56,887 nt of DNA. Origin: a virus. This document shows, in pieces, positions 1 to 56,887 of the stretch. Both the position numbers and the translations under genes were made by a program. The notes under the pieces are model-generated. The model saw only the letters and a program-made list of their open reading frames with translations. It was not told where the DNA came from and searched no databases. Numbering within the stretch: the first letter of the stretch is position 1; each line of letters starts with the position of its first letter. The DNA lies in the IMG/VR virus record IMGVR_UViG_3300033153_012363, positions 1 through 56,887 of that record. One strand, given 5' to 3'.

Positions 1-103
1 TGTATTCCAAACAACTATCTTTACACTTAATACATTGATCATCAATATGGCTATCTTTATGACACCCACATAAACAAACATTTGATTTGTGTTTCATCAT
101 CAT
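1..103 (-). CDS. small cysteine-rich protein (3' end outside window)
   Basis: An open frame runs on the minus strand from ATG at 103 (in-frame ATGs also at 100 and 97) to the window edge, about 34 residues so far. Two cysteine clusters are visible, CLCGCH and CIKCKDSC, which suggests a small zinc-binding protein. A purine-rich AAGGAAG precedes the start. It is the first of many zinc-ribbon mini-proteins in this early region. No function can be assigned, and the C-terminus is missing. Confidence 0.5.
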   Translation of the reverse strand, partial: MMMKHKSNVCLCGCHKDSHIDDQCIKCKDSCLEY

Positions 104-132
104 CTTCCTTTTTTCAAATTGATTTTTTTTGT

Positions 133-146
133 CAATTCAATATATA
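133..146 (-). promoter_or_regulatory. promoter -7-like element (TATATTGAAT)
   Basis: On the minus strand this reads TATATTGAATTGAC. It matches the element at 1793-1804 almost base for base (TATATTGAATCAAC) and resembles the Bacteroidota -7 box TAnnTTTG. It lies about 35 bases upstream of the cysteine-rich gene at 1-103, in a 142-base gap with no other content. Confidence 0.5.
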
Positions 147-245
147 TCCACATGAACTCTAAGTTCTTCAGATTTAAATCTAACAAACTTACGTATTGAT
201 TGAATATATTTTCATATACAAAAACTCTCGAGTCATACGGTTAAT

Positions 246-494
246 CTAATCAACCTGCCAAAGCGTTATTTCTTGTGTATCAATATTAAACCCACCAATA
301 CGTATAGGTCCTTCAGTACACTCAATTAATTCCCCATTAAATACCTTATCAAAATATTGCTTAAAAGCTTTAGCAGTACCACACCCAATCTTAATAGGAA
401 TCTTCATATATTTCTTTTTCCATATTGGATGTTTCTTCCAATCAATACCATTTTTTTGATGAATCTTTAATCGTAACCAAGTTCTAAAATACAT
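246..494 (-). CDS. hypothetical protein, 82 aa
   Basis: Small basic, tryptophan-rich protein with no family I recognise. The start is well supported by a strong SD, AAGGAGG, six bases before ATG. The next gene upstream ends 13 bases away, so it is probably co-transcribed with the cluster that begins near 1756. No signal peptide, membrane segment or cysteine motif is visible. Confidence 0.65.
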   Translation of the reverse strand: MYFRTWLRLKIHQKNGIDWKKHPIWKKKYMKIPIKIGCGTAKAFKQYFDKVFNGELIECTEGPIRIGGFNIDTQEITLWQVD

Positions 495-507
495 TTTATT
501 CCTCCTT

Positions 508-849
508 TTATTTAATTAAAATACACTCCAATGCATGATATATTTCTTTATTCCCATTTGAAGCGTCAAGCATCAATTCATATTGTATAAAATTTCTATC
601 CTCCGTTCGTATTAAATTTGCTTTCCAAAATTCCTCATTGAAATCTATCAATTCAAATAATTCCTGCTGTCGATCAGATTCCATTCCAAAAGGCCATCCC
701 ATATAATATCTCTTCAAAATTGCAACCAAATCAGATTCAGTTTGTTCATTTATCATACAACTCAATTGTGCCAAATTTCCAAGATCAAAACCGTCATCAC
801 AACTCCAAGAAGTATAAATAACTTTATATTTCTTTTCTTGATTACTCAT
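508..849 (-). CDS. hypothetical protein, 113 aa
   Basis: I place the start at the ATG at 849 (MSNQEKKYKV). The frame stays open to a TTG at 876, but that would overlap the next gene. The product is acidic and probably alpha-helical, with no recognisable domain. It belongs to the minus-strand cluster of small early genes and is likely translated from the same message as its neighbours. Confidence 0.6.
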   Translation of the reverse strand: MSNQEKKYKVIYTSWSCDDGFDLGNLAQLSCMINEQTESDLVAILKRYYMGWPFGMESDRQQELFELIDFNEEFWKANLIRTEDRNFIQYELMLDASNGNKEIYHALECILIK

Positions 850-868
850 TTTATTTTTTCTTCTATTA

Positions 869-1081
869 TTAATCAAAAAAGTTACCGTCTGGGTTATCTA
901 ATGGTTCATCATGTTCATATTCATATCTTTTATAACCATAAATACTATCATTATTATAACAATCATCACAAGCCACACAAGTGAAGATATTATATGCATC
1001 ATATCTGCCCCAAGAAGATTGAGAAGGTTTATTATCCTCCTCTAATTGTTTTTTACAATACTTACAAATTATATCTGCCAT
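869..1081 (-). CDS. zinc-ribbon mini-protein, 70 aa
   Basis: The N-terminus has CKYC and the middle has CVACDDC, a CxxC...CxxC arrangement expected for a zinc ribbon. The C-terminal half is rich in Asp, Glu and Tyr. ATG at 1081 follows an AAAGGAGA SD. Zinc ribbons this small in phage early regions often bind nucleic acid or host proteins, but the target here is unknown. Confidence 0.65.
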   Translation of the reverse strand: MADIICKYCKKQLEEDNKPSQSSWGRYDAYNIFTCVACDDCYNNDSIYGYKRYEYEHDEPLDNPDGNFFD

Positions 1082-1096
1082 TTCTTGTCTCCTTTG

Positions 1097-1339
1097 TTAA
1101 TCAGTATATTTTAATTTTTTACCTTCATTCATCCAATAATATAAATTTGCATCCTGCCCATTGTGGCAATTTTTAAACTTGAGACCCGATTCACAAGGGC
1201 ACAATTGGTTTCTACCTATCTTTGGGTAAACAGGTTTATCTCTAGTCCATCTGCCATTTCTTGTTTTTTTCCAAGCTGGGTCTATTAAACTCCAATTGCT
1301 TGTCCTTAAAAATTCAAGCAATCGTTCTTTAGAAGTCAT
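1097..1339 (-). CDS. SEC-C motif protein, 80 aa
   Basis: Residues about 40-60 carry IGRNQLCPCESGLKFKNCH, a clear SEC-C zinc motif (consensus GRNDPCPCGSGKKYKxCC/H). In SecA and many small proteins this motif binds one zinc ion and mediates protein contacts. The N-terminal 40 residues are basic with several Trp, and no catalytic domain is attached. The ATG overlaps the stop of the upstream gene in an ATGA junction, so translation is probably coupled. The motif is seen directly; its role in the phage is unknown. Confidence 0.75.
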   Translation of the reverse strand: MTSKERLLEFLRTSNWSLIDPAWKKTRNGRWTRDKPVYPKIGRNQLCPCESGLKFKNCHNGQDANLYYWMNEGKKLKYTD

Positions 1340-1548
1340 AATGCCATCCTTTCCATATTTAACCCAACAACAGACATTATATCAACCCACGTATGATTAC
1401 CATCAAATAAATTTTTAACAACCCATTTATAATTTTCATAAACATAAAATGTGAATACTTCCCCATCCCAAGTTATTGCTAAATATTGCATATTATCATA
1501 AGGATCATTCCATTCTATTTTTACAATTGTATCTTCTGGATATTTCAT
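1336..1548 (-). CDS. hypothetical protein, 70 aa
   Basis: Small protein rich in aromatic residues, with a predicted beta-rich pattern (repeated W/Y/F alternation over residues 8-45). Its TGA overlaps the ATG of the SEC-C gene by four bases. No family recognised. Confidence 0.6.
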   Translation of the reverse strand: MKYPEDTIVKIEWNDPYDNMQYLAITWDGEVFTFYVYENYKWVVKNLFDGNHTWVDIMSVVGLNMERMAL

Positions 1549-1561
1549 TATTTATTCTCCT

Positions 1562-1756
1562 TTATTCATATTGAGCAACATAATCCTCAGGTTGCTCATT
1601 AGGACTGTGTAACCCACCTGCAGGATCAAACCACCAACCTTGTTCTTCACAAAGACCACAAACATAATATCTTTCTAGGTCTTGACGATCTTCAGAGTTA
1701 ACATTTCTAACCAATTTCTTTTCTTGACAAACTACACAACGAATATTTGCTTTCAT
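1562..1756 (-). CDS. zinc-ribbon mini-protein, 64 aa
   Basis: CVVC near residue 7 and CGLC near residue 33 form a classic CxxC-n-CxxC zinc ribbon. A Pro/Glu-rich acidic tail follows. It is first in its local transcript: the promoter-like TATATTGAAT lies 40-50 bases upstream. The function is unknown. Confidence 0.65.
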   Translation of the reverse strand: MKANIRCVVCQEKKLVRNVNSEDRQDLERYYVCGLCEEQGWWFDPAGGLHSPNEQPEDYVAQYE

Positions 1757-1792
1757 TTTATTTTTCTTCCTTTTTTATTTTATTTTTTTTGT

Positions 1793-1804
1793 TGATTCAA
1801 TATA
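1793..1804 (-). promoter_or_regulatory. promoter -7-like element (TATATTGAAT)
   Basis: The minus strand reads TATATTGAATCAAC, nearly identical to the element at 133-146. It lies immediately upstream of the gene ending at 1756 and just after the stop at 1819, a typical position for a transcript start between two genes of the cluster. Confidence 0.5.
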
Positions 1805-1818
1805 ATTCTACGTTAACT

Positions 1819-2457
1819 CTAACAATAACTTTTTGAAATTTTTTTCCCTTTACTTGTAATCCTATATACTCCATGTTTAATCTTTCTAATGAATCCTTCA
1901 ACTTGTAAAACCGCAAACAATTGACTATAATTAGGTTCTCCAGGATACGTACCCTCAAAAAAGATACCGGGCTTTGATTCAATTTTCATTTCAGCTTGAA
2001 CATGTTTCTTAATTGTTATTTTCCTTTCTTTCAGTTGTTTATTATAATAATCCAAATGCTCTTTCTGAGTCATCCAACGAGTTCCTTTTGTCAACCCTTC
2101 TCCCTTGTTACTTGTATTAAATTTATAAATCCCCCAAGCCAAATTATCAGGATCACTATTCATAGTATGTAACCTAACATCATTTGCTTTACCGGCCTCA
2201 GCCTTAAAACAATCTTTTGAACTATATATTATTACTTTTTCTTTAATATATCCAAGTCCTTTCATCAATTGTCTATGAATCTCTTTCATATTATTAAGAT
2301 TCCTTGTATAATTAAATCTTTCGTTTTTAACTAAGATTCTATATTCAGTATCTTCATTCTCTACTAAATATTTTAAAATCCTACCCGCCATTGAATCTTC
2401 TTTACAACTTGGATGACGATTCCAACTAAGAATTGTATTTAATCTTTCTTGTGTCAT
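1819..2457 (-). CDS. hypothetical protein with winged-helix-like C-terminus, 212 aa
   Basis: One of the larger unknowns of the early region. Residues about 165-205 (YSQLFAVLQVEGFIRKI followed by a basic GVYRITSKG turn) look like the recognition helix and wing of a winged helix, which suggests DNA binding. The N-terminal half also has an HTH-like spacing (MAGRILKYLVENEDTEYRI). No enzyme motif is visible. The domain call is inference. Confidence 0.6.
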   Translation of the reverse strand: MTQERLNTILSWNRHPSCKEDSMAGRILKYLVENEDTEYRILVKNERFNYTRNLNNMKEIHRQLMKGLGYIKEKVIIYSSKDCFKAEAGKANDVRLHTMNSDPDNLAWGIYKFNTSNKGEGLTKGTRWMTQKEHLDYYNKQLKERKITIKKHVQAEMKIESKPGIFFEGTYPGEPNYSQLFAVLQVEGFIRKIKHGVYRITSKGKKISKSYC

Positions 2458-2483
2458 TTCCTATCTCCTTTGTTTGTTAAACA

Positions 2484-2846
2484 TTAGCAACTATATGCTG
2501 CCATTATTTGATTGTAATCTCCAAAGACCTCAAATCCTTGATGAATTATCCCATCTGCTTCTGAATCAAATTCTGGATCTTCATCTTGAAGGGCTGCCTC
2601 AATTAAATAAGTTTTCAGATCATAATCTCCTTCTGGAATCCTATCAAGAACTGCATCTAATTGTTCCAAAAGCAAATCTAATTTTAAACATTCACCTGAA
2701 TTCCTCATTGATTTTCTTTCAACATCTTGAGGATCATCAACCAACTCAATTGGAGCATCATTTTTAATTTTACTTGGCGTAGTTTTTTGTTCATTTCTTA
2801 ATTTTTCATTGAGCTTACCACTTCTCTTAATATCTGAGGGTTTCAT
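2484..2846 (-). CDS. hypothetical acidic protein, 120 aa
   Basis: A charged N-terminal 45 residues, rich in Lys and Asp, is followed by an acidic, probably helical C-terminal part. No recognised domain. Its first codon abuts the stop of the gene at 2846-3076, so the two are probably translated together. Confidence 0.6.
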   Translation of the reverse strand: MKPSDIKRSGKLNEKLRNEQKTTPSKIKNDAPIELVDDPQDVERKSMRNSGECLKLDLLLEQLDAVLDRIPEGDYDLKTYLIEAALQDEDPEFDSEADGIIHQGFEVFGDYNQIMAAYSC

Positions 2847-3076
2847 CAGTGATACCTCCTATGATCGTTATCATAAATATAACCAAATTTGTCCTCAATT
2901 GCTTGTTCATCCTCATAGCCTCTTTTCGATAAATCTTGTTGAATGACTCCAAGCAAATCAAGATACTCATCTTGTATATCATCATAATCATCCCAATCTC
3001 CATCTTCACTCATTGTTTTCATCTCAACCCACAACATATAAACTTGCATATCAGACAGTTGACTTAAATTTTTCAT
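2846..3076 (-). CDS. hypothetical acidic protein, 76 aa
   Basis: I choose the ATG at 3076 (MKNLSQLSDMQ), which has a strong SD (AAAGGAG) and overlaps the upstream stop in an ATGA junction. An upstream in-frame TTG at 3112 has no such support. The product is very rich in Asp and Tyr and probably helical. No family recognised; an acidic mini-protein of this kind could be a DNA mimic, but that is speculation. Confidence 0.6.
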   Translation of the reverse strand: MKNLSQLSDMQVYMLWVEMKTMSEDGDWDDYDDIQDEYLDLLGVIQQDLSKRGYEDEQAIEDKFGYIYDNDHRRYH

Positions 3077-3321
3077 TGCCCTTCTCCTTTCATTGTTTTC
3101 ATCATTCTCCAAACTTCAATTCTATCAGCTCTACCTTCCAAATCTTTGTAAATTAGTTTCAGATCTTCTAATTTCATTGTTGTCATAGAATCATCCATAA
3201 CATCAATTTTATATACCGCAAACATATAATCCGGTTCTCCAAATTCTGAACAACCTGGATGCGGATATCCTAGCTCTATTTCAAAAGCTACGATAAACTG
3301 TGTATGACCAATTTGTACCAT
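3073..3321 (-). CDS. hypothetical protein, 82 aa
   Basis: Predicted mixed alpha/beta protein; residues 5-40 alternate in a beta-strand manner (FIVAFEIELGYPHPG). The TGA overlaps the ATG of the next gene. No family recognised. Confidence 0.6.
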   Translation of the reverse strand: MVQIGHTQFIVAFEIELGYPHPGCSEFGEPDYMFAVYKIDVMDDSMTTMKLEDLKLIYKDLEGRADRIEVWRMMKTMKGEGQ

Positions 3322-3325
3322 TGTC

Positions 3326-3649
3326 TTATTCCTCCTTGTTTGTTACTAAATTGTATTCTGTATCTGCCCCATAATTGATTAAAGATTTCTCAAGAAACGG
3401 TGCTAAATTCTCCTCAGCCAATTCAATAGCCTCAGCATTGTTAATACCTGAGTATTCCATCTTAGTAATAACAAATTGATAGAACTGTTCCATTATAAAC
3501 GGAAGTTCATCTTTAATAAACTTTTGACATTCTTTACTCGAAGTAAAAAACTTGTTATCTGGCAACATTGCTGAATACGAAACAAATCCGTATCTAACAG
3601 CTTGTTCCCAATTTTCAGAGATAACATATTTCTTTTGAACATTTTCCAT
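3326..3649 (-). CDS. hypothetical protein, 107 aa
   Basis: Probably all-helical protein with no cysteine motif or membrane segment. ATG at 3649 is preceded by an AAGAAGAAAA purine tract. It sits in the middle of the early cluster and has no recognised homologue. Confidence 0.6.
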   Translation of the reverse strand: MENVQKKYVISENWEQAVRYGFVSYSAMLPDNKFFTSSKECQKFIKDELPFIMEQFYQFVITKMEYSGINNAEAIELAEENLAPFLEKSLINYGADTEYNLVTNKEE

Positions 3650-3683
3650 TTTCTTCTTCCTTCTTTTGTTAATAAATTGTTAT

Positions 3684-4172
3684 TTAATTCCTAGCTGCTT
3701 CAACAAACGATGCAATTGCTTCCCTAATATCCTTTTCTTGTTCTAATGTTTTCTTACTGGGTGGTTCTTTCTCAAATTGATATTTAATTCTTCTGAACTT
3801 TGTTTTCCTAAATCTTGCTGAACAATCTGAAAAACAATTCAAATATTCATTAGATACCATTTTGATAAATCCATTATAATTATTCCCTTCTCTAATCAAC
3901 CTTTCAACTATCAAATACCATCTTTGACTTGAATAACCTTTTTCAATTCCCCATTTGATAAACAAATCTAAAACCTTTTCTTTATTGTTCATTTGTTGAA
4001 ACAATTGTTCTATCCAAGGTCTTAATTCCCTTTCCTTGTCTCTCAATTCTAATTCTCTTTGTAACCTCCTTTCTTCTTCCTTCAATACAATATCCCTCTC
4101 ATTGTATTCTTTCTTCTTTTGAATCTTTGTTTCATTGTTTGAAACTTGATTTCTCATGTCTGCTGGATTCAT
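3684..4172 (-). CDS. charged coiled-coil protein, 162 aa
   Basis: Residues 15-70 are a long run of Glu, Arg, Lys and Leu in heptad-like order (EEERRLQRELELRDKEREL), so a coiled coil is very likely. The C-terminal half is basic with several aromatic residues. It is the first gene after a 200-base intergenic region with two promoter-like elements, so it probably heads an early transcript. Function unknown. Confidence 0.65.
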   Translation of the reverse strand: MNPADMRNQVSNNETKIQKKKEYNERDIVLKEEERRLQRELELRDKERELRPWIEQLFQQMNNKEKVLDLFIKWGIEKGYSSQRWYLIVERLIREGNNYNGFIKMVSNEYLNCFSDCSARFRKTKFRRIKYQFEKEPPSKKTLEQEKDIREAIASFVEAARN

Positions 4173-4203
4173 TGTTTGTTCCTTCCTTGTTTGTTGTTGA
4201 AAT

Positions 4204-4216
4204 ATAACTTTATTTG
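4204..4216 (-). promoter_or_regulatory. promoter -7-like element (TATATTTC)
   Basis: The minus strand reads GTTATATTTCAAC, a one-base variant of the TATATTTG box seen elsewhere. It lies about 35 bases upstream of the coiled-coil gene start at 4172. Confidence 0.4.
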
Positions 4217-4260
4217 TATTGACTTCTTCATCAGTTTGTTAATTGTTTTATTTTTTAATT

Positions 4261-4268
4261 ACAATATA
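4261..4268 (-). promoter_or_regulatory. promoter -7-like element (TATATTGT)
   Basis: Second TATATTG-type box in the same intergenic region, about 50 bases further upstream of 4172. The two boxes may be tandem promoters for the 3684-4172 gene and the genes beyond it. Confidence 0.4.
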
Positions 4269-4340
4269 ATCCATTTTTATTTCAATGTCAATAGGGAAAT
4301 GGTAAAAAGTTAAAATTTTTTTGTTGGTTATTTCATTCTA

Positions 4341-4370
4341 CATTGCGAGCATCGCGGGGAAGGCCGGGAA
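4341..4370. repeat. GC-rich imperfect repeat, copy 1
   Basis: A GC-rich island in very AT-rich surroundings, with GCGAgcaTCGC able to form a small hairpin. Its reverse complement (GGCCTTCCCCGCGATGCTCG...) is similar to 6675-6704. It sits just after the stop of the gene at 4375. It may be a terminator remnant or a REP-like element. Confidence 0.4.
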
Positions 4371-4374
4371 AGTG

Positions 4375-4677
4375 TTATTTTCTAGGATAGGAGTAAAAAG
4401 TAATGAAGGCCTTATAGTTAGAGTAATTGAAAGCCATTTCATCCCACAAAGCTTTCTTTCTTTTAGGGATTGAAGGCATCCCATCTCTAAAAGTATGAGC
4501 CATACTTCTTAAATTTTCATCACAAAATTGTTCAGCAAAACTATAAGCAAGAAGCCATCTACAAGCCTCTATTAAACTTTTATGACCGTTTTCTTTAAAT
4601 CCTTCCTTATATTTTTCATAATACTTCTCAAACAAAGGCCAAGATTTCTCAATATGTTCTGCTGTCATTTCAAACAT
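4375..4677 (-). CDS. hypothetical protein, 100 aa
   Basis: Helical protein with two cysteines and several aromatic residues. Its ATG at 4677 overlaps the stop of the upstream secreted-protein gene by one base (TAATG type), so the two are probably co-translated. It ends at the GC-rich element at 4341-4370, which may mark the end of this transcript. No family recognised. Confidence 0.6.
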   Translation of the reverse strand: MFEMTAEHIEKSWPLFEKYYEKYKEGFKENGHKSLIEACRWLLAYSFAEQFCDENLRSMAHTFRDGMPSIPKRKKALWDEMAFNYSNYKAFITFYSYPRK

Positions 4678-4973
4678 TATGTACCTCCAAAGTAATATCT
4701 TATTGATGTCCCTACTCTATTATATTGTCTTGGTTCATCAACAAACCATAAAGTTGTTTGCTCAATATGAAACGTCTCAAAAAATGGCTTAACCGCAAAG
4801 TTATTTCCAATCATCACATGTACTCCCAAATACCAATCGAATGAAGTTTTTGATGCCTTTTCATACTTTGTTTTCTCTCCCCACATTGCCATCGGAATAA
4901 ATTCTATATAGGTTCTTTCTTGACCTACTACAAATGAACTTAATAGTAAGAACAGAATAATTACTTTTTTCAT
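4677..4973 (-). CDS. secreted, outer-membrane beta-barrel-like small protein
   Basis: 98 residues. The N-terminus MKKVIILFLLLSSFVVGQE is a textbook signal peptide with probable cleavage before Gln-Glu, typical of Bacteroidota exported proteins. The mature part has alternating hydrophobic and polar stretches (WYLGVHVMIGNNFAVKPFF, VGTSIRYYF) as in porin-like strands, ending in an aromatic-rich strand. At about 80 mature residues it is too short for a full barrel on its own, so it may oligomerise or be an OmpW-like fragment. Phage proteins exported to the outer membrane often block superinfection; that role is inference. Confidence 0.65.
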   Translation of the reverse strand: MKKVIILFLLLSSFVVGQERTYIEFIPMAMWGEKTKYEKASKTSFDWYLGVHVMIGNNFAVKPFFETFHIEQTTLWFVDEPRQYNRVGTSIRYYFGGT

Positions 4974-4974
4974 A

Positions 4975-5277
4975 TCAATTCTCCTTATCTTTAATTTTTC
5001 CCCAAATTGCTCCTATATTAATCGTATCTCCCACTCTCCAATTCTTATTTGAATATATTTTTATCATATCATCTTTTATAATAAAAAAATCTTCTTCAGT
5101 TTTTAAACTTGTTGTATATTCGTATCTATAAGTCTTATCATCAATATCAATATTCACAATAACTTTTCCGGTTATGAATATTTCCTCTCCAATAATCCAT
5201 AAACCTCGATTGTTTAATCCAATCCACAATGACAAAAGCAACATTATATTAACCGCTAACATAATTGAATATTTCAT
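4975..5277 (-). CDS. membrane-anchored small protein, 100 aa
   Basis: I choose ATG at 5277, which has GAGGATAAT ahead of it; an in-frame TTG at 5292 is less likely. Residues 3-20 (YSIMLAVNIMLLLSLWIG) form one membrane segment or uncleaved signal. The remaining 75 residues are predicted beta-rich. It is next to the exported protein at 4677-4973, so the pair may act together at the cell envelope. No family recognised. Confidence 0.6.
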   Translation of the reverse strand: MKYSIMLAVNIMLLLSLWIGLNNRGLWIIGEEIFITGKVIVNIDIDDKTYRYEYTTSLKTEEDFFIIKDDMIKIYSNKNWRVGDTINIGAIWGKIKDKEN

Positions 5278-5717
5278 ATTATCCTCAACCAATTTCTTAA
5301 TTTCTTTGAAAAATATTTCTTATCTATTTCTAAATAATCATAAATATCTTCTATTAATTTTAAACTATCGCCCAACTCAACAATTTCTAATAACTCAATC
5401 TGTTTGCCTACAAAAACTTCTTGATGAAAATCATCTATTCCTTCAATATAAACACCTGATAATCTACATTTAACTACAATAAATCTATAACCAAAATCTA
5501 TAGGTATTTCTTTATAACCGTGAAAACCAGGCTTATAATCCATTCCATAATCGCTAAACCTATTTACTTCAATATTTTCAGCTTGATAAAATTTACCAAA
5601 TTCATAGATAGTCTCGTGCCATTCCCCACTAAATTTTCTATCAATATTCACATGATACACTTTATAAACCATTCTAGATTCGAATGAAACTTTTTTCTTA
5701 TTTGTTTTTAAGCACAT
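5274..5717 (-). CDS. conserved phage-type protein with GFH motif, 147 aa
   Basis: It begins MCLKTNKKK and carries DYKPGFHGYKEIPIDFGYR near residues 60-80 and YIEGIDD further on. This pattern (MCL start, central GFH motif, VxCRLSG strand) resembles a family of small phage and bacterial proteins of unknown function that I would place near DUF7666; that placement is from memory. The stop overlaps the next ATG by four bases. No catalytic role can be named. Confidence 0.55.
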   Translation of the reverse strand: MCLKTNKKKVSFESRMVYKVYHVNIDRKFSGEWHETIYEFGKFYQAENIEVNRFSDYGMDYKPGFHGYKEIPIDFGYRFIVVKCRLSGVYIEGIDDFHQEVFVGKQIELLEIVELGDSLKLIEDIYDYLEIDKKYFSKKLRNWLRII

Positions 5718-5726
5718 AATTACCTC

Positions 5727-6122
5727 TTATATTAACTTTAAAGATGTTTCAGACCAAATTGTATTCATTTCCTTATTCTTAGTCGTATATGAATACCCAG
5801 AAAAATGAGATTCACTTATATAAGCTTTTTGAATCCAATCGCCATAATCAGTTCTGGGAAACCAAACTTTCAATATTTTTCCATCAAAACTCCACGGCAA
5901 ACTACAAGAATCTATAGTATCTTCCAAAGTGCATAAACCATTCCAATCAAATTTCCCATTAGAATCAACCACCTGATATTCTCTATGTATTTCAGTTACC
6001 ACACTCTCAATTAAACCACATAAATCTTTCGAATGAGAAACTGAATCACCAACTTTAAATAATGGTTGAGTCGGCATATCTTTCTGAAAATAAATAACTT
6101 TTAATTTATTCTTTTTACTCAT
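5727..6122 (-). CDS. hypothetical protein with SH3-like N-terminus, 131 aa
   Basis: Residues 20-52 (FKVGDSVSH...IESVVTEIHREYQVV) have the rhythm of an SH3-like or KOW-like small barrel. The rest is rich in Trp, Ser and Tyr. No family recognised. ATG at 6122 overlaps the end of the PC4-like gene by eight bases, which suggests coupled translation with it. Confidence 0.55.
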   Translation of the reverse strand: MSKKNKLKVIYFQKDMPTQPLFKVGDSVSHSKDLCGLIESVVTEIHREYQVVDSNGKFDWNGLCTLEDTIDSCSLPWSFDGKILKVWFPRTDYGDWIQKAYISESHFSGYSYTTKNKEMNTIWSETSLKLI

Positions 6123-6393
6123 TCATAACCCTTTCATACTCAAAATGATCTTCAATTTCTTTTTGAGAAACTCCGGCTATTTTCAGTGCAGTCAATAAAA
6201 CTATTTTTGCTGAGCATTCGGAATCAATAACTTTAAGTGAAACCCCTTTCTTTGTTGGAAGCCATTCACCATCTTTTTCATAATGATTCCTAATATCCAA
6301 TTTATTTCCATCCCCATTTTTAACTAAAGAAACTCTAACAATTAAATTACTAGACTTTCCAAAATCTTTCGAGTCAAGAACATCCCAAGGCAT
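6115..6393 (-). CDS. PC4/p15-like ssDNA-binding protein, 92 aa
   Basis: Residues 31-54 contain LDIRNHYEKDGEWLPTKKG followed by VSL, which closely follows the core signature of transcriptional coactivator PC4/p15 proteins (VDIRxYYxKDGEWxPTKKGISL). That beta-sheet surface binds single-stranded DNA as a dimer, and bacterial and phage members act in transcription or recombination. A preceding strand (LIVRVSLVKN) fits the fold. The extended acidic C-terminus is not part of the usual core. Known of the family: ssDNA binding. Inferred: a role in early phage transcription or DNA handling. Confidence 0.7.
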   Translation of the reverse strand: MPWDVLDSKDFGKSSNLIVRVSLVKNGDGNKLDIRNHYEKDGEWLPTKKGVSLKVIDSECSAKIVLLTALKIAGVSQKEIEDHFEYERVMNE

Positions 6394-6438
6394 AATATCC
6401 TCCAGTGAAGTTAGATAAAATTTTGTTTATTTACAATA

Positions 6439-6446
6439 CAAATATA
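6439..6446 (-). promoter_or_regulatory. promoter -7 element (TATATTTG)
   Basis: A perfect TAnnTTTG box on the minus strand (TATATTTGTATTG), about 45 bases upstream of the PC4-like gene start at 6393. It overlaps the beginning of a short intergenic gap. Confidence 0.55.
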
Positions 6447-6448
6447 TC

Positions 6449-6652
6449 TCAGCAGTTAATCTGAAACTCAATTATATTTTCACAAGCTAAACACCTAAAA
6501 TATAAAACGTATTCTTCATGAATACTATACGCCATATCATCTTTTACTCCAACTTCAACCTCTGCACACCCACATTCTGAACAGAATAAATCAAAATGCT
6601 CATTTAATTGCTTAATAAACTCTTTTGAGAGCTCATTTAAACTGTCATCCAT
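6449..6652 (-). CDS. zinc-ribbon mini-protein, 67 aa
   Basis: CSECGC near residue 24 and CLAC near residue 54 form a zinc ribbon. The protein is otherwise acidic. A SD-like AAAGAGG precedes the ATG. Function unknown; it is the fourth such cysteine-paired mini-protein in the early region. Confidence 0.6.
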   Translation of the reverse strand: MDDSLNELSKEFIKQLNEHFDLFCSECGCAEVEVGVKDDMAYSIHEEYVLYFRCLACENIIEFQINC

Positions 6653-6674
6653 TTAATACCTCTTTTTATATTTT

Positions 6675-6704
6675 GGCCTTTCCCCGCCGCGTTCGCGAGG
6701 AATG
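6675..6704. repeat. GC-rich imperfect repeat, copy 2
   Basis: GC-rich island (GGCCTTTCCCCGCCGCGTTC...) similar to the reverse complement of 4341-4370, with CGCGttCGCG able to fold. It lies between two zinc-ribbon genes, downstream of the one at 6708 on the minus strand. Confidence 0.4.
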
Positions 6705-6707
6705 AGT

Positions 6708-6932
6708 TTATAGCCTTTCACAGTTTACAGGAATTTGTCCTAGTTTTATAGTACGTTCTAATGCTGTAACAGCTTCATCATTAGTCATATATTTAGTCTC
6801 TCTTGAATAAGGTCCACAATTATTGCATTCAAACCCTAAATAATATCCAGCATTAGATCTTAAAGTCTCAATATACAATACTGCTCCACAACCCGAACAT
6901 ACTGTCTGTGTATCTCCAACTGTTTCATTCAT
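6708..6932 (-). CDS. zinc-ribbon mini-protein, 74 aa
   Basis: CSGC near residue 13 and CNNC near residue 36 form a zinc ribbon resembling those of TFIIS or DksA-like small proteins. The C-terminal 25 residues look helical. It is two bases from the start of its neighbour at 6935 and probably co-translated with it. Function unknown. Confidence 0.6.
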   Translation of the reverse strand: MNETVGDTQTVCSGCGAVLYIETLRSNAGYYLGFECNNCGPYSRETKYMTNDEAVTALERTIKLGQIPVNCERL

Positions 6933-6934
6933 TA

Positions 6935-7291
6935 TTATCCTTTATAAATACTTGGTAAATCATCTGGTTTATCAGAATTTATTACTCTTTCATATAATGC
7001 TTTCGAACTCTTTTCAAATACTTTATAAATATCTTTGGCGATAGGAAGGAAAACATCACAACTATCCTCATATATCTTTTCGGCTTTTCCAGGTCCATGT
7101 CTCCTTCTCACATTATAATTAAGTGCATCATCAATAGCAAAATCAATATCAATCTGCTCTTCATAACCTTGATTAGCTATCAAATCACTTGATATATGAT
7201 CAAAAATTCTTGACAACTCTTTCTCATCAAAAACTTCTTTCAAAAAAGTTAACTTCTCCATAATTATTTCAGGTTCCATAACTATCCTCAT
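6935..7291 (-). CDS. hypothetical helical protein, 118 aa
   Basis: Predicted mostly alpha-helical; a basic NVRRRHGPGKAEK segment sits in the centre. ATG at 7291 overlaps the upstream stop by one base. No family recognised. Confidence 0.6.
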   Translation of the reverse strand: MRIVMEPEIIMEKLTFLKEVFDEKELSRIFDHISSDLIANQGYEEQIDIDFAIDDALNYNVRRRHGPGKAEKIYEDSCDVFLPIAKDIYKVFEKSSKALYERVINSDKPDDLPSIYKG

Positions 7292-7599
7292 TATAATGAT
7301 TGAATATTCTTCATTGCATCAATTATTACTCTTTTTGAATTAACATCTAAAATACAACGATATCTTCCGTTTTTAATCTGATGTACCTTAATAAAACCAT
7401 GTTCTACAGCAATTTTACCCCAAATCTTATATTCCTTTTCAGAAATTGAAAATCTATCTCCCAACACTAGACTAAAATGTCTATTTGTGAATAAACACCT
7501 TCTTGAAACATTCAATAATGCAAACGTATAAGGAAATCTTTTAATAAAGTTCTTTTGTTCTGATGAACGTTTCTTTTGCTTTGGAATATTTTCTTTCAT
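7291..7599 (-). CDS. hypothetical basic, winged-helix-like protein, 102 aa
   Basis: I place the start at ATG 7599 (MKENIPKQKKRS). It has TTGGAG seven bases ahead and overlaps the TGA of the small membrane gene upstream (ATGA). A non-ATG start 63 bases further up would cover that gene. The sequence is basic, with a helix-turn-helix-like stretch (ISEKEYKIWGKIAVEHGFIKV) followed by a beta-wing (GRYRCILDVN), so DNA binding is plausible. No family recognised. Confidence 0.55.
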   Translation of the reverse strand: MKENIPKQKKRSSEQKNFIKRFPYTFALLNVSRRCLFTNRHFSLVLGDRFSISEKEYKIWGKIAVEHGFIKVHQIKNGRYRCILDVNSKRVIIDAMKNIQSL

Positions 7600-7712
7600 A
7601 ACAAACTCCAACATAAAGTACCTATTCCCACAATAATGCAGATAAAATAAAACACACACCAAAAATATTTTCTATTTCTTTGACGAATTCTATCAAAATC
7701 TTTTATCTTCAT
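7596..7712 (-). CDS. single-span membrane mini-protein, 38 aa
   Basis: ATG at 7712 follows AAGGAGAACATA, a strong SD. The product is a basic N-terminal 15 residues and then one hydrophobic segment (YFWCVFYFICIIVGIGTL), so one membrane span with the N-terminus inside is expected. The stop overlaps the next ATG. The function is unknown; phage mini-membrane proteins often interfere with host envelope or exclusion systems. Confidence 0.55.
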   Translation of the reverse strand: MKIKDFDRIRQRNRKYFWCVFYFICIIVGIGTLCWSLL

Positions 7713-7764
7713 TATGTTCTCCTTCAATAAAATGAATACTCTCTAAGATCTTCGAGTATTTTTT

Positions 7765-7777
7765 CAATACAATTATA
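7765..7777 (-). promoter_or_regulatory. promoter -7-like element (TATAATTGTATTG)
   Basis: The minus strand reads TATAATTGTATTG, the TATAATTG variant also found at 17086, 17158 and 35787. It lies about 55 bases upstream of the membrane mini-protein start at 7712 and just after the DUF2786 gene's stop. Confidence 0.5.
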
Positions 7778-7793
7778 TATAAAAATAATCGTG

Positions 7794-8528
7794 CTAACTC
7801 AATAAACTTTGGTTAATGTGATTCTTATCACCATTTAAACCCTTATGAATGTCCATATTCTTTCCAGCTTGGTGTCCTTGAATAAAACCATCTATTGCTT
7901 TAGAACCCTTCCTGATTGATTCTTTCATTTTAGGAAACTCATTTTTCATATAATTATCTAAAGCAGCAGTATTATGCTTTATTAAAGCCTGAATATCATT
8001 ACTTTGTACTTGAGTCTTTTCCCATTCAGTTCTCAATTTATCTCTAATACCCATAGCCCCACCCATCAAAAACCCCCTTCTAAAAGCATTTTTCTTTTCA
8101 GGGCCATAATAGATTTTCCAAGCAAAGGTTCCTAAAATTCTTAATTTCGGAATTAATTGGTCTCCTAAATAAGAGACTATTTCAATATTCTCTTCACTGC
8201 CAATAAGTGCATATTCCTCAAGATCTTTTCTATGTCTGACTGTAAGAATAATAAAATCACACATATTGTAATTACACAAACCTCTATATAACTGACTTAA
8301 CCACGACCCCTCATTACCTTTTATAACATCTTTAACCCAAATTTTCTTAATTATAAAAGGCGAAGTATCTTTTTCTACTTGAGAACGATCTAAATTATAT
8401 TTTAATAAAATGGCTTGAGCTTTGGTAGCAGCATTTTCTGCCTCATGAAGTGACCCCATTTTTATTGCCCCCTCCTCAAAATCTAATAACTTTCGAAGTT
8501 TATCTCTAACATTATCTGGTAATTTCAT
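7794..8528 (-). CDS. DUF2786 domain protein, 244 aa
   Basis: The N-terminal 50 residues (VRDKLRKLLDFEEGAIKMG, then HEAENAATKAQAILLKYNLD) match DUF2786, a short helical domain of unknown function frequent in phages and mobile elements. The C-terminal 190 residues are helical and basic, as in the usual DUF2786 plus DUF7168-type layout. It has its own promoter box (8564-8571) 35 bases upstream of the ATG. Its role is unknown; proteins of this class are often placed near DNA-metabolism genes. Confidence 0.7.
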   Translation of the reverse strand: MKLPDNVRDKLRKLLDFEEGAIKMGSLHEAENAATKAQAILLKYNLDRSQVEKDTSPFIIKKIWVKDVIKGNEGSWLSQLYRGLCNYNMCDFIILTVRHRKDLEEYALIGSEENIEIVSYLGDQLIPKLRILGTFAWKIYYGPEKKNAFRRGFLMGGAMGIRDKLRTEWEKTQVQSNDIQALIKHNTAALDNYMKNEFPKMKESIRKGSKAIDGFIQGHQAGKNMDIHKGLNGDKNHINQSLLS

Positions 8529-8563
8529 TGTATCCCTATAAATAATTTTTATTTAGTTCAATA

Positions 8564-8571
8564 CAAATATA
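8564..8571 (-). promoter_or_regulatory. promoter -7 element (TATATTTG)
   Basis: The minus strand reads TATATTTGTATTGAAC, a perfect TAnnTTTG match, about 36 bases upstream of the DUF2786 start. It lies directly after the structured element at 8594-8661, so that element probably terminates the upstream transcript. Confidence 0.6.
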
Positions 8572-8593
8572 ACTCCTCATAACCTTAAAAACA

Positions 8594-8661
8594 GCCTGAT
8601 AGCTATAAATTAGGTGGGGTAAAACCTAATCTACGGCCCGAAAAAAACCTCGCTATCAGGC
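8594..8661 (-). ncRNA. nested stem-loop RNA element 1 (possible terminator or structured RNA)
   Basis: A perfect 10-bp outer stem pairs 8594-8603 (GCCTGATAGC) with 8652-8661. Inside it are a 7-bp hairpin, 8609-8615 (ATTAGGT) with 8624-8630, and an unpaired ACGGCC at 8633-8638. On the minus strand the outer arm starts just before the stop codon side of the upstream gene and the 3' arm is followed by TGTTTTT. A plain terminator does not need this internal layout. The same arrangement is seen at 11503-11567. Confidence 0.55.
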
Positions 8662-8892
8662 CTAACCTACTTCAAAAAAATGTGTTGCCGTAACCAAAAG
8701 ATGATCATAATCACCAGACATCATTTCTTTTCTTATTTCTTTCCATTCATCTTCTGTATATTTATTTCTAGCAGCTCTTTGACAAAGTCCTAATACTCTA
8801 AAAGCATTACCATCCTCACCAACCAATGTCACTTCAGGTTTATTTTCTAACGGTTGTAATTTTATATCTGTATTAAAATTAGTTTCATCCAT
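8662..8892 (-). CDS. hypothetical protein, 76 aa
   Basis: Small protein with a short Lys/Arg/Glu-rich helical middle section. ATG at 8892 shares a base with the stop of the upstream mini-gene (TAATG). Its TAG is followed immediately by the stem-loop element at 8594-8661. No family recognised. Confidence 0.6.
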   Translation of the reverse strand: MDETNFNTDIKLQPLENKPEVTLVGEDGNAFRVLGLCQRAARNKYTEDEWKEIRKEMMSGDYDHLLVTATHFFEVG

Positions 8893-9017
8893 TAGTATCT
8901 CCTTTTCTGATTCGCTGGAGTATACTTCTTAAATTTACCCTCTTTATGATGAGCTCCCTCTTTATGTTTTTTACCTCTTATTTTAAAACCACATTCTTTA
9001 CATTTTTCTCTTTTCAT
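8892..9017 (-). CDS. basic mini-protein with CxxC, 41 aa
   Basis: ATG at 9017 overlaps the stop of the nucleotidyltransferase gene and the stop overlaps the next ATG, so three genes are chained by TAATG junctions. The product is MKREKCKECGFKIRG followed by a Lys/His-rich tail. The single CxxC with nearby His could bind zinc in a dimer, and the high positive charge suggests nucleic-acid binding. Confidence 0.55.
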   Translation of the reverse strand: MKREKCKECGFKIRGKKHKEGAHHKEGKFKKYTPANQKRRY

Positions 9018-9970
9018 TAAAATACCCTTTCTAATACTGTTGATAAGTAATTAAATCCCATATTGAAATTTGGATCTTTCTCTTTCAATTCTTTCAAATG
9101 TAACAGTAAACTATGAAAATATGCAACATCCACTCCAATTAACTGATCCTGTAAAACCTCTAAATCATTTAAATCTAATTCAGCAATCTGATAACCTATC
9201 TTTAACATATCTCCGGCATTAATATACCAACCCTTTTGCATAAATTTTCGAATCCTAAACATAGAAGCTAACGGATATTTGCTTCCTTTATAAATTAGTT
9301 GTTTATTGATTGTTGCTTCCAATGATTCTTTCGTTAAATGTAAATATCCTGTATTTGAAGTCCAATAATTCGTACAATGTATAAAATCAAAATTTTGATG
9401 GATCTCTTCTACATCACCCCAAAAACGAAGGATAATTTGAATTTTACCTGACAGTGAAATAGCATTGCTAGAACAGAATACAGGTTGATAAAGCTTTTTC
9501 CCATCTTCTTTTTCTAATTTACCAACCAATTCGTCAACATAATTCTCAATATCAACATTTTCCGGGTTAGCAATCGTTTCAAAATAAGCGTAACCTTCAG
9601 TCTCATCTGAACCAGCAATACCCGAAGACTTAACAACTAACCAAACCCTGTTTTTAGCTAATTCCAAATTAGCCCAATCTTGACCTTTTTCTCCAGGATA
9701 AAGATACTTATTAGGCCCAATACCTACGTAAACTTTTTCATTTGATTTAATTCTTTTAGCATAGTACTCCGCAACTTTAACAGTTGTTTCGAAATTCAGA
9801 AAGTATATATCATAGTCTGATGGCTTATCTCCTAATAATAAAGATGTGATTGCTCCTCCCGTAATAATCGAATTCTTTTTTGCTAATTCTTTAACCTCTT
9901 TATCTTCTATGCTTTCAAGCCACTCATTATGTTTCTTTCTAAGATTTGCTTTTATATTACGACTGTTCAT
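9017..9970 (-). CDS. pol beta-type nucleotidyltransferase, 317 aa
   Basis: Residues about 36-56 read GGAITSLLLGDKPSDYDIYF, the GG/GS...DxD signature of the DNA polymerase beta nucleotidyltransferase superfamily. The two Asp of SDYDIYF would hold the metal ions. The context GGAITSLL resembles tRNA CCA-adding and phage-encoded NTases. The rest (residues 60-317) has no domain I recognise, and no separate HEPN or OAS core is evident. It could modify an RNA end, a nucleotide or a protein. The family is seen; the substrate is unknown. Confidence 0.65.
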   Translation of the reverse strand: MNSRNIKANLRKKHNEWLESIEDKEVKELAKKNSIITGGAITSLLLGDKPSDYDIYFLNFETTVKVAEYYAKRIKSNEKVYVGIGPNKYLYPGEKGQDWANLELAKNRVWLVVKSSGIAGSDETEGYAYFETIANPENVDIENYVDELVGKLEKEDGKKLYQPVFCSSNAISLSGKIQIILRFWGDVEEIHQNFDFIHCTNYWTSNTGYLHLTKESLEATINKQLIYKGSKYPLASMFRIRKFMQKGWYINAGDMLKIGYQIAELDLNDLEVLQDQLIGVDVAYFHSLLLHLKELKEKDPNFNMGFNYLSTVLERVF

Positions 9971-10219
9971 TTACTCCTCCATGTCATTGTTATATTCTTC
10001 TTTTATTTCTTTCTCAATTTCTTTAACATCAACTCTAATATGATTTTCCTCTATTATATTCTCAATCGTATTAACAGTCAATTTTTCCCATATCTCTTCT
10101 CCAAAGTCTTTAAAATCATCGCTTTCTAAATCGAATAAATCAGAACGATGAGCAAATCTAAGTAAAGTTTCAAACAACTCTACTTCTGTAAAACACGTAG
10201 CAGGGTCTCTAACTAACAT
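9971..10219 (-). CDS. hypothetical acidic protein, 82 aa
   Basis: Very acidic, helical (EKEIKEEYNNDMEE tail). It abuts the nucleotidyltransferase start, with ATG at 10219. It may be a partner or inhibitor of that enzyme, but only the adjacency supports this. Confidence 0.6.
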   Translation of the reverse strand: MLVRDPATCFTEVELFETLLRFAHRSDLFDLESDDFKDFGEEIWEKLTVNTIENIIEENHIRVDVKEIEKEIKEEYNNDMEE

Positions 10220-10231
10220 CAGGTTTTTCCT

Positions 10232-10531
10232 TTAATCATAATCGTTGTCCATTTCATATTTAATTTTATTACTATCTAAGAATAAAACTAATTGTCTTGC
10301 TCGTAATGCTTCTTCTTGAAGACCTGTTGAAAACTCTAAAAGAGTATCTATAGTGAAGTCTATATTAAAAGTTATAGCAAAGCCTTCTTCAACACCTAAA
10401 TCATCTTTCATTTCTTCCATTTCACTTTTTAAAGACTCATCACCTTCTATACCCACAATATAATCTTCAAACTCATCATATTGTCTTTGAGTTAACTTAA
10501 AAGTAACTATTAATTCAGCATAATTTGGCAT
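10232..10531 (-). CDS. hypothetical acidic protein, 99 aa
   Basis: Acidic, probably alpha/beta. ATG at 10531 follows AGGAGAAGCAA, a good SD. No cysteine or membrane motif. No family recognised. Confidence 0.6.
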   Translation of the reverse strand: MPNYAELIVTFKLTQRQYDEFEDYIVGIEGDESLKSEMEEMKDDLGVEEGFAITFNIDFTIDTLLEFSTGLQEEALRARQLVLFLDSNKIKYEMDNDYD

Positions 10532-10578
10532 TTGCTTCTCCTAAAAATATTTTTATTGTAGATAAATATATCTCTTCT

Positions 10579-10740
10579 TCAAAACCCATAATGTATCCCA
10601 ATTAGTAAATAAAAAAGAACACAAAAACTAGAACCTATTTGCCAAAGAAAAAATGTGAGAAAGAAGAATACATTATCGGTTTCATAAGGCTTAATCCACA
10701 TATAAATAACACCAGATATCGGAATAAAGTATTTCCACAT
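10579..10740 (-). CDS. two-span membrane mini-protein, 53 aa
   Basis: ATG at 10740 shares a base with the stop of the dCMP hydroxymethylase-like gene (TAATG), which supports translation by coupling. The product is almost wholly hydrophobic, with two candidate spans (WKYFIPISGVIYMWI and NVFFFLTFFLWQIG onward). Function unknown. Confidence 0.5.
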   Translation of the reverse strand: MWKYFIPISGVIYMWIKPYETDNVFFFLTFFLWQIGSSFCVLFYLLIGIHYGF

Positions 10741-11477
10741 TAAAAGATTTTCCTTGCGTCAAGATCTTTCTTATATGCATGCAAACTATTAATAAATACT
10801 ATTAATTCTCCAGCATCAACTTCTAACATTCTAGCAATAAATTCATTCAACCAAGCAGTCAAGATCATATCATTGATAAAATGTTCATAGAAATCACAAG
10901 ATCTCATATGATAAAAGATATTTAGTTTATTTTCTCGATATAGCCAAGAATAATCAACTGAACAAGGGACTCTTTCTAAATTCTCAACTCCTGCTAAATC
11001 CTTATCCATTTGATAAATCTGTAAAACACACCTTCTTGAATAAAGATCTTTCTTTAAATTCTCAATAATTCGAGTCAAAGCATTCCATTCATAATAACGT
11101 TCATTATAAGTGTAATCCATAGTACCATCTTTATTAAGAAATTCTTCCCAAATATTTCTTCTTAGCATCCAGGCATCTCCAGGATTAATCTCACCAGAAG
11201 TATGTAATCGTTCTTGAAATTCTGCAATTGCCCATTCTTTATGAGTTTTCTTTGCATCTTTTGTATAAAGAAGATCATAAGCTTCTTCATTCTTAAATTC
11301 ATCTAAAGGGTCTTTAATCAAAAACGAATGAGCCATCAACTCTTTAGTTGTGTTTCGTTCTTCACGTTCAGAAACATCAATATTTTGAAAAGACTTAATC
11401 TTTACAATATGCCCCATTTCACCCAGATTTCTCTGAGTTTCTTTAGTTGCTTCATATAAATTTTTATATATCCTCAT
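10740..11477 (-). CDS. thymidylate synthase-fold protein, probable dCMP hydroxymethylase
   Basis: 245 residues, the size of T4 gp42 (246). The thymidylate synthase landmarks are in order: phosphate-binding SRR (147-149), catalytic Cys in RVPCS (C172), HMRSCD (R192, D195), and FIND with Asp at 203, eleven residues after R192. That last place is Asn177 in E. coli ThyA, which reads uracil; in T4 dCMP hydroxymethylase it is Asp within FRND, matching FIND here. SLHAY (231-235) fits the conserved C-terminal motif. Known: Asp here gives dCMP preference. Inferred: it makes 5-hydroxymethyl-dCMP (or methyl-dCMP) using methylene-tetrahydrofolate. The Gly173 equivalent is replaced by His199. The leader carries structured element 2. 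Confidence 0.75.
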   Translation of the reverse strand: MRIYKNLYEATKETQRNLGEMGHIVKIKSFQNIDVSEREERNTTKELMAHSFLIKDPLDEFKNEEAYDLLYTKDAKKTHKEWAIAEFQERLHTSGEINPGDAWMLRRNIWEEFLNKDGTMDYTYNERYYEWNALTRIIENLKKDLYSRRCVLQIYQMDKDLAGVENLERVPCSVDYSWLYRENKLNIFYHMRSCDFYEHFINDMILTAWLNEFIARMLEVDAGELIVFINSLHAYKKDLDARKIF

Positions 11478-11502
11478 TGATTCTAATCTCCTTTTTATTG
11501 AA

Positions 11503-11567
11503 GTGGGTCTGCCTCTTATGCATCACATGATTTATTAGAGTTAACGGCCGCTTATGCGCAAACCCAC
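11503..11567 (-). ncRNA. nested stem-loop RNA element 2 in the dCMP hydroxymethylase leader
   Basis: An outer 10-bp stem pairs 11503-11512 with 11558-11567. One position is a C/A mismatch on the plus strand but a G-U pair in minus-strand RNA, so the functional strand is minus. Inside are a CTCT/AGAG stem (11513-11516 with 11537-11540) enclosing ATCA/TGAT, then unpaired ACGGCC at 11544-11549 and a GC-TTAT-GC mini-hairpin. The 3' arm ends about 10 bases before the SD AAAGGAG of the gene at 10740-11477. The architecture matches 8594-8661. Confidence 0.5.
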
Positions 11568-11573
11568 AAAATA

Positions 11574-11867
11574 TTATATTTCAATCCTTAATCTAAATCT
11601 ATCATTCATTTTAATTAATTTCTCTTCATTTATTAACTTACAAGAATAAGCTCCCATTATATAAATTCTTAATAATTCTTTCTTTAATTCTGTTTGTCCT
11701 CCAGAAATAATATCAAACATTTTTTGATTGTAGTCCTTGTATAAAATCGTTTCATAGAACATTGCTCGAACATCTTCCTCAGTTATTTCTGAAATACCAT
11801 CAATGTCAGGAATTTCCCAAGCTTTTAACTCAAGATACACATCCCTGAAAAAAACTTCTTCTGTCAT
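11574..11867 (-). CDS. hypothetical protein, 97 aa
   Basis: Helical acidic protein that overlaps the next gene upstream by four bases (ATGA). No family recognised. The structured element at 11503-11567 follows directly after its stop. Confidence 0.6.
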   Translation of the reverse strand: MTEEVFFRDVYLELKAWEIPDIDGISEITEEDVRAMFYETILYKDYNQKMFDIISGGQTELKKELLRIYIMGAYSCKLINEEKLIKMNDRFRLRIEI

Positions 11868-12064
11868 ACGGGATACCCTGTTTCTAAATTAAATTGAATT
11901 TTCGAATAATGATTTTTTGTAGTTTCCATTCTAAGATCCGTAATCTTAAAAACCCCAAACTTTGATTGTGCCTCTCTTTTAAACAACAGATAAGCATTCC
12001 TTGGTGAAGATGAATCTTTATATTTTATTTCTCCATTAACCATAGCTTGATATCTTGTTTTCAT
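11864..12064 (-). CDS. hypothetical basic protein, 66 aa
   Basis: Small basic protein of probable alpha/beta type (KTRYQAMVNGEIKYKD, AYLLFKREAQSKFG). It overlaps its downstream partner by four bases. It sits just below a strong hairpin at 12070-12095, so it must start its own transcript or depend on read-through. Confidence 0.6.
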   Translation of the reverse strand: MKTRYQAMVNGEIKYKDSSSPRNAYLLFKREAQSKFGVFKITDLRMETTKNHYSKIQFNLETGYPV

Positions 12065-12069
12065 AATGT

Positions 12070-12095
12070 AAAGCCTGGCAAAAATACCAGGCTTT
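12070..12095. terminator. perfect 9-bp hairpin terminator
   Basis: AAAGCCTGG (12070-12078) pairs perfectly with CCAGGCTTT (12087-12095). The stem is symmetric, with A/T at its ends, and could act on both strands. It closes the single-gene unit 12114-12458 on the minus strand. Confidence 0.75.
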
Positions 12096-12113
12096 AAATT
12101 CTCCTACCTACAA

Positions 12114-12458
12114 TTAAGCAGAAGCTCCAGTTTTTGTCATTTGAAAGTGTTTTCCAGCTCCATCAATAAAAACACCAGCAACTGTTGCAATACCGGATTG
12201 ATTGATTTTCCGATTGGCGGCTCTTAACCTTTCTCGCCCGGAATTTGTTCGATCCAAACCAAATAAAGTTAAAAGATCAGCAATCTTATGAGGCTTTCCA
12301 TCCTCAAGAACCTTGCAATACTTTGTATATTGCTCTTCAGAAAGCTGTCTTTTAGAAACTTTTGGTTCCTTTACAGCTTCTTCTGCAGGTTTCAAATTAG
12401 TAACCGAAGGAGCTTCAACCTTAGCATCCTTAGGGTCTTTCAATTTTTGTTCAGTCAC
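12114..12458 (-). CDS. small basic winged-helix-like protein, 114 aa
   Basis: I choose a GTG start at 12458, because GGAGG lies at the right distance before it. The in-frame ATG at 12470 would put that SD inside the gene. The N-terminal 40 residues are a Lys/Glu/Ala/Pro-rich linker. Residues 43-114 (YTKYCKVLEDGKPHKIADLLTLFGL, then a basic helix and IATVAGVFIDG) fit a winged helix. It has its own promoter (12504) and terminator (12070), so it is probably made at high level. I infer a DNA-binding, nucleoid-associated role; no family is certain. Confidence 0.6.
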   Translation of the reverse strand: MTEQKLKDPKDAKVEAPSVTNLKPAEEAVKEPKVSKRQLSEEQYTKYCKVLEDGKPHKIADLLTLFGLDRTNSGRERLRAANRKINQSGIATVAGVFIDGAGKHFQMTKTGASA

Positions 12459-12503
12459 AATGACCTCCATTAAGTAGTTTATAAATTTTGTTAATTGACA
12501 AGA

Positions 12504-12511
12504 CAAATATA
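12504..12511 (-). promoter_or_regulatory. promoter -7 element (TATATTTG)
   Basis: The minus strand reads TATATTTGTCTTG, a perfect TAnnTTTG box about 45 bases upstream of the start at 12458. Confidence 0.6.
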
Positions 12512-12516
12512 ATTCA

Positions 12517-12882
12517 TCATAGCTTCCCTAACTGGCTATATAATATTTTCAATTTATTATATAACAATTCAATTTCTGATAAATCGATCTTATCTACAAT
12601 AACATACTCTTCAACCACTAACGTATAAACAATAAATAAAATTTCTTGCCTTAACGGGTCTATTTCCTTCTTATAACGTATATTTAATCGATCCAAAATA
12701 TTATCGACTTTAGACCAATCTGGGGGGTCAGACATCTCAAGTTCTTCTTTTATCTGAGAATCTAGATACTCGTATTCATCAGTTTTAAATCGTTGGCCTT
12801 TTCTTTTTATGTATCTCGCAGAGGATTTAAGATGTGTTTGCTTTATAAGTAAATCAACAAAAGAACTATTTTCATTGCCCAT
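12517..12882 (-). CDS. hypothetical helical protein, 121 aa
   Basis: Probably all-alpha. The N-terminal 40 residues are basic (SSARYIKRKGQRFK) and the rest is acidic and Leu/Ile-rich. There is no promoter box visible directly upstream, and the terminator at 12932-12960 lies between it and the next gene. No family recognised. Confidence 0.6.
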   Translation of the reverse strand: MGNENSSFVDLLIKQTHLKSSARYIKRKGQRFKTDEYEYLDSQIKEELEMSDPPDWSKVDNILDRLNIRYKKEIDPLRQEILFIVYTLVVEEYVIVDKIDLSEIELLYNKLKILYSQLGKL

Positions 12883-12931
12883 TCAAAACTCCCTAAATTT
12901 AAGTGAAATAGAAATCAACTAGAACTTCATA

Positions 12932-12960
12932 AAACCGGGGGAGGGGATCAACCTCCCCCC
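12932..12960 (-). terminator. strong GC-rich terminator
   Basis: GGGGGAGG (12937-12944) pairs with CCTCCCCC (12952-12959). On the minus strand the hairpin is followed by GGTTTTAT. It closes the single-gene unit at 12983-13354. Confidence 0.75.
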
Positions 12961-12966
12961 TGCGTG

Positions 12967-12994
12967 TTTTATGCCGGGAGTTTTATGCCGGGAG
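12967..12994. repeat. 14-bp tandem duplication at a stop codon
   Basis: TTTTATGCCGGGAG occurs twice in a row (12967-12980 and 12981-12994). The right-hand copy contains the stop codon of the gene at 12983-13354, so the duplication gives that gene a second in-register copy of its end and stop context. Confidence 0.7.
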
Positions 12995-13354
12995 TTTGTA
13001 TATTTTCTGTCTGGAATTTTCAATTGCAGTTCTAGTGCATCCCATATCTCTAGCAATGAAACGAATTCTTTTTTCATTAGCTGCAAACTGTGTTTCATCA
13101 GTACCAGTAAAAATCTCTGCTCTCATTACTCTAGCAGTCAAGCCTTCTGGAGTCTTAGTTAACAGATTTTTAATGTGTTCTTTAATTCTGTTATCTTCAG
13201 CAGCTTTCTCTGGTGATTTCGTTTTGGGCTTTAAGTTTTTTACCCTTTGTGCTTTAAGCTCTTCTTTTGAAAGCTTTGGTTTTTCTCCACTATCTTTAAC
13301 TGTTGGTGCTGGTGCACTAGCAGCGTTTTTCAATTCGTCAACTGATTTGGCCAT
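12983..13354 (-). CDS. small basic Lys/Ala-rich DNA-binding-type protein, 123 aa
   Basis: The N-terminal 60 residues are a low-complexity Ala/Pro/Lys region (KNAASAPAPTVKD, LKPKTKSPEKAAED), like the tails of histone-like proteins. Residues 60-123 (IKEHIKNLL, GLTARVMRAEIF, IRFIARDMGCTR) look like a compact helix-turn-helix domain. The gene has its own promoter-like box (13399) and strong terminator (12932). I infer an abundant phage nucleoid protein; no family is confirmed. Confidence 0.6.
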   Translation of the reverse strand: MAKSVDELKNAASAPAPTVKDSGEKPKLSKEELKAQRVKNLKPKTKSPEKAAEDNRIKEHIKNLLTKTPEGLTARVMRAEIFTGTDETQFAANEKRIRFIARDMGCTRTAIENSRQKIYKLPA

Positions 13355-13398
13355 TTCTATAGCTCCTTCTTTAATAAAAAAATAAATGAATTAACAAT

Positions 13399-13406
13399 TA
13401 AATATA
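13399..13406 (-). promoter_or_regulatory. promoter -7-like element (TATATTTA)
   Basis: The minus strand reads TATATTTAATTG, a one-base variant of TAnnTTTG, about 45 bases upstream of the gene starting at 13354. Confidence 0.45.
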
Positions 13407-13460
13407 AGACATCTTTAGAAATTCTATCGAATTAATATCACATAATTTATAAAAGATTCT

Positions 13461-13775
13461 TCAATTAATTGAAGAACCCTCTGATAAAGCTTGTTGAATT
13501 ACTCCATATCGAATAACAAGATCATCATTCTCAATTTTATTTTGAGAACTAAAAATCACTTTACCATTTTGATTAACTAATTGATAGTTTAAAGCATTCT
13601 CAATTGAAACAGTTTCTCCAGTTTGATAATTAAAAAATGTTCCATACTTACTATGATTCATAGCTCTTATATCATCTTCATATGAATCAATGTTTAAATA
13701 AAATAACATATAATTATCAGAAACTGAAAGGACCTCTTCAATTGTATCTTTATCCAGAAACCCGATTATTTGCAT
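13461..13775 (-). CDS. hypothetical protein, 104 aa
   Basis: Acidic alpha/beta protein with several Tyr and Asn. ATG at 13775 follows TTGGAGAAAAAAACAGT, an SD lying inside the upstream membrane mini-gene. No family recognised. Confidence 0.6.
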   Translation of the reverse strand: MQIIGFLDKDTIEEVLSVSDNYMLFYLNIDSYEDDIRAMNHSKYGTFFNYQTGETVSIENALNYQLVNQNGKVIFSSQNKIENDDLVIRYGVIQQALSEGSSIN

Positions 13776-13908
13776 ACTGTTTTTTTCTCCAATATTTATA
13801 CAATGAACGAATTGACAAAATAATCAAAATGAAGATAGTTGGGTATACAAAGACAACAAGAAACAAATAAAACATTATTGATAGTATTAGTATACTAAGT
13901 ATATTCAT
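13750..13908 (-). CDS. membrane mini-protein, 52 aa
   Basis: MNILSILILSIMFYLFLVVF followed by a second hydrophobic run (PTIFILIILSI) and a basic tail gives one long or two short membrane spans. It overlaps the start of the gene at 13461-13775 by 26 bases in another frame. A promoter box at 13940 lies about 32 bases upstream of the ATG. The SD is weak. Function unknown. Confidence 0.5.
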   Translation of the reverse strand: MNILSILILSIMFYLFLVVFVYPTIFILIILSIRSLYKYWRKKQYANNRVSG

Positions 13909-13927
13909 TTAACCATTTTGTTGATTT

Positions 13928-14356
13928 TTATTTATTTTTCAAATATAATAAATCCTTTAACAGTAATTCTAAAATATTTTCCATCTTCTCATAAAGGGCA
14001 ATTTGAGATTCATTTAATTGTTTTAAGCAAGGGAGACAAAAATTCTCCAAAGTATTCCAAACTGCTAACCTTTGTTTATTCTTTGCTAAAAGTCTATAAT
14101 GTTCAGCAATTATTGATATTAAGAAAACAACAGCAGATTCATTGAAGCTGTCTTTATATTCTTCCAACCTAATCTGAAATTGCTGAGTATGGAGCTTAAT
14201 CCATCTATAGTCTTTTTTCCTCATACCTATTCTATAATAAACCATAGTTTGTTCAAGTCTATGCAGTAACAAGTCTTGACGCTCAGAAACATACTCTTTT
14301 GATAAATGCCAAAGAATGGTTAAAATAACTAAAGCCCTTTTGTCATAATAGCTCAT
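13928..14356 (-). CDS. hypothetical helical protein, 142 aa
   Basis: All-alpha, rich in Leu, Lys, Gln and Tyr, with two or three long helices. ATG at 14356 overlaps the stop of the small gene upstream (ATGA). The TATATTTG box used by the next transcript lies inside its last codons. No family recognised. Confidence 0.6.
   Translation of the reverse strand: MSYYDKRALVILTILWHLSKEYVSERQDLLLHRLEQTMVYYRIGMRKKDYRWIKLHTQQFQIRLEEYKDSFNESAVVFLISIIAEHYRLLAKNKQRLAVWNTLENFCLPCLKQLNESQIALYEKMENILELLLKDLLYLKNK
13940..13947 (-). promoter_or_regulatory. promoter -7 element (TATATTTG)
   Basis: A perfect TAnnTTTG box on the minus strand, embedded in the 3' end of the 13928-14356 gene and pointing at the membrane mini-gene that starts at 13908. 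Confidence 0.5.
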
Positions 14357-14505
14357 TTAGGTTGGTAATATCCTTTTTTGTGTATCTTTCCACTAGAAGG
14401 AAACTGGGCTTTTGGTTTCCTTTTTTCTATCCTTTTAGTTTCACATTCCTTTATTTGAATATTAGTATACTCATCCCCTTGGTTCTTTTGTGATTTTTTC
14501 TTCAT
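14353..14505 (-). CDS. basic mini-protein, 50 aa
   Basis: ATG at 14505 is preceded by AAGGATCTTAGCT. The product is very basic (MKKKSQKNQG, KRIEKRKPKAQ) with no fold that I can name. It overlaps the end of the gene at 14471 by 35 bases and the next ATG by four (ATGA). The coupling at its end is the best evidence that it is translated. Confidence 0.5.
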   Translation of the reverse strand: MKKKSQKNQGDEYTNIQIKECETKRIEKRKPKAQFPSSGKIHKKGYYQPK

Positions 14506-14728
14506 AGCTAAGATCCTTCCGTATTAAATGAATTTTAAATCTTTCCCGTTTGTTTCTTAAATGTTTATCCATTTTCTTACCACTTTCACACATACAATAA
14601 GTACTACCACAATGCAAAGATGAATACTGTTTCATTCTGTTTAAATTATTAAAATGTATCCACCCCATTATGTTCCACAATTTCATTTTGTTAATCAGTT
14701 TTGCAAGTTCTTTTCTTTTAAATCTCAT
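14471..14728 (-). CDS. hypothetical basic protein, 85 aa
   Basis: Basic protein with HCGSTYCMC in the middle, a possible metal site. It follows the ligase gene by three bases, so it is probably in the ligase transcript. No family recognised. Confidence 0.55.
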   Translation of the reverse strand: MRFKRKELAKLINKMKLWNIMGWIHFNNLNRMKQYSSLHCGSTYCMCESGKKMDKHLRNKRERFKIHLIRKDLSYEEKITKEPRG

Positions 14729-14731
14729 ATA

Positions 14732-16123
14732 TTATTCACAAGTTTCCTCTGTTAAATCTGGTCTCATTCTTTGAAAAACTGGAAATCTTAATGAGTGTGT
14801 TCCTTTCTTATTTGTTGTAACTTCTTGTGACTCAACATCAATAATAGTCCCAATTAGATCATCTTTTCTATTCCAAAAATCTTCCCTTTGAACTTCTTTA
14901 TAACCTCCTCCAGCATTTCCAGTAATTTCTACTGTATTATCATTAAAAGTAGCAACTCCTATATAAGTAAATCCCCCTAACATATGCTCAATCTTTGTAC
15001 CTGGATCTCCAGGATAATATCCAGTAATCCTAACTGAGTAAACATTTGAAGTATCACCTTTTTCTCTATTATAGTCTTGGATTTTATATTTCAGCCAAGC
15101 CTTCCCTCTTTTCGTTCCAGAACTATAAATGTAATATGATTTAGGATTCTTTAAAATTAACCCTTCATATCCTGCATTATAAAATCTCTCAAAAAAGTAT
15201 TGAATATCGGTTCTATCATTAATAACATGATAAGGATGGATTTCTAAATGACCATTATGGGGATGCAATAGTAAATCCAAATAACGTTTTCTATCTTCTT
15301 GAATATGAGTACAGGTCTCATTAAGAAATTCTTCTGCATCTAACATATCCCAAATATGAAATATTGCATTATCACAATCAACGTCATATTTTCTTCTTGC
15401 AGAATTCATTATTCCAGTAAAATCTTCATCAATAATTTCCCCATCTAAGACATAAGGCTTTCCATCTTTTCCTGGACTCCCATTTACTGTTATATCACAT
15501 TGCAATAATTCCTTTTCTATAAGCTTAAAATTATCATATTTAATTCCTGAACGAGCCATCATCTCAACTTTATTTTGTAAAGGATACACAAAAGCAAGGA
15601 CTCTGACTCCGTCTATTTTTGGTTCTGCATACATAGGAAAATTGAGGTCTCGATTAAGGTTGACTTTTTTCCATCGTTCACATAAGCCTAACTTAAATTC
15701 AGGTATCAAATCTGGCCAAACCTTATTTATAGTTTGAGTTGAGACCCCAATTTTCAAATCTTTTTGTAAAATCTTTTCTAAATATGGTTGAAAACTTACA
15801 GGCAAAGTTTTATAAATTGAATGAACCCAATGTAAAGCATCATGACCAGTGATTTCTCTCTTAACTAACATATTCAAATCGGTAACTAAACTATTTATAG
15901 TATAAATCTCTCCATCATCTGTTCTAGATAAGAACTTGTTAAATGATGTATCAACTCTAGCAACATTAAATTTAATATAAGGATTATAAGCTAAGGTAAA
16001 AATTGTTTTTAATGCTTCATTATCTTTATGTTCTTCTAAAATAGAAATTTTAACATTCCTACCAGAATTCATTTCAAGATAGTCAAGTATTGCTGCTACT
16101 AAAACAAATTCATTTTCTTCCAT
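14732..16123 (-). CDS. ATP-dependent DNA ligase, 463 aa
   Basis: Seals nicks in phage DNA using ATP. Residues 166-174 read AEPKIDGVR, the KxDGxR motif with the AMP-accepting Lys at 169. DGEIIDED near 228 is motif III, EGLILKNP near 338 motif IV, and WLKYKIQD motif V (KxKxQ). The 160-residue N-terminal part is helical, as in T4-type and eukaryote-type ligases, and the C-terminus (about 375-463) fits an OB-fold. The length is close to T4 gp30 (487). It lies beside the SLOG gene in the early block, far from the polymerase on the other strand. Confidence 0.9.
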   Translation of the reverse strand: MEENEFVLVAAILDYLEMNSGRNVKISILEEHKDNEALKTIFTLAYNPYIKFNVARVDTSFNKFLSRTDDGEIYTINSLVTDLNMLVKREITGHDALHWVHSIYKTLPVSFQPYLEKILQKDLKIGVSTQTINKVWPDLIPEFKLGLCERWKKVNLNRDLNFPMYAEPKIDGVRVLAFVYPLQNKVEMMARSGIKYDNFKLIEKELLQCDITVNGSPGKDGKPYVLDGEIIDEDFTGIMNSARRKYDVDCDNAIFHIWDMLDAEEFLNETCTHIQEDRKRYLDLLLHPHNGHLEIHPYHVINDRTDIQYFFERFYNAGYEGLILKNPKSYYIYSSGTKRGKAWLKYKIQDYNREKGDTSNVYSVRITGYYPGDPGTKIEHMLGGFTYIGVATFNDNTVEITGNAGGGYKEVQREDFWNRKDDLIGTIIDVESQEVTTNKKGTHSLRFPVFQRMRPDLTEETCE

Positions 16124-16131
16124 TATAACTC

Positions 16132-16554
16132 CTATGGTTCTATTATCATAATTGGTTTATTTAATTTTCTTGCATATCGTATTGTAGCCCAAGTCCCGGA
16201 TCTAATTTGCTCAACTATTTGTTTTGGGGTAGCAATTAAAACATCAGAATTATCTACAATATCATGATTCCTTTCTAGATATGATTTTTCTGGAAACATA
16301 AATCTATAATCATCACAAAATGCTCGTTTATCTTTAATGTTTGGTGGGTGAACCACCACATCAAAAAGACAATCTAGGACCATATCGTGAAATTCTTTAT
16401 CGGCCCCAATGCAATCTCCGTGGTGACAATAAACATCATTAAATTTATGGTCTATTTGAAAGATATCTAAATTCTTTTTTACCTGTTCTTTTTGCCTACT
16501 AGTCATACCCAGTTGTGTGCCAGTAAACCCTATATGAAATTCTTTTTTATCCAT
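16132..16554 (-). CDS. SLOG-fold nucleotide-binding protein, 140 aa
   Basis: A Rossmann-like pattern is visible: HIGFTGTQLGM at the N-terminus, a central HHGDCIGADKEFHDM, then DVLIATPK and GTWATIRYARKLNKPI near the C-terminus. This is the GxTG...HGDxxGAD...S/GGTW arrangement of SLOG-superfamily proteins (YspA/DprA-like). Members bind nucleotides or nucleotide-derived signals, and several act in phage-defence signalling. The phage copy could sense, hydrolyse or sequester such a ligand. The fold is well supported; the ligand is unknown. It is encoded eight bases upstream of the ligase. Confidence 0.7.
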   Translation of the reverse strand: MDKKEFHIGFTGTQLGMTSRQKEQVKKNLDIFQIDHKFNDVYCHHGDCIGADKEFHDMVLDCLFDVVVHPPNIKDKRAFCDDYRFMFPEKSYLERNHDIVDNSDVLIATPKQIVEQIRSGTWATIRYARKLNKPIMIIEP

Positions 16555-16574
16555 AAGTATTTAGTTTTCCCATA

Positions 16575-16582
16575 CAAATATA
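16575..16582 (-). promoter_or_regulatory. promoter -7 element (TATATTTG)
   Basis: The minus strand reads TATATTTGTATGG, a perfect TAnnTTTG box about 22 bases upstream of the SLOG gene start. It probably drives SLOG, ligase and the following small genes. Confidence 0.6.
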
Positions 16583-16619
16583 ATAAAATTATTGATAATA
16601 TACAAACTCATGACTTACA

Positions 16620-16650
16620 GAAAACCCTCTCTAATTTCTTAAAGAGGGTC
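16620..16650 (-). terminator. terminator after the histone-like gene
   Basis: ACCCTCT (16624-16630) pairs with AGAGGGT (16643-16649). On the minus strand the stem is followed by TTTTCTG. It separates the histone-like gene from the SLOG-ligase transcript. Confidence 0.65.
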
Positions 16651-16668
16651 TTAATAAAAAGAATTAAA

Positions 16669-16881
16669 TTATTCAGTTGCAGCAGCTCTTGCAGCTTTTA
16701 CTTCTGAAATCTCTTTTCTAGTTGCTTTTGCAAATTTTCCCATTTCAGACAAACTTCCACGACAACGCCGTGCTGATACTTTTTGTCCTTTATCAAAAAA
16801 CTTAATGAGACTGGAACGAATTTGTTCAGCCATCTCATCGAATTGAGCAACTAATTCAACACCACGTGTGACATCTGCCAT
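16669..16881 (-). CDS. histone H1 (Hc1)-like protein, 70 aa
   Basis: Small basic, helical protein. Residues 16-60 (MAEQIRSSLIKFFDKGQKV, then SARRCRGSLSEMGKFAKATRKEI) follow the pattern of Hc1-type histone H1-like proteins of Bacteroidota and Chlamydia: a helix, KGNKxAGxRARxSLxExxKLxKxxRxxS, and a basic Ala/Lys tail. These compact DNA. The gene stands alone between a perfect TATATTTG promoter (16939) and a terminator (16620), so strong independent expression is likely. The family call is from pattern memory and is the main uncertainty. Confidence 0.6.
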   Translation of the reverse strand: MADVTRGVELVAQFDEMAEQIRSSLIKFFDKGQKVSARRCRGSLSEMGKFAKATRKEISEVKAARAAATE

Positions 16882-16938
16882 TAGGTATTCTCCTTATCTA
16901 AATTAACAAATAACCCATTAAATGAGTATGATTAACAA

Positions 16939-16946
16939 CAAATATA
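16939..16946 (-). promoter_or_regulatory. promoter -7 element (TATATTTG)
   Basis: The minus strand reads TATATTTGTTGTTAATC, a perfect TAnnTTTG box 58 bases upstream of the histone-like gene. Confidence 0.6.
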
Positions 16947-17085
16947 AGTCTGCTTTAGATTTGCTAAGATTTTTTGTAACCCATATCCATTTTTAATCCC
17001 TACAACACCTAAACCTTTATTTTTTTTAGTTTTTATTAGTTATCGAATTATATACTGGTTAACTTGTTTATCTTGTTATATTATG

Positions 17086-17099
17086 TAAATACAATTATA
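17086..17099 (-). promoter_or_regulatory. left-pointing TATAATTGTATTTA element
   Basis: The minus strand reads TATAATTGTATTTA. It is the left arm of a perfect 14-bp inverted repeat with 17158-17171, and the same 14-mer recurs at 35787-35800. As a promoter it would point to the minus-strand genes below 16881. Confidence 0.5.
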
Positions 17100-17157
17100 T
17101 ATATACAAAGCACTCTTTGCGGAACTTCTATTAACAACATATTTTTATTTCTTGAAT

Positions 17158-17171
17158 TATAATTGTATTTA
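17158..17171 (+). promoter_or_regulatory. right-pointing TATAATTGTATTTA element
   Basis: Right arm of the 14-bp inverted repeat. As a promoter it would fire to the right, antisense to the small minus-strand genes at 17335-17737 and towards the replication genes starting at 17805. Confidence 0.5.
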
Positions 17172-17378
17172 GAATAGCTCCACGAGATTTCGATTAAGTG
17201 GATCTAACAAAATGATATTTGGGAGTGTCAATAGGAAGAATTGATGAGGTAAATCCCGGATTTGCGTGTGCTTCAAAGCATAAGTTTCAAGTGTTCGAGC
17301 AAACAAAATTTTAACCTTAACACTTAGAATACTCTTACTCTTGTAAAGAAGTCCCAATGCCTTCTCCTTTGGAGTCAT
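17169..17378 (-). CDS. doubtful hypothetical protein, 69 aa
   Basis: Starts MTPKEKALGLLYKSK, a beginning often seen in small Bacteroidota and phage proteins. It overlaps the upstream gene by 44 bases, has only a weak SD, and its last codon overlaps the right-pointing promoter-like element. The rest is hydrophobic with no recognised motif. It may not be a real gene. Confidence 0.3.
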   Translation of the reverse strand: MTPKEKALGLLYKSKSILSVKVKILFARTLETYALKHTQIRDLPHQFFLLTLPNIILLDPLNRNLVELF

Positions 17379-17562
17379 CTTTTTCTATTGTTAAAAATAA
17401 ATCAATTATCTTAGTTGGATCATTCTTGACATAAAGCATAATGCCTACAATCTCCGTACCTGTATTAAGAAATCCGCGACCTTCAATTTCTAAACTTTTA
17501 GTTCCAATTTCTTCTATAAGTTTTTCAATGTCTTCTTCTCTAGCCGTTATTTTAATACCCAT
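17335..17562 (-). CDS. hypothetical protein, 75 aa
   Basis: ATG at 17562 follows AAAAGGAGTGAA, a strong SD, and the gene sits one base from the upstream stop. The product is an acidic alpha/beta mini-protein (two helices, then IVGIMLYVKND). No family recognised. Confidence 0.6.
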   Translation of the reverse strand: MGIKITAREEDIEKLIEEIGTKSLEIEGRGFLNTGTEIVGIMLYVKNDPTKIIDLFLTIEKDDSKGEGIGTSLQE

Positions 17563-17563
17563 T

Positions 17564-17737
17564 TCACTCCTTTTTTTGTTTTAACTTAAAAGTTATTATT
17601 TCAGATGAGATACCAGCACAAAAATCTTCAACTTCATTGATAGTTTCTTCATTGTTCAGATATTCAACGAACTTTGGGTCATCGATGAATTCTAAAAACT
17701 CGTTTAAAATTTTTTTTATATCGTCGATTCGTAACAT
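17564..17737 (-). CDS. hypothetical acidic protein, 57 aa
   Basis: I use the ATG at 17737 (MLRIDDIKKIL). The frame stays open further, but that part overlaps the plus-strand gene starting at 17805. Acidic and helical. It is the last minus-strand gene before the divergent switch to the replication block, and the 67 bases between the two starts must hold signals for both. No family recognised. Confidence 0.5.
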   Translation of the reverse strand: MLRIDDIKKILNEFLEFIDDPKFVEYLNNEETINEVEDFCAGISSEIITFKLKQKKE

Positions 17738-17804
17738 AATAAAATCTGATTTGGTTAAAAGATTATTTATTTTACAACAATTATACTCAAAAAATAAAAA
17801 CCCT

Positions 17805-18578
17805 ATGAACTTTAAACAATTTACGTCTCTTTCAATTGAAAACTCAAAAGTACTTTTATATTTAACTCTTGTAGCACAGGGAATTTTTAAATTTAATTTA
17901 ACCAAACTTAGGTCTAGCACTGATTTAAATAATAAAGAAATATTTAAGGTTTTTAAATACTTAGAAGATTTTAAAATTATTAGTTTTATCATTGACCCCG
18001 CTCAAGGCACTATTTTTTTACAAATATTTAATACAACAATCGATTTACTTTTATTTCACTGGACAATACCTACCCTTATAGATTTTAATTCTATAGTTTT
18101 TAGTAACAACCCAGAAATTATGCATTATGCAGTAAACCAGCTATATAGGAATCTTGGAAAATATGATGAGACAACAATGAGGCCTTTCTTTGATTCTGCT
18201 ATTGCCATTGTTCCAATACCGATTCCTGATGAGACTAAAAAAGCAAGAGCCGATAAAAAAGAAAGATCAGATTATCGAAGACTTAGAGATGAAAAAGTTA
18301 AAAACATAGTTGACATTTTTTATACAAGACTTCAGAAAAATATTCCAATAGTCTTAACAGAAAAATTACGAAAAATAGAACTTATGAAATCAAAAGAGTT
18401 CATTGAGCAATATCCAGAATTTCCTACTGAATATATTGATGAGGGTATTCAATGGTTCTTAAACCACATTTTCTGGGGAAACATTATAACTAACATCTCT
18501 TTACTGACTAAGCATTTTCCAAAGTTCTTAGCACAAAAAGGTATTAAGAAAACTAAATCTAAAATTAAATTTGTATAG
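17805..18578 (+). CDS. probable replication initiator (winged-helix N-terminus), 257 aa
   Basis: I choose ATG at 17805 (MNFKQFTSLS); the longer frame from 17637 would run over the divergent minus gene. Residues 8-60 (SKVLLYLTLVAQGIFKFN, then a second helix and KVFKYLEDFKIISFI) fit a winged helix. The C-terminal WFLNHIFWGNIITNISLLTKHFPKF resembles the helicase-loading tails of phage replisome organisers (lambda O and DnaD types). It is first in a tight order: this gene, loader-like protein, DnaB-like helicase. The role as origin-binding initiator is inference from fold and position. Confidence 0.5.
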   Translation: MNFKQFTSLSIENSKVLLYLTLVAQGIFKFNLTKLRSSTDLNNKEIFKVFKYLEDFKIISFIIDPAQGTIFLQIFNTTIDLLLFHWTIPTLIDFNSIVFSNNPEIMHYAVNQLYRNLGKYDETTMRPFFDSAIAIVPIPIPDETKKARADKKERSDYRRLRDEKVKNIVDIFYTRLQKNIPIVLTEKLRKIELMKSKEFIEQYPEFPTEYIDEGIQWFLNHIFWGNIITNISLLTKHFPKFLAQKGIKKTKSKIKFV

Positions 18579-18580
18579 AC

Positions 18581-19069
18581 ATGAGAAAAGTATATAAAAC
18601 TTGGAATATGAGATTCACAGAGAAAGCTTTAAATAGTTTAGACTATACAAAGATTAATTCTGAATCTCAATCATTAATTAAATCTTATATTAAACAGTTC
18701 CCATTCACAAGTCACTCATTCGGTTCTTTTACTGGGAATATTTATGTAGGAAATCTTCTTTTTAATCACATTGTTGATAATATTTTTCAGAAAGTTAAGA
18801 CCAAGTGTTATAGGTTTACTAGTGTTTGGGATGAGGGTAGTGCAAATATTTCAAATGAAGATTTGGAAGTTTTATTAATCGATAATCTTCAATTTAGTTT
18901 AATGACGCCATATCAAAAACAACAGTTTGTTGAGGTTATGGACTCATTAATTCCTGTTACAAAAACAATTTTCTTAAATATTACTAGAGTAAAAGAATTA
19001 GATAATTTACCAGATGTAATACAAGATATGCTACAGTTTTCTAACTTTAATATTAGGATTCCTGAATGA
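18581..19069 (+). CDS. degenerate AAA+ helicase loader-like protein, 162 aa
   Basis: EVLLIDNLQFSLMT (residues 98-111) followed by TKTIFLNITRVKELDNLPD closely follows the Walker B and sensor 1 region of DnaA/DnaC-type AAA+ proteins (LLIDDIQFL...KQIVLTSDRPPKEIPxLED). The place of Walker A holds SFTGNIYVGN, without the GKT needed to bind ATP. The stop overlaps the DnaB-like ATG (ATGA). It probably delivers the helicase to the initiator complex without ATP hydrolysis. The loader reading is inference from residual motifs and position. Confidence 0.5.
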   Translation: MRKVYKTWNMRFTEKALNSLDYTKINSESQSLIKSYIKQFPFTSHSFGSFTGNIYVGNLLFNHIVDNIFQKVKTKCYRFTSVWDEGSANISNEDLEVLLIDNLQFSLMTPYQKQQFVEVMDSLIPVTKTIFLNITRVKELDNLPDVIQDMLQFSNFNIRIPE

Positions 19070-20445
19070 TATTATATGATAATCAATATGAACAATTGGC
19101 TATAGGTATGATGATTACCAATGAGTTAGCTACATTCAAAGGTGTTTCTGAACTTATTGATGAATGTTTCTTTGACCCCAACTATCGAATTGTTTTTGCC
19201 GCTTTATCTAATTTAGTAAATAAGCAGAAAAAGATCAATATTTATAATGTAAACACAGAATTAATTTCTATAGGACAAGTCTTAAGTTTAGATGATCTTA
19301 TTTCAATTGAAGATAAATTTTATATTCCTGAAAAGTTTGACACAATCATTGATACACTTCTTGATAGAGCAAAGAAAAGGAAAGCATTAAATCAAATTAA
19401 AGTTATTGAACAAGAATTAGAAACTTCAACAACTGATTATGAAACTATTATAAAACCGATTGGTGATCTTTATAATATACACCAAGATAGTTCTCAAGAA
19501 ATTATTACAGGCAAAAACTATATTGAGGTTAGAGAACGTCATGATGAACATAAAAGAACTAGAATTCCATTATATACAGGTTATCAAGAAATTGATGAGT
19601 CATTAACTTATAAACTTAGTACTGGAGAAATTAGTGTTATAGCTGCTAGACCTTCTAATGGGAAATCAGCATTCAAAACAAACCTTATTAGAAATATGTG
19701 TCGAAGAAAAATAGGTGTTGTGAGTTATGCTTTAGAACAGACAACTGAAGTTGAAACTGACAGAATGGAATCAATTGAATCTGGTATTTCTTTAATGGAA
19801 ATTGCTAATTTAAATTTCTGGGAAAAAGCAGATCCAAGATGGGAAAAACTATTAAAAGCCCGTAATGAAATTGCATCGTGGAACTATATCTTATTAAAAG
19901 GCTTTAATAAATCTTTTTTTGAAATGCAAAGTGAGTTAAGATTTTTAAAAAGTCAGGGCATTAAGGTAGTTCTTTGGGATTTATTTGATAGAATGAAAGA
20001 CATATCAAGTTCTATAGCAAATAAAGCACAGAATGTTACAAGAATCATGAATCTATTTTTAGGTTTAGCAGATGAATTAGATATGCACTTTTGTTTCTTA
20101 GTACAATTAAATAGAAAATCTGTTGATAAAAGCGGTAAGAAAACCTCAAATACAGAAGATAGAATGCCTAAATTACATGAATTAAAAGATTCAGGAGGTT
20201 ATGAAGAAGTGTCAAGAGTAGTTTTTATATTAAACTACCCCAAACATTATGATACTAGTTTGGCCACTTCAACTTTAAGAGTTAAACTTGCTAAACAAAG
20301 TAATGGACCAACTCCTGAGTTTAAATTCAATATGAGTGAAGAAACACTAAAAATAACAGAGTCTGGATCTGAAGGTCGCGGATTAACAAAACCATCAAGC
20401 CCAAACTCAAGTTTGGGTGATTTGAAGCCTGCTAATGACGCTTAA
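19066..20445 (+). CDS. DnaB-like replicative helicase, 459 aa
   Basis: Unwinds DNA ahead of the fork as a hexamer. The N-terminal helical domain spans about residues 1-110 (EQLAIGMMITN...ECFFDP). The RecA-like C-terminal domain has Walker A ARPSNGKS (194-201) and Walker B VVLWDLFDRM, in which the usual Asp-Tyr becomes Asp-Leu. FLVQLNRK and ELKDSGGYEEVSRVVFIL match the DnaB LSQLNR and L(R)xSGxIEQDAD motifs, with D replaced by S in the second. The length fits DnaB (about 470). It is overlapped by the loader-like gene before and the sigma-like gene after. Confidence 0.9.
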   Translation: MILYDNQYEQLAIGMMITNELATFKGVSELIDECFFDPNYRIVFAALSNLVNKQKKINIYNVNTELISIGQVLSLDDLISIEDKFYIPEKFDTIIDTLLDRAKKRKALNQIKVIEQELETSTTDYETIIKPIGDLYNIHQDSSQEIITGKNYIEVRERHDEHKRTRIPLYTGYQEIDESLTYKLSTGEISVIAARPSNGKSAFKTNLIRNMCRRKIGVVSYALEQTTEVETDRMESIESGISLMEIANLNFWEKADPRWEKLLKARNEIASWNYILLKGFNKSFFEMQSELRFLKSQGIKVVLWDLFDRMKDISSSIANKAQNVTRIMNLFLGLADELDMHFCFLVQLNRKSVDKSGKKTSNTEDRMPKLHELKDSGGYEEVSRVVFILNYPKHYDTSLATSTLRVKLAKQSNGPTPEFKFNMSEETLKITESGSEGRGLTKPSSPNSSLGDLKPANDA

Positions 20446-21043
20446 TGAAGAACTTATAGAATTTAGTTATAGATTTTTAGAACATCCTAAAGATAAAGAA
20501 TTGATTTATTATTTTAATAAGATAAAAAGACTTTTAAAATTACAAACTTATAATGATCCGGCTGGAGTACTTCAGCCTTGTGATATAGAAAATCTTGCGT
20601 TAACAGGGTTTTGGAACGCTGTATTAAAATATGACGAAAATCGTTGGGGTAATATGATTAGTTGGTGCTATTATTTAGTAAAGCAAAATATCTTGAGAGA
20701 GCTGGGAAGAATTCAAAAATATGATAAACCAGCTTTAACTACTCTGACTGCTCCTGAATTAGAAATTGAAAATAGAGCAGAAACAGTTGACCCAGTTTTA
20801 GGTATTGTTGAAGTACCATTCGGGCAAAAGAGAGATATTCAAGTTTTTTGTTTAGATTTAGAAGAGAAAAGTTTAAAGGCTAGTTTAGCTTTCCAATTAA
20901 AACTTGCTTTTCCAAGAATGACTAGGAATTCTTTAGCAAAAATTTTGGGATTTAAACGAAGAAGCGGATTAGCAAAAGTAGTAAAAATAATAAGAGTTAG
21001 AGCAAAAATTGTTTTAGATGAAGAATTAGTTCAAAGGAGTTAA
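20435..21043 (+). CDS. sigma-70-like transcription factor, 202 aa
   Basis: Residues about 45-95 (DIENLALTGFWNAVLKYDEN, then ISWCYYLVKQNILREL) follow sigma region 2: the DLxQEGxxGLxxAIxxYD helix and the WIRQAIxRxL helix that melts the -10 box. The C-terminal region (RMTRNSLAKILGFKRRSG, then a basic helix) looks like a divergent region 4 helix-turn-helix. Such factors redirect host RNA polymerase to phage late or middle promoters. The gene overlaps the helicase by 11 bases. Inferred target: late or tail genes, whose promoters lie outside this window. Confidence 0.65.
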   Translation: MTLNEELIEFSYRFLEHPKDKELIYYFNKIKRLLKLQTYNDPAGVLQPCDIENLALTGFWNAVLKYDENRWGNMISWCYYLVKQNILRELGRIQKYDKPALTTLTAPELEIENRAETVDPVLGIVEVPFGQKRDIQVFCLDLEEKSLKASLAFQLKLAFPRMTRNSLAKILGFKRRSGLAKVVKIIRVRAKIVLDEELVQRS

Positions 21044-21045
21044 TT

Positions 21046-22575
21046 ATGGCCCTTGATTTAAAAATTCGAGTTAGCAATACATATTCACACTTAAGTTTAA
21101 ATCCAGAAATATCGGCTAGAAAAGAAGCATTTATCAGAAAGTCTTTTCAAGAAATTTGTACTGGAACTTATGTTCATTTTTATGGAAAAATCCATAAAGA
21201 AGCAGTTACTAAGGAGATTCCTTTATATAGAGATTTTAAGATTCCTACTGGTTTACTATATTCTTTTACTAGTTATATTACTTCTGAGATAGAATATACA
21301 ATTACAGACTTAAGAGAGCGACATAACAATTTGCCAATACCAGTTCATTTCCCTTATGGACTTGATGAAAAACAACAAGAAGCAATTAAGTTAAGTCTAG
21401 TTAGACGTAGGGGTTATATTAAGGCAGCCACAGGTGCAGGAAAGACCTCAATTATTGCAGCTTTAATAAGTTCTATTGGTGGGCCTAGTCTTATATTAGA
21501 AAGAGGAATAGATTTAGTAGAACAAATAGCTGATGATTTATCAACGTTTTTACAAGTTAAAGTTTCTAAAATTGTAGGAAGAGATTCATTAGTAAAGAAT
21601 GGAACTGAAGACATTGTTGTAGCCTCTGTTGACACACTTTGGGCTAATATAGATATAATATTAGAAACAGGATGGCTTAATCAATTTCACAGTGTTTATG
21701 CAGATGAGGTTCATCATGCTACTTTTACAAAAGAAAAGGTAGAAAAAGAAGGTAATATAATTGTTAAAAGAATCCCACCAGGTGTTACTGGCTATTATAA
21801 AATTTTAATGTCTTGTGAGAACGCTTTTAATAGATTTGGAGTTACTGCAACAGATGAGGGTTCAGAACTTTATATTAATGCTGCATTTGGCAAAAAAATT
21901 ATTGATATTGATGAAGATTTTTTAATTGGTATTGGAAGACTCAGTAAGCCCTATGTAATTTTATATAAACGAACAGTTCCTTATTATGAAGATCATCAAA
22001 AAGCAACGATTGAGAACATTTATTTAGCTGAAAATCGTAATAGAGTTTTAATTAAAGCAATGGAAACTCTTAGAGATATGGGTTACTCATCTTTATTTAT
22101 GATAGATAGTAAAAAATATCAATTAGAGTTGATTAAAGAATGGACAGATTTTCCAATTCTTACAGGAAGTGTTAAAGGCAAAAAAAGAAAAGAAGTATAT
22201 GATAAATTACGAAACAAAGAAGTTATGGGAGCTATATTAACAGTAGGTAAAGAAGGTTTAAATCTTCCAAATGTGGATTGTATAATTAGGGCTTCAGGGA
22301 GGAAATCTATTAGATTAGTTAAACAAGAAAAAGGGAGAGGCTCAAGAAAAACAGAAACTAAATCTAAGTATTTAGTTATTGATACTTTTGAGGACGATGG
22401 AGTACAAAAAACTAGAAAACGCGGTGGCGCTTGGAGATCTAAAGAAGGTCACTTAAGAAAACAATCAAAAAGCCGTTTAGCCATTTACCAGCAAACAAAA
22501 TCTGCTGAGATCTTTATAGTAGAGAGTGAAGAAGAATTATTATCAACAATTAGGACTATATTTAATGAAAAATGA
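21046..22575 (+). CDS. UvsW-like SF2 DNA helicase, 509 aa
   Basis: Remodels branched DNA and R-loops in recombination-linked replication. Walker A AATGAGKTS lies at 127-135, motif II DEVHH at 220-224 (a DExH variant), motif III GVTAT near 266, and motif VI RASGRKSIRLVKQEKGRGSR near 418-437. An N-terminal module of 100 residues precedes the helicase core, as in T4 UvsW (503 aa). SD AAAGGAG is present. It is followed by a small overlapping gene. Confidence 0.85.
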   Translation: MALDLKIRVSNTYSHLSLNPEISARKEAFIRKSFQEICTGTYVHFYGKIHKEAVTKEIPLYRDFKIPTGLLYSFTSYITSEIEYTITDLRERHNNLPIPVHFPYGLDEKQQEAIKLSLVRRRGYIKAATGAGKTSIIAALISSIGGPSLILERGIDLVEQIADDLSTFLQVKVSKIVGRDSLVKNGTEDIVVASVDTLWANIDIILETGWLNQFHSVYADEVHHATFTKEKVEKEGNIIVKRIPPGVTGYYKILMSCENAFNRFGVTATDEGSELYINAAFGKKIIDIDEDFLIGIGRLSKPYVILYKRTVPYYEDHQKATIENIYLAENRNRVLIKAMETLRDMGYSSLFMIDSKKYQLELIKEWTDFPILTGSVKGKKRKEVYDKLRNKEVMGAILTVGKEGLNLPNVDCIIRASGRKSIRLVKQEKGRGSRKTETKSKYLVIDTFEDDGVQKTRKRGGAWRSKEGHLRKQSKSRLAIYQQTKSAEIFIVESEEELLSTIRTIFNEK

Positions 22576-22912
22576 TCAAAAAATTAGTCAAAGAACTTTA
22601 GAAGAGTATGGTATTGATAACCGTTTTCTTACAAGGATTGGATTGACTATTGCAAGTGATGGTGGAATACGACTTAAACAGTCGGTTAAAATTTATATTC
22701 CTAAACATGCGGTAGAACTTTATCAGACTATTGCTATTTATTTTAAACTTAGAGAAACTACAATCTCTAATTGGGTTAGAGGCATGCTTGAAAATGAGGC
22801 TAAAACCCTAATTAAATCAAAAGACCCTTTATTTCAAGAAGCATTAAACTTGCATAAAGAATTAAGAGAACATCAGTATTTAAAATTAATCGAGGAATCA
22901 GAAAAAAAGTAA
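22565..22912 (+). CDS. hypothetical protein, ribbon-helix-helix or HTH-like, 115 aa
   Basis: I place the start at ATG 22565, overlapping the UvsW-like stop by 11 bases; an in-frame start at 22526 would overlap more. The central part (KQSVKIYIPKHAVELYQTIAIYFKLRETTISNWV) has a strand followed by two helices, as in ribbon-helix-helix DNA-binding proteins. This is weak structural inference, and no family is recognised. Confidence 0.5.
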   Translation: MKNDQKISQRTLEEYGIDNRFLTRIGLTIASDGGIRLKQSVKIYIPKHAVELYQTIAIYFKLRETTISNWVRGMLENEAKTLIKSKDPLFQEALNLHKELREHQYLKLIEESEKK

Positions 22913-22915
22913 TAT

Positions 22916-22923
22916 TATATTTA
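22916..22923 (+). promoter_or_regulatory. promoter -7-like element (TATATTTA)
   Basis: TATTATATTTAAC lies between two plus-strand genes, 23 bases upstream of ATG 22946. It resembles the plus-strand boxes at 31640, 35787 and 37841, all with TATTATA just before the -7 core. Confidence 0.45.
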
Positions 22924-22945
22924 ACAATTATTAAAGAATTAAAAA

Positions 22946-23389
22946 ATGAAAATAGTAAAAAAAGAAGATTTAGCAAAATTATTATTAGATTATGAAACTC
23001 CCTTTGATGAGCGTAAATCTTTAGTAACTGGAGAATTCGAAATTGATTTACCAGATGATATTGAGGATGGAGAACCTTTTCTCAATTTTGTTTATGATGT
23101 TTATATGAGAACTATTGAGGAATATGAACTTCAAACTAAAGCTCTTTATAGAAAAGACAAACCAAAAGAAAGTAAGAAACATACTAAGAAGGGTTTTATT
23201 ATAGATATAATCCAGAAAAGAAGTACTTTAACATTAGAAGAGCTTCATAGAATCGTTGATTCAGAATTTGATTACTCTAAAAATGGAAAGCATCCAAGAA
23301 CCAGATGTAGAAAAGTTCTTCAACAATTAGTCGTCGAAAATAAAATTAATTTTAATGTAGAAGAACATATTATAGTATGGAAAGGTTAA
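22946..23389 (+). CDS. hypothetical protein with winged-helix-like C-terminus, 147 aa
   Basis: The acidic N-terminal half (FEIDLPDDIEDGEPF) is followed by a basic linker (KESKKHTKKG) and residues 80-147, which fit a winged helix (IIDIIQKRSTLTLEELHRIV...CRKVLQQLVVENKI, then a beta-wing). It stands in the replication block before the exonuclease. No family recognised. Confidence 0.55.
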   Translation: MKIVKKEDLAKLLLDYETPFDERKSLVTGEFEIDLPDDIEDGEPFLNFVYDVYMRTIEEYELQTKALYRKDKPKESKKHTKKGFIIDIIQKRSTLTLEELHRIVDSEFDYSKNGKHPRTRCRKVLQQLVVENKINFNVEEHIIVWKG

Positions 23390-23390
23390 T

Positions 23391-24269
23391 ATGATAGTTT
23401 TAATTGATGCTGCTAATTTAGCTTTCAGAGCTTATCATACTTTTGTAAGTTTTTCAAATTCTAAAGGATACCCAACCGGTATGGTTTACGGTTTCTTTTC
23501 AATTTTAAATTCTTATGCTAATCAGTTTGGTGGTAAAGTTGTTATTACTTGGGAAGGCGGAGATCTTTGGAGAAAAGATATTTATTCCGAGTATAAAGTT
23601 AGAAGAAAAGAATTAGACCCTGAAATTAAACAGGGATTTGAAGACCTTCAAAGGCTTTGTACTTTGTGTGGTTTGTTACAAGTTAGAAAAAAGAAATATG
23701 AAGCAGATGATCTTATGTCTTTTATTGTACGACGTATAGACCGCGATATTCGAATCATCTCAAACGATAAAGATTTGATACAGCTAATTGATACTCAAAA
23801 ACAGGTTTTTCTTCTTCGTCCTTCAAAAGCAAAAGGATTAACTTTGTATAATGAAGAATCCGTAAAAGAAGAATTTAAAGTTGAAAAGTCTCAAATAGTT
23901 TCTTATCTCGCAATATGTGGAGACAAGTCAGACAACATTAAAGGAATCAGAGGGTTTGGTCCTGTTAAAACTTCTAATCTTATTAACAATAACTTCGATC
24001 CAATTGCAAAAATTAAAGAGATGTACCCAACTGAAGCTGAACGTATCGATTTAAATATCCAATTGGTTGACTTGTTAAATCCTAAAACTATGCTTAAAAA
24101 CATATCTCCAAATGATATCATTTGGGAAGAAGCAGACCTATATGCTTTGAATGAAGAATTTAGAAATTTTGAGTTTAGAAACTATAATGCCAAAGACATT
24201 ATATTGAATATGGCTAAGCCTGAAGAACAAAAATTAATTTATGATAAGTTGATTTATGAAATCGAATAA
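23391..24269 (+). CDS. 5'-3' exonuclease / flap endonuclease, 292 aa
   Basis: PIN-like nuclease that removes RNA primers and 5' flaps. MIVLIDAANLAFRAYH carries the first metal Asp. YEADDLMSFIV (near 105-115) and IISNDKDLIQL (near 122-132) supply further acidic residues. GDKSDNIKGIRGFGPVKTSNLI (near 179-200) is the H3TH DNA-binding motif with its metal Asp pair. The length matches T4 RNase H and T5 exonuclease (about 290-305). It partners with the family A polymerase, which lacks its own 5' nuclease domain here. Confidence 0.9.
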   Translation: MIVLIDAANLAFRAYHTFVSFSNSKGYPTGMVYGFFSILNSYANQFGGKVVITWEGGDLWRKDIYSEYKVRRKELDPEIKQGFEDLQRLCTLCGLLQVRKKKYEADDLMSFIVRRIDRDIRIISNDKDLIQLIDTQKQVFLLRPSKAKGLTLYNEESVKEEFKVEKSQIVSYLAICGDKSDNIKGIRGFGPVKTSNLINNNFDPIAKIKEMYPTEAERIDLNIQLVDLLNPKTMLKNISPNDIIWEEADLYALNEEFRNFEFRNYNAKDIILNMAKPEEQKLIYDKLIYEIE

Positions 24270-24459
24270 GTATCTTATAAAAAAGTATAACAATACAGAC
24301 TTTATGTTTATGCAATATTGTCCCAATGGGAGAGCAAGGTTTACTACTAGTAAAAGAAGAGCAAAAAAATATGACTGTGAAGAAGCTATAAAAGAAACTC
24401 AAAAACTAAATGAATTAGAATATAATGTATTTTTGGAGAAAATAGATGTTAAAACTTAA
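24256..24459 (+). CDS. hypothetical basic protein, 67 aa
   Basis: Overlaps the exonuclease stop by 14 bases and the next gene by 14. Basic, with a helical KRRAKKYDCEEAIKETQKL stretch preceded by aromatic residues (DFMFMQYCPNGRARF). No family recognised. Confidence 0.55.
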   Translation: MKSNKYLIKKYNNTDFMFMQYCPNGRARFTTSKRRAKKYDCEEAIKETQKLNELEYNVFLEKIDVKT

Positions 24460-25054
24460 TATAGGATGTGGAATTCGACAGCGAAAAGGATTTACAAATG
24501 TAGATAAATATGTTACTAAAGTACTTATTAGACAACTTATAAAAAAAGGTAATTTACTTGCTTTAATAGAAAAAGGAAGTAAATATGTTCAAGCTGATTG
24601 GAGGGATTTACCTTTTGAAGATAATTCTGTTGATTACATTGAATCTATTGATACTATTGAACATTTTGGTTTTCGAGAAGTTAATACAGTGATAAAAGAA
24701 ACAAAACGAGTAATGAAGCCAGGAAGTATGGCGAGAATCCAAACTATAGATTTTAATGCTTTGGTTGAGCGTTGGTATAAAGAAATCACTAAACCAAAGA
24801 TTCCTCAATTAGAAGCTTATATGGATTTAATGGAGTCTATTTATGGTAACCAGAATAATGAAGGACAGTTTCATAAAATGCCTTGGACACCTGCTTATGC
24901 GCATCAATTATTTATAAAAGAGTACGAATTCTCAAGTATTAATATATTGATATTTCCAAGATTTTGTGGTAATGCACCACCGATGGAAACAGTTGATTGG
25001 GATTTTTCAAAAGTTTTTAGAAATCAAGCAATGATTATGGAGATAACAAAATGA
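24446..25054 (+). CDS. class I SAM-dependent methyltransferase, 202 aa
   Basis: Begins LKLNIGCGIRQRKGFTNVD, the GxGxG-type AdoMet loop with the acidic residue that binds the ribose. DLPFEDNSVDYIESIDTIEHF (residues 54-74) is the motif II/III region and RVMKPGSMARIQTIDF the strand after. This is the generic FkbM/Methyltransf_11-like fold; no NPPY or DPPY motif is present, so it is not a DNA N-methyltransferase of the usual sort. The substrate is unknown. The gene overlaps both neighbours, so it belongs to the nucleotide-metabolism cluster. Confidence 0.75.
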   Translation: MLKLNIGCGIRQRKGFTNVDKYVTKVLIRQLIKKGNLLALIEKGSKYVQADWRDLPFEDNSVDYIESIDTIEHFGFREVNTVIKETKRVMKPGSMARIQTIDFNALVERWYKEITKPKIPQLEAYMDLMESIYGNQNNEGQFHKMPWTPAYAHQLFIKEYEFSSINILIFPRFCGNAPPMETVDWDFSKVFRNQAMIMEITK

Positions 25055-25683
25055 ACATTAAAGATTTTCCAAGTTACTATACAGAAGAACATCTTCCCAA
25101 TATGTGGAATTATATTTTTCAGCGTCAAGAAGAATTAGCAAAGAAATATAATGTTATTGAAGGTAAACAGGGTCTTCGTTGGGTTATTGAATCACCTGTT
25201 GATTTAGACGATGCTAAAGGACAACTTCAATTAAAAGATTATGCTTGGCGAATTGTTGAAGAGGTTGGAGAATCCCTCGAGTCTTACTTTGTTACCTTAG
25301 ATGAAGTAGTTCATGCTCAAGAAGAGTTAGCAGACGGATTACATTTTATAGTAGAATTAGCATTAGCAATTGGATTAAAGGCTTCTGATATTAAAGAGGT
25401 TTTTAAGTTAGAAGATTTTAATGAAGGACTTAAGCATGAACTATTTAAAATGTATACTGCAAATTTTATTATGCATCTTGGCTCGACTATAAATTGTTTA
25501 AAGTTAAAGCCTTGGAAACAAACTCATGAAAAAACAGATAAAGAAGTCTTTATCAAAAAATTTAAAATAACATTTAAACATTATATAGCTCTTATGTTGT
25601 GTATAATGGAACCTATTGATATTTTAAATCTTTATTTTAGTAAATCAGATGTCAATAAATTTAGGATTAGGAGTAATTACTAG
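25051..25683 (+). CDS. dimeric dUTPase (all-alpha NTP pyrophosphohydrolase), 210 aa
   Basis: Hydrolyses dUTP to dUMP, keeping uracil out of DNA and feeding dUMP to later steps. IVEEVGESLES (near 70-80) and EELADGLHFIVE (near 93-104) form the ExxE...ExxD metal site of the all-alpha NTP-PPase superfamily. LKLKPWKQT (near 152-160) and NKFRIRSNY at the C-terminus match the dimeric dUTPase_2 family. The length is typical. The ATG overlaps the methyltransferase stop. Confidence 0.8.
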   Translation: MNIKDFPSYYTEEHLPNMWNYIFQRQEELAKKYNVIEGKQGLRWVIESPVDLDDAKGQLQLKDYAWRIVEEVGESLESYFVTLDEVVHAQEELADGLHFIVELALAIGLKASDIKEVFKLEDFNEGLKHELFKMYTANFIMHLGSTINCLKLKPWKQTHEKTDKEVFIKKFKITFKHYIALMLCIMEPIDILNLYFSKSDVNKFRIRSNY

Positions 25684-25688
25684 TAATT

Positions 25689-26060
25689 ATGGCACTCTTT
25701 TTTAATTCTAATAAAAAGATTCTTAGACAAATTTTTAATCCTCCAATTATAGTAGAAAAAGATGAGATTATACGTATTGAATATGAAGGGGATAAAATTA
25801 TTTCAACAAAAGTAATAAAGGAGAAAGAAATGGCAACTTGTCAATTAGTTATATCAGTAAATGCTCAACACCTACAAAACAAAGAGATTAAGACAAACGG
25901 CACAAAGCTTTTTATTTGTAATGATGAGTATGTTCAAGCTAATGATTTTTTAACCCAAACAGAGCAATTGTTAACTGATATTTTAGCTTATTATTCGGAG
26001 CACAGTGAGTGGCCTACTGTTCAAATGCTTCCACATGAGAGTGTCAATGATAAAGAGTAA
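25689..26060 (+). CDS. hypothetical protein, 123 aa (possible second start at 25830)
   Basis: The frame is open from ATG 25689, six bases after the dUTPase stop, but the best SD in it (AAGGAGAAAGAA) lies before an internal ATG at 25830 that would give 76 residues (MATCQLVISVNAQHL). Both starts may be used, giving a long and a short form. No family recognised; the C-terminal half is helical. Confidence 0.55.
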   Translation: MALFFNSNKKILRQIFNPPIIVEKDEIIRIEYEGDKIISTKVIKEKEMATCQLVISVNAQHLQNKEIKTNGTKLFICNDEYVQANDFLTQTEQLLTDILAYYSEHSEWPTVQMLPHESVNDKE

Positions 26061-26961
26061 TTATTTTCATACCATTTATCAAAAAACTTTAATGATGATG
26101 GAAGAAGAATCAATTCTTTTTGCTAAAATGAAAATGGTTGATCATTATACATTTACATTACTTGACCCAACACAATCTTTAGTAAATCTTAGAAAGAATT
26201 GGGCTTGGGCACTTCATGAAGGGATTAATAGATTATCATTTGATGATGGGGATATGCAAAATCCTGGAACAGCTTATTCGTACCGTCCAAATTGGAAAAG
26301 AAAACTTGAAAAGGAAGGGGAAAAATTTTGTTATTCGTATGGTCAAGAATATCAAAAACAGGTTTATCAAGTAATTCAAAAACTTAGAAGCAAGTCTGAA
26401 AGAGAGGCCATTATAGTTATGTGGCATGATTACTATACATTAAAAAGTATACATCAAATGATGCCCAGAAGACCTTGTACTTTAACACTTCATTTCTATT
26501 TCTTTGATGGGAAATTAAATTGTGCTTGTAATATGAGAACAGTTGATGTAATGAACATGTTACCTTATGATGTTTTCCATCATACTTTATTACAACGATA
26601 CATAGCTTCAGTTTTAAAAGTGGATATTGGAGTATTTCACTTTACTGCATCATTTGCTTATTACCAAAAGAAACGGGATATCTCAGGTTCAGTAAAAAAT
26701 ACAATAGCAAAATTAAAAGAAAACTCTGTTCCTGACGCAGAAGAGGATTGGTTATTTACTGAAGATGATCGAAAAAAACTTATAAAGTTAACCAAACTAA
26801 TTGATGATGAACATTCGAATCTTGAGAATAGATTTACTATAGACGGTTTATCTTTATATGGAGAACAATATGCAAAAGCATTGTTATATTTGTATAAATT
26901 AAAAATGTTAAAACTAAAACGCCCAGTTAAATTAAAAGAATTCGAGGTAATTTATAAATGA
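26047..26961 (+). CDS. second thymidylate synthase-fold enzyme, cytosine-type, 304 aa
   Basis: I start at ATG 26047, inside the previous gene's end; GTG 26005 and ATG 26035 are alternatives. Thymidylate synthase landmarks: YSYGQEYQKQ (97-106), catalytic Cys in RPCT (C144), MRTVD (R164, D167) and LPYD with Asp175, eleven residues after R164, where ThyA has Asn177. As in T4 gp42, Asp there favours dCMP. SRR is changed to SER (117-119). It differs clearly from the copy at 10740 and has about 60 extra C-terminal residues. Likely product: hydroxymethyl-dCMP, or another C5-substituted nucleotide if the cofactor step differs. It leads the modification cluster. Confidence 0.75.
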   Translation: MIKSNYFHTIYQKTLMMMEEESILFAKMKMVDHYTFTLLDPTQSLVNLRKNWAWALHEGINRLSFDDGDMQNPGTAYSYRPNWKRKLEKEGEKFCYSYGQEYQKQVYQVIQKLRSKSEREAIIVMWHDYYTLKSIHQMMPRRPCTLTLHFYFFDGKLNCACNMRTVDVMNMLPYDVFHHTLLQRYIASVLKVDIGVFHFTASFAYYQKKRDISGSVKNTIAKLKENSVPDAEEDWLFTEDDRKKLIKLTKLIDDEHSNLENRFTIDGLSLYGEQYAKALLYLYKLKMLKLKRPVKLKEFEVIYK

Positions 26962-27230
26962 TACCAAAAGAATTTTTAGGAGCAAACAGTACTCTTAAAA
27001 AACCTAAAAATTGGAAAGATGATCAATGTTCTGATCTTCCCGTTTTCCAAGTTAATGATCCAACTCTTAAAACTCTAATCCGTACTTCTTGTTGGGAAGT
27101 TACTCCTGAAGAGATGCAAGAGATTCAAAGAACTGGAGAAGTATGGTTAACAGTTGTTGGAGCTTCTCATCCTCCAGTATTATTACAAGGAATTAGTCCA
27201 TTTAAAATAGAAGGTGTAATTGCGTCATGA
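26958..27230 (+). CDS. conserved phage hypothetical protein, 90 aa
   Basis: The pattern MIPKEFLGAN...CSDLP...SCWEVTPEEMQEIQRTGEVWL...GASHPPVLLQGISPF is one I recall from conserved small proteins in many tailed phages of proteobacteria, always of unknown function. It overlaps both neighbours by four bases, so it is translated with the thymidylate synthase-like enzyme and the kinase. Confidence 0.65.
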   Translation: MIPKEFLGANSTLKKPKNWKDDQCSDLPVFQVNDPTLKTLIRTSCWEVTPEEMQEIQRTGEVWLTVVGASHPPVLLQGISPFKIEGVIAS

Positions 27231-27718
27231 TTTATATATATGAAGGAGTCGATCTAGCTGGTAAATCTACACTAGCTGAACGGCAAAGTAAAATTTCAAA
27301 TATTCCTATTATTAAAAAGAAACTTGAAGTATTTAAACACCATAAAAAGGGCTGGTTAGAAGGTCCAGAAGTAGAATTGATTACTCAAATGTTCTTTGAG
27401 TCTATATTTCCGCTTGGTGTTAAATATGACTTTATAATGGATAGAAGTTTATTATCATCTTTAGTTTATAGTAAATTCTTTCATCGAGAAGTTAAATTAG
27501 ATTATATTTATGAATACCTTAAAGGAGAAAAAAGCAATTCTATTCATATTAATTACGTTCATTGTTCTGATAAAGTATTACAAGAACGATATCTTGATAG
27601 AAAAGAAATCCTTTTTAGATTTGAAGAACTTGTTACTATTCAAAATATATATCATCAAGTAGTTAAGACTTTAATTGACAGTGGAGTAGAGAATATAAAG
27701 GTAATAGCAAATGAATAA
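27227..27718 (+). CDS. thymidylate kinase-like dNMP kinase, 163 aa
   Basis: P-loop YEGVDLAGKST lies at residues 4-14, and DFIMDRSLLSSLVYSKFF (near 68-85) is the DRS/DRY motif that positions the nucleotide in thymidylate kinases. The LID arginines are partly seen in RYLDRKEILFRFEE. It is shorter than host Tmk (about 210). In this cluster it could phosphorylate the modified dCMP made by the adjacent enzyme, as T4 gp1 does for hydroxymethyl-dCMP. The kinase family is seen; the substrate is inference. Confidence 0.7.
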   Translation: MIYIYEGVDLAGKSTLAERQSKISNIPIIKKKLEVFKHHKKGWLEGPEVELITQMFFESIFPLGVKYDFIMDRSLLSSLVYSKFFHREVKLDYIYEYLKGEKSNSIHINYVHCSDKVLQERYLDRKEILFRFEELVTIQNIYHQVVKTLIDSGVENIKVIANE

Positions 27719-28703
27719 TAAATTAACAGTTGCTGGGATTATTTCTGGAGTAGGAAATCTTTTAGGGTTTCAACAAGCAGGATTTAAGCCTTTATTTCTA
27801 AATGACAATAGAAACTTTATAAAAAAAGGAATTGATACTGTTATACGAAATATGCCTGGTTGCAAATATTCTCAAGATCTATTTGCATTTCAAGAAATGA
27901 ATCCAACTGTTCTTATGTCTTCTCCATCTTGTGCTCAAGTTAGTTTATTAGGAATGAAACGTGAAGATAGAAAAAGTTTAAAAGAATTAAAACTAGAAGA
28001 TTTTGAGTTTGCTCAAACATTAGAAATTATATTACAAAGAAAACCTGAGTTTTTCATTATTGAGTATTTAAAATCTATTTTAGATCATTTCAAAGTTACA
28101 TATAAAGGTTTATATAGAGAAATAACTGATCAGTTTTTAGAGTTTCCTAAAGAATACAGAGTCCAAATATTAGAACTTAATGCAATGAGTTATGGTGTTC
28201 CCCAAAATAGAAGACGTTTATTTATCTTTTTCTCAAAAAAACAATATGATTTTGTTTATGTCCCTCCTCAAAAATTAACTTTAGAACTTAAAAAAGTTGG
28301 AGAAGTGATTGAGATGCTAAATCATGAAAGAGACAGAACTGTTTTACCTAATGACGAAATGCCAAGACATAATCCGACAAGGGTTGCTAGGTTTGATGAA
28401 TTAGAACCAGGTGAGTCTTATTATGGGGGACAAAATAATAGGCGTCTTAAAATGGAACAATATTGTCCTGTTATCACAAGTCACTGTACTAGACATGTTC
28501 ATCCAATAGAACCAAGAGTTTTAAACATTAGAGAATCAGCGACTTTTCAAGGGTTTCCATTAGATTTTCAATTTTATGGTGGAGACGCAACTAAACTTGA
28601 CCAAATTGGTAAAACAGTTCCCCCTCCTGTAACTAAACATTTTGCTGAAGAAATAAAAGAAAGCATAGAAAGATATGAATCAAGAAATTCAAAAGATAAT
28701 TAG
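27711..28703 (+). CDS. divergent C5-cytosine DNA methyltransferase homologue A, 330 aa
   Basis: Motifs in order: I, GIISGVGNLLGFQQAGF; IV, MSSPSCAQVS with the catalytic Cys in the PC position (PSC); VI, FIIEYL, keeping Glu but not the usual ENV; VIII, GVPQNRRRLFIF (QxRxR); IX-X, RESATFQGFP and IGKTVPPPV. The target-recognition region is short. All residues for attack on cytosine C6 are kept, so it should form the covalent intermediate, but the AdoMet-side motif I is unusual (SGVG for FxGxG). It may methylate DNA or transfer another group. It forms a pair with the gene at 30660. Confidence 0.75.
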   Translation: MNNKLTVAGIISGVGNLLGFQQAGFKPLFLNDNRNFIKKGIDTVIRNMPGCKYSQDLFAFQEMNPTVLMSSPSCAQVSLLGMKREDRKSLKELKLEDFEFAQTLEIILQRKPEFFIIEYLKSILDHFKVTYKGLYREITDQFLEFPKEYRVQILELNAMSYGVPQNRRRLFIFFSKKQYDFVYVPPQKLTLELKKVGEVIEMLNHERDRTVLPNDEMPRHNPTRVARFDELEPGESYYGGQNNRRLKMEQYCPVITSHCTRHVHPIEPRVLNIRESATFQGFPLDFQFYGGDATKLDQIGKTVPPPVTKHFAEEIKESIERYESRNSKDN

Positions 28704-28974
28704 AGATTTACCCGATTTTCATGACCCAGGAGGGCCGGCTAGGAGAACGTTTCCAAATAATTATTTTCAATTAGGACATAAGTATACTAAAGCATTTTCT
28801 TTAGAGCTTGGTATCAGATATAATATTTGGGATCTGCTTGATAAAGAACCTGAAGGTTTAGGGTTAAGTCCTAAAGATTTATTTATTTTACTATTACCAG
28901 ACGTTATTCCTATTTATCAATGGGACAATGAACATAAACATTGGAATAAAATAGTAGAGGATATTCATGTTTAA
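28675..28974 (+). CDS. hypothetical protein, 99 aa
   Basis: Overlaps the methyltransferase end by 29 bases and the next gene by 8. DFHDPGGPARRTFPNN near the N-terminus and a Trp/His-rich C-terminus (YQWDNEHKHWNK) are the notable features. No family recognised. It is part of the putative cytosine-modification cluster by position only. Confidence 0.55.
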   Translation: MNQEIQKIIRDLPDFHDPGGPARRTFPNNYFQLGHKYTKAFSLELGIRYNIWDLLDKEPEGLGLSPKDLFILLLPDVIPIYQWDNEHKHWNKIVEDIHV

Positions 28975-29278
28975 TCAAATAATGATAAGTAAAAGTGGAG
29001 CTGAGATTAGAAAATTAGCATCAAGAAAAAAGGCCCTTCTTCAGACATTAAGAGGGAAATTAGAAGAAGGAATCGATGATATTCAAACTAATGCTGCACT
29101 TGACCAATCCCAAAAAGAATCGATGATTAAGATAAATAGAGAAAAAATCGATTCTATTGATGGGTCAGTTATCCTTTGTGAAGTAATTGTTGAACATATT
29201 TTAGATGACAGTTCTTTTGAATTAAGTGTTTTAGAAATAAACTTCTTTATGAATCATACGGAGATAAAATATAAATGA
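28967..29278 (+). CDS. hypothetical protein, 103 aa
   Basis: Helical N-terminal 70 residues, basic and then acidic, likely a hairpin of two helices. The C-terminus has a short beta-rich end. It overlaps the SpeD-like gene by four bases (ATGA). No family recognised. Confidence 0.55.
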   Translation: MFNQIMISKSGAEIRKLASRKKALLQTLRGKLEEGIDDIQTNAALDQSQKESMIKINREKIDSIDGSVILCEVIVEHILDDSSFELSVLEINFFMNHTEIKYK

Positions 29279-29646
29279 CCTATTATGGGAAAGAATTAAT
29301 TTTAGATTTACATCATTGTAACCCACATCTTTTTAATCGAAAACAAATTAAAAATTTCTTTCAAGAAGTTTGTGTGGCCACAGATATGACTCCTGAGGAT
29401 ATACATTTTTGGGATGATTTTGATACGCCAGAAGAAGAAAAGCAAACTGATCCTAAAACTAAAGGAACATCAGCTATCCAGTTTATTTTACAAAGCAATA
29501 TTACAATTCATACATTTGACATATTATCAACAGTCCACATTAATTTCTTTAGCTGTAAAGAATTTATTCACGAAAAAGTTGAAACAATAGCCATTAAAAG
29601 TTTTGAAGGTAAAATAGTTAATTCAATATTACTAACGAGGATATAG
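29275..29646 (+). CDS. AdoMet decarboxylase (SpeD)-like protein with altered cleavage site, 123 aa
   Basis: The prokaryotic SpeD pattern is plain: GKELILDLHHCNPHLFN at the start, an acidic middle, QSNITIHTFDILSTVHINFFSC near 88-109 (SpeD: ESHISIHTWPExxxAxVDxFTC). The size fits SpeD (about 120-130). The Ser that becomes the pyruvoyl group in HISIHTWPE is Thr here and the His before it is Asn, so ordinary self-cleavage is doubtful. The Cys of FTCG is kept. It could bind AdoMet without decarboxylating it, or work through a Thr-derived group. It lies between two C5-MTase homologues. Confidence 0.6.
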   Translation: MTYYGKELILDLHHCNPHLFNRKQIKNFFQEVCVATDMTPEDIHFWDDFDTPEEEKQTDPKTKGTSAIQFILQSNITIHTFDILSTVHINFFSCKEFIHEKVETIAIKSFEGKIVNSILLTRI

Positions 29647-29647
29647 T

Positions 29648-30667
29648 ATGAATGTAGTAATGATCATACCAACTGGAATCGGTTGTGAAGTAGGTGGTCA
29701 TGCAGGAGATGCTTCTCCTTCCGCAAAACTAATAGCCGCAGGTTGTGATAATTTGATTATTCATCCAAATGTGGTTAATGCTTCTGATATTAATGAGATG
29801 ACAGATAATATGTGGTATGTTGAGGGATCTATTTTAAATCGATTCTTACAAGGCCAAATTGCTTTAGAAGAAGTATATAGTAATAGGATTTTACTTGCAG
29901 TGAATGCACCTTTATTAAATCAAACTATAAACTCAGTAAATGCTGCAAAAAATACATTAGGAGTAGATGTTGAGGTTATGGAACTTCGAGATTTATTAAC
30001 ACTGAAAGGGATTAAAAAAGCAGATGGAAGAGCCACAGGCATTATGTCTGGTGAAGAAGAAGCAGTTTTGCAAATTTTAGAAGAAAACAGAATAAGTACT
30101 TTTGATGTTCTTGCTATTCAAACTATGATAACAGTTTCAGAACAAGTTGCAGAAGAATATTTAACAGGAGAAGGGGGAGTAAATCCTTGGGGAGGAGCAG
30201 AAGCAATCTGTAGTCAGTACTTTGCAAGAGAGTTTGGTATGCAATGTGCACATGCTCCAATTGAATCAGGAGTATTAGCAAAATTTAATGAGATTGTAGA
30301 TCCTCGAATGGCTGCAGAAATAGTTTCAGTAAGTTATTTACATTGTATCTTAAAAGGCTTACATAGAGCTCCAAAAATTCTTTCGTATAATTCTATGTCT
30401 CAGAATACGCTTAGAGTAGATGATATTGATTTAATGATTAGTCCAGATGGTTGTTGGGATATACCTCATGATGCTTGTATGGATCAGGATATTCCAATCA
30501 TTTTTGTTCGAGAGAATACAAGTATATATGAACCACACAAGAAAGCTCCTAGAACATGTTTTATTGTTGATAATTATGTAGAAGCTGCAGGTATGATTGC
30601 TGCACGGAAAGCAGGAGTTACTCAACAATCAGTAAGAAGACCTATAAAGGAAAAAACTCATGATTAA
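29648..30667 (+). CDS. DUF3326 family protein, 339 aa
   Basis: The N-terminus MIIPTGIGCEVGGHAGDASP, followed by HPNVVNAS and YVEGSILNRF, is the hallmark of DUF3326, an uncharacterised family known mainly from cyanobacteria and other bacteria. GEGGVNPWGGAEAICS, CAHAPI and the C-terminal HRAPKIL also fit. The length matches the family. There is no established biochemical function. I know of no reason for a phage to carry it other than its neighbours: it sits between the SpeD-like gene and the second C5-MTase homologue, overlapping the latter by eight bases. It may make or load a cofactor or group for cytosine modification; this is inference. Confidence 0.75.
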   Translation: MNVVMIIPTGIGCEVGGHAGDASPSAKLIAAGCDNLIIHPNVVNASDINEMTDNMWYVEGSILNRFLQGQIALEEVYSNRILLAVNAPLLNQTINSVNAAKNTLGVDVEVMELRDLLTLKGIKKADGRATGIMSGEEEAVLQILEENRISTFDVLAIQTMITVSEQVAEEYLTGEGGVNPWGGAEAICSQYFAREFGMQCAHAPIESGVLAKFNEIVDPRMAAEIVSVSYLHCILKGLHRAPKILSYNSMSQNTLRVDDIDLMISPDGCWDIPHDACMDQDIPIIFVRENTSIYEPHKKAPRTCFIVDNYVEAAGMIAARKAGVTQQSVRRPIKEKTHD

Positions 30668-31631
30668 GATTGGTGGTTTATTTTGTGGTGCTGGTTTTCC
30701 TCTTCTTGCCGCTCAGTGGGCTGATCTTCATTTAGAGTGGGGAATTGAACCTCGACCTTATTTTAATATTAAAACATTTCGATATAACTTTAAAGGAGTT
30801 TTATACTCAAAAGAATTAAATGCTTTTTATTCTAATCCCGTTGACGTGATTTGGATGAGTCCCTCTTGTGGTGAATTTTCTTCAGCTACCCGAAGTGGAA
30901 AGAATGTAATCAGTATGCGAAATAAACTGTTTGAAGACTTTGAATATGTTAGAGCAGTTATGCAGGTTAAGAAAAGAAGACCAAAAATCTTTGTGTTAGA
31001 AAATTTACCAAGCGTTAAAAACTTTGTTCAATTTGAATCTACTCCAGCTGGGTTTGAGTTAAAGCATCAACTTACACATGAATCTATAGAACTTTATGAT
31101 TTTTATATTGAAGAGCATACGATCACTCCAACAGAAGTAGATATTGCTCAAGTACGTGAACGCCTATTTACAATAGGTTCATTATATCCACATCAATTTA
31201 TGTTAGACCCACCATTGGAGGATAAAAGAAATGAACTCTCAACTAGAGCTGTTTTCGAAGATCTCGACGACAGAAGAGAAAAAGGAGAAATTCTGTACAA
31301 TGATAACAAGCCCAATCACTCTGACGAAAAAATTGAAAAAATGTCCAGGGTTCGGCCAGGCGAAGGGCTCTACGGGGGAATTAATAATAAACGACTGGAC
31401 CCAGAAAAACCTTGTCCCGTCATTATGTCTTCCCAAACGAAGTATATCCATCCCTGGGAAGACAGGTTATATACCGCAAGAGAAGCTGCCTCTCTCATGG
31501 GGGTGCCTAGATCCTTTAGGTTTTTTGGAAGAGAAAACGCATGTTTCGACCAAATAGGGAAAGGGATTGTGCCTCAAGTTGGGGAATTTATTTTAAAGCA
31601 AATTAAAACCTATTTGGAACAACAGAACTAA
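30660..31631 (+). CDS. divergent C5-cytosine DNA methyltransferase homologue B, 323 aa
   Basis: Motif I is GGLFCGAGFPLLAAQW, motif IV MSPSCGEFSSA (catalytic Cys in PSC), motif VI FVLENLPS (ENL for ENV), motif VIII DIAQVRERLF (QxRxR), motifs IX-X REAASLMGVP and IGKGIVPQVG. All catalytic residues are kept. The segment from about 31230 to 31560, covering the target-recognition region through motif IX, has a much richer C/G codon usage than the rest of the gene and contains an overlapping open frame with a good SD. It closes the cluster that starts at 26047. Confidence 0.8.
   Translation: MIKIGGLFCGAGFPLLAAQWADLHLEWGIEPRPYFNIKTFRYNFKGVLYSKELNAFYSNPVDVIWMSPSCGEFSSATRSGKNVISMRNKLFEDFEYVRAVMQVKKRRPKIFVLENLPSVKNFVQFESTPAGFELKHQLTHESIELYDFYIEEHTITPTEVDIAQVRERLFTIGSLYPHQFMLDPPLEDKRNELSTRAVFEDLDDRREKGEILYNDNKPNHSDEKIEKMSRVRPGEGLYGGINNKRLDPEKPCPVIMSSQTKYIHPWEDRLYTAREAASLMGVPRSFRFFGRENACFDQIGKGIVPQVGEFILKQIKTYLEQQN
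31231..31557 (+). CDS. possible overlapping gene inside methyltransferase B, 108 aa
   Basis: An out-of-frame reading from ATG 31231 (MNSQLELFSKIST) has GGAGG ten bases ahead and remains open for 108 codons inside the methyltransferase gene. Its sequence is basic with no recognised domain. The unusual base composition of this stretch could reflect coding in two frames or a recombined patch. I would not accept it as a gene without further evidence. Confidence 0.25.
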   Translation: MNSQLELFSKISTTEEKKEKFCTMITSPITLTKKLKKCPGFGQAKGSTGELIINDWTQKNLVPSLCLPKRSISIPGKTGYIPQEKLPLSWGCLDPLGFLEEKTHVSTK

Positions 31632-31639
31632 TGATGTAT

Positions 31640-31647
31640 TATATTGT
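31640..31647 (+). promoter_or_regulatory. promoter -7-like element (TATATTGT)
   Basis: TATTATATTGTTATAATTAAC lies in the 44-base gap before the primase start at 31676. TTTG about 23 bases upstream could serve as the -33 element. Confidence 0.55.
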
Positions 31648-31675
31648 TATAATTAACAAATAATAGTCTGTATTA

Positions 31676-33073
31676 ATGAATACCTATAACATACTAAAAC
31701 AAGTTGATATTGTTGAAATTCTCTCTAATTACATTAAAATTAATGATACCTCAGATCCAGAAGACAATCGTGCATTATGCCCATTTCATGCAGATAAGAA
31801 TCCAAGTCTTTCAATAAACACCATTAAACAGGTTTATTATTGCTTTGGGTGTAAAGCTGGAGGTAATGCTTTAACATTTGTAAAAGATATAGAAAATATT
31901 TCTAGTGATGAGGCTCTTCAGATTGTAGCCAATATTGCTGGTATAAAAACTGATATTGGAGATCTTGAGATATTAACTAAAGTATCAGAGTATTATGGGG
32001 GAAGACTAGAAGAAGTATCAAACTATATACAAGAAAGAAACCTTCAATTTGGGGTTGCTAGTTATTTAGAATTAGGATACTCCGGAGATGATGCTTTTGA
32101 ATTAGAACACCAATTTCCAACCAATAAAGATAAATTAATTAAGTTTGGATTATTACAACAAAAATATAAAGATACTCCACAGGAATTGAGTTTTTCTACT
32201 TTTACAAATAGATTAATGTTTCCTATTAGAAATCATTTAGGAGTTGTAGGATTTGCAGGAAGAACTTTGGTTAATCACGATATTAAGTATATAAATTGTA
32301 TTGATAACCAATACTTCAAACGTCGTACGACTCTCTATGGTCTCCATAAAGCAAAGGATAATATTCAATTATTGAATTTTGCAATTTTAGTTGAAGGGTT
32401 ATTGGATGTTGGTAGGATGTGGGAATATAAACATTTTAACACAATAGCAAGTCTCGGAACAGGTATAACAGAAGAACAAATATCTCTATTAAAAAGATAT
32501 ACAAATAAAGTTAAATTACTTTACGATGGAGATGAGGCTGGGTATAAAGCAAGTATTAAAGCAACTTTACTTTTTATTGTTTATGGTTTTGAAGTTAAAA
32601 CTTTCTTTTTCCAAAAAGATGAGGATCCAGATTCATATTTACTTAAACATAAATCTTTTGAAAATGTATCAATGATTCCAGGTGAAGAGGTTTTAAAAGC
32701 CCATATTAGTAAAGAGGATTTTATTAAAGCAACCCAAAAAAATCCTGACTTAGTTGATGATAAATACTTTAGACTATATAATTTGGAAAAAAGAAATGTA
32801 GTTAGTGAACCTATTAAGACATTAAAACCTAATAGAAAAATAGAATCTACACCAACATTTCATCTTACTTTATTAATTGATGCATTTCCAGAATTAGAAA
32901 AGCATCTTTCAAAATCGCATTTAGATGCAATCAGTAAAGCTCATGAAAATCCAAATATATCAAAACTAATCTTTCATAAAAATCCTTATCAATATGTTAC
33001 ACAACCTGAGGAAGTTTTAATTCAAATTCTTGAACAATGGAAAGAACCAAATGAAAAAGTTACCAAGACCTGA
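31676..33073 (+). CDS. DnaG-type DNA primase, 465 aa
   Basis: Makes RNA primers for lagging-strand synthesis. The CHC2 zinc finger is at the N-terminus: CPFH (C35, H38) and YYCFGC (C56, C59). The RNA polymerase core with FAGRT at about 193-197 follows, then the TOPRIM fold with LVEGLLD (E240) and LYDGDEAG (D284, D286). The C-terminal 120 residues are helical and probably bind the helicase. It is shorter than host DnaG (about 580-650), as usual in phages. It leads a transcript with dCMP deaminase and DNA polymerase. Confidence 0.9.
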   Translation: MNTYNILKQVDIVEILSNYIKINDTSDPEDNRALCPFHADKNPSLSINTIKQVYYCFGCKAGGNALTFVKDIENISSDEALQIVANIAGIKTDIGDLEILTKVSEYYGGRLEEVSNYIQERNLQFGVASYLELGYSGDDAFELEHQFPTNKDKLIKFGLLQQKYKDTPQELSFSTFTNRLMFPIRNHLGVVGFAGRTLVNHDIKYINCIDNQYFKRRTTLYGLHKAKDNIQLLNFAILVEGLLDVGRMWEYKHFNTIASLGTGITEEQISLLKRYTNKVKLLYDGDEAGYKASIKATLLFIVYGFEVKTFFFQKDEDPDSYLLKHKSFENVSMIPGEEVLKAHISKEDFIKATQKNPDLVDDKYFRLYNLEKRNVVSEPIKTLKPNRKIESTPTFHLTLLIDAFPELEKHLSKSHLDAISKAHENPNISKLIFHKNPYQYVTQPEEVLIQILEQWKEPNEKVTKT

Positions 33074-33515
33074 ATATTATATGAAATTAGCAGAGTTAAC
33101 TGCTTTGAGAGGTACATGCAATAGACTACATGTAGGTTGTGTTTTAGTAGATAGTAAAACAAAAAGAATAGCTGCAGTAGGTTATAATTCTTCTCACTCA
33201 AGAACGGCTCATTGTGATGTACACGGTTGTTTATTGTATGAAGGGCACTGTATTAGAACTCTTCATGCCGAACAAGCAGCAATTATTAATCTTGAACGCA
33301 AATATGATTCTTTAGATGCTTATATAACGCATGAACCTTGTGCAAATTGTTATAAGTTATTAACAGCAGCAAATGTAAAAATGATTAAATGTCTTCATGA
33401 GTATCCAAATCCTGCAAGGAAACTTCTTGTTAAAGTAATAAAAGTTCCTGTTACTTTAATGAAATTCGCAGATGTTAGAATGAAAAAATTAACTATAAAA
33501 GATTATGGAAATTAA
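33051..33515 (+). CDS. dCMP deaminase, 154 aa
   Basis: Converts dCMP to dUMP and thereby controls the dC/dT supply. I use ATG 33051 (MKKLPRPEYYMKLAEL), which has GGAAAG ahead; an in-frame ATG at 33030 is possible. Zinc ligands: TLHAEQAAI (His and the proton-shuttling Glu) and EPCANC (two Cys). An extra Cys/His cluster (HCDVHGC...GHC) between them is typical of phage dCMP deaminases such as T4 gpcd. It competes with the two dCMP-modifying enzymes for the same substrate. Confidence 0.85.
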   Translation: MKKLPRPEYYMKLAELTALRGTCNRLHVGCVLVDSKTKRIAAVGYNSSHSRTAHCDVHGCLLYEGHCIRTLHAEQAAIINLERKYDSLDAYITHEPCANCYKLLTAANVKMIKCLHEYPNPARKLLVKVIKVPVTLMKFADVRMKKLTIKDYGN

Positions 33516-35765
33516 ATGGAAAAAAACTATAAACTAATTGAAACTTGGGATGAATTTATTCAACTAATTACCCAATGTAAAAGTTTTAAGAAACTTGCTT
33601 TTGATATTGAGACTTCAGGTTTACGATATCAGACTATGAAAAAAATTATAGTTAAAAAAAGACAAGGAGAAAAAGTTATTGAAGAAACTTGGGATAAAGA
33701 TACTATAATTGGAATTTCTTTCTCAAGTGCAATAGGTACTGGTCAATATCTTCCACTTTACATCAAATTGAAACATTTTGATAATAGAAGAGAAAATTAT
33801 TTAAAAGAATTAAATCAAGTTGAGAATCCATTGAACCTTTTAGATGACACAACCCTAGACGATTTTAGGTTTTGGTTTGGGTCTGGGAGGGAAAAAGAAG
33901 CTTATAATTTATTAAAAGATTTATTAGAAGATTCCTCAATTAAAAAAATTGCTCAAAATGGTAAATTTGATTGTCAGTTTTTAAAAGTTTGGTGGAACAT
34001 TGATGTTCAAAACTTTTGGTGGGATACTATGTTAGCATCGCATACTTCTAATGAAAATACTTTTAATTCTTTAGACTTCTTATCAACTAGATATGAAGAT
34101 TTATTTAATTATAAAAAGAGTGTTCATGATAGGCTTTCAAATGATCAAATTGAGGAAGAATCTTATGCTGATATCCCTCTTGATATTCTTGCTTTATATG
34201 GGGCTCAAGATGCTGATATCACATTTAGATTACAAGGTGACCAATTAAAAGACATGGAAGATGAAAGAGTTAAATTTCACATTAAAAATAATTATCCTGA
34301 TTGCTGGGTTGAAAGTTTATCTCTTTTTCAAAATTTTTACATGCCATTATCTCATGCTTATCAAGAAACAGAAATAGCCGGAGTTTTATTTGATAAAGTT
34401 TTTGCTGATAAAACTGTTACACATTATACTAAGGTTATGGCAGAAATGCAAAATACAATTGATGATATTCTAAAAGTTTCAGGAATTGAAAAACTAGAAA
34501 CAGGAAAAAATGATAGGTGGATTAATTTAAATAGCCCAAAACAGAAGAAACAACTATTTTTTGAGATTTTAGGTTGGAAACCAATTAAAGAGACACAAAA
34601 AATAAAATATGCTAGAAAATATAAAAAATGGGAAACTATCAAACCAGAAGATGCAAGTACAGACCAAGATAGTTTAAAGCAGATTTTAGAATCATTTTAT
34701 GAACAAGACTCAAAAAAGATAAAAGATAGATCATTAGAAATTAAAATAATCGAATGTACTTTAGAATACTTAAAAAAGAATAAAATGATTAATACCTATT
34801 TAGTAGGTAAGAAAATTTTAAATAGAATGGATGCAAACGGATTTATTCATTTTAGTATGAAACTACATGGAACTGTTTCTGGAAGGCTTAGTTCTAGTCC
34901 TAATGTTCAGAATCTCCCTAAAAGAACTTTTGAAATCATAAGCCCAACTGGAAAAGTTATTGAGCCTTCTAATATTAGAGGAATTTTTACATCTCCACCT
35001 GGATATAAAGTATTTAGTGTAGATCTTTCTCAAGCAGAATTAAGAATTATGGCTGATTATGCTCAAGATTATGTAATGTTTGATTACATTAAAAATAAAA
35101 TTGATACTCATTGGCGAGGATGTCAAAAAATATTTTACAATGATGATACTAGTTTAGTATATAATTCAAAAGATCCAGTAATGAAACGCTTTAGAAAATT
35201 AACAAAACTTTGTAACTTTGGTGGATTATACGGAGGAAGCGACAAAAAGAAAGTTCAATCAGTAAATGAAAAACTTGAACTAGGTGAACAAAAAATAAAC
35301 ATTGAGATTGCAAGCAAACATACTGATTGGTTTAATGGTGAATTTTTTAGGATTCATGAATACATTCATGAAATGAATCATCATATTAAAAGATACGGAT
35401 GGATTGATAATAAATTTGGAAGAAGACGAAGGTTACCAGATTCACAATCGAATCGTAAATGGGTTGTTGCTGAAGCACAAAGGCAAGGTATAAATGCCCA
35501 AATTCAGGGTACTGCTAGTGATATTGCACAATGCGGTTTTATAAGAATACAAGAGTATTTTAAAAATAATAATTTCAAATCACGATTAATATTTACTGTC
35601 CATGATGAGTGCGTTGGGTATATTCATGAAAGTGAGATCGAAGAACTTACTCCTATTATACCAGAAATAATGGTAATTAAGGATACGAAATGGTTACCTC
35701 TAGATAAAATTAAAGTTCCTCTTGAGTCTGAAATTGAGATATTTAATAATCGTTGGGGTGATTAA
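33516..35765 (+). CDS. family A DNA polymerase with 3'-5' exonuclease, 749 aa
   Basis: Replicates the phage genome. The proofreading domain starts at LAFDIETSG (about 27-35) with exo II near IAQNGKFDCQFL and a late YGAQDAD. Polymerase motif A is FSVDLSQAELRIMA (metal Asp near 502), motif B RKLTKLCNFGGLYGG (near 561-575), motif C FTVHDECVGY (near 693-702). The Phe of NFG predicts normal discrimination against dideoxynucleotides. There is no 5' nuclease domain; the separate exonuclease at 23391 supplies it. Confidence 0.9.
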   Translation: MEKNYKLIETWDEFIQLITQCKSFKKLAFDIETSGLRYQTMKKIIVKKRQGEKVIEETWDKDTIIGISFSSAIGTGQYLPLYIKLKHFDNRRENYLKELNQVENPLNLLDDTTLDDFRFWFGSGREKEAYNLLKDLLEDSSIKKIAQNGKFDCQFLKVWWNIDVQNFWWDTMLASHTSNENTFNSLDFLSTRYEDLFNYKKSVHDRLSNDQIEEESYADIPLDILALYGAQDADITFRLQGDQLKDMEDERVKFHIKNNYPDCWVESLSLFQNFYMPLSHAYQETEIAGVLFDKVFADKTVTHYTKVMAEMQNTIDDILKVSGIEKLETGKNDRWINLNSPKQKKQLFFEILGWKPIKETQKIKYARKYKKWETIKPEDASTDQDSLKQILESFYEQDSKKIKDRSLEIKIIECTLEYLKKNKMINTYLVGKKILNRMDANGFIHFSMKLHGTVSGRLSSSPNVQNLPKRTFEIISPTGKVIEPSNIRGIFTSPPGYKVFSVDLSQAELRIMADYAQDYVMFDYIKNKIDTHWRGCQKIFYNDDTSLVYNSKDPVMKRFRKLTKLCNFGGLYGGSDKKKVQSVNEKLELGEQKINIEIASKHTDWFNGEFFRIHEYIHEMNHHIKRYGWIDNKFGRRRRLPDSQSNRKWVVAEAQRQGINAQIQGTASDIAQCGFIRIQEYFKNNNFKSRLIFTVHDECVGYIHESEIEELTPIIPEIMVIKDTKWLPLDKIKVPLESEIEIFNNRWGD

Positions 35766-35786
35766 TGAGTAAAAGACGACTTATAT

Positions 35787-35800
35787 TATAATTGTATTTA
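35787..35800 (+). promoter_or_regulatory. promoter-like TATAATTGTATTTA
   Basis: Identical to both arms of the 17086/17158 inverted repeat. It lies 28 bases before the start at 35828, just after the polymerase gene. Confidence 0.55.
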
Positions 35801-35827
35801 ATTATTTAACCAAAAAAGGAGAATCTA

Positions 35828-36835
35828 ATGATTCAACATATTCCAAGTAAGATGGAATCTTTTGATGAGTTGGAAAAAGCGATTGAAGCCTCTAATAGCA
35901 ATTTTCTTTTTGAGAGAGTTCCTCTTCTTAGAAAACATTTTGCAATTACTCCAGAAGGTCAGCTTACAATTCAAGAAAAGCCATTTAAGATCACGAAAGG
36001 CGGAATAGAAAATCTTTGCTCAATGTTAAGAATTCCGGATCCTTTTGCCCATCGTATTCCAACTGAACTTTTTATTTACAATGTAAATAAACTTCTTATG
36101 GAAAAAGCGGATAACAGAGTTCAAGCATTTTTCTCAACAAATGGAGAAGGACCAATAATAGTTGATATAAATGAAAAAATGAATCTTCAAGTGATTCCAA
36201 CTTCAAAAATATTAACTCGATTGCCAAAAAATAACAAGCATCAAATTATGTTTGAGAATCATCTTGTTAAGATTCAAACCACTGACTTAGAAGGTGGTAT
36301 TATATCAGTAGAAGGACATGACCATTGTTCTGGACATACAATTCAACACTATCCTACTTGTAAATCAATGTCTCAAGCTTATCTTTCAATATTAACTTTA
36401 GTTTGTTCAAATGGAATGATTGCTCCTCGTCAATTTATGAGAGAAAAATTAAATATCAAATCTTCAAGTGATGCTGATCTTCTTGTTTCAAGATTTATTG
36501 AGCGGATTACTAAAATTTCTTTAAACCGTGAGTTACTTGAAGAACGTTTTAAACTTCTTAACGAGACAAATTTTCTTGTTGAAGACGTACAAAAATTATA
36601 CCAAACAACAAGAAGAGCAGTTGGGAAAGAAGAAATTGGAAATGTATTGGGTGAAGAGATTGAAAGTATTTATACAGAAATAAAAGATAATGAACCAGAA
36701 GAATCTACTGAACTTAATAAATACAAAATTTATTATAATATGACTGATTATGCAACTAATATTACAAAATCAGTAAAACTAAGTAGAAAATTCCAAACAT
36801 TAGCCGGGAAACTCTTGTTAACAGATGAAATATAA
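35828..36835 (+). CDS. DUF932-like phage protein, 335 aa
   Basis: ILTLVCSNGMIAPRQFMREKLN in the middle is the CxNGM/L motif of DUF932 (phage/plasmid-like TIGR03299) proteins. The N-terminal part resembles the same family (FAITPEGQLTIQEKPFKIT). These proteins are frequent in phages and mobile elements, and their biochemical role is unknown; some are linked to recombination. SD AAAAGGAG is strong and the gene has its own promoter-like element, so it is probably expressed at a distinct time from the polymerase. Confidence 0.65.
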   Translation: MIQHIPSKMESFDELEKAIEASNSNFLFERVPLLRKHFAITPEGQLTIQEKPFKITKGGIENLCSMLRIPDPFAHRIPTELFIYNVNKLLMEKADNRVQAFFSTNGEGPIIVDINEKMNLQVIPTSKILTRLPKNNKHQIMFENHLVKIQTTDLEGGIISVEGHDHCSGHTIQHYPTCKSMSQAYLSILTLVCSNGMIAPRQFMREKLNIKSSSDADLLVSRFIERITKISLNRELLEERFKLLNETNFLVEDVQKLYQTTRRAVGKEEIGNVLGEEIESIYTEIKDNEPEESTELNKYKIYYNMTDYATNITKSVKLSRKFQTLAGKLLLTDEI

Positions 36836-37832
36836 TTTTGACAGAATAGATACTAGAAAAACTCATGTTATCTTTATTGATGCAATTCATAAATCAAGTG
36901 CATTCAATAGGAGAGTTATGGGTGTTCAATGGGGACATTCGAGTGAACAGTATTCTACTTTTACTACAAGAGTTGACTATGTTTTAACAGAAGCTGAACT
37001 TCAAATTTTAGCTTTAGTTAAAATTTTAGATCTAATAGAAGAATTTATAAAAACCCCAAACCCTAATCAGAGTTTTATTATCTTTTTTAAAGATGATGAA
37101 GCATTAGAGTTTCTTAGTCATGATAAGCTTCGTAGTATATTTATTGAAAAATTAGCAACTGATTGTCAGATTAAATTAGCTTTTTTTGAGAGACTTGGGC
37201 ACGAAATAGAGCTTAGAAGCTCTCTTGCTTCTCATACATTAACTCATGCTTTAAAATTAGCATTGTATGAATATAAGTTAAGAAATGATTTTCAGAATGA
37301 AACATTGTATTTATCTAGCGTGTCTTCTAAAGTCTTTGATAATTTAGTTTTTGATGTGGTAGGAGAAAAACTTATTCAGTATATAAGTCCTACTGAATAT
37401 GGAATTATTGCTGTTCCTAAAAGATTAATTACACCAGAAGACGAAGAAGAGATGAATAATCTTGTATTGAAAGTTTTTACAGTTAGTAGTTTTTCACAAA
37501 AAAATGAAAAGAAGTTTTCTGAGATTCGAAGAAGTTGTTTAGTTGTTAGAGATTCAGATTTAATGTTAATGGTTGCTCCATTATACGGAGGTGAAAGTAT
37601 AGAAAATATTGAAGCAGTAATATATGCTACAGCAAAACATTTCAACATCCCAATTTTTATTCTGGATTCAGAAACTTTAACTTGGTTCACTAAAAGTAAA
37701 ACTGATAAAAGAGATTTAGTTAAAGCAAAGCATTTACCTAAGTTTAAAACGTATCTAAATATTGGTCTCTACTGTAGTCCTAATTTAAGCGAAAAAACTT
37801 GGGAAACCTTCAAAAAAGTTTTTAAGAATTAA
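36825..37832 (+). CDS. hypothetical two-domain protein, 335 aa
   Basis: The N-terminal 120 residues (THVIFIDAIHKSS...LTEAELQILALVKILDLI...IIFFKDD) have the order of strands and helices of a divergent RNase H-like fold. The C-terminal part (SCLVVRDSDLMLMVAPLYGG then AKHFNIPIFIL) looks like a Rossmann or SLOG-like nucleotide-binding fold. Neither assignment is firm. It overlaps the DUF932-like stop by 11 bases. Confidence 0.5.
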   Translation: MKYNFDRIDTRKTHVIFIDAIHKSSAFNRRVMGVQWGHSSEQYSTFTTRVDYVLTEAELQILALVKILDLIEEFIKTPNPNQSFIIFFKDDEALEFLSHDKLRSIFIEKLATDCQIKLAFFERLGHEIELRSSLASHTLTHALKLALYEYKLRNDFQNETLYLSSVSSKVFDNLVFDVVGEKLIQYISPTEYGIIAVPKRLITPEDEEEMNNLVLKVFTVSSFSQKNEKKFSEIRRSCLVVRDSDLMLMVAPLYGGESIENIEAVIYATAKHFNIPIFILDSETLTWFTKSKTDKRDLVKAKHLPKFKTYLNIGLYCSPNLSEKTWETFKKVFKN

Positions 37833-37840
37833 AGAAGTAT

Positions 37841-37848
37841 TATATTTG
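37841..37848 (+). promoter_or_regulatory. promoter -7 element (TATATTTG)
   Basis: TATTATATTTGTTATAACA is a perfect TAnnTTTG box, only nine bases before ATG 37857, so the transcript would be nearly leaderless. Confidence 0.6.
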
Positions 37849-37856
37849 TTATAACA

Positions 37857-38420
37857 ATGAAAGATAAACTTGTTATAGGTACTTTAGGTAATGTTGAAGA
37901 AGAAATTATTCAAACAGATTTAAGTAGTTTATTTTCTAATGTTAATGTTGCTAAATTATTAATTCTAATTGCTGGAAAGAAATATGTAGTAGATCTTGAA
38001 AATTTACTTCAATTTTCAAAAGAAGTATCTGATATATCAGATAAACAATTAGACAACACATTAGAAAAAATTACTGCTTGGTTGTATACATTAATTTCTG
38101 CTAATATTTCTGTTAAGAAGATAAAGAAAAAAGAAGTTAGAGAAGTTGAAAATTGGAAAGCTAAAAAAATTAATGAGGTTAGGTCAATTGTTGCAGAACG
38201 AAACCCAAATGATACAAGGCTTTTTAGAGAAGTTTTATTAAATATTCATTACAAAGAGCAATATGATGTTTTTATTACTGAGATTGATAATTTAGATGAA
38301 ATGATTGAGAAAATGGATAAGTTATACGAGATTTTAAAAATTAGAAATGAAAATTTAAGGACTATAATTAGGAATAGAAGAGAAATAAAAGGTGGTCATG
38401 GTAGAGAACAAGGGATTTAA
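37857..38420 (+). CDS. hypothetical coiled-coil protein, 187 aa
   Basis: Helical and charged; residues 60-180 have Lys/Glu-rich heptad-like stretches (DEMIEKMDKLYEILKIRNENL). With a TATATTTG box nine bases before the ATG, no SD is possible in a longer leader, so leaderless translation should be considered. No family recognised. Confidence 0.6.
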   Translation: MKDKLVIGTLGNVEEEIIQTDLSSLFSNVNVAKLLILIAGKKYVVDLENLLQFSKEVSDISDKQLDNTLEKITAWLYTLISANISVKKIKKKEVREVENWKAKKINEVRSIVAERNPNDTRLFREVLLNIHYKEQYDVFITEIDNLDEMIEKMDKLYEILKIRNENLRTIIRNRREIKGGHGREQGI

Positions 38421-38673
38421 TGGGCTTTTTGCTCTTCAAAAAGCAGTAATAGATACCATAAAAGAACAAAGTACTTATGCTGTACCATTCTATCCTGTAT
38501 TTTGGGGAACAGACCAAATATTTTATAGTTGTGCAAATTGTTATAGAGGTAAAACTTTAAAAAGTGGAGAAACCCCTTTTTATTGTGCTCAAGAAAGTCA
38601 TATTAAACATTATATTATGACAAAAGCTAAAATAAATAGATGTATTAATTGTGAATTTTTTCAACAAAGATAA
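38398..38673 (+). CDS. zinc-binding small protein, 91 aa
   Basis: I use ATG 38398 (MVENKGFNGLF) with AAAGGTGG ahead. CANC near residue 42, a single Cys near 60 and CINC near 84 make a probable zinc-binding fold. It lies directly upstream of the SSB-like gene. No family recognised. Confidence 0.55.
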   Translation: MVENKGFNGLFALQKAVIDTIKEQSTYAVPFYPVFWGTDQIFYSCANCYRGKTLKSGETPFYCAQESHIKHYIMTKAKINRCINCEFFQQR

Positions 38674-38682
38674 GGAGATCTT

Positions 38683-39804
38683 ATGGCTAAGTTTGGAACT
38701 TCTCAATCACAACGAGAAGAATTAGACAGTACAGCACGGATTTTCGATGACGTTATTGAGCTTATAGTAGGTTCAAATGTTCATAGAATAATCCAAGGAC
38801 CGCAGAAAACAAATATTGTTTTTTATCCTACAATTATAGAAACAGAAGAGGAAGGAGTTAAGAAAATAAAACCCGCTCATAGAGCTTTACAGTTCTTGGA
38901 AGTTCCTCAACTGGTTCACTCAATTCAGGCTGCAGAAAATGATATTCGTCAAAGATTGGGTGATAAGGGTGAAACAGGGTTTAAAATTCAAACCCGTTGG
39001 TGGTATTTAGCTATTAATACTTTAGATAAAACAGATGTTAAAGTTAAACCAGTTAGATATCCTAAATCTATTAAAGATGATATTACTGAAATGGAAACTA
39101 AATTAGATGTTAAAGACCCTACTTGCTTATTAAATGGTCATTATTTTCTTTATGATATTTTAATTGATAAAAAAGTTGACCCGAAAAAAGCAAAAAAATA
39201 TGGAACATCATATAGTGCAACTGTTTATGGTAATAACCCATTCCAATCTCGAGTTCCAGCAAAATGGTTAAGAGAAGATGCCGGTAAAGTAATTGAATCT
39301 TGTGGTGGAATGGAAAAAATCTTTCCTCAAGAATTAATTCAAGCAATTGAAAATTGTGATATAGTTCTTGAAAAGATTTTAGAACCTATGAGTGAAGTTG
39401 AAGTTAAAGAACGCCTTCAAAAGTTTCCTATTAACTTATTAGGGAGAAGACCAAATACAGGTGCTTTTACTTATCCGCAAAGTCCAGACTTTAAAGAAAT
39501 GATTGAGGCTTTAGGTTTACCCACCGTTTCTTTTGATGTAACTGACGAAGGTTCAAATGTTACTCAACCTACTTCTGGCCAATCTGGAGTAGAGCTTAAA
39601 AAACCAGAAGAAGCAGAATTACCAAATAAATCTCCTAAACCGGAAGAGGCTATTAAAGAATCAAAGCCTTCTGAAACTCTTAAAGAGATTGAAAAAGCAG
39701 AAACTATTAATTCCAGTGGGTTAAGTGGAATTAAACCATTAGGCGATGAAGCAGATTCACCAGGTAAGTTAACAAAACTTGGAGATTCAGGAGAGAAATG
39801 GTAA
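38683..39804 (+). CDS. probable ssDNA-binding protein (gp32-like) with acidic tail, 373 aa
   Basis: The core (RWWYLAINTLDKTDVKVKPV, then YPKSIKDDI and a beta-rich YFLYDILIDKK...YSATVYGNNPF) matches the pattern of phage replication SSBs: aromatic strand, a linking turn that mentions the OB-fold, GxxxxIxV strands and a final basic-aromatic piece. The C-terminal 90 residues are a Pro/Glu/Lys/Ser-rich tail, as SSBs use to recruit partners; it contains GIKPLGDEAD, similar to the IKPLDDE repeats at 45853. It lies before RecA/UvsX, as SSBs often do. The identity is inferred from pattern and position. Confidence 0.55.
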   Translation: MAKFGTSQSQREELDSTARIFDDVIELIVGSNVHRIIQGPQKTNIVFYPTIIETEEEGVKKIKPAHRALQFLEVPQLVHSIQAAENDIRQRLGDKGETGFKIQTRWWYLAINTLDKTDVKVKPVRYPKSIKDDITEMETKLDVKDPTCLLNGHYFLYDILIDKKVDPKKAKKYGTSYSATVYGNNPFQSRVPAKWLREDAGKVIESCGGMEKIFPQELIQAIENCDIVLEKILEPMSEVEVKERLQKFPINLLGRRPNTGAFTYPQSPDFKEMIEALGLPTVSFDVTDEGSNVTQPTSGQSGVELKKPEEAELPNKSPKPEEAIKESKPSETLKEIEKAETINSSGLSGIKPLGDEADSPGKLTKLGDSGEKW

Positions 39805-40793
39805 TGAGTAATGAATTAACTGATCTACTTAAAAATTATCTACCCGGTACTCGAAATGCAAATGAAATTGCAGATGTAAATGTAGTTCAATTACCTCTTG
39901 AGAAACTAAATATTGATGTTTTAAAATGCGGTGGTATTCCAAGAGGTAGAACTATTGAGTTGTATGGCCCTCCTTCTTGTGGAAAAACTACCATAGCTAT
40001 AAATATAGCTCAATGGTATATAAAACAAGGATTAAAAGTTCTTTGGGATGATCGAGAAGGCACATTCCCAGACGAAGCATATACTTCTGGTATTGGTTTA
40101 AATAGAGACCAACTAACAATGATGGATACAGGTTCTGGGAATGATGCTTTATATCAATTTGAAATGGTTGCAGCATTAAATTATGCAGATCTTTATATTG
40201 TTGATAGTTTAGCTATGTTGCATCCTGAAGGTGCTTCTATTGTTGGAGACACTGAAACTCAATCAATGCATGATAAATTAGCAAGAGCTAGTTTATTAAC
40301 AGGATTTTTTCAACGGTTAAGAAGTGGATATCGGATTGGCAATCCTGGAACTTGTAAAAAAGATGGTACTTATAACAAAGGTGATTTAGTTAAATCAGAT
40401 CGTATGTATTGGAAAGATGGAAAAGAAGACCATTATTGGCACAAGTTAACAGATAAAGATGTTACTTTAATTATGATTAATCATGAAAAAGTAAAACCTG
40501 GCGTAAGGTTCGGAAGTAAATCATCAACTCCTGGTGGAGACTCAATGAAATTCGATGCTTCAGTTAGGTTAAAAATTACTTATAAGAAAAAATCAAAAGA
40601 AAGGGTCGACGGATTACCGGCATCTAAATTAATCACTGTTAGAGCAGATAAAAATAAAGTAGGGCCTCCTTTTGGTGAAGCAGCATTTTTATTAATGAGA
40701 GATGGTCGGCTTATTGAATATGGAAAAAAGGTAAAAGGTATTCAAGATGATGACGATTTTGAAGAGGTAACAGCCAGTGATATGGAGGCATAA
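39798..40793 (+). CDS. RecA/UvsX-type recombinase, 331 aa
   Basis: Catalyses strand exchange for recombination-dependent replication and repair. Walker A GPPSCGKTT lies at 57-65, LWDDREGTF (near 80-88) holds the catalytic Glu, and LYIVDSLAML (near 130) is Walker B. LIMINHEKVKPGVRFGSK (near 230-247) is loop L2. The usual RecA core, at 331 residues, has no long N-terminal insert. Starts at 39798 and 39804 are both possible; AGGAG is near. UvsW, SSB-like protein, RuvC-like resolvase and SbcCD homologues complete the pathway in the same block. Confidence 0.9.
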   Translation: MVMSNELTDLLKNYLPGTRNANEIADVNVVQLPLEKLNIDVLKCGGIPRGRTIELYGPPSCGKTTIAINIAQWYIKQGLKVLWDDREGTFPDEAYTSGIGLNRDQLTMMDTGSGNDALYQFEMVAALNYADLYIVDSLAMLHPEGASIVGDTETQSMHDKLARASLLTGFFQRLRSGYRIGNPGTCKKDGTYNKGDLVKSDRMYWKDGKEDHYWHKLTDKDVTLIMINHEKVKPGVRFGSKSSTPGGDSMKFDASVRLKITYKKKSKERVDGLPASKLITVRADKNKVGPPFGEAAFLLMRDGRLIEYGKKVKGIQDDDDFEEVTASDMEA

Positions 40794-41005
40794 TGAAAAA
40801 AGGTAAAAGGTATTTAAGTAATCCTTCTGGAAATATCCATACTAATGATATAATGGGTGTTCATAGACAACCGTGTCCAGATTGTGGAAACTTATTAATT
40901 TATAGTTCAGAAAAAATGAGAACTGATTACAGAGAAGATGGAACAGAAACTGGAACAACATTAGTTGTAACTTATAAAAAATGTCAATGTCAAAAGGAAT
41001 TATGA
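40793..41005 (+). CDS. zinc-ribbon mini-protein, 70 aa
   Basis: CPDC near residue 28 and CQCQ near residue 66 are paired cysteines, with basic residues around them. It overlaps RecA and RuvC-like genes by a few bases. Possibly an accessory factor for either; unproven. Confidence 0.6.
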   Translation: MKKGKRYLSNPSGNIHTNDIMGVHRQPCPDCGNLLIYSSEKMRTDYREDGTETGTTLVVTYKKCQCQKEL

Positions 41006-41703
41006 AAATAATTAGTATAGATCTTAGTGTATCAACTGGAGTTGCATATTTTGACATAGGGGAACCAGAATTGTTAATTGATGTATTTGATTATACTAAT
41101 AAGCGTGATACACCGTTATCGACTCAAAAGATTTTAAAGAAACCAAATGAGGAAATGGTAAAAAAGCCTAAAAAGAAAAGACAAATTCTTAAATATGATT
41201 CTTCAAATCATCCTTACGATTTTTTAGAGTTTACTCAAAAATATATTAATGGATTAATAGACGAAATTGTTAACCGAAAATGGAGTTTTGATAATGTAAT
41301 TTTAGAACAGACCAATAAAGGCAGAGATCGTTGGAAACAAAAACAACTTGAATGGCTTCATTATAAATTATGTATGTTACTTGTAACATTTGAGGGTACT
41401 AAAGTATTTCAAAACAATTATGGGATTAAGTACATTGACACAATGGAGTGGAGAAAAATCCTTGGTATTAAGATGGATAGAGACCAAAGAAAATCAAATA
41501 AAATGATTCGGACACATAATTTGGAAGCAAAAGAAAACGTTGATATAAAAAGAATTCGTGGAATTGTTAATGCAAAGACTTTGGCTGTTGATTTTGCTAA
41601 TGAAAGATTTGGTTTAAATATGATAAAGAAACACAACAATATTGCTGATGCTATTTGTGTCGGTTATGCTTGGTTAGTTAAAGAAGGACATATAGAAAGA
41701 TGA
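41002..41703 (+). CDS. RuvC-like Holliday junction resolvase, 233 aa
   Basis: I choose ATG 41002 (MKIISIDLSVSTGVAYF). The RNase H-like metal sites are Asp in SIDLSVSTG, Glu in VILEQTNKG (near 102) and the C-terminal Asp in HNNIADAICVGYAW (near 219). This is the RuvC arrangement with a large central insert (residues 45-80, basic). Resolves branched intermediates before packaging. It overlaps the zinc-ribbon gene by four bases (ATGA). Confidence 0.8.
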   Translation: MKIISIDLSVSTGVAYFDIGEPELLIDVFDYTNKRDTPLSTQKILKKPNEEMVKKPKKKRQILKYDSSNHPYDFLEFTQKYINGLIDEIVNRKWSFDNVILEQTNKGRDRWKQKQLEWLHYKLCMLLVTFEGTKVFQNNYGIKYIDTMEWRKILGIKMDRDQRKSNKMIRTHNLEAKENVDIKRIRGIVNAKTLAVDFANERFGLNMIKKHNNIADAICVGYAWLVKEGHIER

Positions 41704-41957
41704 GTAAAACTTATTATATAACATTTAAAGAAACAGGTTATTATGCTGCTTATAACCTTGGAGAAGGTAGTACTTGGAGCAGAACTTGTGGAAAAACAAT
41801 TCATGTACATCCTATAAACTGGGTTAAAGCAGTTAGAAAAAGTCAACGAGAAACATCTTTAAAAGCAGCAAAATCAAATGATATTAGTAAGTTGATTCAT
41901 ACAGAGTTACTTTGGTGGAAAGAATTGACAGAAGAAGAGCTTAAGGAAATAAGATGA
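41700..41957 (+). CDS. hypothetical protein, 85 aa
   Basis: Basic, with a Tyr/Trp-rich N-terminal strand region and a helical C-terminus. Joined to both neighbours by ATGA overlaps. No family recognised. Confidence 0.6.
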   Translation: MSKTYYITFKETGYYAAYNLGEGSTWSRTCGKTIHVHPINWVKAVRKSQRETSLKAAKSNDISKLIHTELLWWKELTEEELKEIR

Positions 41958-42187
41958 GAAGATTAATAGTAAATAATAAAGAAAGTTTTAAGATTCCTCA
42001 ATACGAGTTTTTTAAAGGAGTTGAAATTGTTGAAAGTAAATATCTCCCCGATAATTGTTTTTTAGTATTTGAAGGTACTCAGTTTATGGATACAACAACA
42101 TATGTTTTTAGATACATTGATGGTGAATTGAGGTATCATAAAGTTAATCCCGTATGGAGACCAATGACAGTGAGTTTAGAAGAATGA
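41954..42187 (+). CDS. hypothetical protein, 77 aa
   Basis: Predicted beta-rich (YVFRYIDGELRYHKV). It ends with an ATGA overlap to the next gene. No family recognised. Confidence 0.6.
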   Translation: MRRLIVNNKESFKIPQYEFFKGVEIVESKYLPDNCFLVFEGTQFMDTTTYVFRYIDGELRYHKVNPVWRPMTVSLEE

Positions 42188-42543
42188 TAAGTTTTTTCAT
42201 AGGCGCTTGGCTTAGTATGAGTTCTTTACCAGGACAATCTGATACAACAAGCGTTGTACTAGTTGAGTGGTGGTATACATCTGATATAAATATTGCATCA
42301 GATATTACAAGATATTCAATTGTTGATAGTATTAAAGAATATAAGATCTACAGTGCTTATAGAGTTTATTTTGTTAGAGAAGGTATTCCTGTAACTACGT
42401 ATTTATTTGGATTGATAATAGAAAAAATTCCACATAAAACTTTTCTTTATTGTGTTGTAGAAGATTATGAAACCGATTATTTTTATCATTGGGGTTTTTC
42501 ACTAATTCCTGGAAAACCCACTAATGTAGGTATTAGAGAATGA
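42184..42543 (+). CDS. exported or membrane-anchored protein, 119 aa
   Basis: I use ATG 42184 (MISFFIGAWLSMSSLPGQSD), overlapping the previous stop (ATGA). The first 17 residues are hydrophobic without a strong positive start, so a signal peptide is plausible. The rest is Trp/Tyr-rich and beta-like. No family recognised. Its place among recombination genes is unexpected for an exported protein. Confidence 0.5.
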   Translation: MISFFIGAWLSMSSLPGQSDTTSVVLVEWWYTSDINIASDITRYSIVDSIKEYKIYSAYRVYFVREGIPVTTYLFGLIIEKIPHKTFLYCVVEDYETDYFYHWGFSLIPGKPTNVGIRE

Positions 42544-43634
42544 AATATGCGTTTATAGCAGATATACACTTAGCTATCTCTGATTCGTTAAGTCCTTATG
42601 ATACTAAAACAGGGTTTTCAATTAGAACATTAGATAAGTTTGAAGCAATTGAAAAAGCTCTTAAAACATCAATAGACGAAAAATGTGAAGCATTCTTTTT
42701 TATGGGTGATGTTTATGATAAATTAAATCCACCAGAAAGACTTAAAGAAGCATTTCTTAGAACTATAATGCCGTATTGTGATAAAATTAAAATTCATCTT
42801 ATTCCAGGTAATCATGATGGAGCAGATTTTACTAACAATTATCTTTCTGAAACCGCAATATTTGAGTTTTTAGGTGAACAATCTCCATTTACTATTTATC
42901 ATGAACCTGAGACTATATACTTAAATAATGGAAAAGATAAATTTTTAATGTGTCCTTGGATTGCTGATCATAAAATTATTGTTGAATTGATTAAAATGCA
43001 GGAAGAAGGAATTTATTTTATAGGACACTTAGAAGTGGCCGGAGCTTTAGCTAGTACTGAATATGTTTTAACAAAAGGCATTAATCCAAATACTTTTCAG
43101 AAATTCAAATATGTTTTCTTAGGTCACTATCATAGGTATCAAAGACCAGCACAAAACATTGTATATGTTGGCAGTCCCATAATTAAGGACTTTGGAGAAA
43201 AATTCGATGAAATTAAAGGATTTATAATTTATGACTCTAATACTAACGTTTTTGATAGATTTCCACTTGAAACTCGTCAAGCATATTCATACATCATATC
43301 AAAAGAAAATTTGGCTATTGTTGACCAACAACTTGCTCAAGAAACGCCTCCAAAGGGTTCGCTTATAGAACTTAATTTTGAAGGAACTAAAGAATGGATT
43401 AATGAATATGTTCCTGGAGTTATGGAAATCTTCAATGAATTTGAGCCTTTAAAGATTAAAAAAACTAAAACAGTCTTTAAAGAGGTAAATAAAGAGTACA
43501 TAAAGATATTGGAACTTAATACAAGAATTGACAAGATTAAAGAGCTATCCAAAGATGAGACTCCTTATGTCACTGAGTTGGGTCTTAAATTATATCAAGA
43601 AGCAGAAAATGAATACTTAGAGGTAAAAGGATGA
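42540..43634 (+). CDS. SbcD/Mre11-type nuclease (T4 gp47-like), 364 aa
   Basis: Calcineurin-like metallophosphoesterase: YAFIADIHLA (Asp, His), FFFMGDVYD (GD), IPGNHDG (GNH), YFIGHLEVAG and VFLGHYHRYQ (GH, GHxH). It processes DNA ends with its Rad50-like partner, encoded next and overlapping by four bases. The length fits T4 gp47 (339) and SbcD (400). Confidence 0.85.
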   Translation: MKYAFIADIHLAISDSLSPYDTKTGFSIRTLDKFEAIEKALKTSIDEKCEAFFFMGDVYDKLNPPERLKEAFLRTIMPYCDKIKIHLIPGNHDGADFTNNYLSETAIFEFLGEQSPFTIYHEPETIYLNNGKDKFLMCPWIADHKIIVELIKMQEEGIYFIGHLEVAGALASTEYVLTKGINPNTFQKFKYVFLGHYHRYQRPAQNIVYVGSPIIKDFGEKFDEIKGFIIYDSNTNVFDRFPLETRQAYSYIISKENLAIVDQQLAQETPPKGSLIELNFEGTKEWINEYVPGVMEIFNEFEPLKIKKTKTVFKEVNKEYIKILELNTRIDKIKELSKDETPYVTELGLKLYQEAENEYLEVKG

Positions 43635-45808
43635 TTGAAAGGAGCTTAGACCGTGTTGAAATCAGAGGATTTGGATTATTTCAAGATTATCAAGATGTTG
43701 ATTTTAGAAAACTCCCCCAAGATGCAATCGTTGGCATTTTTGGAGATAACCAGGATGGAGAAGGTGGTTACGATTCTAATGCGTCGGGAAAAACAACTTT
43801 ACTCAATTCTATATCCTGGGGACTCTTTGGACTCTTGCCTATTCAAGGTGAAAGTTCTAGAGCAATACATAAAGAACAGATTGTCAATCATCAAAGTAAG
43901 AAAGGATCTGTCACTCAAACATATTCAGTTGGAGAGCAACAGATCATTCTTGAAAATAGTATTACAGCTAAAGGAACTAAGCAAACAAAGCTTTATATTA
44001 ACAACGAAGAATTTATAGCTAATACTGCTACACAGAAAAGAGAAAAATTTTATTCTTTAATGGGTATGGGTGGAAAAGATAAAAGTAATTTTATAGATTT
44101 TCTTAATCGTTGTTATTTTTCTGGAGATGTTACTAAATCATTTGCTTCAAAGAATTTTAGTAATAAAGATCGATTAGCAATTGTTGCTCAAGTTAAGCAA
44201 ATGGGAGTCTTAGATTTAGCAGCAAAAAAATCAGAAGAAAAAGCTAAAGAACTAAATAAACGATTAAGTGAGATTCAATTCCAAATTCAAGATCGATACT
44301 CGAAAATAGATAAGGATTTTAATCTTGAGTTTGCTCAAAATAGTATTATCCATTTAAATACAGTAGTAACAGAAGAAGAAAATATTGCCAAGTTAATTTC
44401 TGAAGAATTATCAAAATATGATGATATTTTAAGAATTAAAAAAGAACTAGATGTTTTAGAGAAAGAATTAGTTCCAGTAACTAAAAAGATTGATGACCAA
44501 ATTGTTGCTATAAAATCTTATTGTGAGAAATTAAATGACTCTCAGGATCTCGGTTCTTCTTTGGCAATAACATTAGATAAGTTAAATCCTAATGATGAAG
44601 CATATATAGCCGAATCTAATATAATTTCTTCTAGGATTGATAATGCTGAAGTTTCTAAAACTCGATTATCTGATAAACTTACAAAATTCAGAGTTGAGAC
44701 AAAACAAAGTCAAAACCTTATTAAGAAATTTACATTTGGTGATTATTTAGAATGTCCAAAATGTAAAACTGAATTGTTACATGATAAAGATGGATTACAT
44801 CTTATAGAACATATTACTGAAGTTATTGAAAAGCAAACAAAAATTATAGATGGTAACATCATAAAATGCGGCGGAATTACAATAGAGATCAATGGGATAG
44901 GCGAAGTTCTTTTTGGTTTACGAGCAAAGCAAAGAGAATTTATTCAAAGAGAAACTAAAATTAGGGCTTTAAAAGAACGCATTAAAGATGGAGAGACAAT
45001 ATATAAGACTTTATATGAGAAAGCAAAAGATTACGTTGTAAATAATGAAGAGCATGATGTTTTTGAACCAGAACCTAGATATCTTAAATATGAAAATTAT
45101 GCTGAATATGAAACAAAGCAAGTTAAGATTGGAAAAAAGATAATTGAACTTCAGGCCATAAAAGAACCAGAATATACAATTAAAGATTTAGAACTCGTTA
45201 ATAAGAAGATTAAGAATTTAAGTTTAGATATTCAAAATCTTGAGAACCGGGTTGAGCTTCATACAAAATATGAAAAAGAAATTGCTACACTTTCAGAAGA
45301 AAAAGCAGAAAAATCGAAAGCATACTTAAATTATAATTACTGGTTTAATGGTTTTAAACAGTTAAAAAATATAGAGTTGGTTGAGACAGAACCAGAACTT
45401 GAAAACTCAGTAAATAAAATTCTTGCTGAGTTAGGAACTGGCATCACAGTTCAATTTGACGTGAATGTTGAAGAAGGTGGACTTGCTATTAACTTAATAG
45501 AAGAATCAGGAAATGAATTAGTGCTTGAATTATTTTCTACAGGACAAGCTAATAGAATAGGACTTGCAGCAGGGCTTGCATTGGGAAATTTAGCTTCAGA
45601 CTCTAATACTCAATATGGATTTACACTCTGGGATGAAGTATTAGACGGTTTAGATAATACAGGTCAGGATATGTTTTTTGATATTCTCAAGAAGTTACCA
45701 GGATTAAAACTTGTAATTTCTCATGATAAAAAGTTACAAAACTTATTTGAGCATAAAATATTTATTTCGAGGAAAAATCATTCCTCAATAATAAGAATGG
45801 AGTCATAG
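43631..45808 (+). CDS. SbcC/Rad50-type ATPase (T4 gp46-like), 725 aa
   Basis: Walker A DSNASGKTTLLN lies at 48-59, with an insert just before it (DNQDGEGGY). A long coiled coil surrounds a zinc hook CPKCK near 375-379. The ABC signature is weak (FSTGQANRIGLA for LSGGE) and Walker B is FTLWDEVLDGLD near 663-674, followed by an H-loop in LVISHDKKL. Together with the nuclease before it, it forms the DNA end-processing complex that helps generate replication-priming ends. Confidence 0.85.
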   Translation: MIERSLDRVEIRGFGLFQDYQDVDFRKLPQDAIVGIFGDNQDGEGGYDSNASGKTTLLNSISWGLFGLLPIQGESSRAIHKEQIVNHQSKKGSVTQTYSVGEQQIILENSITAKGTKQTKLYINNEEFIANTATQKREKFYSLMGMGGKDKSNFIDFLNRCYFSGDVTKSFASKNFSNKDRLAIVAQVKQMGVLDLAAKKSEEKAKELNKRLSEIQFQIQDRYSKIDKDFNLEFAQNSIIHLNTVVTEEENIAKLISEELSKYDDILRIKKELDVLEKELVPVTKKIDDQIVAIKSYCEKLNDSQDLGSSLAITLDKLNPNDEAYIAESNIISSRIDNAEVSKTRLSDKLTKFRVETKQSQNLIKKFTFGDYLECPKCKTELLHDKDGLHLIEHITEVIEKQTKIIDGNIIKCGGITIEINGIGEVLFGLRAKQREFIQRETKIRALKERIKDGETIYKTLYEKAKDYVVNNEEHDVFEPEPRYLKYENYAEYETKQVKIGKKIIELQAIKEPEYTIKDLELVNKKIKNLSLDIQNLENRVELHTKYEKEIATLSEEKAEKSKAYLNYNYWFNGFKQLKNIELVETEPELENSVNKILAELGTGITVQFDVNVEEGGLAINLIEESGNELVLELFSTGQANRIGLAAGLALGNLASDSNTQYGFTLWDEVLDGLDNTGQDMFFDILKKLPGLKLVISHDKKLQNLFEHKIFISRKNHSSIIRMES

Positions 45809-45810
45809 AA

Positions 45811-46242
45811 ATGACAGAAATTAAACCCCTTCCCGAAGAAGAAATCCAAATGGATGAGATTAAACCTCTTGATGATGAGATTAAACCTCTTGATGATGAG
45901 ATTAAACCTCTTGATGATGAAGATGATTTAACTAAGCATACAAAGACTGGGACATTGATTTATACTGATAAACTTTTTGATGCAGTATTAAATGTAATCA
46001 AAACAGATAATATGGCATTAAGAAATGGTATCTTATCTCAACAATATGGAGATGGAATGAAATTAGTTTTTTATCAAGGCAATCCATCAAATGTTTTAGG
46101 TTATATTGAGTGTAAAAATAAACCAAATGAACCAGATGAACCGGATGAACTTTATCATGATATTAGAATATTTAGCTCTATTCTTAGAAAAATCTTTATA
46201 AAAAATAAATTAACTAATGAATTCTTTAAGGATTTAATATAA
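45811..46242 (+). CDS. hypothetical protein with DEIKPLD repeats, 143 aa
   Basis: The N-terminal 38 residues contain EIKPLPEE and then three exact copies of DEIKPLD, an acidic low-complexity arm. The folded rest (residues 45-143) has NPDEPDEPDEL-like acidic spacer and a helical C-terminus. The arm is similar to the GIKPLGDE stretch in the SSB-like tail. It may bind the same partner. No family recognised. Confidence 0.6.
   Translation: MTEIKPLPEEEIQMDEIKPLDDEIKPLDDEIKPLDDEDDLTKHTKTGTLIYTDKLFDAVLNVIKTDNMALRNGILSQQYGDGMKLVFYQGNPSNVLGYIECKNKPNEPDEPDELYHDIRIFSSILRKIFIKNKLTNEFFKDLI
45853..45915 (+). repeat. three tandem identical 21-bp repeats
   Basis: GATGAGATTAAACCTCTTGA plus T occurs three times without a gap (45853, 45874, 45895). 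Each codes for DEIKPLD. Identity at the DNA level, including third codon positions, points to a recent expansion. Confidence 0.85.
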
Positions 46243-46469
46243 TGGCAGGATTAAAATATGCACCGGTAACTAAACCTAATAGTTCTAGAGGTTGGCGAAA
46301 TACAGTAGCTATAGAAACAATAATTGAACTTTTAAAAGAAGTATTTCCTGAATTTGAAAATACTTTAAATAGAATTTTAAAAGAAAAGTATGATAAAATT
46401 GAATTAGTTGATTCTTCAATTAAAATTACTTATTATTCTGAAGGAAAGGCTGAAGTCATCAATGCATAA
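46242..46469 (+). CDS. hypothetical protein, 75 aa
   Basis: Basic start (AGLKYAPVTKPNSSRGWRN) followed by an amphipathic helix. It overlaps the next gene by eight bases. No family recognised. Confidence 0.6.
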   Translation: MAGLKYAPVTKPNSSRGWRNTVAIETIIELLKEVFPEFENTLNRILKEKYDKIELVDSSIKITYYSEGKAEVINA

Positions 46470-47580
46470 TAAAATTATTTTTAACCAACAACTTAGATTT
46501 AAACGTCTTCATGACGATGTACAACAAGCTATTTTAAATCCAAATATAGAATATTTAATGAATGGAGATCTATTACGGGCTCTTCAGAAACTACATCCAG
46601 AAAAAATTAAAAGTGTTGAGCCTATGAGTTGGGTTTCACCAATCCCCTATAAAAACGCTAAAAATATTTTATTTTACAGACCCGGAGGTATTGGGGATTT
46701 ACTCTTTATAATGCCATATCTAAAAGGTATTAAAGAAATAAATCCGGAAGTTAAAATTACTTTTGCATCGATGAACCAGAACCACGCGATATTAAGAATA
46801 TGTCAATATATTGATTGTATACTCGAAGATCCTATGGAATATTCTAAAGTTGTCGGGAAATTTGATAAAATTGTTCTTTTTGATAATTTGATTGAAAACA
46901 ACCCTGAAGGTGAAAGAATTAATGCCTATGATATACCGGCTAGGTTCTTTGAAGATATAAAAAAAGGCCCAATGGAATCTATGATTATCCCTACTAAACC
47001 TGAGCGTATTGGTGGAAGATTTCATGTAATGCTGAGTTATAATAGTTCAAGTCAAATTAGAGACGTAAGTCCGGCACTTTATTTTGAATTCCTTAAAGCA
47101 TTAAACCCAAAAATATTTAGAGTTACCGTAGTTTCTACTGTAAACCAACAACAAAATGTTAGTGAACTAATAAAGAATGTTCGTATTTTTAATAAGGATA
47201 TTGAAATTATCGGATATGCTCACGGTTCACTAGAAGCAGTTCTTAATTTTATTTTAGTTGATGATCCACCACATATTGGAATAGGATCAGATTCAGGTTT
47301 TGTTAATGTTTGGGGTTATCATGGAATTCCTGTTATTGGTTTGTTTGGTCCATTTGATAGTCATTTAAGATTAAAATATTATAAACATGCTATTGGAATT
47401 GATCCAATTACAAATTGTATGTTTAAGAAAAATGAGAATGGAAGTTGTTTTTTACATAAAGTAGGATGTTGTGATTTAGCCGATTATAAAGATGAAATTT
47501 TTTCACCTTGTATTCATTTAATTAAAGTAAATGATATGCTAGAGGCAGTGAAGTTTTTGTTGGAAAAAGTATATAAATAA
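46462..47580 (+). CDS. GT9-family glycosyltransferase (heptosyltransferase-like), 372 aa
   Basis: I use ATG 46462 (MHNKIIFNQQ). FYRPGGIGDLLFIMPYLKG (near 66-84) is the N-terminal GT9 motif (GDxxxxxP) and GIGSDSGFVNVWGYHGIPVIGLFGP (near 275-299) the C-terminal donor-binding motif (DSGxxHxAxxxGxPxxxLFG). Known GT9 enzymes transfer heptose to LPS core. In a phage it could act on the host surface or on hydroxymethylated DNA. Its last position in the replication block, and the dCMP hydroxymethylase-like genes elsewhere, make DNA a candidate acceptor, but no close link is seen. Confidence 0.75.
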   Translation: MHNKIIFNQQLRFKRLHDDVQQAILNPNIEYLMNGDLLRALQKLHPEKIKSVEPMSWVSPIPYKNAKNILFYRPGGIGDLLFIMPYLKGIKEINPEVKITFASMNQNHAILRICQYIDCILEDPMEYSKVVGKFDKIVLFDNLIENNPEGERINAYDIPARFFEDIKKGPMESMIIPTKPERIGGRFHVMLSYNSSSQIRDVSPALYFEFLKALNPKIFRVTVVSTVNQQQNVSELIKNVRIFNKDIEIIGYAHGSLEAVLNFILVDDPPHIGIGSDSGFVNVWGYHGIPVIGLFGPFDSHLRLKYYKHAIGIDPITNCMFKKNENGSCFLHKVGCCDLADYKDEIFSPCIHLIKVNDMLEAVKFLLEKVYK

Positions 47581-47795
47581 TTAAATGAGATGGTGAATAT
47601 CTTCTATAAGAGATAATTATTTGTTATCTGTAAGTAAAAACTACTATAAGCATAATCGATTAAGCCTCCTTTGTCTAGCAGAGGAGGCATTTTTTTAAAA
47701 TTTTAAGAGGCGTGAGATCCCTCTTAAACCCTCCTCAACACCCTGAGGAGCTGCATAATCGCCCCAATCAGTTTTCAGATGCTGGTTGGGGTTTT
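47581..47795. other. convergent intergenic region with a hairpin array
   Basis: 215 bases between the plus-strand replication block and the minus-strand tail block. Four hairpins follow one another: 47664-47697, 47703-47727 (TTAAGAGG with CCTCTTAA), 47731-47750 (CTCCTC with GAGGAG) and 47762-47797. No open frame of note. Confidence 0.7.
47664..47697 (+). terminator. terminator with GCCTCCT stem
   Basis: GCCTCCT (47664-47670) pairs with AGGAGGC (47682-47688) followed by a T run to 47697. It stops plus-strand transcription after the glycosyltransferase. Confidence 0.75.
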
Positions 47796-47797
47796 TT
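47762..47797 (+). terminator. terminator with CCCCAATCAG stem
   Basis: CCCCAATCAG (47762-47771) pairs with CTGGTTGGGG (47782-47791), with one G-U, then TTTTTT. It overlaps the stop of the convergent tail gene and protects it from plus-strand read-through. Confidence 0.8.
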
Positions 47798-50700
47798 AAT
47801 AGGTATCGTGAGATCTTAGAAGAAGTGATTGAGTAAATGTTTTTAAATTAAAAGAATGATCCATAATATAACAATCCATATAGTATCCCCAAGATTTGGG
47901 TAAAAGTTTCTTACTTACAATTCGTACAGTAAACAATTTTTTCTCAGAAGTATTTAATAACTTAACAAGAGGAACCATTGTTGAGTATCCACCTTTATCT
48001 ATCGTTTGAATAAAATCTGTAATATTAAAAGCCAACTTTGGTTTAGATTTTTCATGCAAGTAAGTTCTAGCCATAAATTCATGTAAAGTAGGTTGAATAA
48101 ATCTAATCTCATCTAAGTCTTTTGAAATTTTACCATATCGTTCAATCGAATCAACATCAACTACAGTAATAATAGCTCTAGAATCCTGTTGAAGTTCTAA
48201 TCCTGCACAATCTATTTGAATTTTATCATCCCCTCTAAAATTCATCCAAAAAGACCCAGAACTTCCAGGTGCAAACCCCAAAAATACTTTACTTCCTCCG
48301 ACCTCAATTAAATCATTATATTGTGATGCCCAATACGCTCGCAAAATTTCGTTTTCTTTTACTGAATCTTGATAAATACCTGAAGGCATTAGTGGACTAC
48401 CTTGATAAGACTGAAATTCTATTCTTGGAGAAGAGGAATCATGACCGTTGTCTTCAAGTACTTTCGTAACTATATATTCATGAGGATAATTTCCTAGTCT
48501 AATTATAGTCCCAACACTTACATTTCTAATACTCCTAATATCAACAGCTCTTGTGTCTCCACTAACCCAAGTAATTAACCCTCCTTTATCATTAGGATAT
48601 AATGGAGTAACTCCTTCATTTGACCATTGATTATTTCTTAATTCCTCATTCTCATTAGTAAATGATCTATATATAGTTACTGGAGTATAAGCTTTAAAAC
48701 TTTGTCCTAATGCCGAATTTAGTCTTAGTGTGTTCTTATTATAATCAATATCAGCTATAACTCGTGTAATAGTAGTAGTTTCTCCTGAATCTTCATCAGT
48801 AAAAATTACTGCAATAAGATCTCCTCGTTTAACTTGATTATTTAGATCTTGTCCAAAAAATGAAGGTAAGGTTAATATTAATTCTATTCCACTAACATCT
48901 CTTATAAGTTTACTTTCTAAAACATGATTATAAATTAAATAACTAAAACGTAGTTTTGAAATACTGTCTTCTTGAGTAACACTACCTTTTTGATGCACTT
49001 TTAAAGTAATTCTCTTAGATAAATCATCATCTTGACGAACTCTTAAATCTACATTAAGTTGAGTTCTACCATCATCTTGAACCGTAGTTTCATTTGGAAC
49101 TAATGTTACAGTCCAATCAACGTTTCCAACAGTAGCTATCCAAGGAGTCGACCTAATAATATTTTCAACTTTGTCATCCCTTATCTTTTTAGTAGAAATT
49201 ACTCCATCAAGATCTAAATCTAAAAGAATATCTGGTGTTGCAGATAAAGACTTTGGAATAAAAAAGAATCTATCATCATCAAATCCAGTTAAATAATTGA
49301 ATCCATTAGCTAATTGAGTAATAGCTTCCCAAACTTTTAATCCACTTAAATCTGCTAATTCTATAATGCCCCCTAAATAAGTATCATATTTCCATAAATG
49401 ATTTTTAGCTCCTACTCTATTAATTGGATTTCTGTAATATCCACTAGAAACTCCATAAACAATTTCAAAACCGCCAAGAGTCATAAGTTCCAAATTTGAC
49501 AGTTGATTAGATTCTCCATATACTGCTTCACTAATATAACCCAAAGTTGAAATTGGGTCAAGATAAGGATGTGTATATCCACCGTAACCTTGAGTTGGAT
49601 AAAATGATTCATCATATCCAAATCTACGTAATCTAACATTGGTTAATTCTTCTGTTCTACTCATAGGTTCAACAGCATAAAATGAATTCTGAAAATCAAA
49701 ACCTTCTGGGGTGCCACCGTCAGGTTTTTCAGAAGATTCAGTAATATGAAGCATTGGATACGGCATCAACCTACCACCATGTCCAGGTCCTGGAGGGTCA
49801 AAAGCATTATTCTCCAAAGAAGAAGATAGACCTGTCATACCATGATGTGCAACACCATAACAGTTTCCAATTGTTGGTCTTTCATCAAATTCAGACGAAT
49901 TTAACACTTTATCTTTTTCATAATAGGTAATATAAAGCTTTTTATTTTCTGCATGGTTTGATAAGACATTTAAATCCATAATGACGTAATCTGGGTTTCC
50001 AGAACCATAATCACCAGACTTATCTAATAAATCAGTAATACTAGTTTGTATCTCATTTCCAACTAAACCTCCTAATATTACTCTTTGTAGGTAAGCTTTA
50101 GTCTGAAACTTGTTCTCATTTTCAGATTGATTAGGCACAACTTTATGCTTGTTTGGGAATGTATGAGAAGCAACAAATAAATTTGTTCCTTGACAAGTAA
50201 CACCAGTAATCTGTTTTTGATAAGAATTTCCATCTTCTCTTGTATCAACAAAATCTGTTTCGTCCATACCTTCTATAGTATGTAAAACATTTGTATCTAA
50301 GTCTAAAATAAAACATTTTAATTTTAAATCATACCGATAAGTAACAGATGTACCACCAACATCATTGTGAGCAGACATCGTTTTAAATATCGTTTTAGTT
50401 AGTGATCCAGTATAGATATCTTTTACTTGGCCTTGAAAAAAGATCCCTCCTTTAGTTCCATAGTCTTTAATATAATGAACAGACCCAGTTTGACCAGATG
50501 AATATTTTAGCCAAGGAATTGGAGCATATTGCCAATTATAACTATCAGTTATCATACCTTCAAAATACCAAGAAAAAAAGCCAGGATCAAATCTATGCTC
50601 TGTATTATTTTCCCAAGGTAAATGTTCCCACCTTTCTGATTCTTTAAAATATTTTGTACTAGCTAATTTACAATTAAAAATTTCATGGTCTTCCCAAGAC

Positions 50701-52871
50701 ATATTTCCTTGAATTGCAGATGGAAAAGGGTGTTCTGGAGGAGGGGCTGGAAAATAACGCTGATCAACTTTAGTCATACTAATAAAAGTAGTATCTTCTT
50801 GAGTTGAGTCATTGGCAGCTAATGTATGCATTAACATAGCAGGTTGTTCATCATTAATATGATGATGGCTTTTTAGTATTAATCTTGGTCTACAAGAAAA
50901 ACAGTAATATGCCCAACCAATTCCATCAGCATAATAACTATAAACCCAGCCCTTGGGGTTTACCCACCCGTTAATTTCGCCACCTACTACATAATCCTCT
51001 GGTCCAGGAATAAAACTAAAATTTCGATAAAAATTTCCGTAAACTAAAGAACCGGCATTAGCACTCCAAGAAGTTCCAGTAAAAGCATTAACTAATGCCC
51101 ACTGATTGAATATTACTTCATTTGTCATATTAAAACCAAAACCCACAGTTTGAGTATAAGGAATGATTAAATTTTCAGTATAACCACATCTATAAGAATT
51201 ACCTGACTGATAAATTGCAGGTCTAGTTCTGTCTCCTCCTGATTGATCAGGATTAGGTGTTGAGTGTTTCATTCGGCCATATCCTACATGTAAAGCTTTT
51301 TTAGGCCAAACATTATTCCATTCAGGATATTGCCCTCCTAAATCATGATTTGCTGAGTTATCATAATAATCATCTTCAGTTTGACGTCTTCCTTCAAGAT
51401 AGGGCTCAACTATATGATACTCTCCTGAAAAAAGAGTTGGGAGTTTATTGGTAGAACTATTTGAAGTTGTTGCACTATCATATAAGTTTTCTATCCCATC
51501 ATTATTAGCACGAAAGATAATAAAATCATTACTAGTGATGCAAGAATATCTTAATCTTCGAAATGTGGTTCCATCATCTTCAAACTCTCCTGCATCATGA
51601 ATAAGTTCTTCTGTAGGCCAAGCCATCCCATAAATATACTTATCAGCTAAAGCATCTTCTTCATTGTACCAAAGTTTCTTTATATTATATACTACACTAC
51701 CATAATCTGTAGCAGTGCTTTTTATATCCCCAATTAAATAATAGGTTTGAATTAATTCATTATATTCATATAAAAACTGACCAATTCCTAAATAAAGTCT
51801 TTCTCCATTAATACCTAAATCAGCTTTTCTTAAAGAATAAGTCTTTCCAATCGAATTTAAATTATTAGTTAATTTTGTAAAAGTTGGAGGTCTTCCTAAA
51901 CTAGAGATAACGGGTTCCCCACTAGGATTCTCAGGACGTATTCCATTAATAATAAAGTCTCTTGGAATTTCTCCATTCCTCGGATCAGGATAATTTTTCT
52001 TAACAAGTTCTTCAACTAAGAAGTGTAAAGGAATATTTCTATACCATTGATATCCAGATTTAATATCTGAAGCACTTGTTTCAATCATTGGTTTAGTAAG
52101 ATCTTCTAATTTCAAAGTAACACTATCATCTTCATTATGATCCGTTTTATCAATTAAAAATGTTCCCACATCAATAATTTGTGTGGAATTGTCAGATCTT
52201 AGAACTTCTACTTTAATTGAACATTTTCTACGCTTTAAAGAAGAATGTGTTTTATTCCAAGTTTTACTAAAATTAGCAGTAGCTCCCGATACCGTTTTTA
52301 GATCATTAGGAAATGGTTGATTCCAAAAATTATCTTCTTCAACATAGCCTGTATCACCTCTTAATAAAAGAGCCGACTCATTATCACCATAAATAGGTTC
52401 AGGTGGGTGCGTTGCACCATCCCAAGGTTGAGAAGGGATACTTTCATGTAAGTCTCTAGAAATAAAAGTCGTATCGGCTGGTGAAACATTTTCAATAATT
52501 GATATTCTAAGTGGGTCCCAAGTTAAACTTTCAGTGGCTATTGATGAATCAAAAACATTAATACTAATATAATCAAAAAGAACTTCTTGAGTTTGAACAA
52601 GCTCATCAACATAAATCTTTAAATCAGTCCCACCAACTTCCATTGTAATAACTTCAGTTGGTTCAACAATATCTCCTGAAAGAGTATAGCCTTGATAGTT
52701 TACTTCAGTAGTATAGGCATTATCAAAAATAAAACATTGTAAAGAATCAATTGAGGCTGTAATGTCTTCTGTAGTATAAGCTGTATCAGATACATTAATC
52801 TCAAGAGTTTGAGGTATTAACTCAATTGATATATCTTCAGATGTATAACCTTGTGAAAATACATTAGGCAT
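47796..52871 (-). CDS. giant tail protein, 1691 aa
   Basis: Structural protein of the tail tip or baseplate. The N-terminal 100 residues repeat a short theme (QGYTSEDI, DTAYTTEDI, DNAYTTEV). Residues about 190-280 (SLKRRKCSIKVEV, IDVGTFLID, VTLKLEDLTKPMI) look like a tail-hub beta domain. The very long middle is rich in Trp, Tyr, Gly and Asn, as in receptor-contact or beta-propeller regions. The last 400 residues return to regular beta-domain character. No enzyme motif is evident. The gene order places it downstream of fibre genes on a late transcript. I infer a host-contact protein. Confidence 0.6.
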   Translation of the reverse strand: MPNVFSQGYTSEDISIELIPQTLEINVSDTAYTTEDITASIDSLQCFIFDNAYTTEVNYQGYTLSGDIVEPTEVITMEVGGTDLKIYVDELVQTQEVLFDYISINVFDSSIATESLTWDPLRISIIENVSPADTTFISRDLHESIPSQPWDGATHPPEPIYGDNESALLLRGDTGYVEEDNFWNQPFPNDLKTVSGATANFSKTWNKTHSSLKRRKCSIKVEVLRSDNSTQIIDVGTFLIDKTDHNEDDSVTLKLEDLTKPMIETSASDIKSGYQWYRNIPLHFLVEELVKKNYPDPRNGEIPRDFIINGIRPENPSGEPVISSLGRPPTFTKLTNNLNSIGKTYSLRKADLGINGERLYLGIGQFLYEYNELIQTYYLIGDIKSTATDYGSVVYNIKKLWYNEEDALADKYIYGMAWPTEELIHDAGEFEDDGTTFRRLRYSCITSNDFIIFRANNDGIENLYDSATTSNSSTNKLPTLFSGEYHIVEPYLEGRRQTEDDYYDNSANHDLGGQYPEWNNVWPKKALHVGYGRMKHSTPNPDQSGGDRTRPAIYQSGNSYRCGYTENLIIPYTQTVGFGFNMTNEVIFNQWALVNAFTGTSWSANAGSLVYGNFYRNFSFIPGPEDYVVGGEINGWVNPKGWVYSYYADGIGWAYYCFSCRPRLILKSHHHINDEQPAMLMHTLAANDSTQEDTTFISMTKVDQRYFPAPPPEHPFPSAIQGNMSWEDHEIFNCKLASTKYFKESERWEHLPWENNTEHRFDPGFFSWYFEGMITDSYNWQYAPIPWLKYSSGQTGSVHYIKDYGTKGGIFFQGQVKDIYTGSLTKTIFKTMSAHNDVGGTSVTYRYDLKLKCFILDLDTNVLHTIEGMDETDFVDTREDGNSYQKQITGVTCQGTNLFVASHTFPNKHKVVPNQSENENKFQTKAYLQRVILGGLVGNEIQTSITDLLDKSGDYGSGNPDYVIMDLNVLSNHAENKKLYITYYEKDKVLNSSEFDERPTIGNCYGVAHHGMTGLSSSLENNAFDPPGPGHGGRLMPYPMLHITESSEKPDGGTPEGFDFQNSFYAVEPMSRTEELTNVRLRRFGYDESFYPTQGYGGYTHPYLDPISTLGYISEAVYGESNQLSNLELMTLGGFEIVYGVSSGYYRNPINRVGAKNHLWKYDTYLGGIIELADLSGLKVWEAITQLANGFNYLTGFDDDRFFFIPKSLSATPDILLDLDLDGVISTKKIRDDKVENIIRSTPWIATVGNVDWTVTLVPNETTVQDDGRTQLNVDLRVRQDDDLSKRITLKVHQKGSVTQEDSISKLRFSYLIYNHVLESKLIRDVSGIELILTLPSFFGQDLNNQVKRGDLIAVIFTDEDSGETTTITRVIADIDYNKNTLRLNSALGQSFKAYTPVTIYRSFTNENEELRNNQWSNEGVTPLYPNDKGGLITWVSGDTRAVDIRSIRNVSVGTIIRLGNYPHEYIVTKVLEDNGHDSSSPRIEFQSYQGSPLMPSGIYQDSVKENEILRAYWASQYNDLIEVGGSKVFLGFAPGSSGSFWMNFRGDDKIQIDCAGLELQQDSRAIITVVDVDSIERYGKISKDLDEIRFIQPTLHEFMARTYLHEKSKPKLAFNITDFIQTIDKGGYSTMVPLVKLLNTSEKKLFTVRIVSKKLLPKSWGYYMDCYIMDHSFNLKTFTQSLLLRSHDTY

Positions 52872-54604
52872 TAGATTGTACCTCTAACTTCAACATTTGA
52901 ATTTTCTGCACTTTCAACATTAGTTATAGTAACATTCCCATCTTCAGTTTTTGAATAAAGAGTTCCCATAAGAAGAGCTGTAATAGCAGCACCAGCAGCA
53001 AATGCATACTCATTTCCTGAACCTGTTTCAGTTACCTCAATTGTGCAATTATCAATGATAACGTCTTGATTAGTATCAGTCCAATAAATTCCATTTGCCC
53101 AATTGGCTCCTCCTCCTTTATTTCTTACTGCAAATTGACTGTTAAAGATAGTTCCTATTGTAGTACCTGATAAAAATACTCCTTCAATATCCCCATCTTC
53201 ATCTGCAGTTAAATAATTACCACCATAAGCTTGAACTAAACAATTTTGAATTACAAAATTAGCTTCATTGATATAAAACCCAATTCCAGTATCAACAGCA
53301 GTTACAGCATGACCTGCGGGTTGAACTTTAATCAATAGATCTTCCATTCTAATCCAATTACTTCCTGGGCTATCCAACCAAATTCCGTAAGTGGTTACTC
53401 CTAAAACAAATGATGGTTCTACTTTCAATGTAAAATTCTTAAATAAAACATCTTTTGAAGTTGCAGAAAGTTTTATTCCATAAGGTGTTCCAGCTGGTGG
53501 ATCTATTTCTATAATACATCTTAATTTGTCAATTCCAATAATATTAACAGATTCCGCCATTGTTATTTGAGTCGTATATGTACCAGGATATAATAAAATA
53601 GTTCCTTGGTCACTACCAACATCTGCATAAGCATCGGCAATATTATCAAAATATGGACTTACATTGTCAGAATATTCTGGGGAAACATATACAACTTTAC
53701 TTGCAAATCTTAGCATTGAATTTGCTAATGAAGTATCTAATTTCTCTATTGGAATTGAAGCATCCACAAGTTTATCTGCCGTAACATTTTGATCTGCAAT
53801 CTTTGCAGCTGTTACTCCAGCATCTTCAAGTTCTTCAGTCCCAACTGCTCCTGCATATATCTTAGATTGAATTACTGAATCGGTAGCTAATTCTGTTTGA
53901 CCAACTGCATCAGTCTTTATATGATTTGAATCAACTGAAGCATCAGCAAGTTCAACCTCAGTTATTGCTCCTGTTCCAACTTTAATGGTAGTTACTGCCC
54001 TATCAGCGATTTTTGCAGCTGTTACTGCATCAGTTGCTAATTGATTAGTATCGATTCCCCCATCTATAACATATAAATCACCATTTGTTGTAGAGATTGT
54101 AATGCCATCAAATTTTGGACCCCACCCACTGTTGTCTTCCATTATAGTATTAAATATACTTGTTCCAAGTTTAGATTTTAATACAGACTCACTAGCAAGA
54201 CCTGTTCCATCTACTGCCCCCGCTGCAATTTTTGCAGCTGTTACTGCATTGTTTACTATTTTATCGGTGGTTACTGCATCATTTATAATTTTATCAGTAG
54301 TTACTGCATCATCAGCTAAATAATAATCAGTAATTGATGTTTGTCCGATTATTGCTTGAACCGTTCCTCCTGGTCCTGCAATAAATAACGGATTTAAATC
54401 ATTTTGAACATTTCCATCGTATTTAATTGTATATTCCCCATCAATACAATCACTAAAAACTCTAGAACCATTATCATTACCGCTTCCAATAATAGTACCT
54501 GGATAAACTGAATAAGGAGCAAAATCCTGTGTAGCTGTTACAGTAATAGAATCTAAAATTGGTGTATTATCATTACCTTGAAATATAATTATTGTCTTTC
54601 CCAT
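52871..54604 (-). CDS. tail fibre with repeats and beta-helix, 577 aa
   Basis: Residues 90-285 consist of 15-17-residue repeats of the type AVTTDKI, AVTAAKIA, ADASVDSNHI, typical of shafts of trimeric phage fibres. From about 305 on, VVYVSPEYSDNVSPYFDNI and YPGTYTTQITMAESVNIIGID start a parallel beta-helix of the pectate-lyase type (TIxIxNCTIEV, VIQNCLVQAYG). Such heads bind or cut surface sugars; no catalytic triad is obvious. The ATG overlaps the neighbour by one base. It is the most probable receptor-binding protein of this window. Confidence 0.75.
   Translation of the reverse strand: MGKTIIIFQGNDNTPILDSITVTATQDFAPYSVYPGTIIGSGNDNGSRVFSDCIDGEYTIKYDGNVQNDLNPLFIAGPGGTVQAIIGQTSITDYYLADDAVTTDKIINDAVTTDKIVNNAVTAAKIAAGAVDGTGLASESVLKSKLGTSIFNTIMEDNSGWGPKFDGITISTTNGDLYVIDGGIDTNQLATDAVTAAKIADRAVTTIKVGTGAITEVELADASVDSNHIKTDAVGQTELATDSVIQSKIYAGAVGTEELEDAGVTAAKIADQNVTADKLVDASIPIEKLDTSLANSMLRFASKVVYVSPEYSDNVSPYFDNIADAYADVGSDQGTILLYPGTYTTQITMAESVNIIGIDKLRCIIEIDPPAGTPYGIKLSATSKDVLFKNFTLKVEPSFVLGVTTYGIWLDSPGSNWIRMEDLLIKVQPAGHAVTAVDTGIGFYINEANFVIQNCLVQAYGGNYLTADEDGDIEGVFLSGTTIGTIFNSQFAVRNKGGGANWANGIYWTDTNQDVIIDNCTIEVTETGSGNEYAFAAGAAITALLMGTLYSKTEDGNVTITNVESAENSNVEVRGTI
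53755..54325. repeat. degenerate tandem repeats coding the fibre shaft
   Basis: Repeated GCAGCTGTTACTGCATC-like units of about 45-50 bases on the plus strand. They encode the AVTxxKI shaft repeats of the fibre. They are imperfect and in frame, not a CRISPR array. Confidence 0.7.
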
Positions 54605-54607
54605 AAC

Positions 54608-55606
54608 TTAACTCCTTAACTTAACTGTATTAGTTTTTACGTATAATTGACCTTTTAGATTTTCTATTGCTTTAGAAATATTTCCCACATCTAATAATAA
54701 ATTCTTTCCTTTAGTTTCAAAATAATCGGATAAATCAACCATTTCGGGCTTTCTTGGTAATGGATATCCATATTTCCAATAAGCTTCAATTGTAGTATCA
54801 CTTAAAAACCATTGATTAGCATATAGAGTCATATAACTTATTTCTCCTTTATATCTATAGCCTATTATAAAACTTAAATCATTACTAATATCGGGTATAG
54901 CATTATGTACTTCATCATATAAAGTAACTCCATTTATTATAACAGCTAAACGAGATTCTCCAGCAACAACAGTTAAATGATATTTTTTACCCCAAACTAA
55001 AGGCATAACTGATGTCCCATAAACTATTCTATCAATAATGTTTTCTGTAGGAAGTGTACTAATATAAACTCTAATACCAAAATTAGTAGGATTTTCTAAA
55101 TCAGAATGAATACCCGCATAAAACTTTACTGAACCAGATTTGTGAGCACTTATTATTGTTCCATCTTGATATGATTGTAATTCTTCAGGAGTAAACCAAC
55201 AACTAAAAACAGTATTTTTCCAATTTAAATCTGAAACAGAAATAGAAATATCCCCAGAAAGATCACCTATATAAGATTTATTCGTTTCTAAAAATTCTAA
55301 TCCATCATCAGTTTCTCTTGCAGTATAAATATGAAGATCTGCTCTTTTCGGGCCATCATCTATCACTGATTGAGCAGAGATTTTTACTAAATCCCAAATG
55401 AAACTTGGTTTGGCAATAGTTACCCCATCCCAAGTCCCACCATCATCTTCAATTAAAAACTTCAATCGAACTGCATTGATAGTATTTCCTACTCCTTCAA
55501 ATAGCTCACCAGACATACTATCATGTGTTAAACGATCTCTACGTGGATCATACTGTAATGCACCTTCAATAATTCCTTTAAACTGTGACATACTTACAAT
55601 TGACAT
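54608..55606 (-). CDS. tail protein with LamG/concanavalin-like domain, 332 aa
   Basis: I use ATG 55606 (MSIVSMSQFKGI), which has GGAGG before it and shares a base with the upstream stop (TAATG). The longer frame would run into that gene. Residues about 120-290 (VFSCWFTPEEL, then VKFYAGIHSD, WGKKYHLTVVAGESRL, VIINGVTLYD, ISYMTLYANQWF) have the strand pattern and WHHVA-type turn of a LamG jelly roll, which binds sugars or host protein. The C-terminal 30 residues may attach to the fibre. Confidence 0.65.
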   Translation of the reverse strand: MSIVSMSQFKGIIEGALQYDPRRDRLTHDSMSGELFEGVGNTINAVRLKFLIEDDGGTWDGVTIAKPSFIWDLVKISAQSVIDDGPKRADLHIYTARETDDGLEFLETNKSYIGDLSGDISISVSDLNWKNTVFSCWFTPEELQSYQDGTIISAHKSGSVKFYAGIHSDLENPTNFGIRVYISTLPTENIIDRIVYGTSVMPLVWGKKYHLTVVAGESRLAVIINGVTLYDEVHNAIPDISNDLSFIIGYRYKGEISYMTLYANQWFLSDTTIEAYWKYGYPLPRKPEMVDLSDYFETKGKNLLLDVGNISKAIENLKGQLYVKTNTVKLRS

Positions 55607-56887
55607 TATTCCTCCGTAAACTCTACTGTGAAACTTCTTAAATTTAAATCCCAATTATCCTTAACATAATCTTTAACTTTTAATGTTCCAGTTAATGTGA
55701 GAGGAAGGTCATTAATATAGGGATGTAAATTTAATAAAAAGCCTTTTTCTTGCCATTCAACAATTAATTCGAACTGATCCCAAAATGTCTGAGAAACATA
55801 ATTTAATTTAAAACTTACTACATATCTTTCTTTTTTACCATATAAAGATGTTGTTCCTGTTCTAGCAACTTTTACTATTTTTAATGAGTCATGTTCAGGC
55901 CAAACTTGATATCTACCAAAATCTAAACAACCATCAATATGAGCATAATTTATACCACCAGCATGTTCAACAAATACATCATCAATATACATAATCAAAG
56001 ACCCCTTATATGGAGAAGGTATACCATCATTTTGAAACCAAAAGTCTATAGAAGGAGGAGAGTTTTTACTTAACCCAGAATCTAAAAGCTCTACTTTTGA
56101 AAATGTTTGCCAAGTATTCGGAGTTGTACTCGGAATAGCATTAGCTACAATACTTTCCCATTGACCACCATAATTTCTATTATCATTATTAGCTTTTAAT
56201 ATTAAATAAATATTGTAAGTATCTTTTAGACTTTGAGAAGTAAAAGAAGTATCCCAATAAATTCTACCACCGATTCTATAATATTGATACGGTATGACTA
56301 AAGAACGTTCTCTTATATCTTCTGTACCAGATCTTATTAAATTTTGTCGGAAGAAAGTTCCTGAAGGAGTAGCATCGTTCATACCAATAGCAATTCTTTG
56401 TGCATATTGTTTTCTCCAACCTCCTTTGTGATAATCTCCATATAAAAATGTATGAGTTCCTCCAGATGTTCCAGGAGTTATTGCAATTTTTGCATATTGT
56501 TTTCCTCCCTCAGTCTCAACAGGAACTATTATATATTCTAATGTATCACCATATACTTCATCAATATCAAGTAGAAAACTGTAATCTTGTATTTCATCAC
56601 CTAATCCATACCACAATAATGGACGTCCACCATTATTAAGATAAGTATATTCCCCTTGCCCTGGGGGAAGAACCTCCCCTGAAATAGCAGTATGCCACCA
56701 TCTACGAGCAATTGCTCCACGTTGAATTCCTTGCGTTTGAAAATATGCTTTTGATAAAAGACTATTTTGAGGTATTTCCCAACCTCCCGCAATACCTGTA
56801 CCATAGAATGAAACTCTATCCCCCACTTCGTACGCAAATTCATTATTTTTGTTTAAAAGATATATTTTAGTTGGGTCTCCAGCTCCA
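55606..56887 (-). CDS. tail/baseplate protein with carbohydrate-binding-like domain (5' end outside window)
   Basis: The frame is open to the window's right edge. A GTG at 56826 is not needed as a start because in-frame codons (ending TKIYLLNKNNEFAYE) continue upstream, so the N-terminus lies outside. Residues around 190-290 (YYRIGGRIYWDT...SLIMYIDDVFVEHAGG) have the WDD/IDDV pattern of CBM4/9-like jelly rolls. The C-terminal 100 residues resemble tail-tube or distal-tail beta domains (YVVSFKLNYVSQTFWDQFE). Part of the late minus-strand tail operon. Confidence 0.6.
   Translation of the reverse strand, partial: GAGDPTKIYLLNKNNEFAYEVGDRVSFYGTGIAGGWEIPQNSLLSKAYFQTQGIQRGAIARRWWHTAISGEVLPPGQGEYTYLNNGGRPLLWYGLGDEIQDYSFLLDIDEVYGDTLEYIIVPVETEGGKQYAKIAITPGTSGGTHTFLYGDYHKGGWRKQYAQRIAIGMNDATPSGTFFRQNLIRSGTEDIRERSLVIPYQYYRIGGRIYWDTSFTSQSLKDTYNIYLILKANNDNRNYGGQWESIVANAIPSTTPNTWQTFSKVELLDSGLSKNSPPSIDFWFQNDGIPSPYKGSLIMYIDDVFVEHAGGINYAHIDGCLDFGRYQVWPEHDSLKIVKVARTGTTSLYGKKERYVVSFKLNYVSQTFWDQFELIVEWQEKGFLLNLHPYINDLPLTLTGTLKVKDYVKDNWDLNLRSFTVEFTEE

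Follow-up and report, generated by a model that had tools for sequence, protein, structure and literature searches.

A two-module viral operon with a probable cytosine-replacement pathway and a separate SpeD-like/DUF3326 pair

A phage gene set in IMG/VR record IMGVR_UViG_3300033153_012363 probably swaps cytosine in the phage's own DNA for an altered form, as judged from its sequence. The window, i.e. the whole stretch of viral DNA that was analysed, covers positions 1 to 56,887 of this record (56,887 nt). Open reading frames and profile searches of the window place all the named genes on the plus strand between 26047 and 31631 (Table 1). An earlier note on this DNA had described overlapping genes forming one operon, and this is borne out: successive neighbours overlap by 4, 4, 8, 29, 8 and 4 bases, are then separated by a 1-base gap, and finally overlap by 8. 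The operon comprises two modules, a cytosine-modification core and a SpeD-like/DUF3326 cargo, and the view of a single pathway is dropped. Gene content, motifs, clade membership, the linkage to the synthase and the independence of the second module are directly established. We give an even chance to the best explanation, namely a cytosine-replacement module in which a modified base is decorated by the two methyltransferase homologues (MTase1 and MTase2), next to a separate SpeD-like/DUF3326 module.

Table 1. Features of the operon and its flanks (positions in the window)
Feature	Position	Strand	Basis
All-alpha NTP pyrophosphatase (dUTPase_2/MazG-like), probable dCTP-purging	25051..25683	+	PF08761 1.6e-6, phrog_12184 3e-23
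dCMP-type thymidylate-synthase homologue, predicted dCMP hydroxymethylase	26047..26961	+	PF00303 1e-12
90-aa core protein, no assigned function	26958..27230	+	phrog_25433 3e-11; L001 homologue 39%
dNMP kinase-like, predicted modified-dCMP kinase	27227..27718	+	phrog_761 8e-8; PF02223 weak
MTase1, K/R-clade C5-methyltransferase homologue (SPSC, GK)	27711..28703	+	PF00145 2e-30, motifs, tree
99-aa core protein, no assigned function	28675..28974	+	weak homologue, same place, L001
103-aa core protein, no assigned function	28967..29278	+	homologues after MTase1: L001 56%, L003 34%
SpeD-like pyruvoyl decarboxylase, cargo	29275..29646	+	PF02675 2.5e-13, alignments
DUF3326 enzyme, cargo	29648..30667	+	PF11805 7e-76
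MTase2, K/R-clade C5-methyltransferase homologue (SPSC, GK)	30660..31631	+	PF00145 2e-23, motifs, tree
DNA primase, conserved neighbour	31676..33073	+	50% identical in L001
dCMP deaminase, conserved neighbour	33030..33515	+	homologue in 18/21 K/R loci
Family A DNA polymerase (PolA)	33516..35765	+	PF00476 9e-61

The first enzyme of the core is a thymidylate synthase (TS) homologue. Alignment to E. coli TS and to the family shows that Cys146 is retained, while His147 is replaced by Thr and Asn177 by Asp, which agrees with the cytosine-type synthase proposed earlier. Cys146 and Asp177 are found in all 28 readable TS homologues adjoining methyltransferases of the K/R group described below. The enzyme is predicted to be a dCMP hydroxymethylase, a reading based on two residues to which a dCMP methylase is the alternative. 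The expected dNMP kinase is also present; it is thymidylate-kinase-like, its PF02223 match falls under the cut-off, and it shares 63% and 41% identity with its homologues in the related loci L001 and L003, respectively. In L003 and L005 a homologue of the pyrophosphatase precedes the synthase, and the L256 record has one too; the enzyme probably purges dCTP. Replication genes accompany the group as well: primase is a neighbour in nine loci and a PolA homologue is found in 15 of 21.

MTase1 and MTase2 had been described as C5-methyltransferases with full catalytic residues. This holds for the catalytic Cys, the motif VI Glu and QxRxR, which both enzymes possess together with the motif I GxG. 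It does not hold for the Pro preceding the catalytic Cys and the G-N of motif X: motif IV reads S-P-S-C instead of P-P-C and motif X G-K instead of G-N in both, and in MTase1 E-Y replaces the E-N of motif VI. The Ser in front of the catalytic Cys is residue 73 in MTase1 and residue 69 in MTase2. Both paralogues are retained in L001 and L003, MTase2 with 77% and 65% identity.

Phylogenetically, these proteins belong to a clade of viral enzymes (support 100/99), here called K/R, in which motif X Asn is changed to Lys or Arg and motif IV Pro to Asp, Ser or Glu. Among the sampled viral enzymes in which the site is present, Pro precedes the catalytic Cys in 46/46 of the N-type and in 0/31 of the K/R types; the motif X Asn is likewise invariant in the N-type (47/47). 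Furthermore, motif II Asp is replaced by Arg in 33/33 of the K/R group and the motif I Phe is largely gone, while the catalytic Cys, Glu/Asp and QxRxR persist. Arg at motif X is restricted to MTase1 of L003 and two clade-B proteins. L008, which falls inside the clade, is an exception with PPC and GS. The methyltransferases of ICP1, Thermus phiLo, Bacillus phage G (gp301) and Heliusvirales lack the K/R signature and were set aside. Two human-gut phage proteins (L242, L245) show SPSC, with a low-confidence alignment of motif X.

A TS homologue lies within reach in 24/29 K/R loci versus 0/46 N-type loci (Fisher p=4.6e-15, for loci which are related within one clade and thus not independent, as the linkage between synthase and methyltransferase is inherited within it). 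Many of the compared contigs are fragments. L256 contains two TS homologues, and the clade methyltransferase was not found in its 14.6 kb. The earlier proposal of a dedicated cytosine pathway, distinct from the known ones it named, is supported by the tie between the K/R clade and a dCMP-type synthase, and these comparative data make the claim stronger than its author could have known.

The motif X Lys aligns with Arg350 of CmoX, which contacts the carboxylate of carboxy-SAM (Cx-SAM), and with the substitution in M.MpeI N374K, engineered to accept Cx-SAM; in Synechococcus phage S-B43 a CmoA-CmoX-CmoY pathway leads to 5-carboxymethylcytosine (PMC12783734). Like CmoX, the K/R enzymes are phage C5-methyltransferase homologues in which the Asn of motif X has given way to a basic residue. 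A further likeness is found in one K/R sub-clade, sister to that of the window, where 10 loci encode a ligase of asparagine-synthase and glutaminase type; no amide ligase was found among the window proteins scanned. MTase1 and MTase2 might be CmoX-like enzymes which convert unmodified cytosine to 5-carboxymethylcytosine with host-made carboxy-SAM, the synthase being a separate source of modified nucleotides. The basic residue and the CmoY-like ligases of the sister clade speak for this reading, which we nonetheless consider unlikely. CmoA is absent from the window and from the K/R-methyltransferase records searched, in a search that detected the S-B43 positive control, and CmoX is placed outside the K/R clade. 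CmoX candidates are defined by SPPC and Arg350, whereas the window enzymes carry SPSC and Lys; across the clade SPSC, SPDC or HPEC occur, with an extra motif II Arg. Lastly, the constant partner of K/R enzymes is the D177 synthase, which nearly always accompanies them.

The preferred explanation, decoration of an already modified base, proceeds in several steps, all of whose reactions we infer together with the identity of the final base. The dCMP-type synthase would produce 5-hydroxymethyl-dCMP or a comparable derivative with one carbon at C5, which the kinase and host enzymes would convert to the triphosphate. The pyrophosphatase and dCMP deaminase would drain dCTP, and PolA would put the modified triphosphate into DNA. 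MTase1 and MTase2 would then work on the modified base in DNA via a covalent Cys-C6 adduct. Their cofactor pocket appears rebuilt in the K/R clade, and since a Lys occupies the donor-methyl site and the motif II Arg is invariant, the installed group would most likely carry a carboxylate or another anion and not be a methyl. In the sister clade, the asparagine-synthetase-like ligase could amidate this carboxylate. C5-methyltransferases are able to join thiols to 5hmC (PMC7176277). Against this explanation, a C5-transferase acting on a base whose C5 is already substituted would require unusual chemistry.

Alternatively, the synthase alone could make the modification (5hmC or 5mC), and MTase1 and MTase2, their motifs having drifted, would be accessory proteins or ordinary 5mC methylases. 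The retained Cys, Glu and QxRxR are compatible with this, and SPSC and GK are one change each. We find it rather improbable, given that the motif changes are conserved jointly across the clade and tied to the synthase, and that L001 and L003 retain both paralogues.

The proposed pathway can be related to two known systems. As in T4-type hydroxymethylcytosine synthesis, an Asp177 synthase, a kinase, a dCTPase-like enzyme and dCMP deaminase lie near replication genes, but enzymes of C5-methyltransferase fold take the place of the decorating enzyme; T4 glucosyltransferase was not identified among the window proteins scanned. MetaGPA associated cytosine carbamoylation by a carbamoyltransferase pathway with modified phage contigs (PMC8670742). 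There too, an Asp177 synthase occurs with nucleotide pyrophosphatase and dCMP deaminase, while here methyltransferase-fold enzymes replace the carbamoyltransferase, for which no candidate was found among the window proteins scanned.

The stretch that separates the 103-aa gene from MTase2 is a variable cargo slot: here it holds the SpeD-like and DUF3326 genes, and in L001 and L003 it holds others. The earlier note had assigned the SpeD-like and DUF3326 genes to the cytosine pathway. In a unified scheme of this kind, the two proteins would make an amine which the methyltransferases attach to hydroxymethylcytosine. Phage phiW-14 attaches putrescine to a DNA base, and the genes share an operon with overlaps. 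In addition, putrescine or agmatine can be the product of SpeD-like enzymes from phages (PMC9992855, PMC10407285). However, of eight other whole records that contain the synthase/methyltransferase module and were examined, none has either gene, and among 50 viral DUF3326 records a methyltransferase match occurs in one (weak) and a TS match in two. The pair thus stands without the core in nearly all of these viral records, and does so in bacteria and archaea as well. Genomes that regularly separate these genes are what the note itself had named as evidence against its idea; we leave the pair out of the cytosine pathway and regard the unified scheme as very unlikely. Aminopropyl transfer from decarboxylated SAM was rejected too, as SpeD is missing from relatives and the residues of AdoMetDC are missing from the SpeD-like protein.

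SpeD-like and DUF3326 genes form a conserved adjacent pair in many unrelated viral contigs and also in bacteria, and probably constitute a separate small-molecule (amine) pathway of a decarboxylase and its partner enzyme. Neither window protein matched the phage records searched at E<=1e-5, nor did DUF3326 match the plasmid records searched at this threshold. Viral scans that used DUF3326 or MTase1 as a single protein were empty, as was the first genome scan, and alignment queries were needed. These yielded 63 viral and 80 cellular DUF3326 loci, all matches being verified against the window protein with tblastn. One row of the DUF3326 probe was a consensus-like sequence written by hand; it guided only the choice of search pattern and is absent from later alignments and models. 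In the sampled cellular loci the partner is SpeD or an unrelated PLP decarboxylase, never both. A comparison of their distance matrices gives weak coevolution of SpeD and DUF3326 (Mantel r 0.2; 40/2000 permutations as high), so the evidence for the pair is adjacency and not covariation.

Alignment to T. maritima SpeD identifies the pyruvoyl Ser, processing His and catalytic Cys of class 1b SpeD in the window protein; among homologues S74 and H79 are conserved in 88/88 and C94 in 87/88. Where SpeD of T. maritima and S-B43 has W-P-E, the group reads L-D-x and the window protein F-D-I. A conserved Pro marks true AdoMetDC (PMC10407285), and we infer that it is the Pro of W-P-E, which would then be missing here. 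Gln69 is conserved, and Thr73 is present in most members and not in the window; these two may or may not coincide with the diagnostic Gln/Thr/Phe/Tyr positions published for the ornithine decarboxylase SpeDC. The protein thus resembles SpeDA/SpeDC in its class 1b family, the kept Ser/His/Cys and the presumed loss of the AdoMetDC-conserved Pro (PMC10407285, PMC9992855), and differs in its DUF3326 partner. The latter scores 255.9 bits against PF11805 (curated cut-off 25). Its AlphaFold model (pLDDT 92.9) retrieved no close fold from the PDB, with TM <0.3 for nearly all matches. A glutathionylspermidine-synthetase-like gene in 17/80 cellular DUF3326 loci, many of which also carry DUF350/DUF1190-like genes (named by eye), recalls the PspA/DUF350/DUF1190/ATP-grasp polyamine operons; in contrast, DUF3326 is unnamed in that work (PMC11237479), and nothing beyond the SpeD-DUF3326 pair is common to the viral loci.

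Pairing with one of two unrelated decarboxylases gives DUF3326 a strong functional clue and turns an orphan family into a testable pathway. For the methyltransferases, a non-Pro residue before Cys, GK or GR in motif X and a D177 synthase no more than a few kb away form a searchable signature, which marks a deep viral clade of the methyltransferase fold whose pocket change is apparently independent of CmoX. K/R enzymes occur across many uncultured viruses. Tentatively, the clade might be a large unrecognised family in which the covalent chemistry of C5-methyltransferases serves to exchange the hydroxyl of 5-hydroxymethylcytosine for a group that bears a carboxylate and comes from a co-substrate other than SAM, giving undescribed hypermodifications. 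Phage base modifications shield DNA from restriction and CRISPR, and yield enzymes for DNA labelling and sequencing.

The genes named in the earlier note at 26047-31631 of the window (56,887 bases, IMG/VR virus record, GC 31%) are borne out, with families as stated. Most overlap the next gene by 4 or 8 bases. Replication genes flank the cluster in the order DnaB-type helicase, 5′-3′ exonuclease, all-alpha NTP pyrophosphatase, cluster, primase, dCMP deaminase, family A polymerase and RecA. A class I SAM-dependent methyltransferase a short way upstream of the cluster is not CmoA, the carboxy-SAM synthase of Synechococcus phage S-B43. As a class, the proposed cytosine hypermodification pathway has good support, and its chemistry is predicted; two genes included in it (SpeD-like and DUF3326) belong outside. 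This putative pathway is part of a wider viral family that seems not to be described in the open-access literature searched.

Judged by their motifs, METHYLTRANSFERASES of the window (MTase1 and MTase2) are not ordinary. In both, motif IV reads SPSC and motif X reads GK, as against P-C and G-N in the classical C5-methyltransferases. Viral contigs were scanned with an alignment query and motifs were read in the resulting 78 loci. Among these, Pro precedes the catalytic Cys in 46/46 enzymes with motif X Asn (N-type), whereas Ser, Asp, Glu or Lys precedes it in 31/31 enzymes with Lys or Arg (K/R). The K/R enzymes fall into a single group with 100/99 support when a maximum-likelihood tree is built, and L008, the sole exception to their signature (PPC, GS), lies inside it. 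The group comprises clade A (window, L001, L003, L005, L006, L009, L165-L171) and the distant clade B (L179-L226, mostly HPEC...GK). A synthase homologue was present on the fetched DNA of 24/29 K/R loci, several of the other five being truncated by the contig end, vs 0/46 N-type loci (Fisher p=4.6e-15, a value which reflects inherited linkage within one clade rather than independent events). The linkage is kept over very deep divergence. Two methyltransferase homologues of human-gut phages (L242, L245), in which SPSC is accompanied by an odd motif X, are possibly a further branch.

Aligned with E. coli thymidylate synthase (TS), the window synthase retains Cys146 and shows His147 replaced by Thr and Asn177 by Asp. 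In MetaGPA, positions 147 and 177 best distinguish synthases of modified-cytosine phages from ordinary ones (PMC8670742). By these residues the window enzyme is cytosine-type, and 28/28 readable TS homologues adjoining K/R methyltransferases have the same Cys and Asp. In L008 an intein containing a LAGLIDADG domain splits the adjoining TS homologue. A ~254-aa protein without a Pfam match is conserved in seven clade-A loci; on visual inspection it is similar to a highly divergent TS fold.

Compared with N-types, clades A and B share the change of motif X Asn to Lys/Arg, loss of Pro before Cys, an invariant motif II Arg (33/33 with the site; mostly Asp in N-types) and a mostly absent motif I Phe, while catalytic Cys, motif VI acid and QxRxR are retained. 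From knowledge of M.HhaI and comparison with the S-B43 enzyme CmoX, we take the changed residues to lie at the methyl-donor site. In CmoX, Arg350 replaces HhaI Asn304 and contacts the carboxy-SAM carboxylate, as does engineered M.MpeI N374K (PMC12783734). CmoX, although a long branch, falls with the N-type enzymes, so the basic residue probably arose separately in CmoX and the K/R clade. No CmoA was found in any K/R record searched, although the same search detects that of S-B43. Ten clade-B loci encode an asparagine-synthetase plus glutaminase protein of the same family as CmoY, the S-B43 enzyme that amidates a cytosine-borne carboxylate. The K/R clade thus shows signs of a carboxylate-bearing product without a carboxy-SAM synthase, the dCMP-type synthase being its constant partner. 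Ordinary C5-methyltransferases are able in vitro to join thiols to 5hmC (PMC7176277), a chemical precedent for this fold acting on 5hmC; we infer the K/R reaction. In L003, MTase2 is closely followed by genes for a pair of large glycosyltransferases, one of which also bears a fused SAM methyltransferase domain; a role in sugar decoration of the modified base is possible.

Membership of SpeD-like and DUF3326 in the cytosine pathway, as earlier claimed, is not supported in either direction: they form a separate module. DUF3326 occurs in 63 viral contigs, 50 of them with a SpeD-like gene (49 upstream of DUF3326, 43 within 60 bases). Fifty of the 63 DUF3326 records, searched whole, gave a weak methyltransferase match in one and a TS match in two; conversely, both families are absent from the eight further records examined that carry the synthase/methyltransferase module. 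In the window the pair lies between the 103-aa gene and MTase2. L003 has at this place a 100-aa gene and what by eye is a putative DNA methylase, and L001 has an 87-aa ORF there, so that the site looks like a cargo slot. SpeD-like proteins retain the pyruvoyl Ser, His and Cys, but the W-P-E found in true AdoMet decarboxylases is missing. A structure search with the confident DUF3326 model (pLDDT 92.9) returned no close solved fold. Among 80 cellular DUF3326 loci (L019-L098), a sample biased toward genomes matching the search patterns, DUF3326 is preceded by a SpeD-like gene (37) or a carboxynorspermidine-decarboxylase-like (NspC-like) PLP enzyme (33); 10 have neither and none has both. This mutual exclusion suggests one shared job. 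Seventeen loci also encode a glutathionylspermidine-synthetase-like ligase, like PspA-linked polyamine operons (PMC11237479); our guess is an amine pathway.

Coordinates of features in the window and related loci
Feature	Record	Position
Class I SAM-dependent methyltransferase	window	24446-25054
Gut phage methyltransferase homologue	L242	4682-5677
Gut phage methyltransferase homologue	L245	5126-6193
Phage G gp319	L244	2608-3654
Phage G gp301	L240	2447-3727
Glycosyltransferase proteins	L003	9274-13262
Intein-split TS homologue	L008	5872-7818
~254-aa protein	L166	3693-4457
~254-aa protein	L009	6181-6945
~254-aa protein	L006	3820-4584
~254-aa protein	L008	230-1009

In the cultured Bacillus phage G, position 177 of the TS homologue is Asp; the phage also encodes a CMP/dCMP deaminase and, elsewhere in its genome, a divergent C5-methyltransferase homologue that is not of the K/R clade. 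Decarboxylase exclusion hints, in a testable manner, at what the orphan family DUF3326 does, and phage G is a cultivable phage in which to examine modified cytosine.
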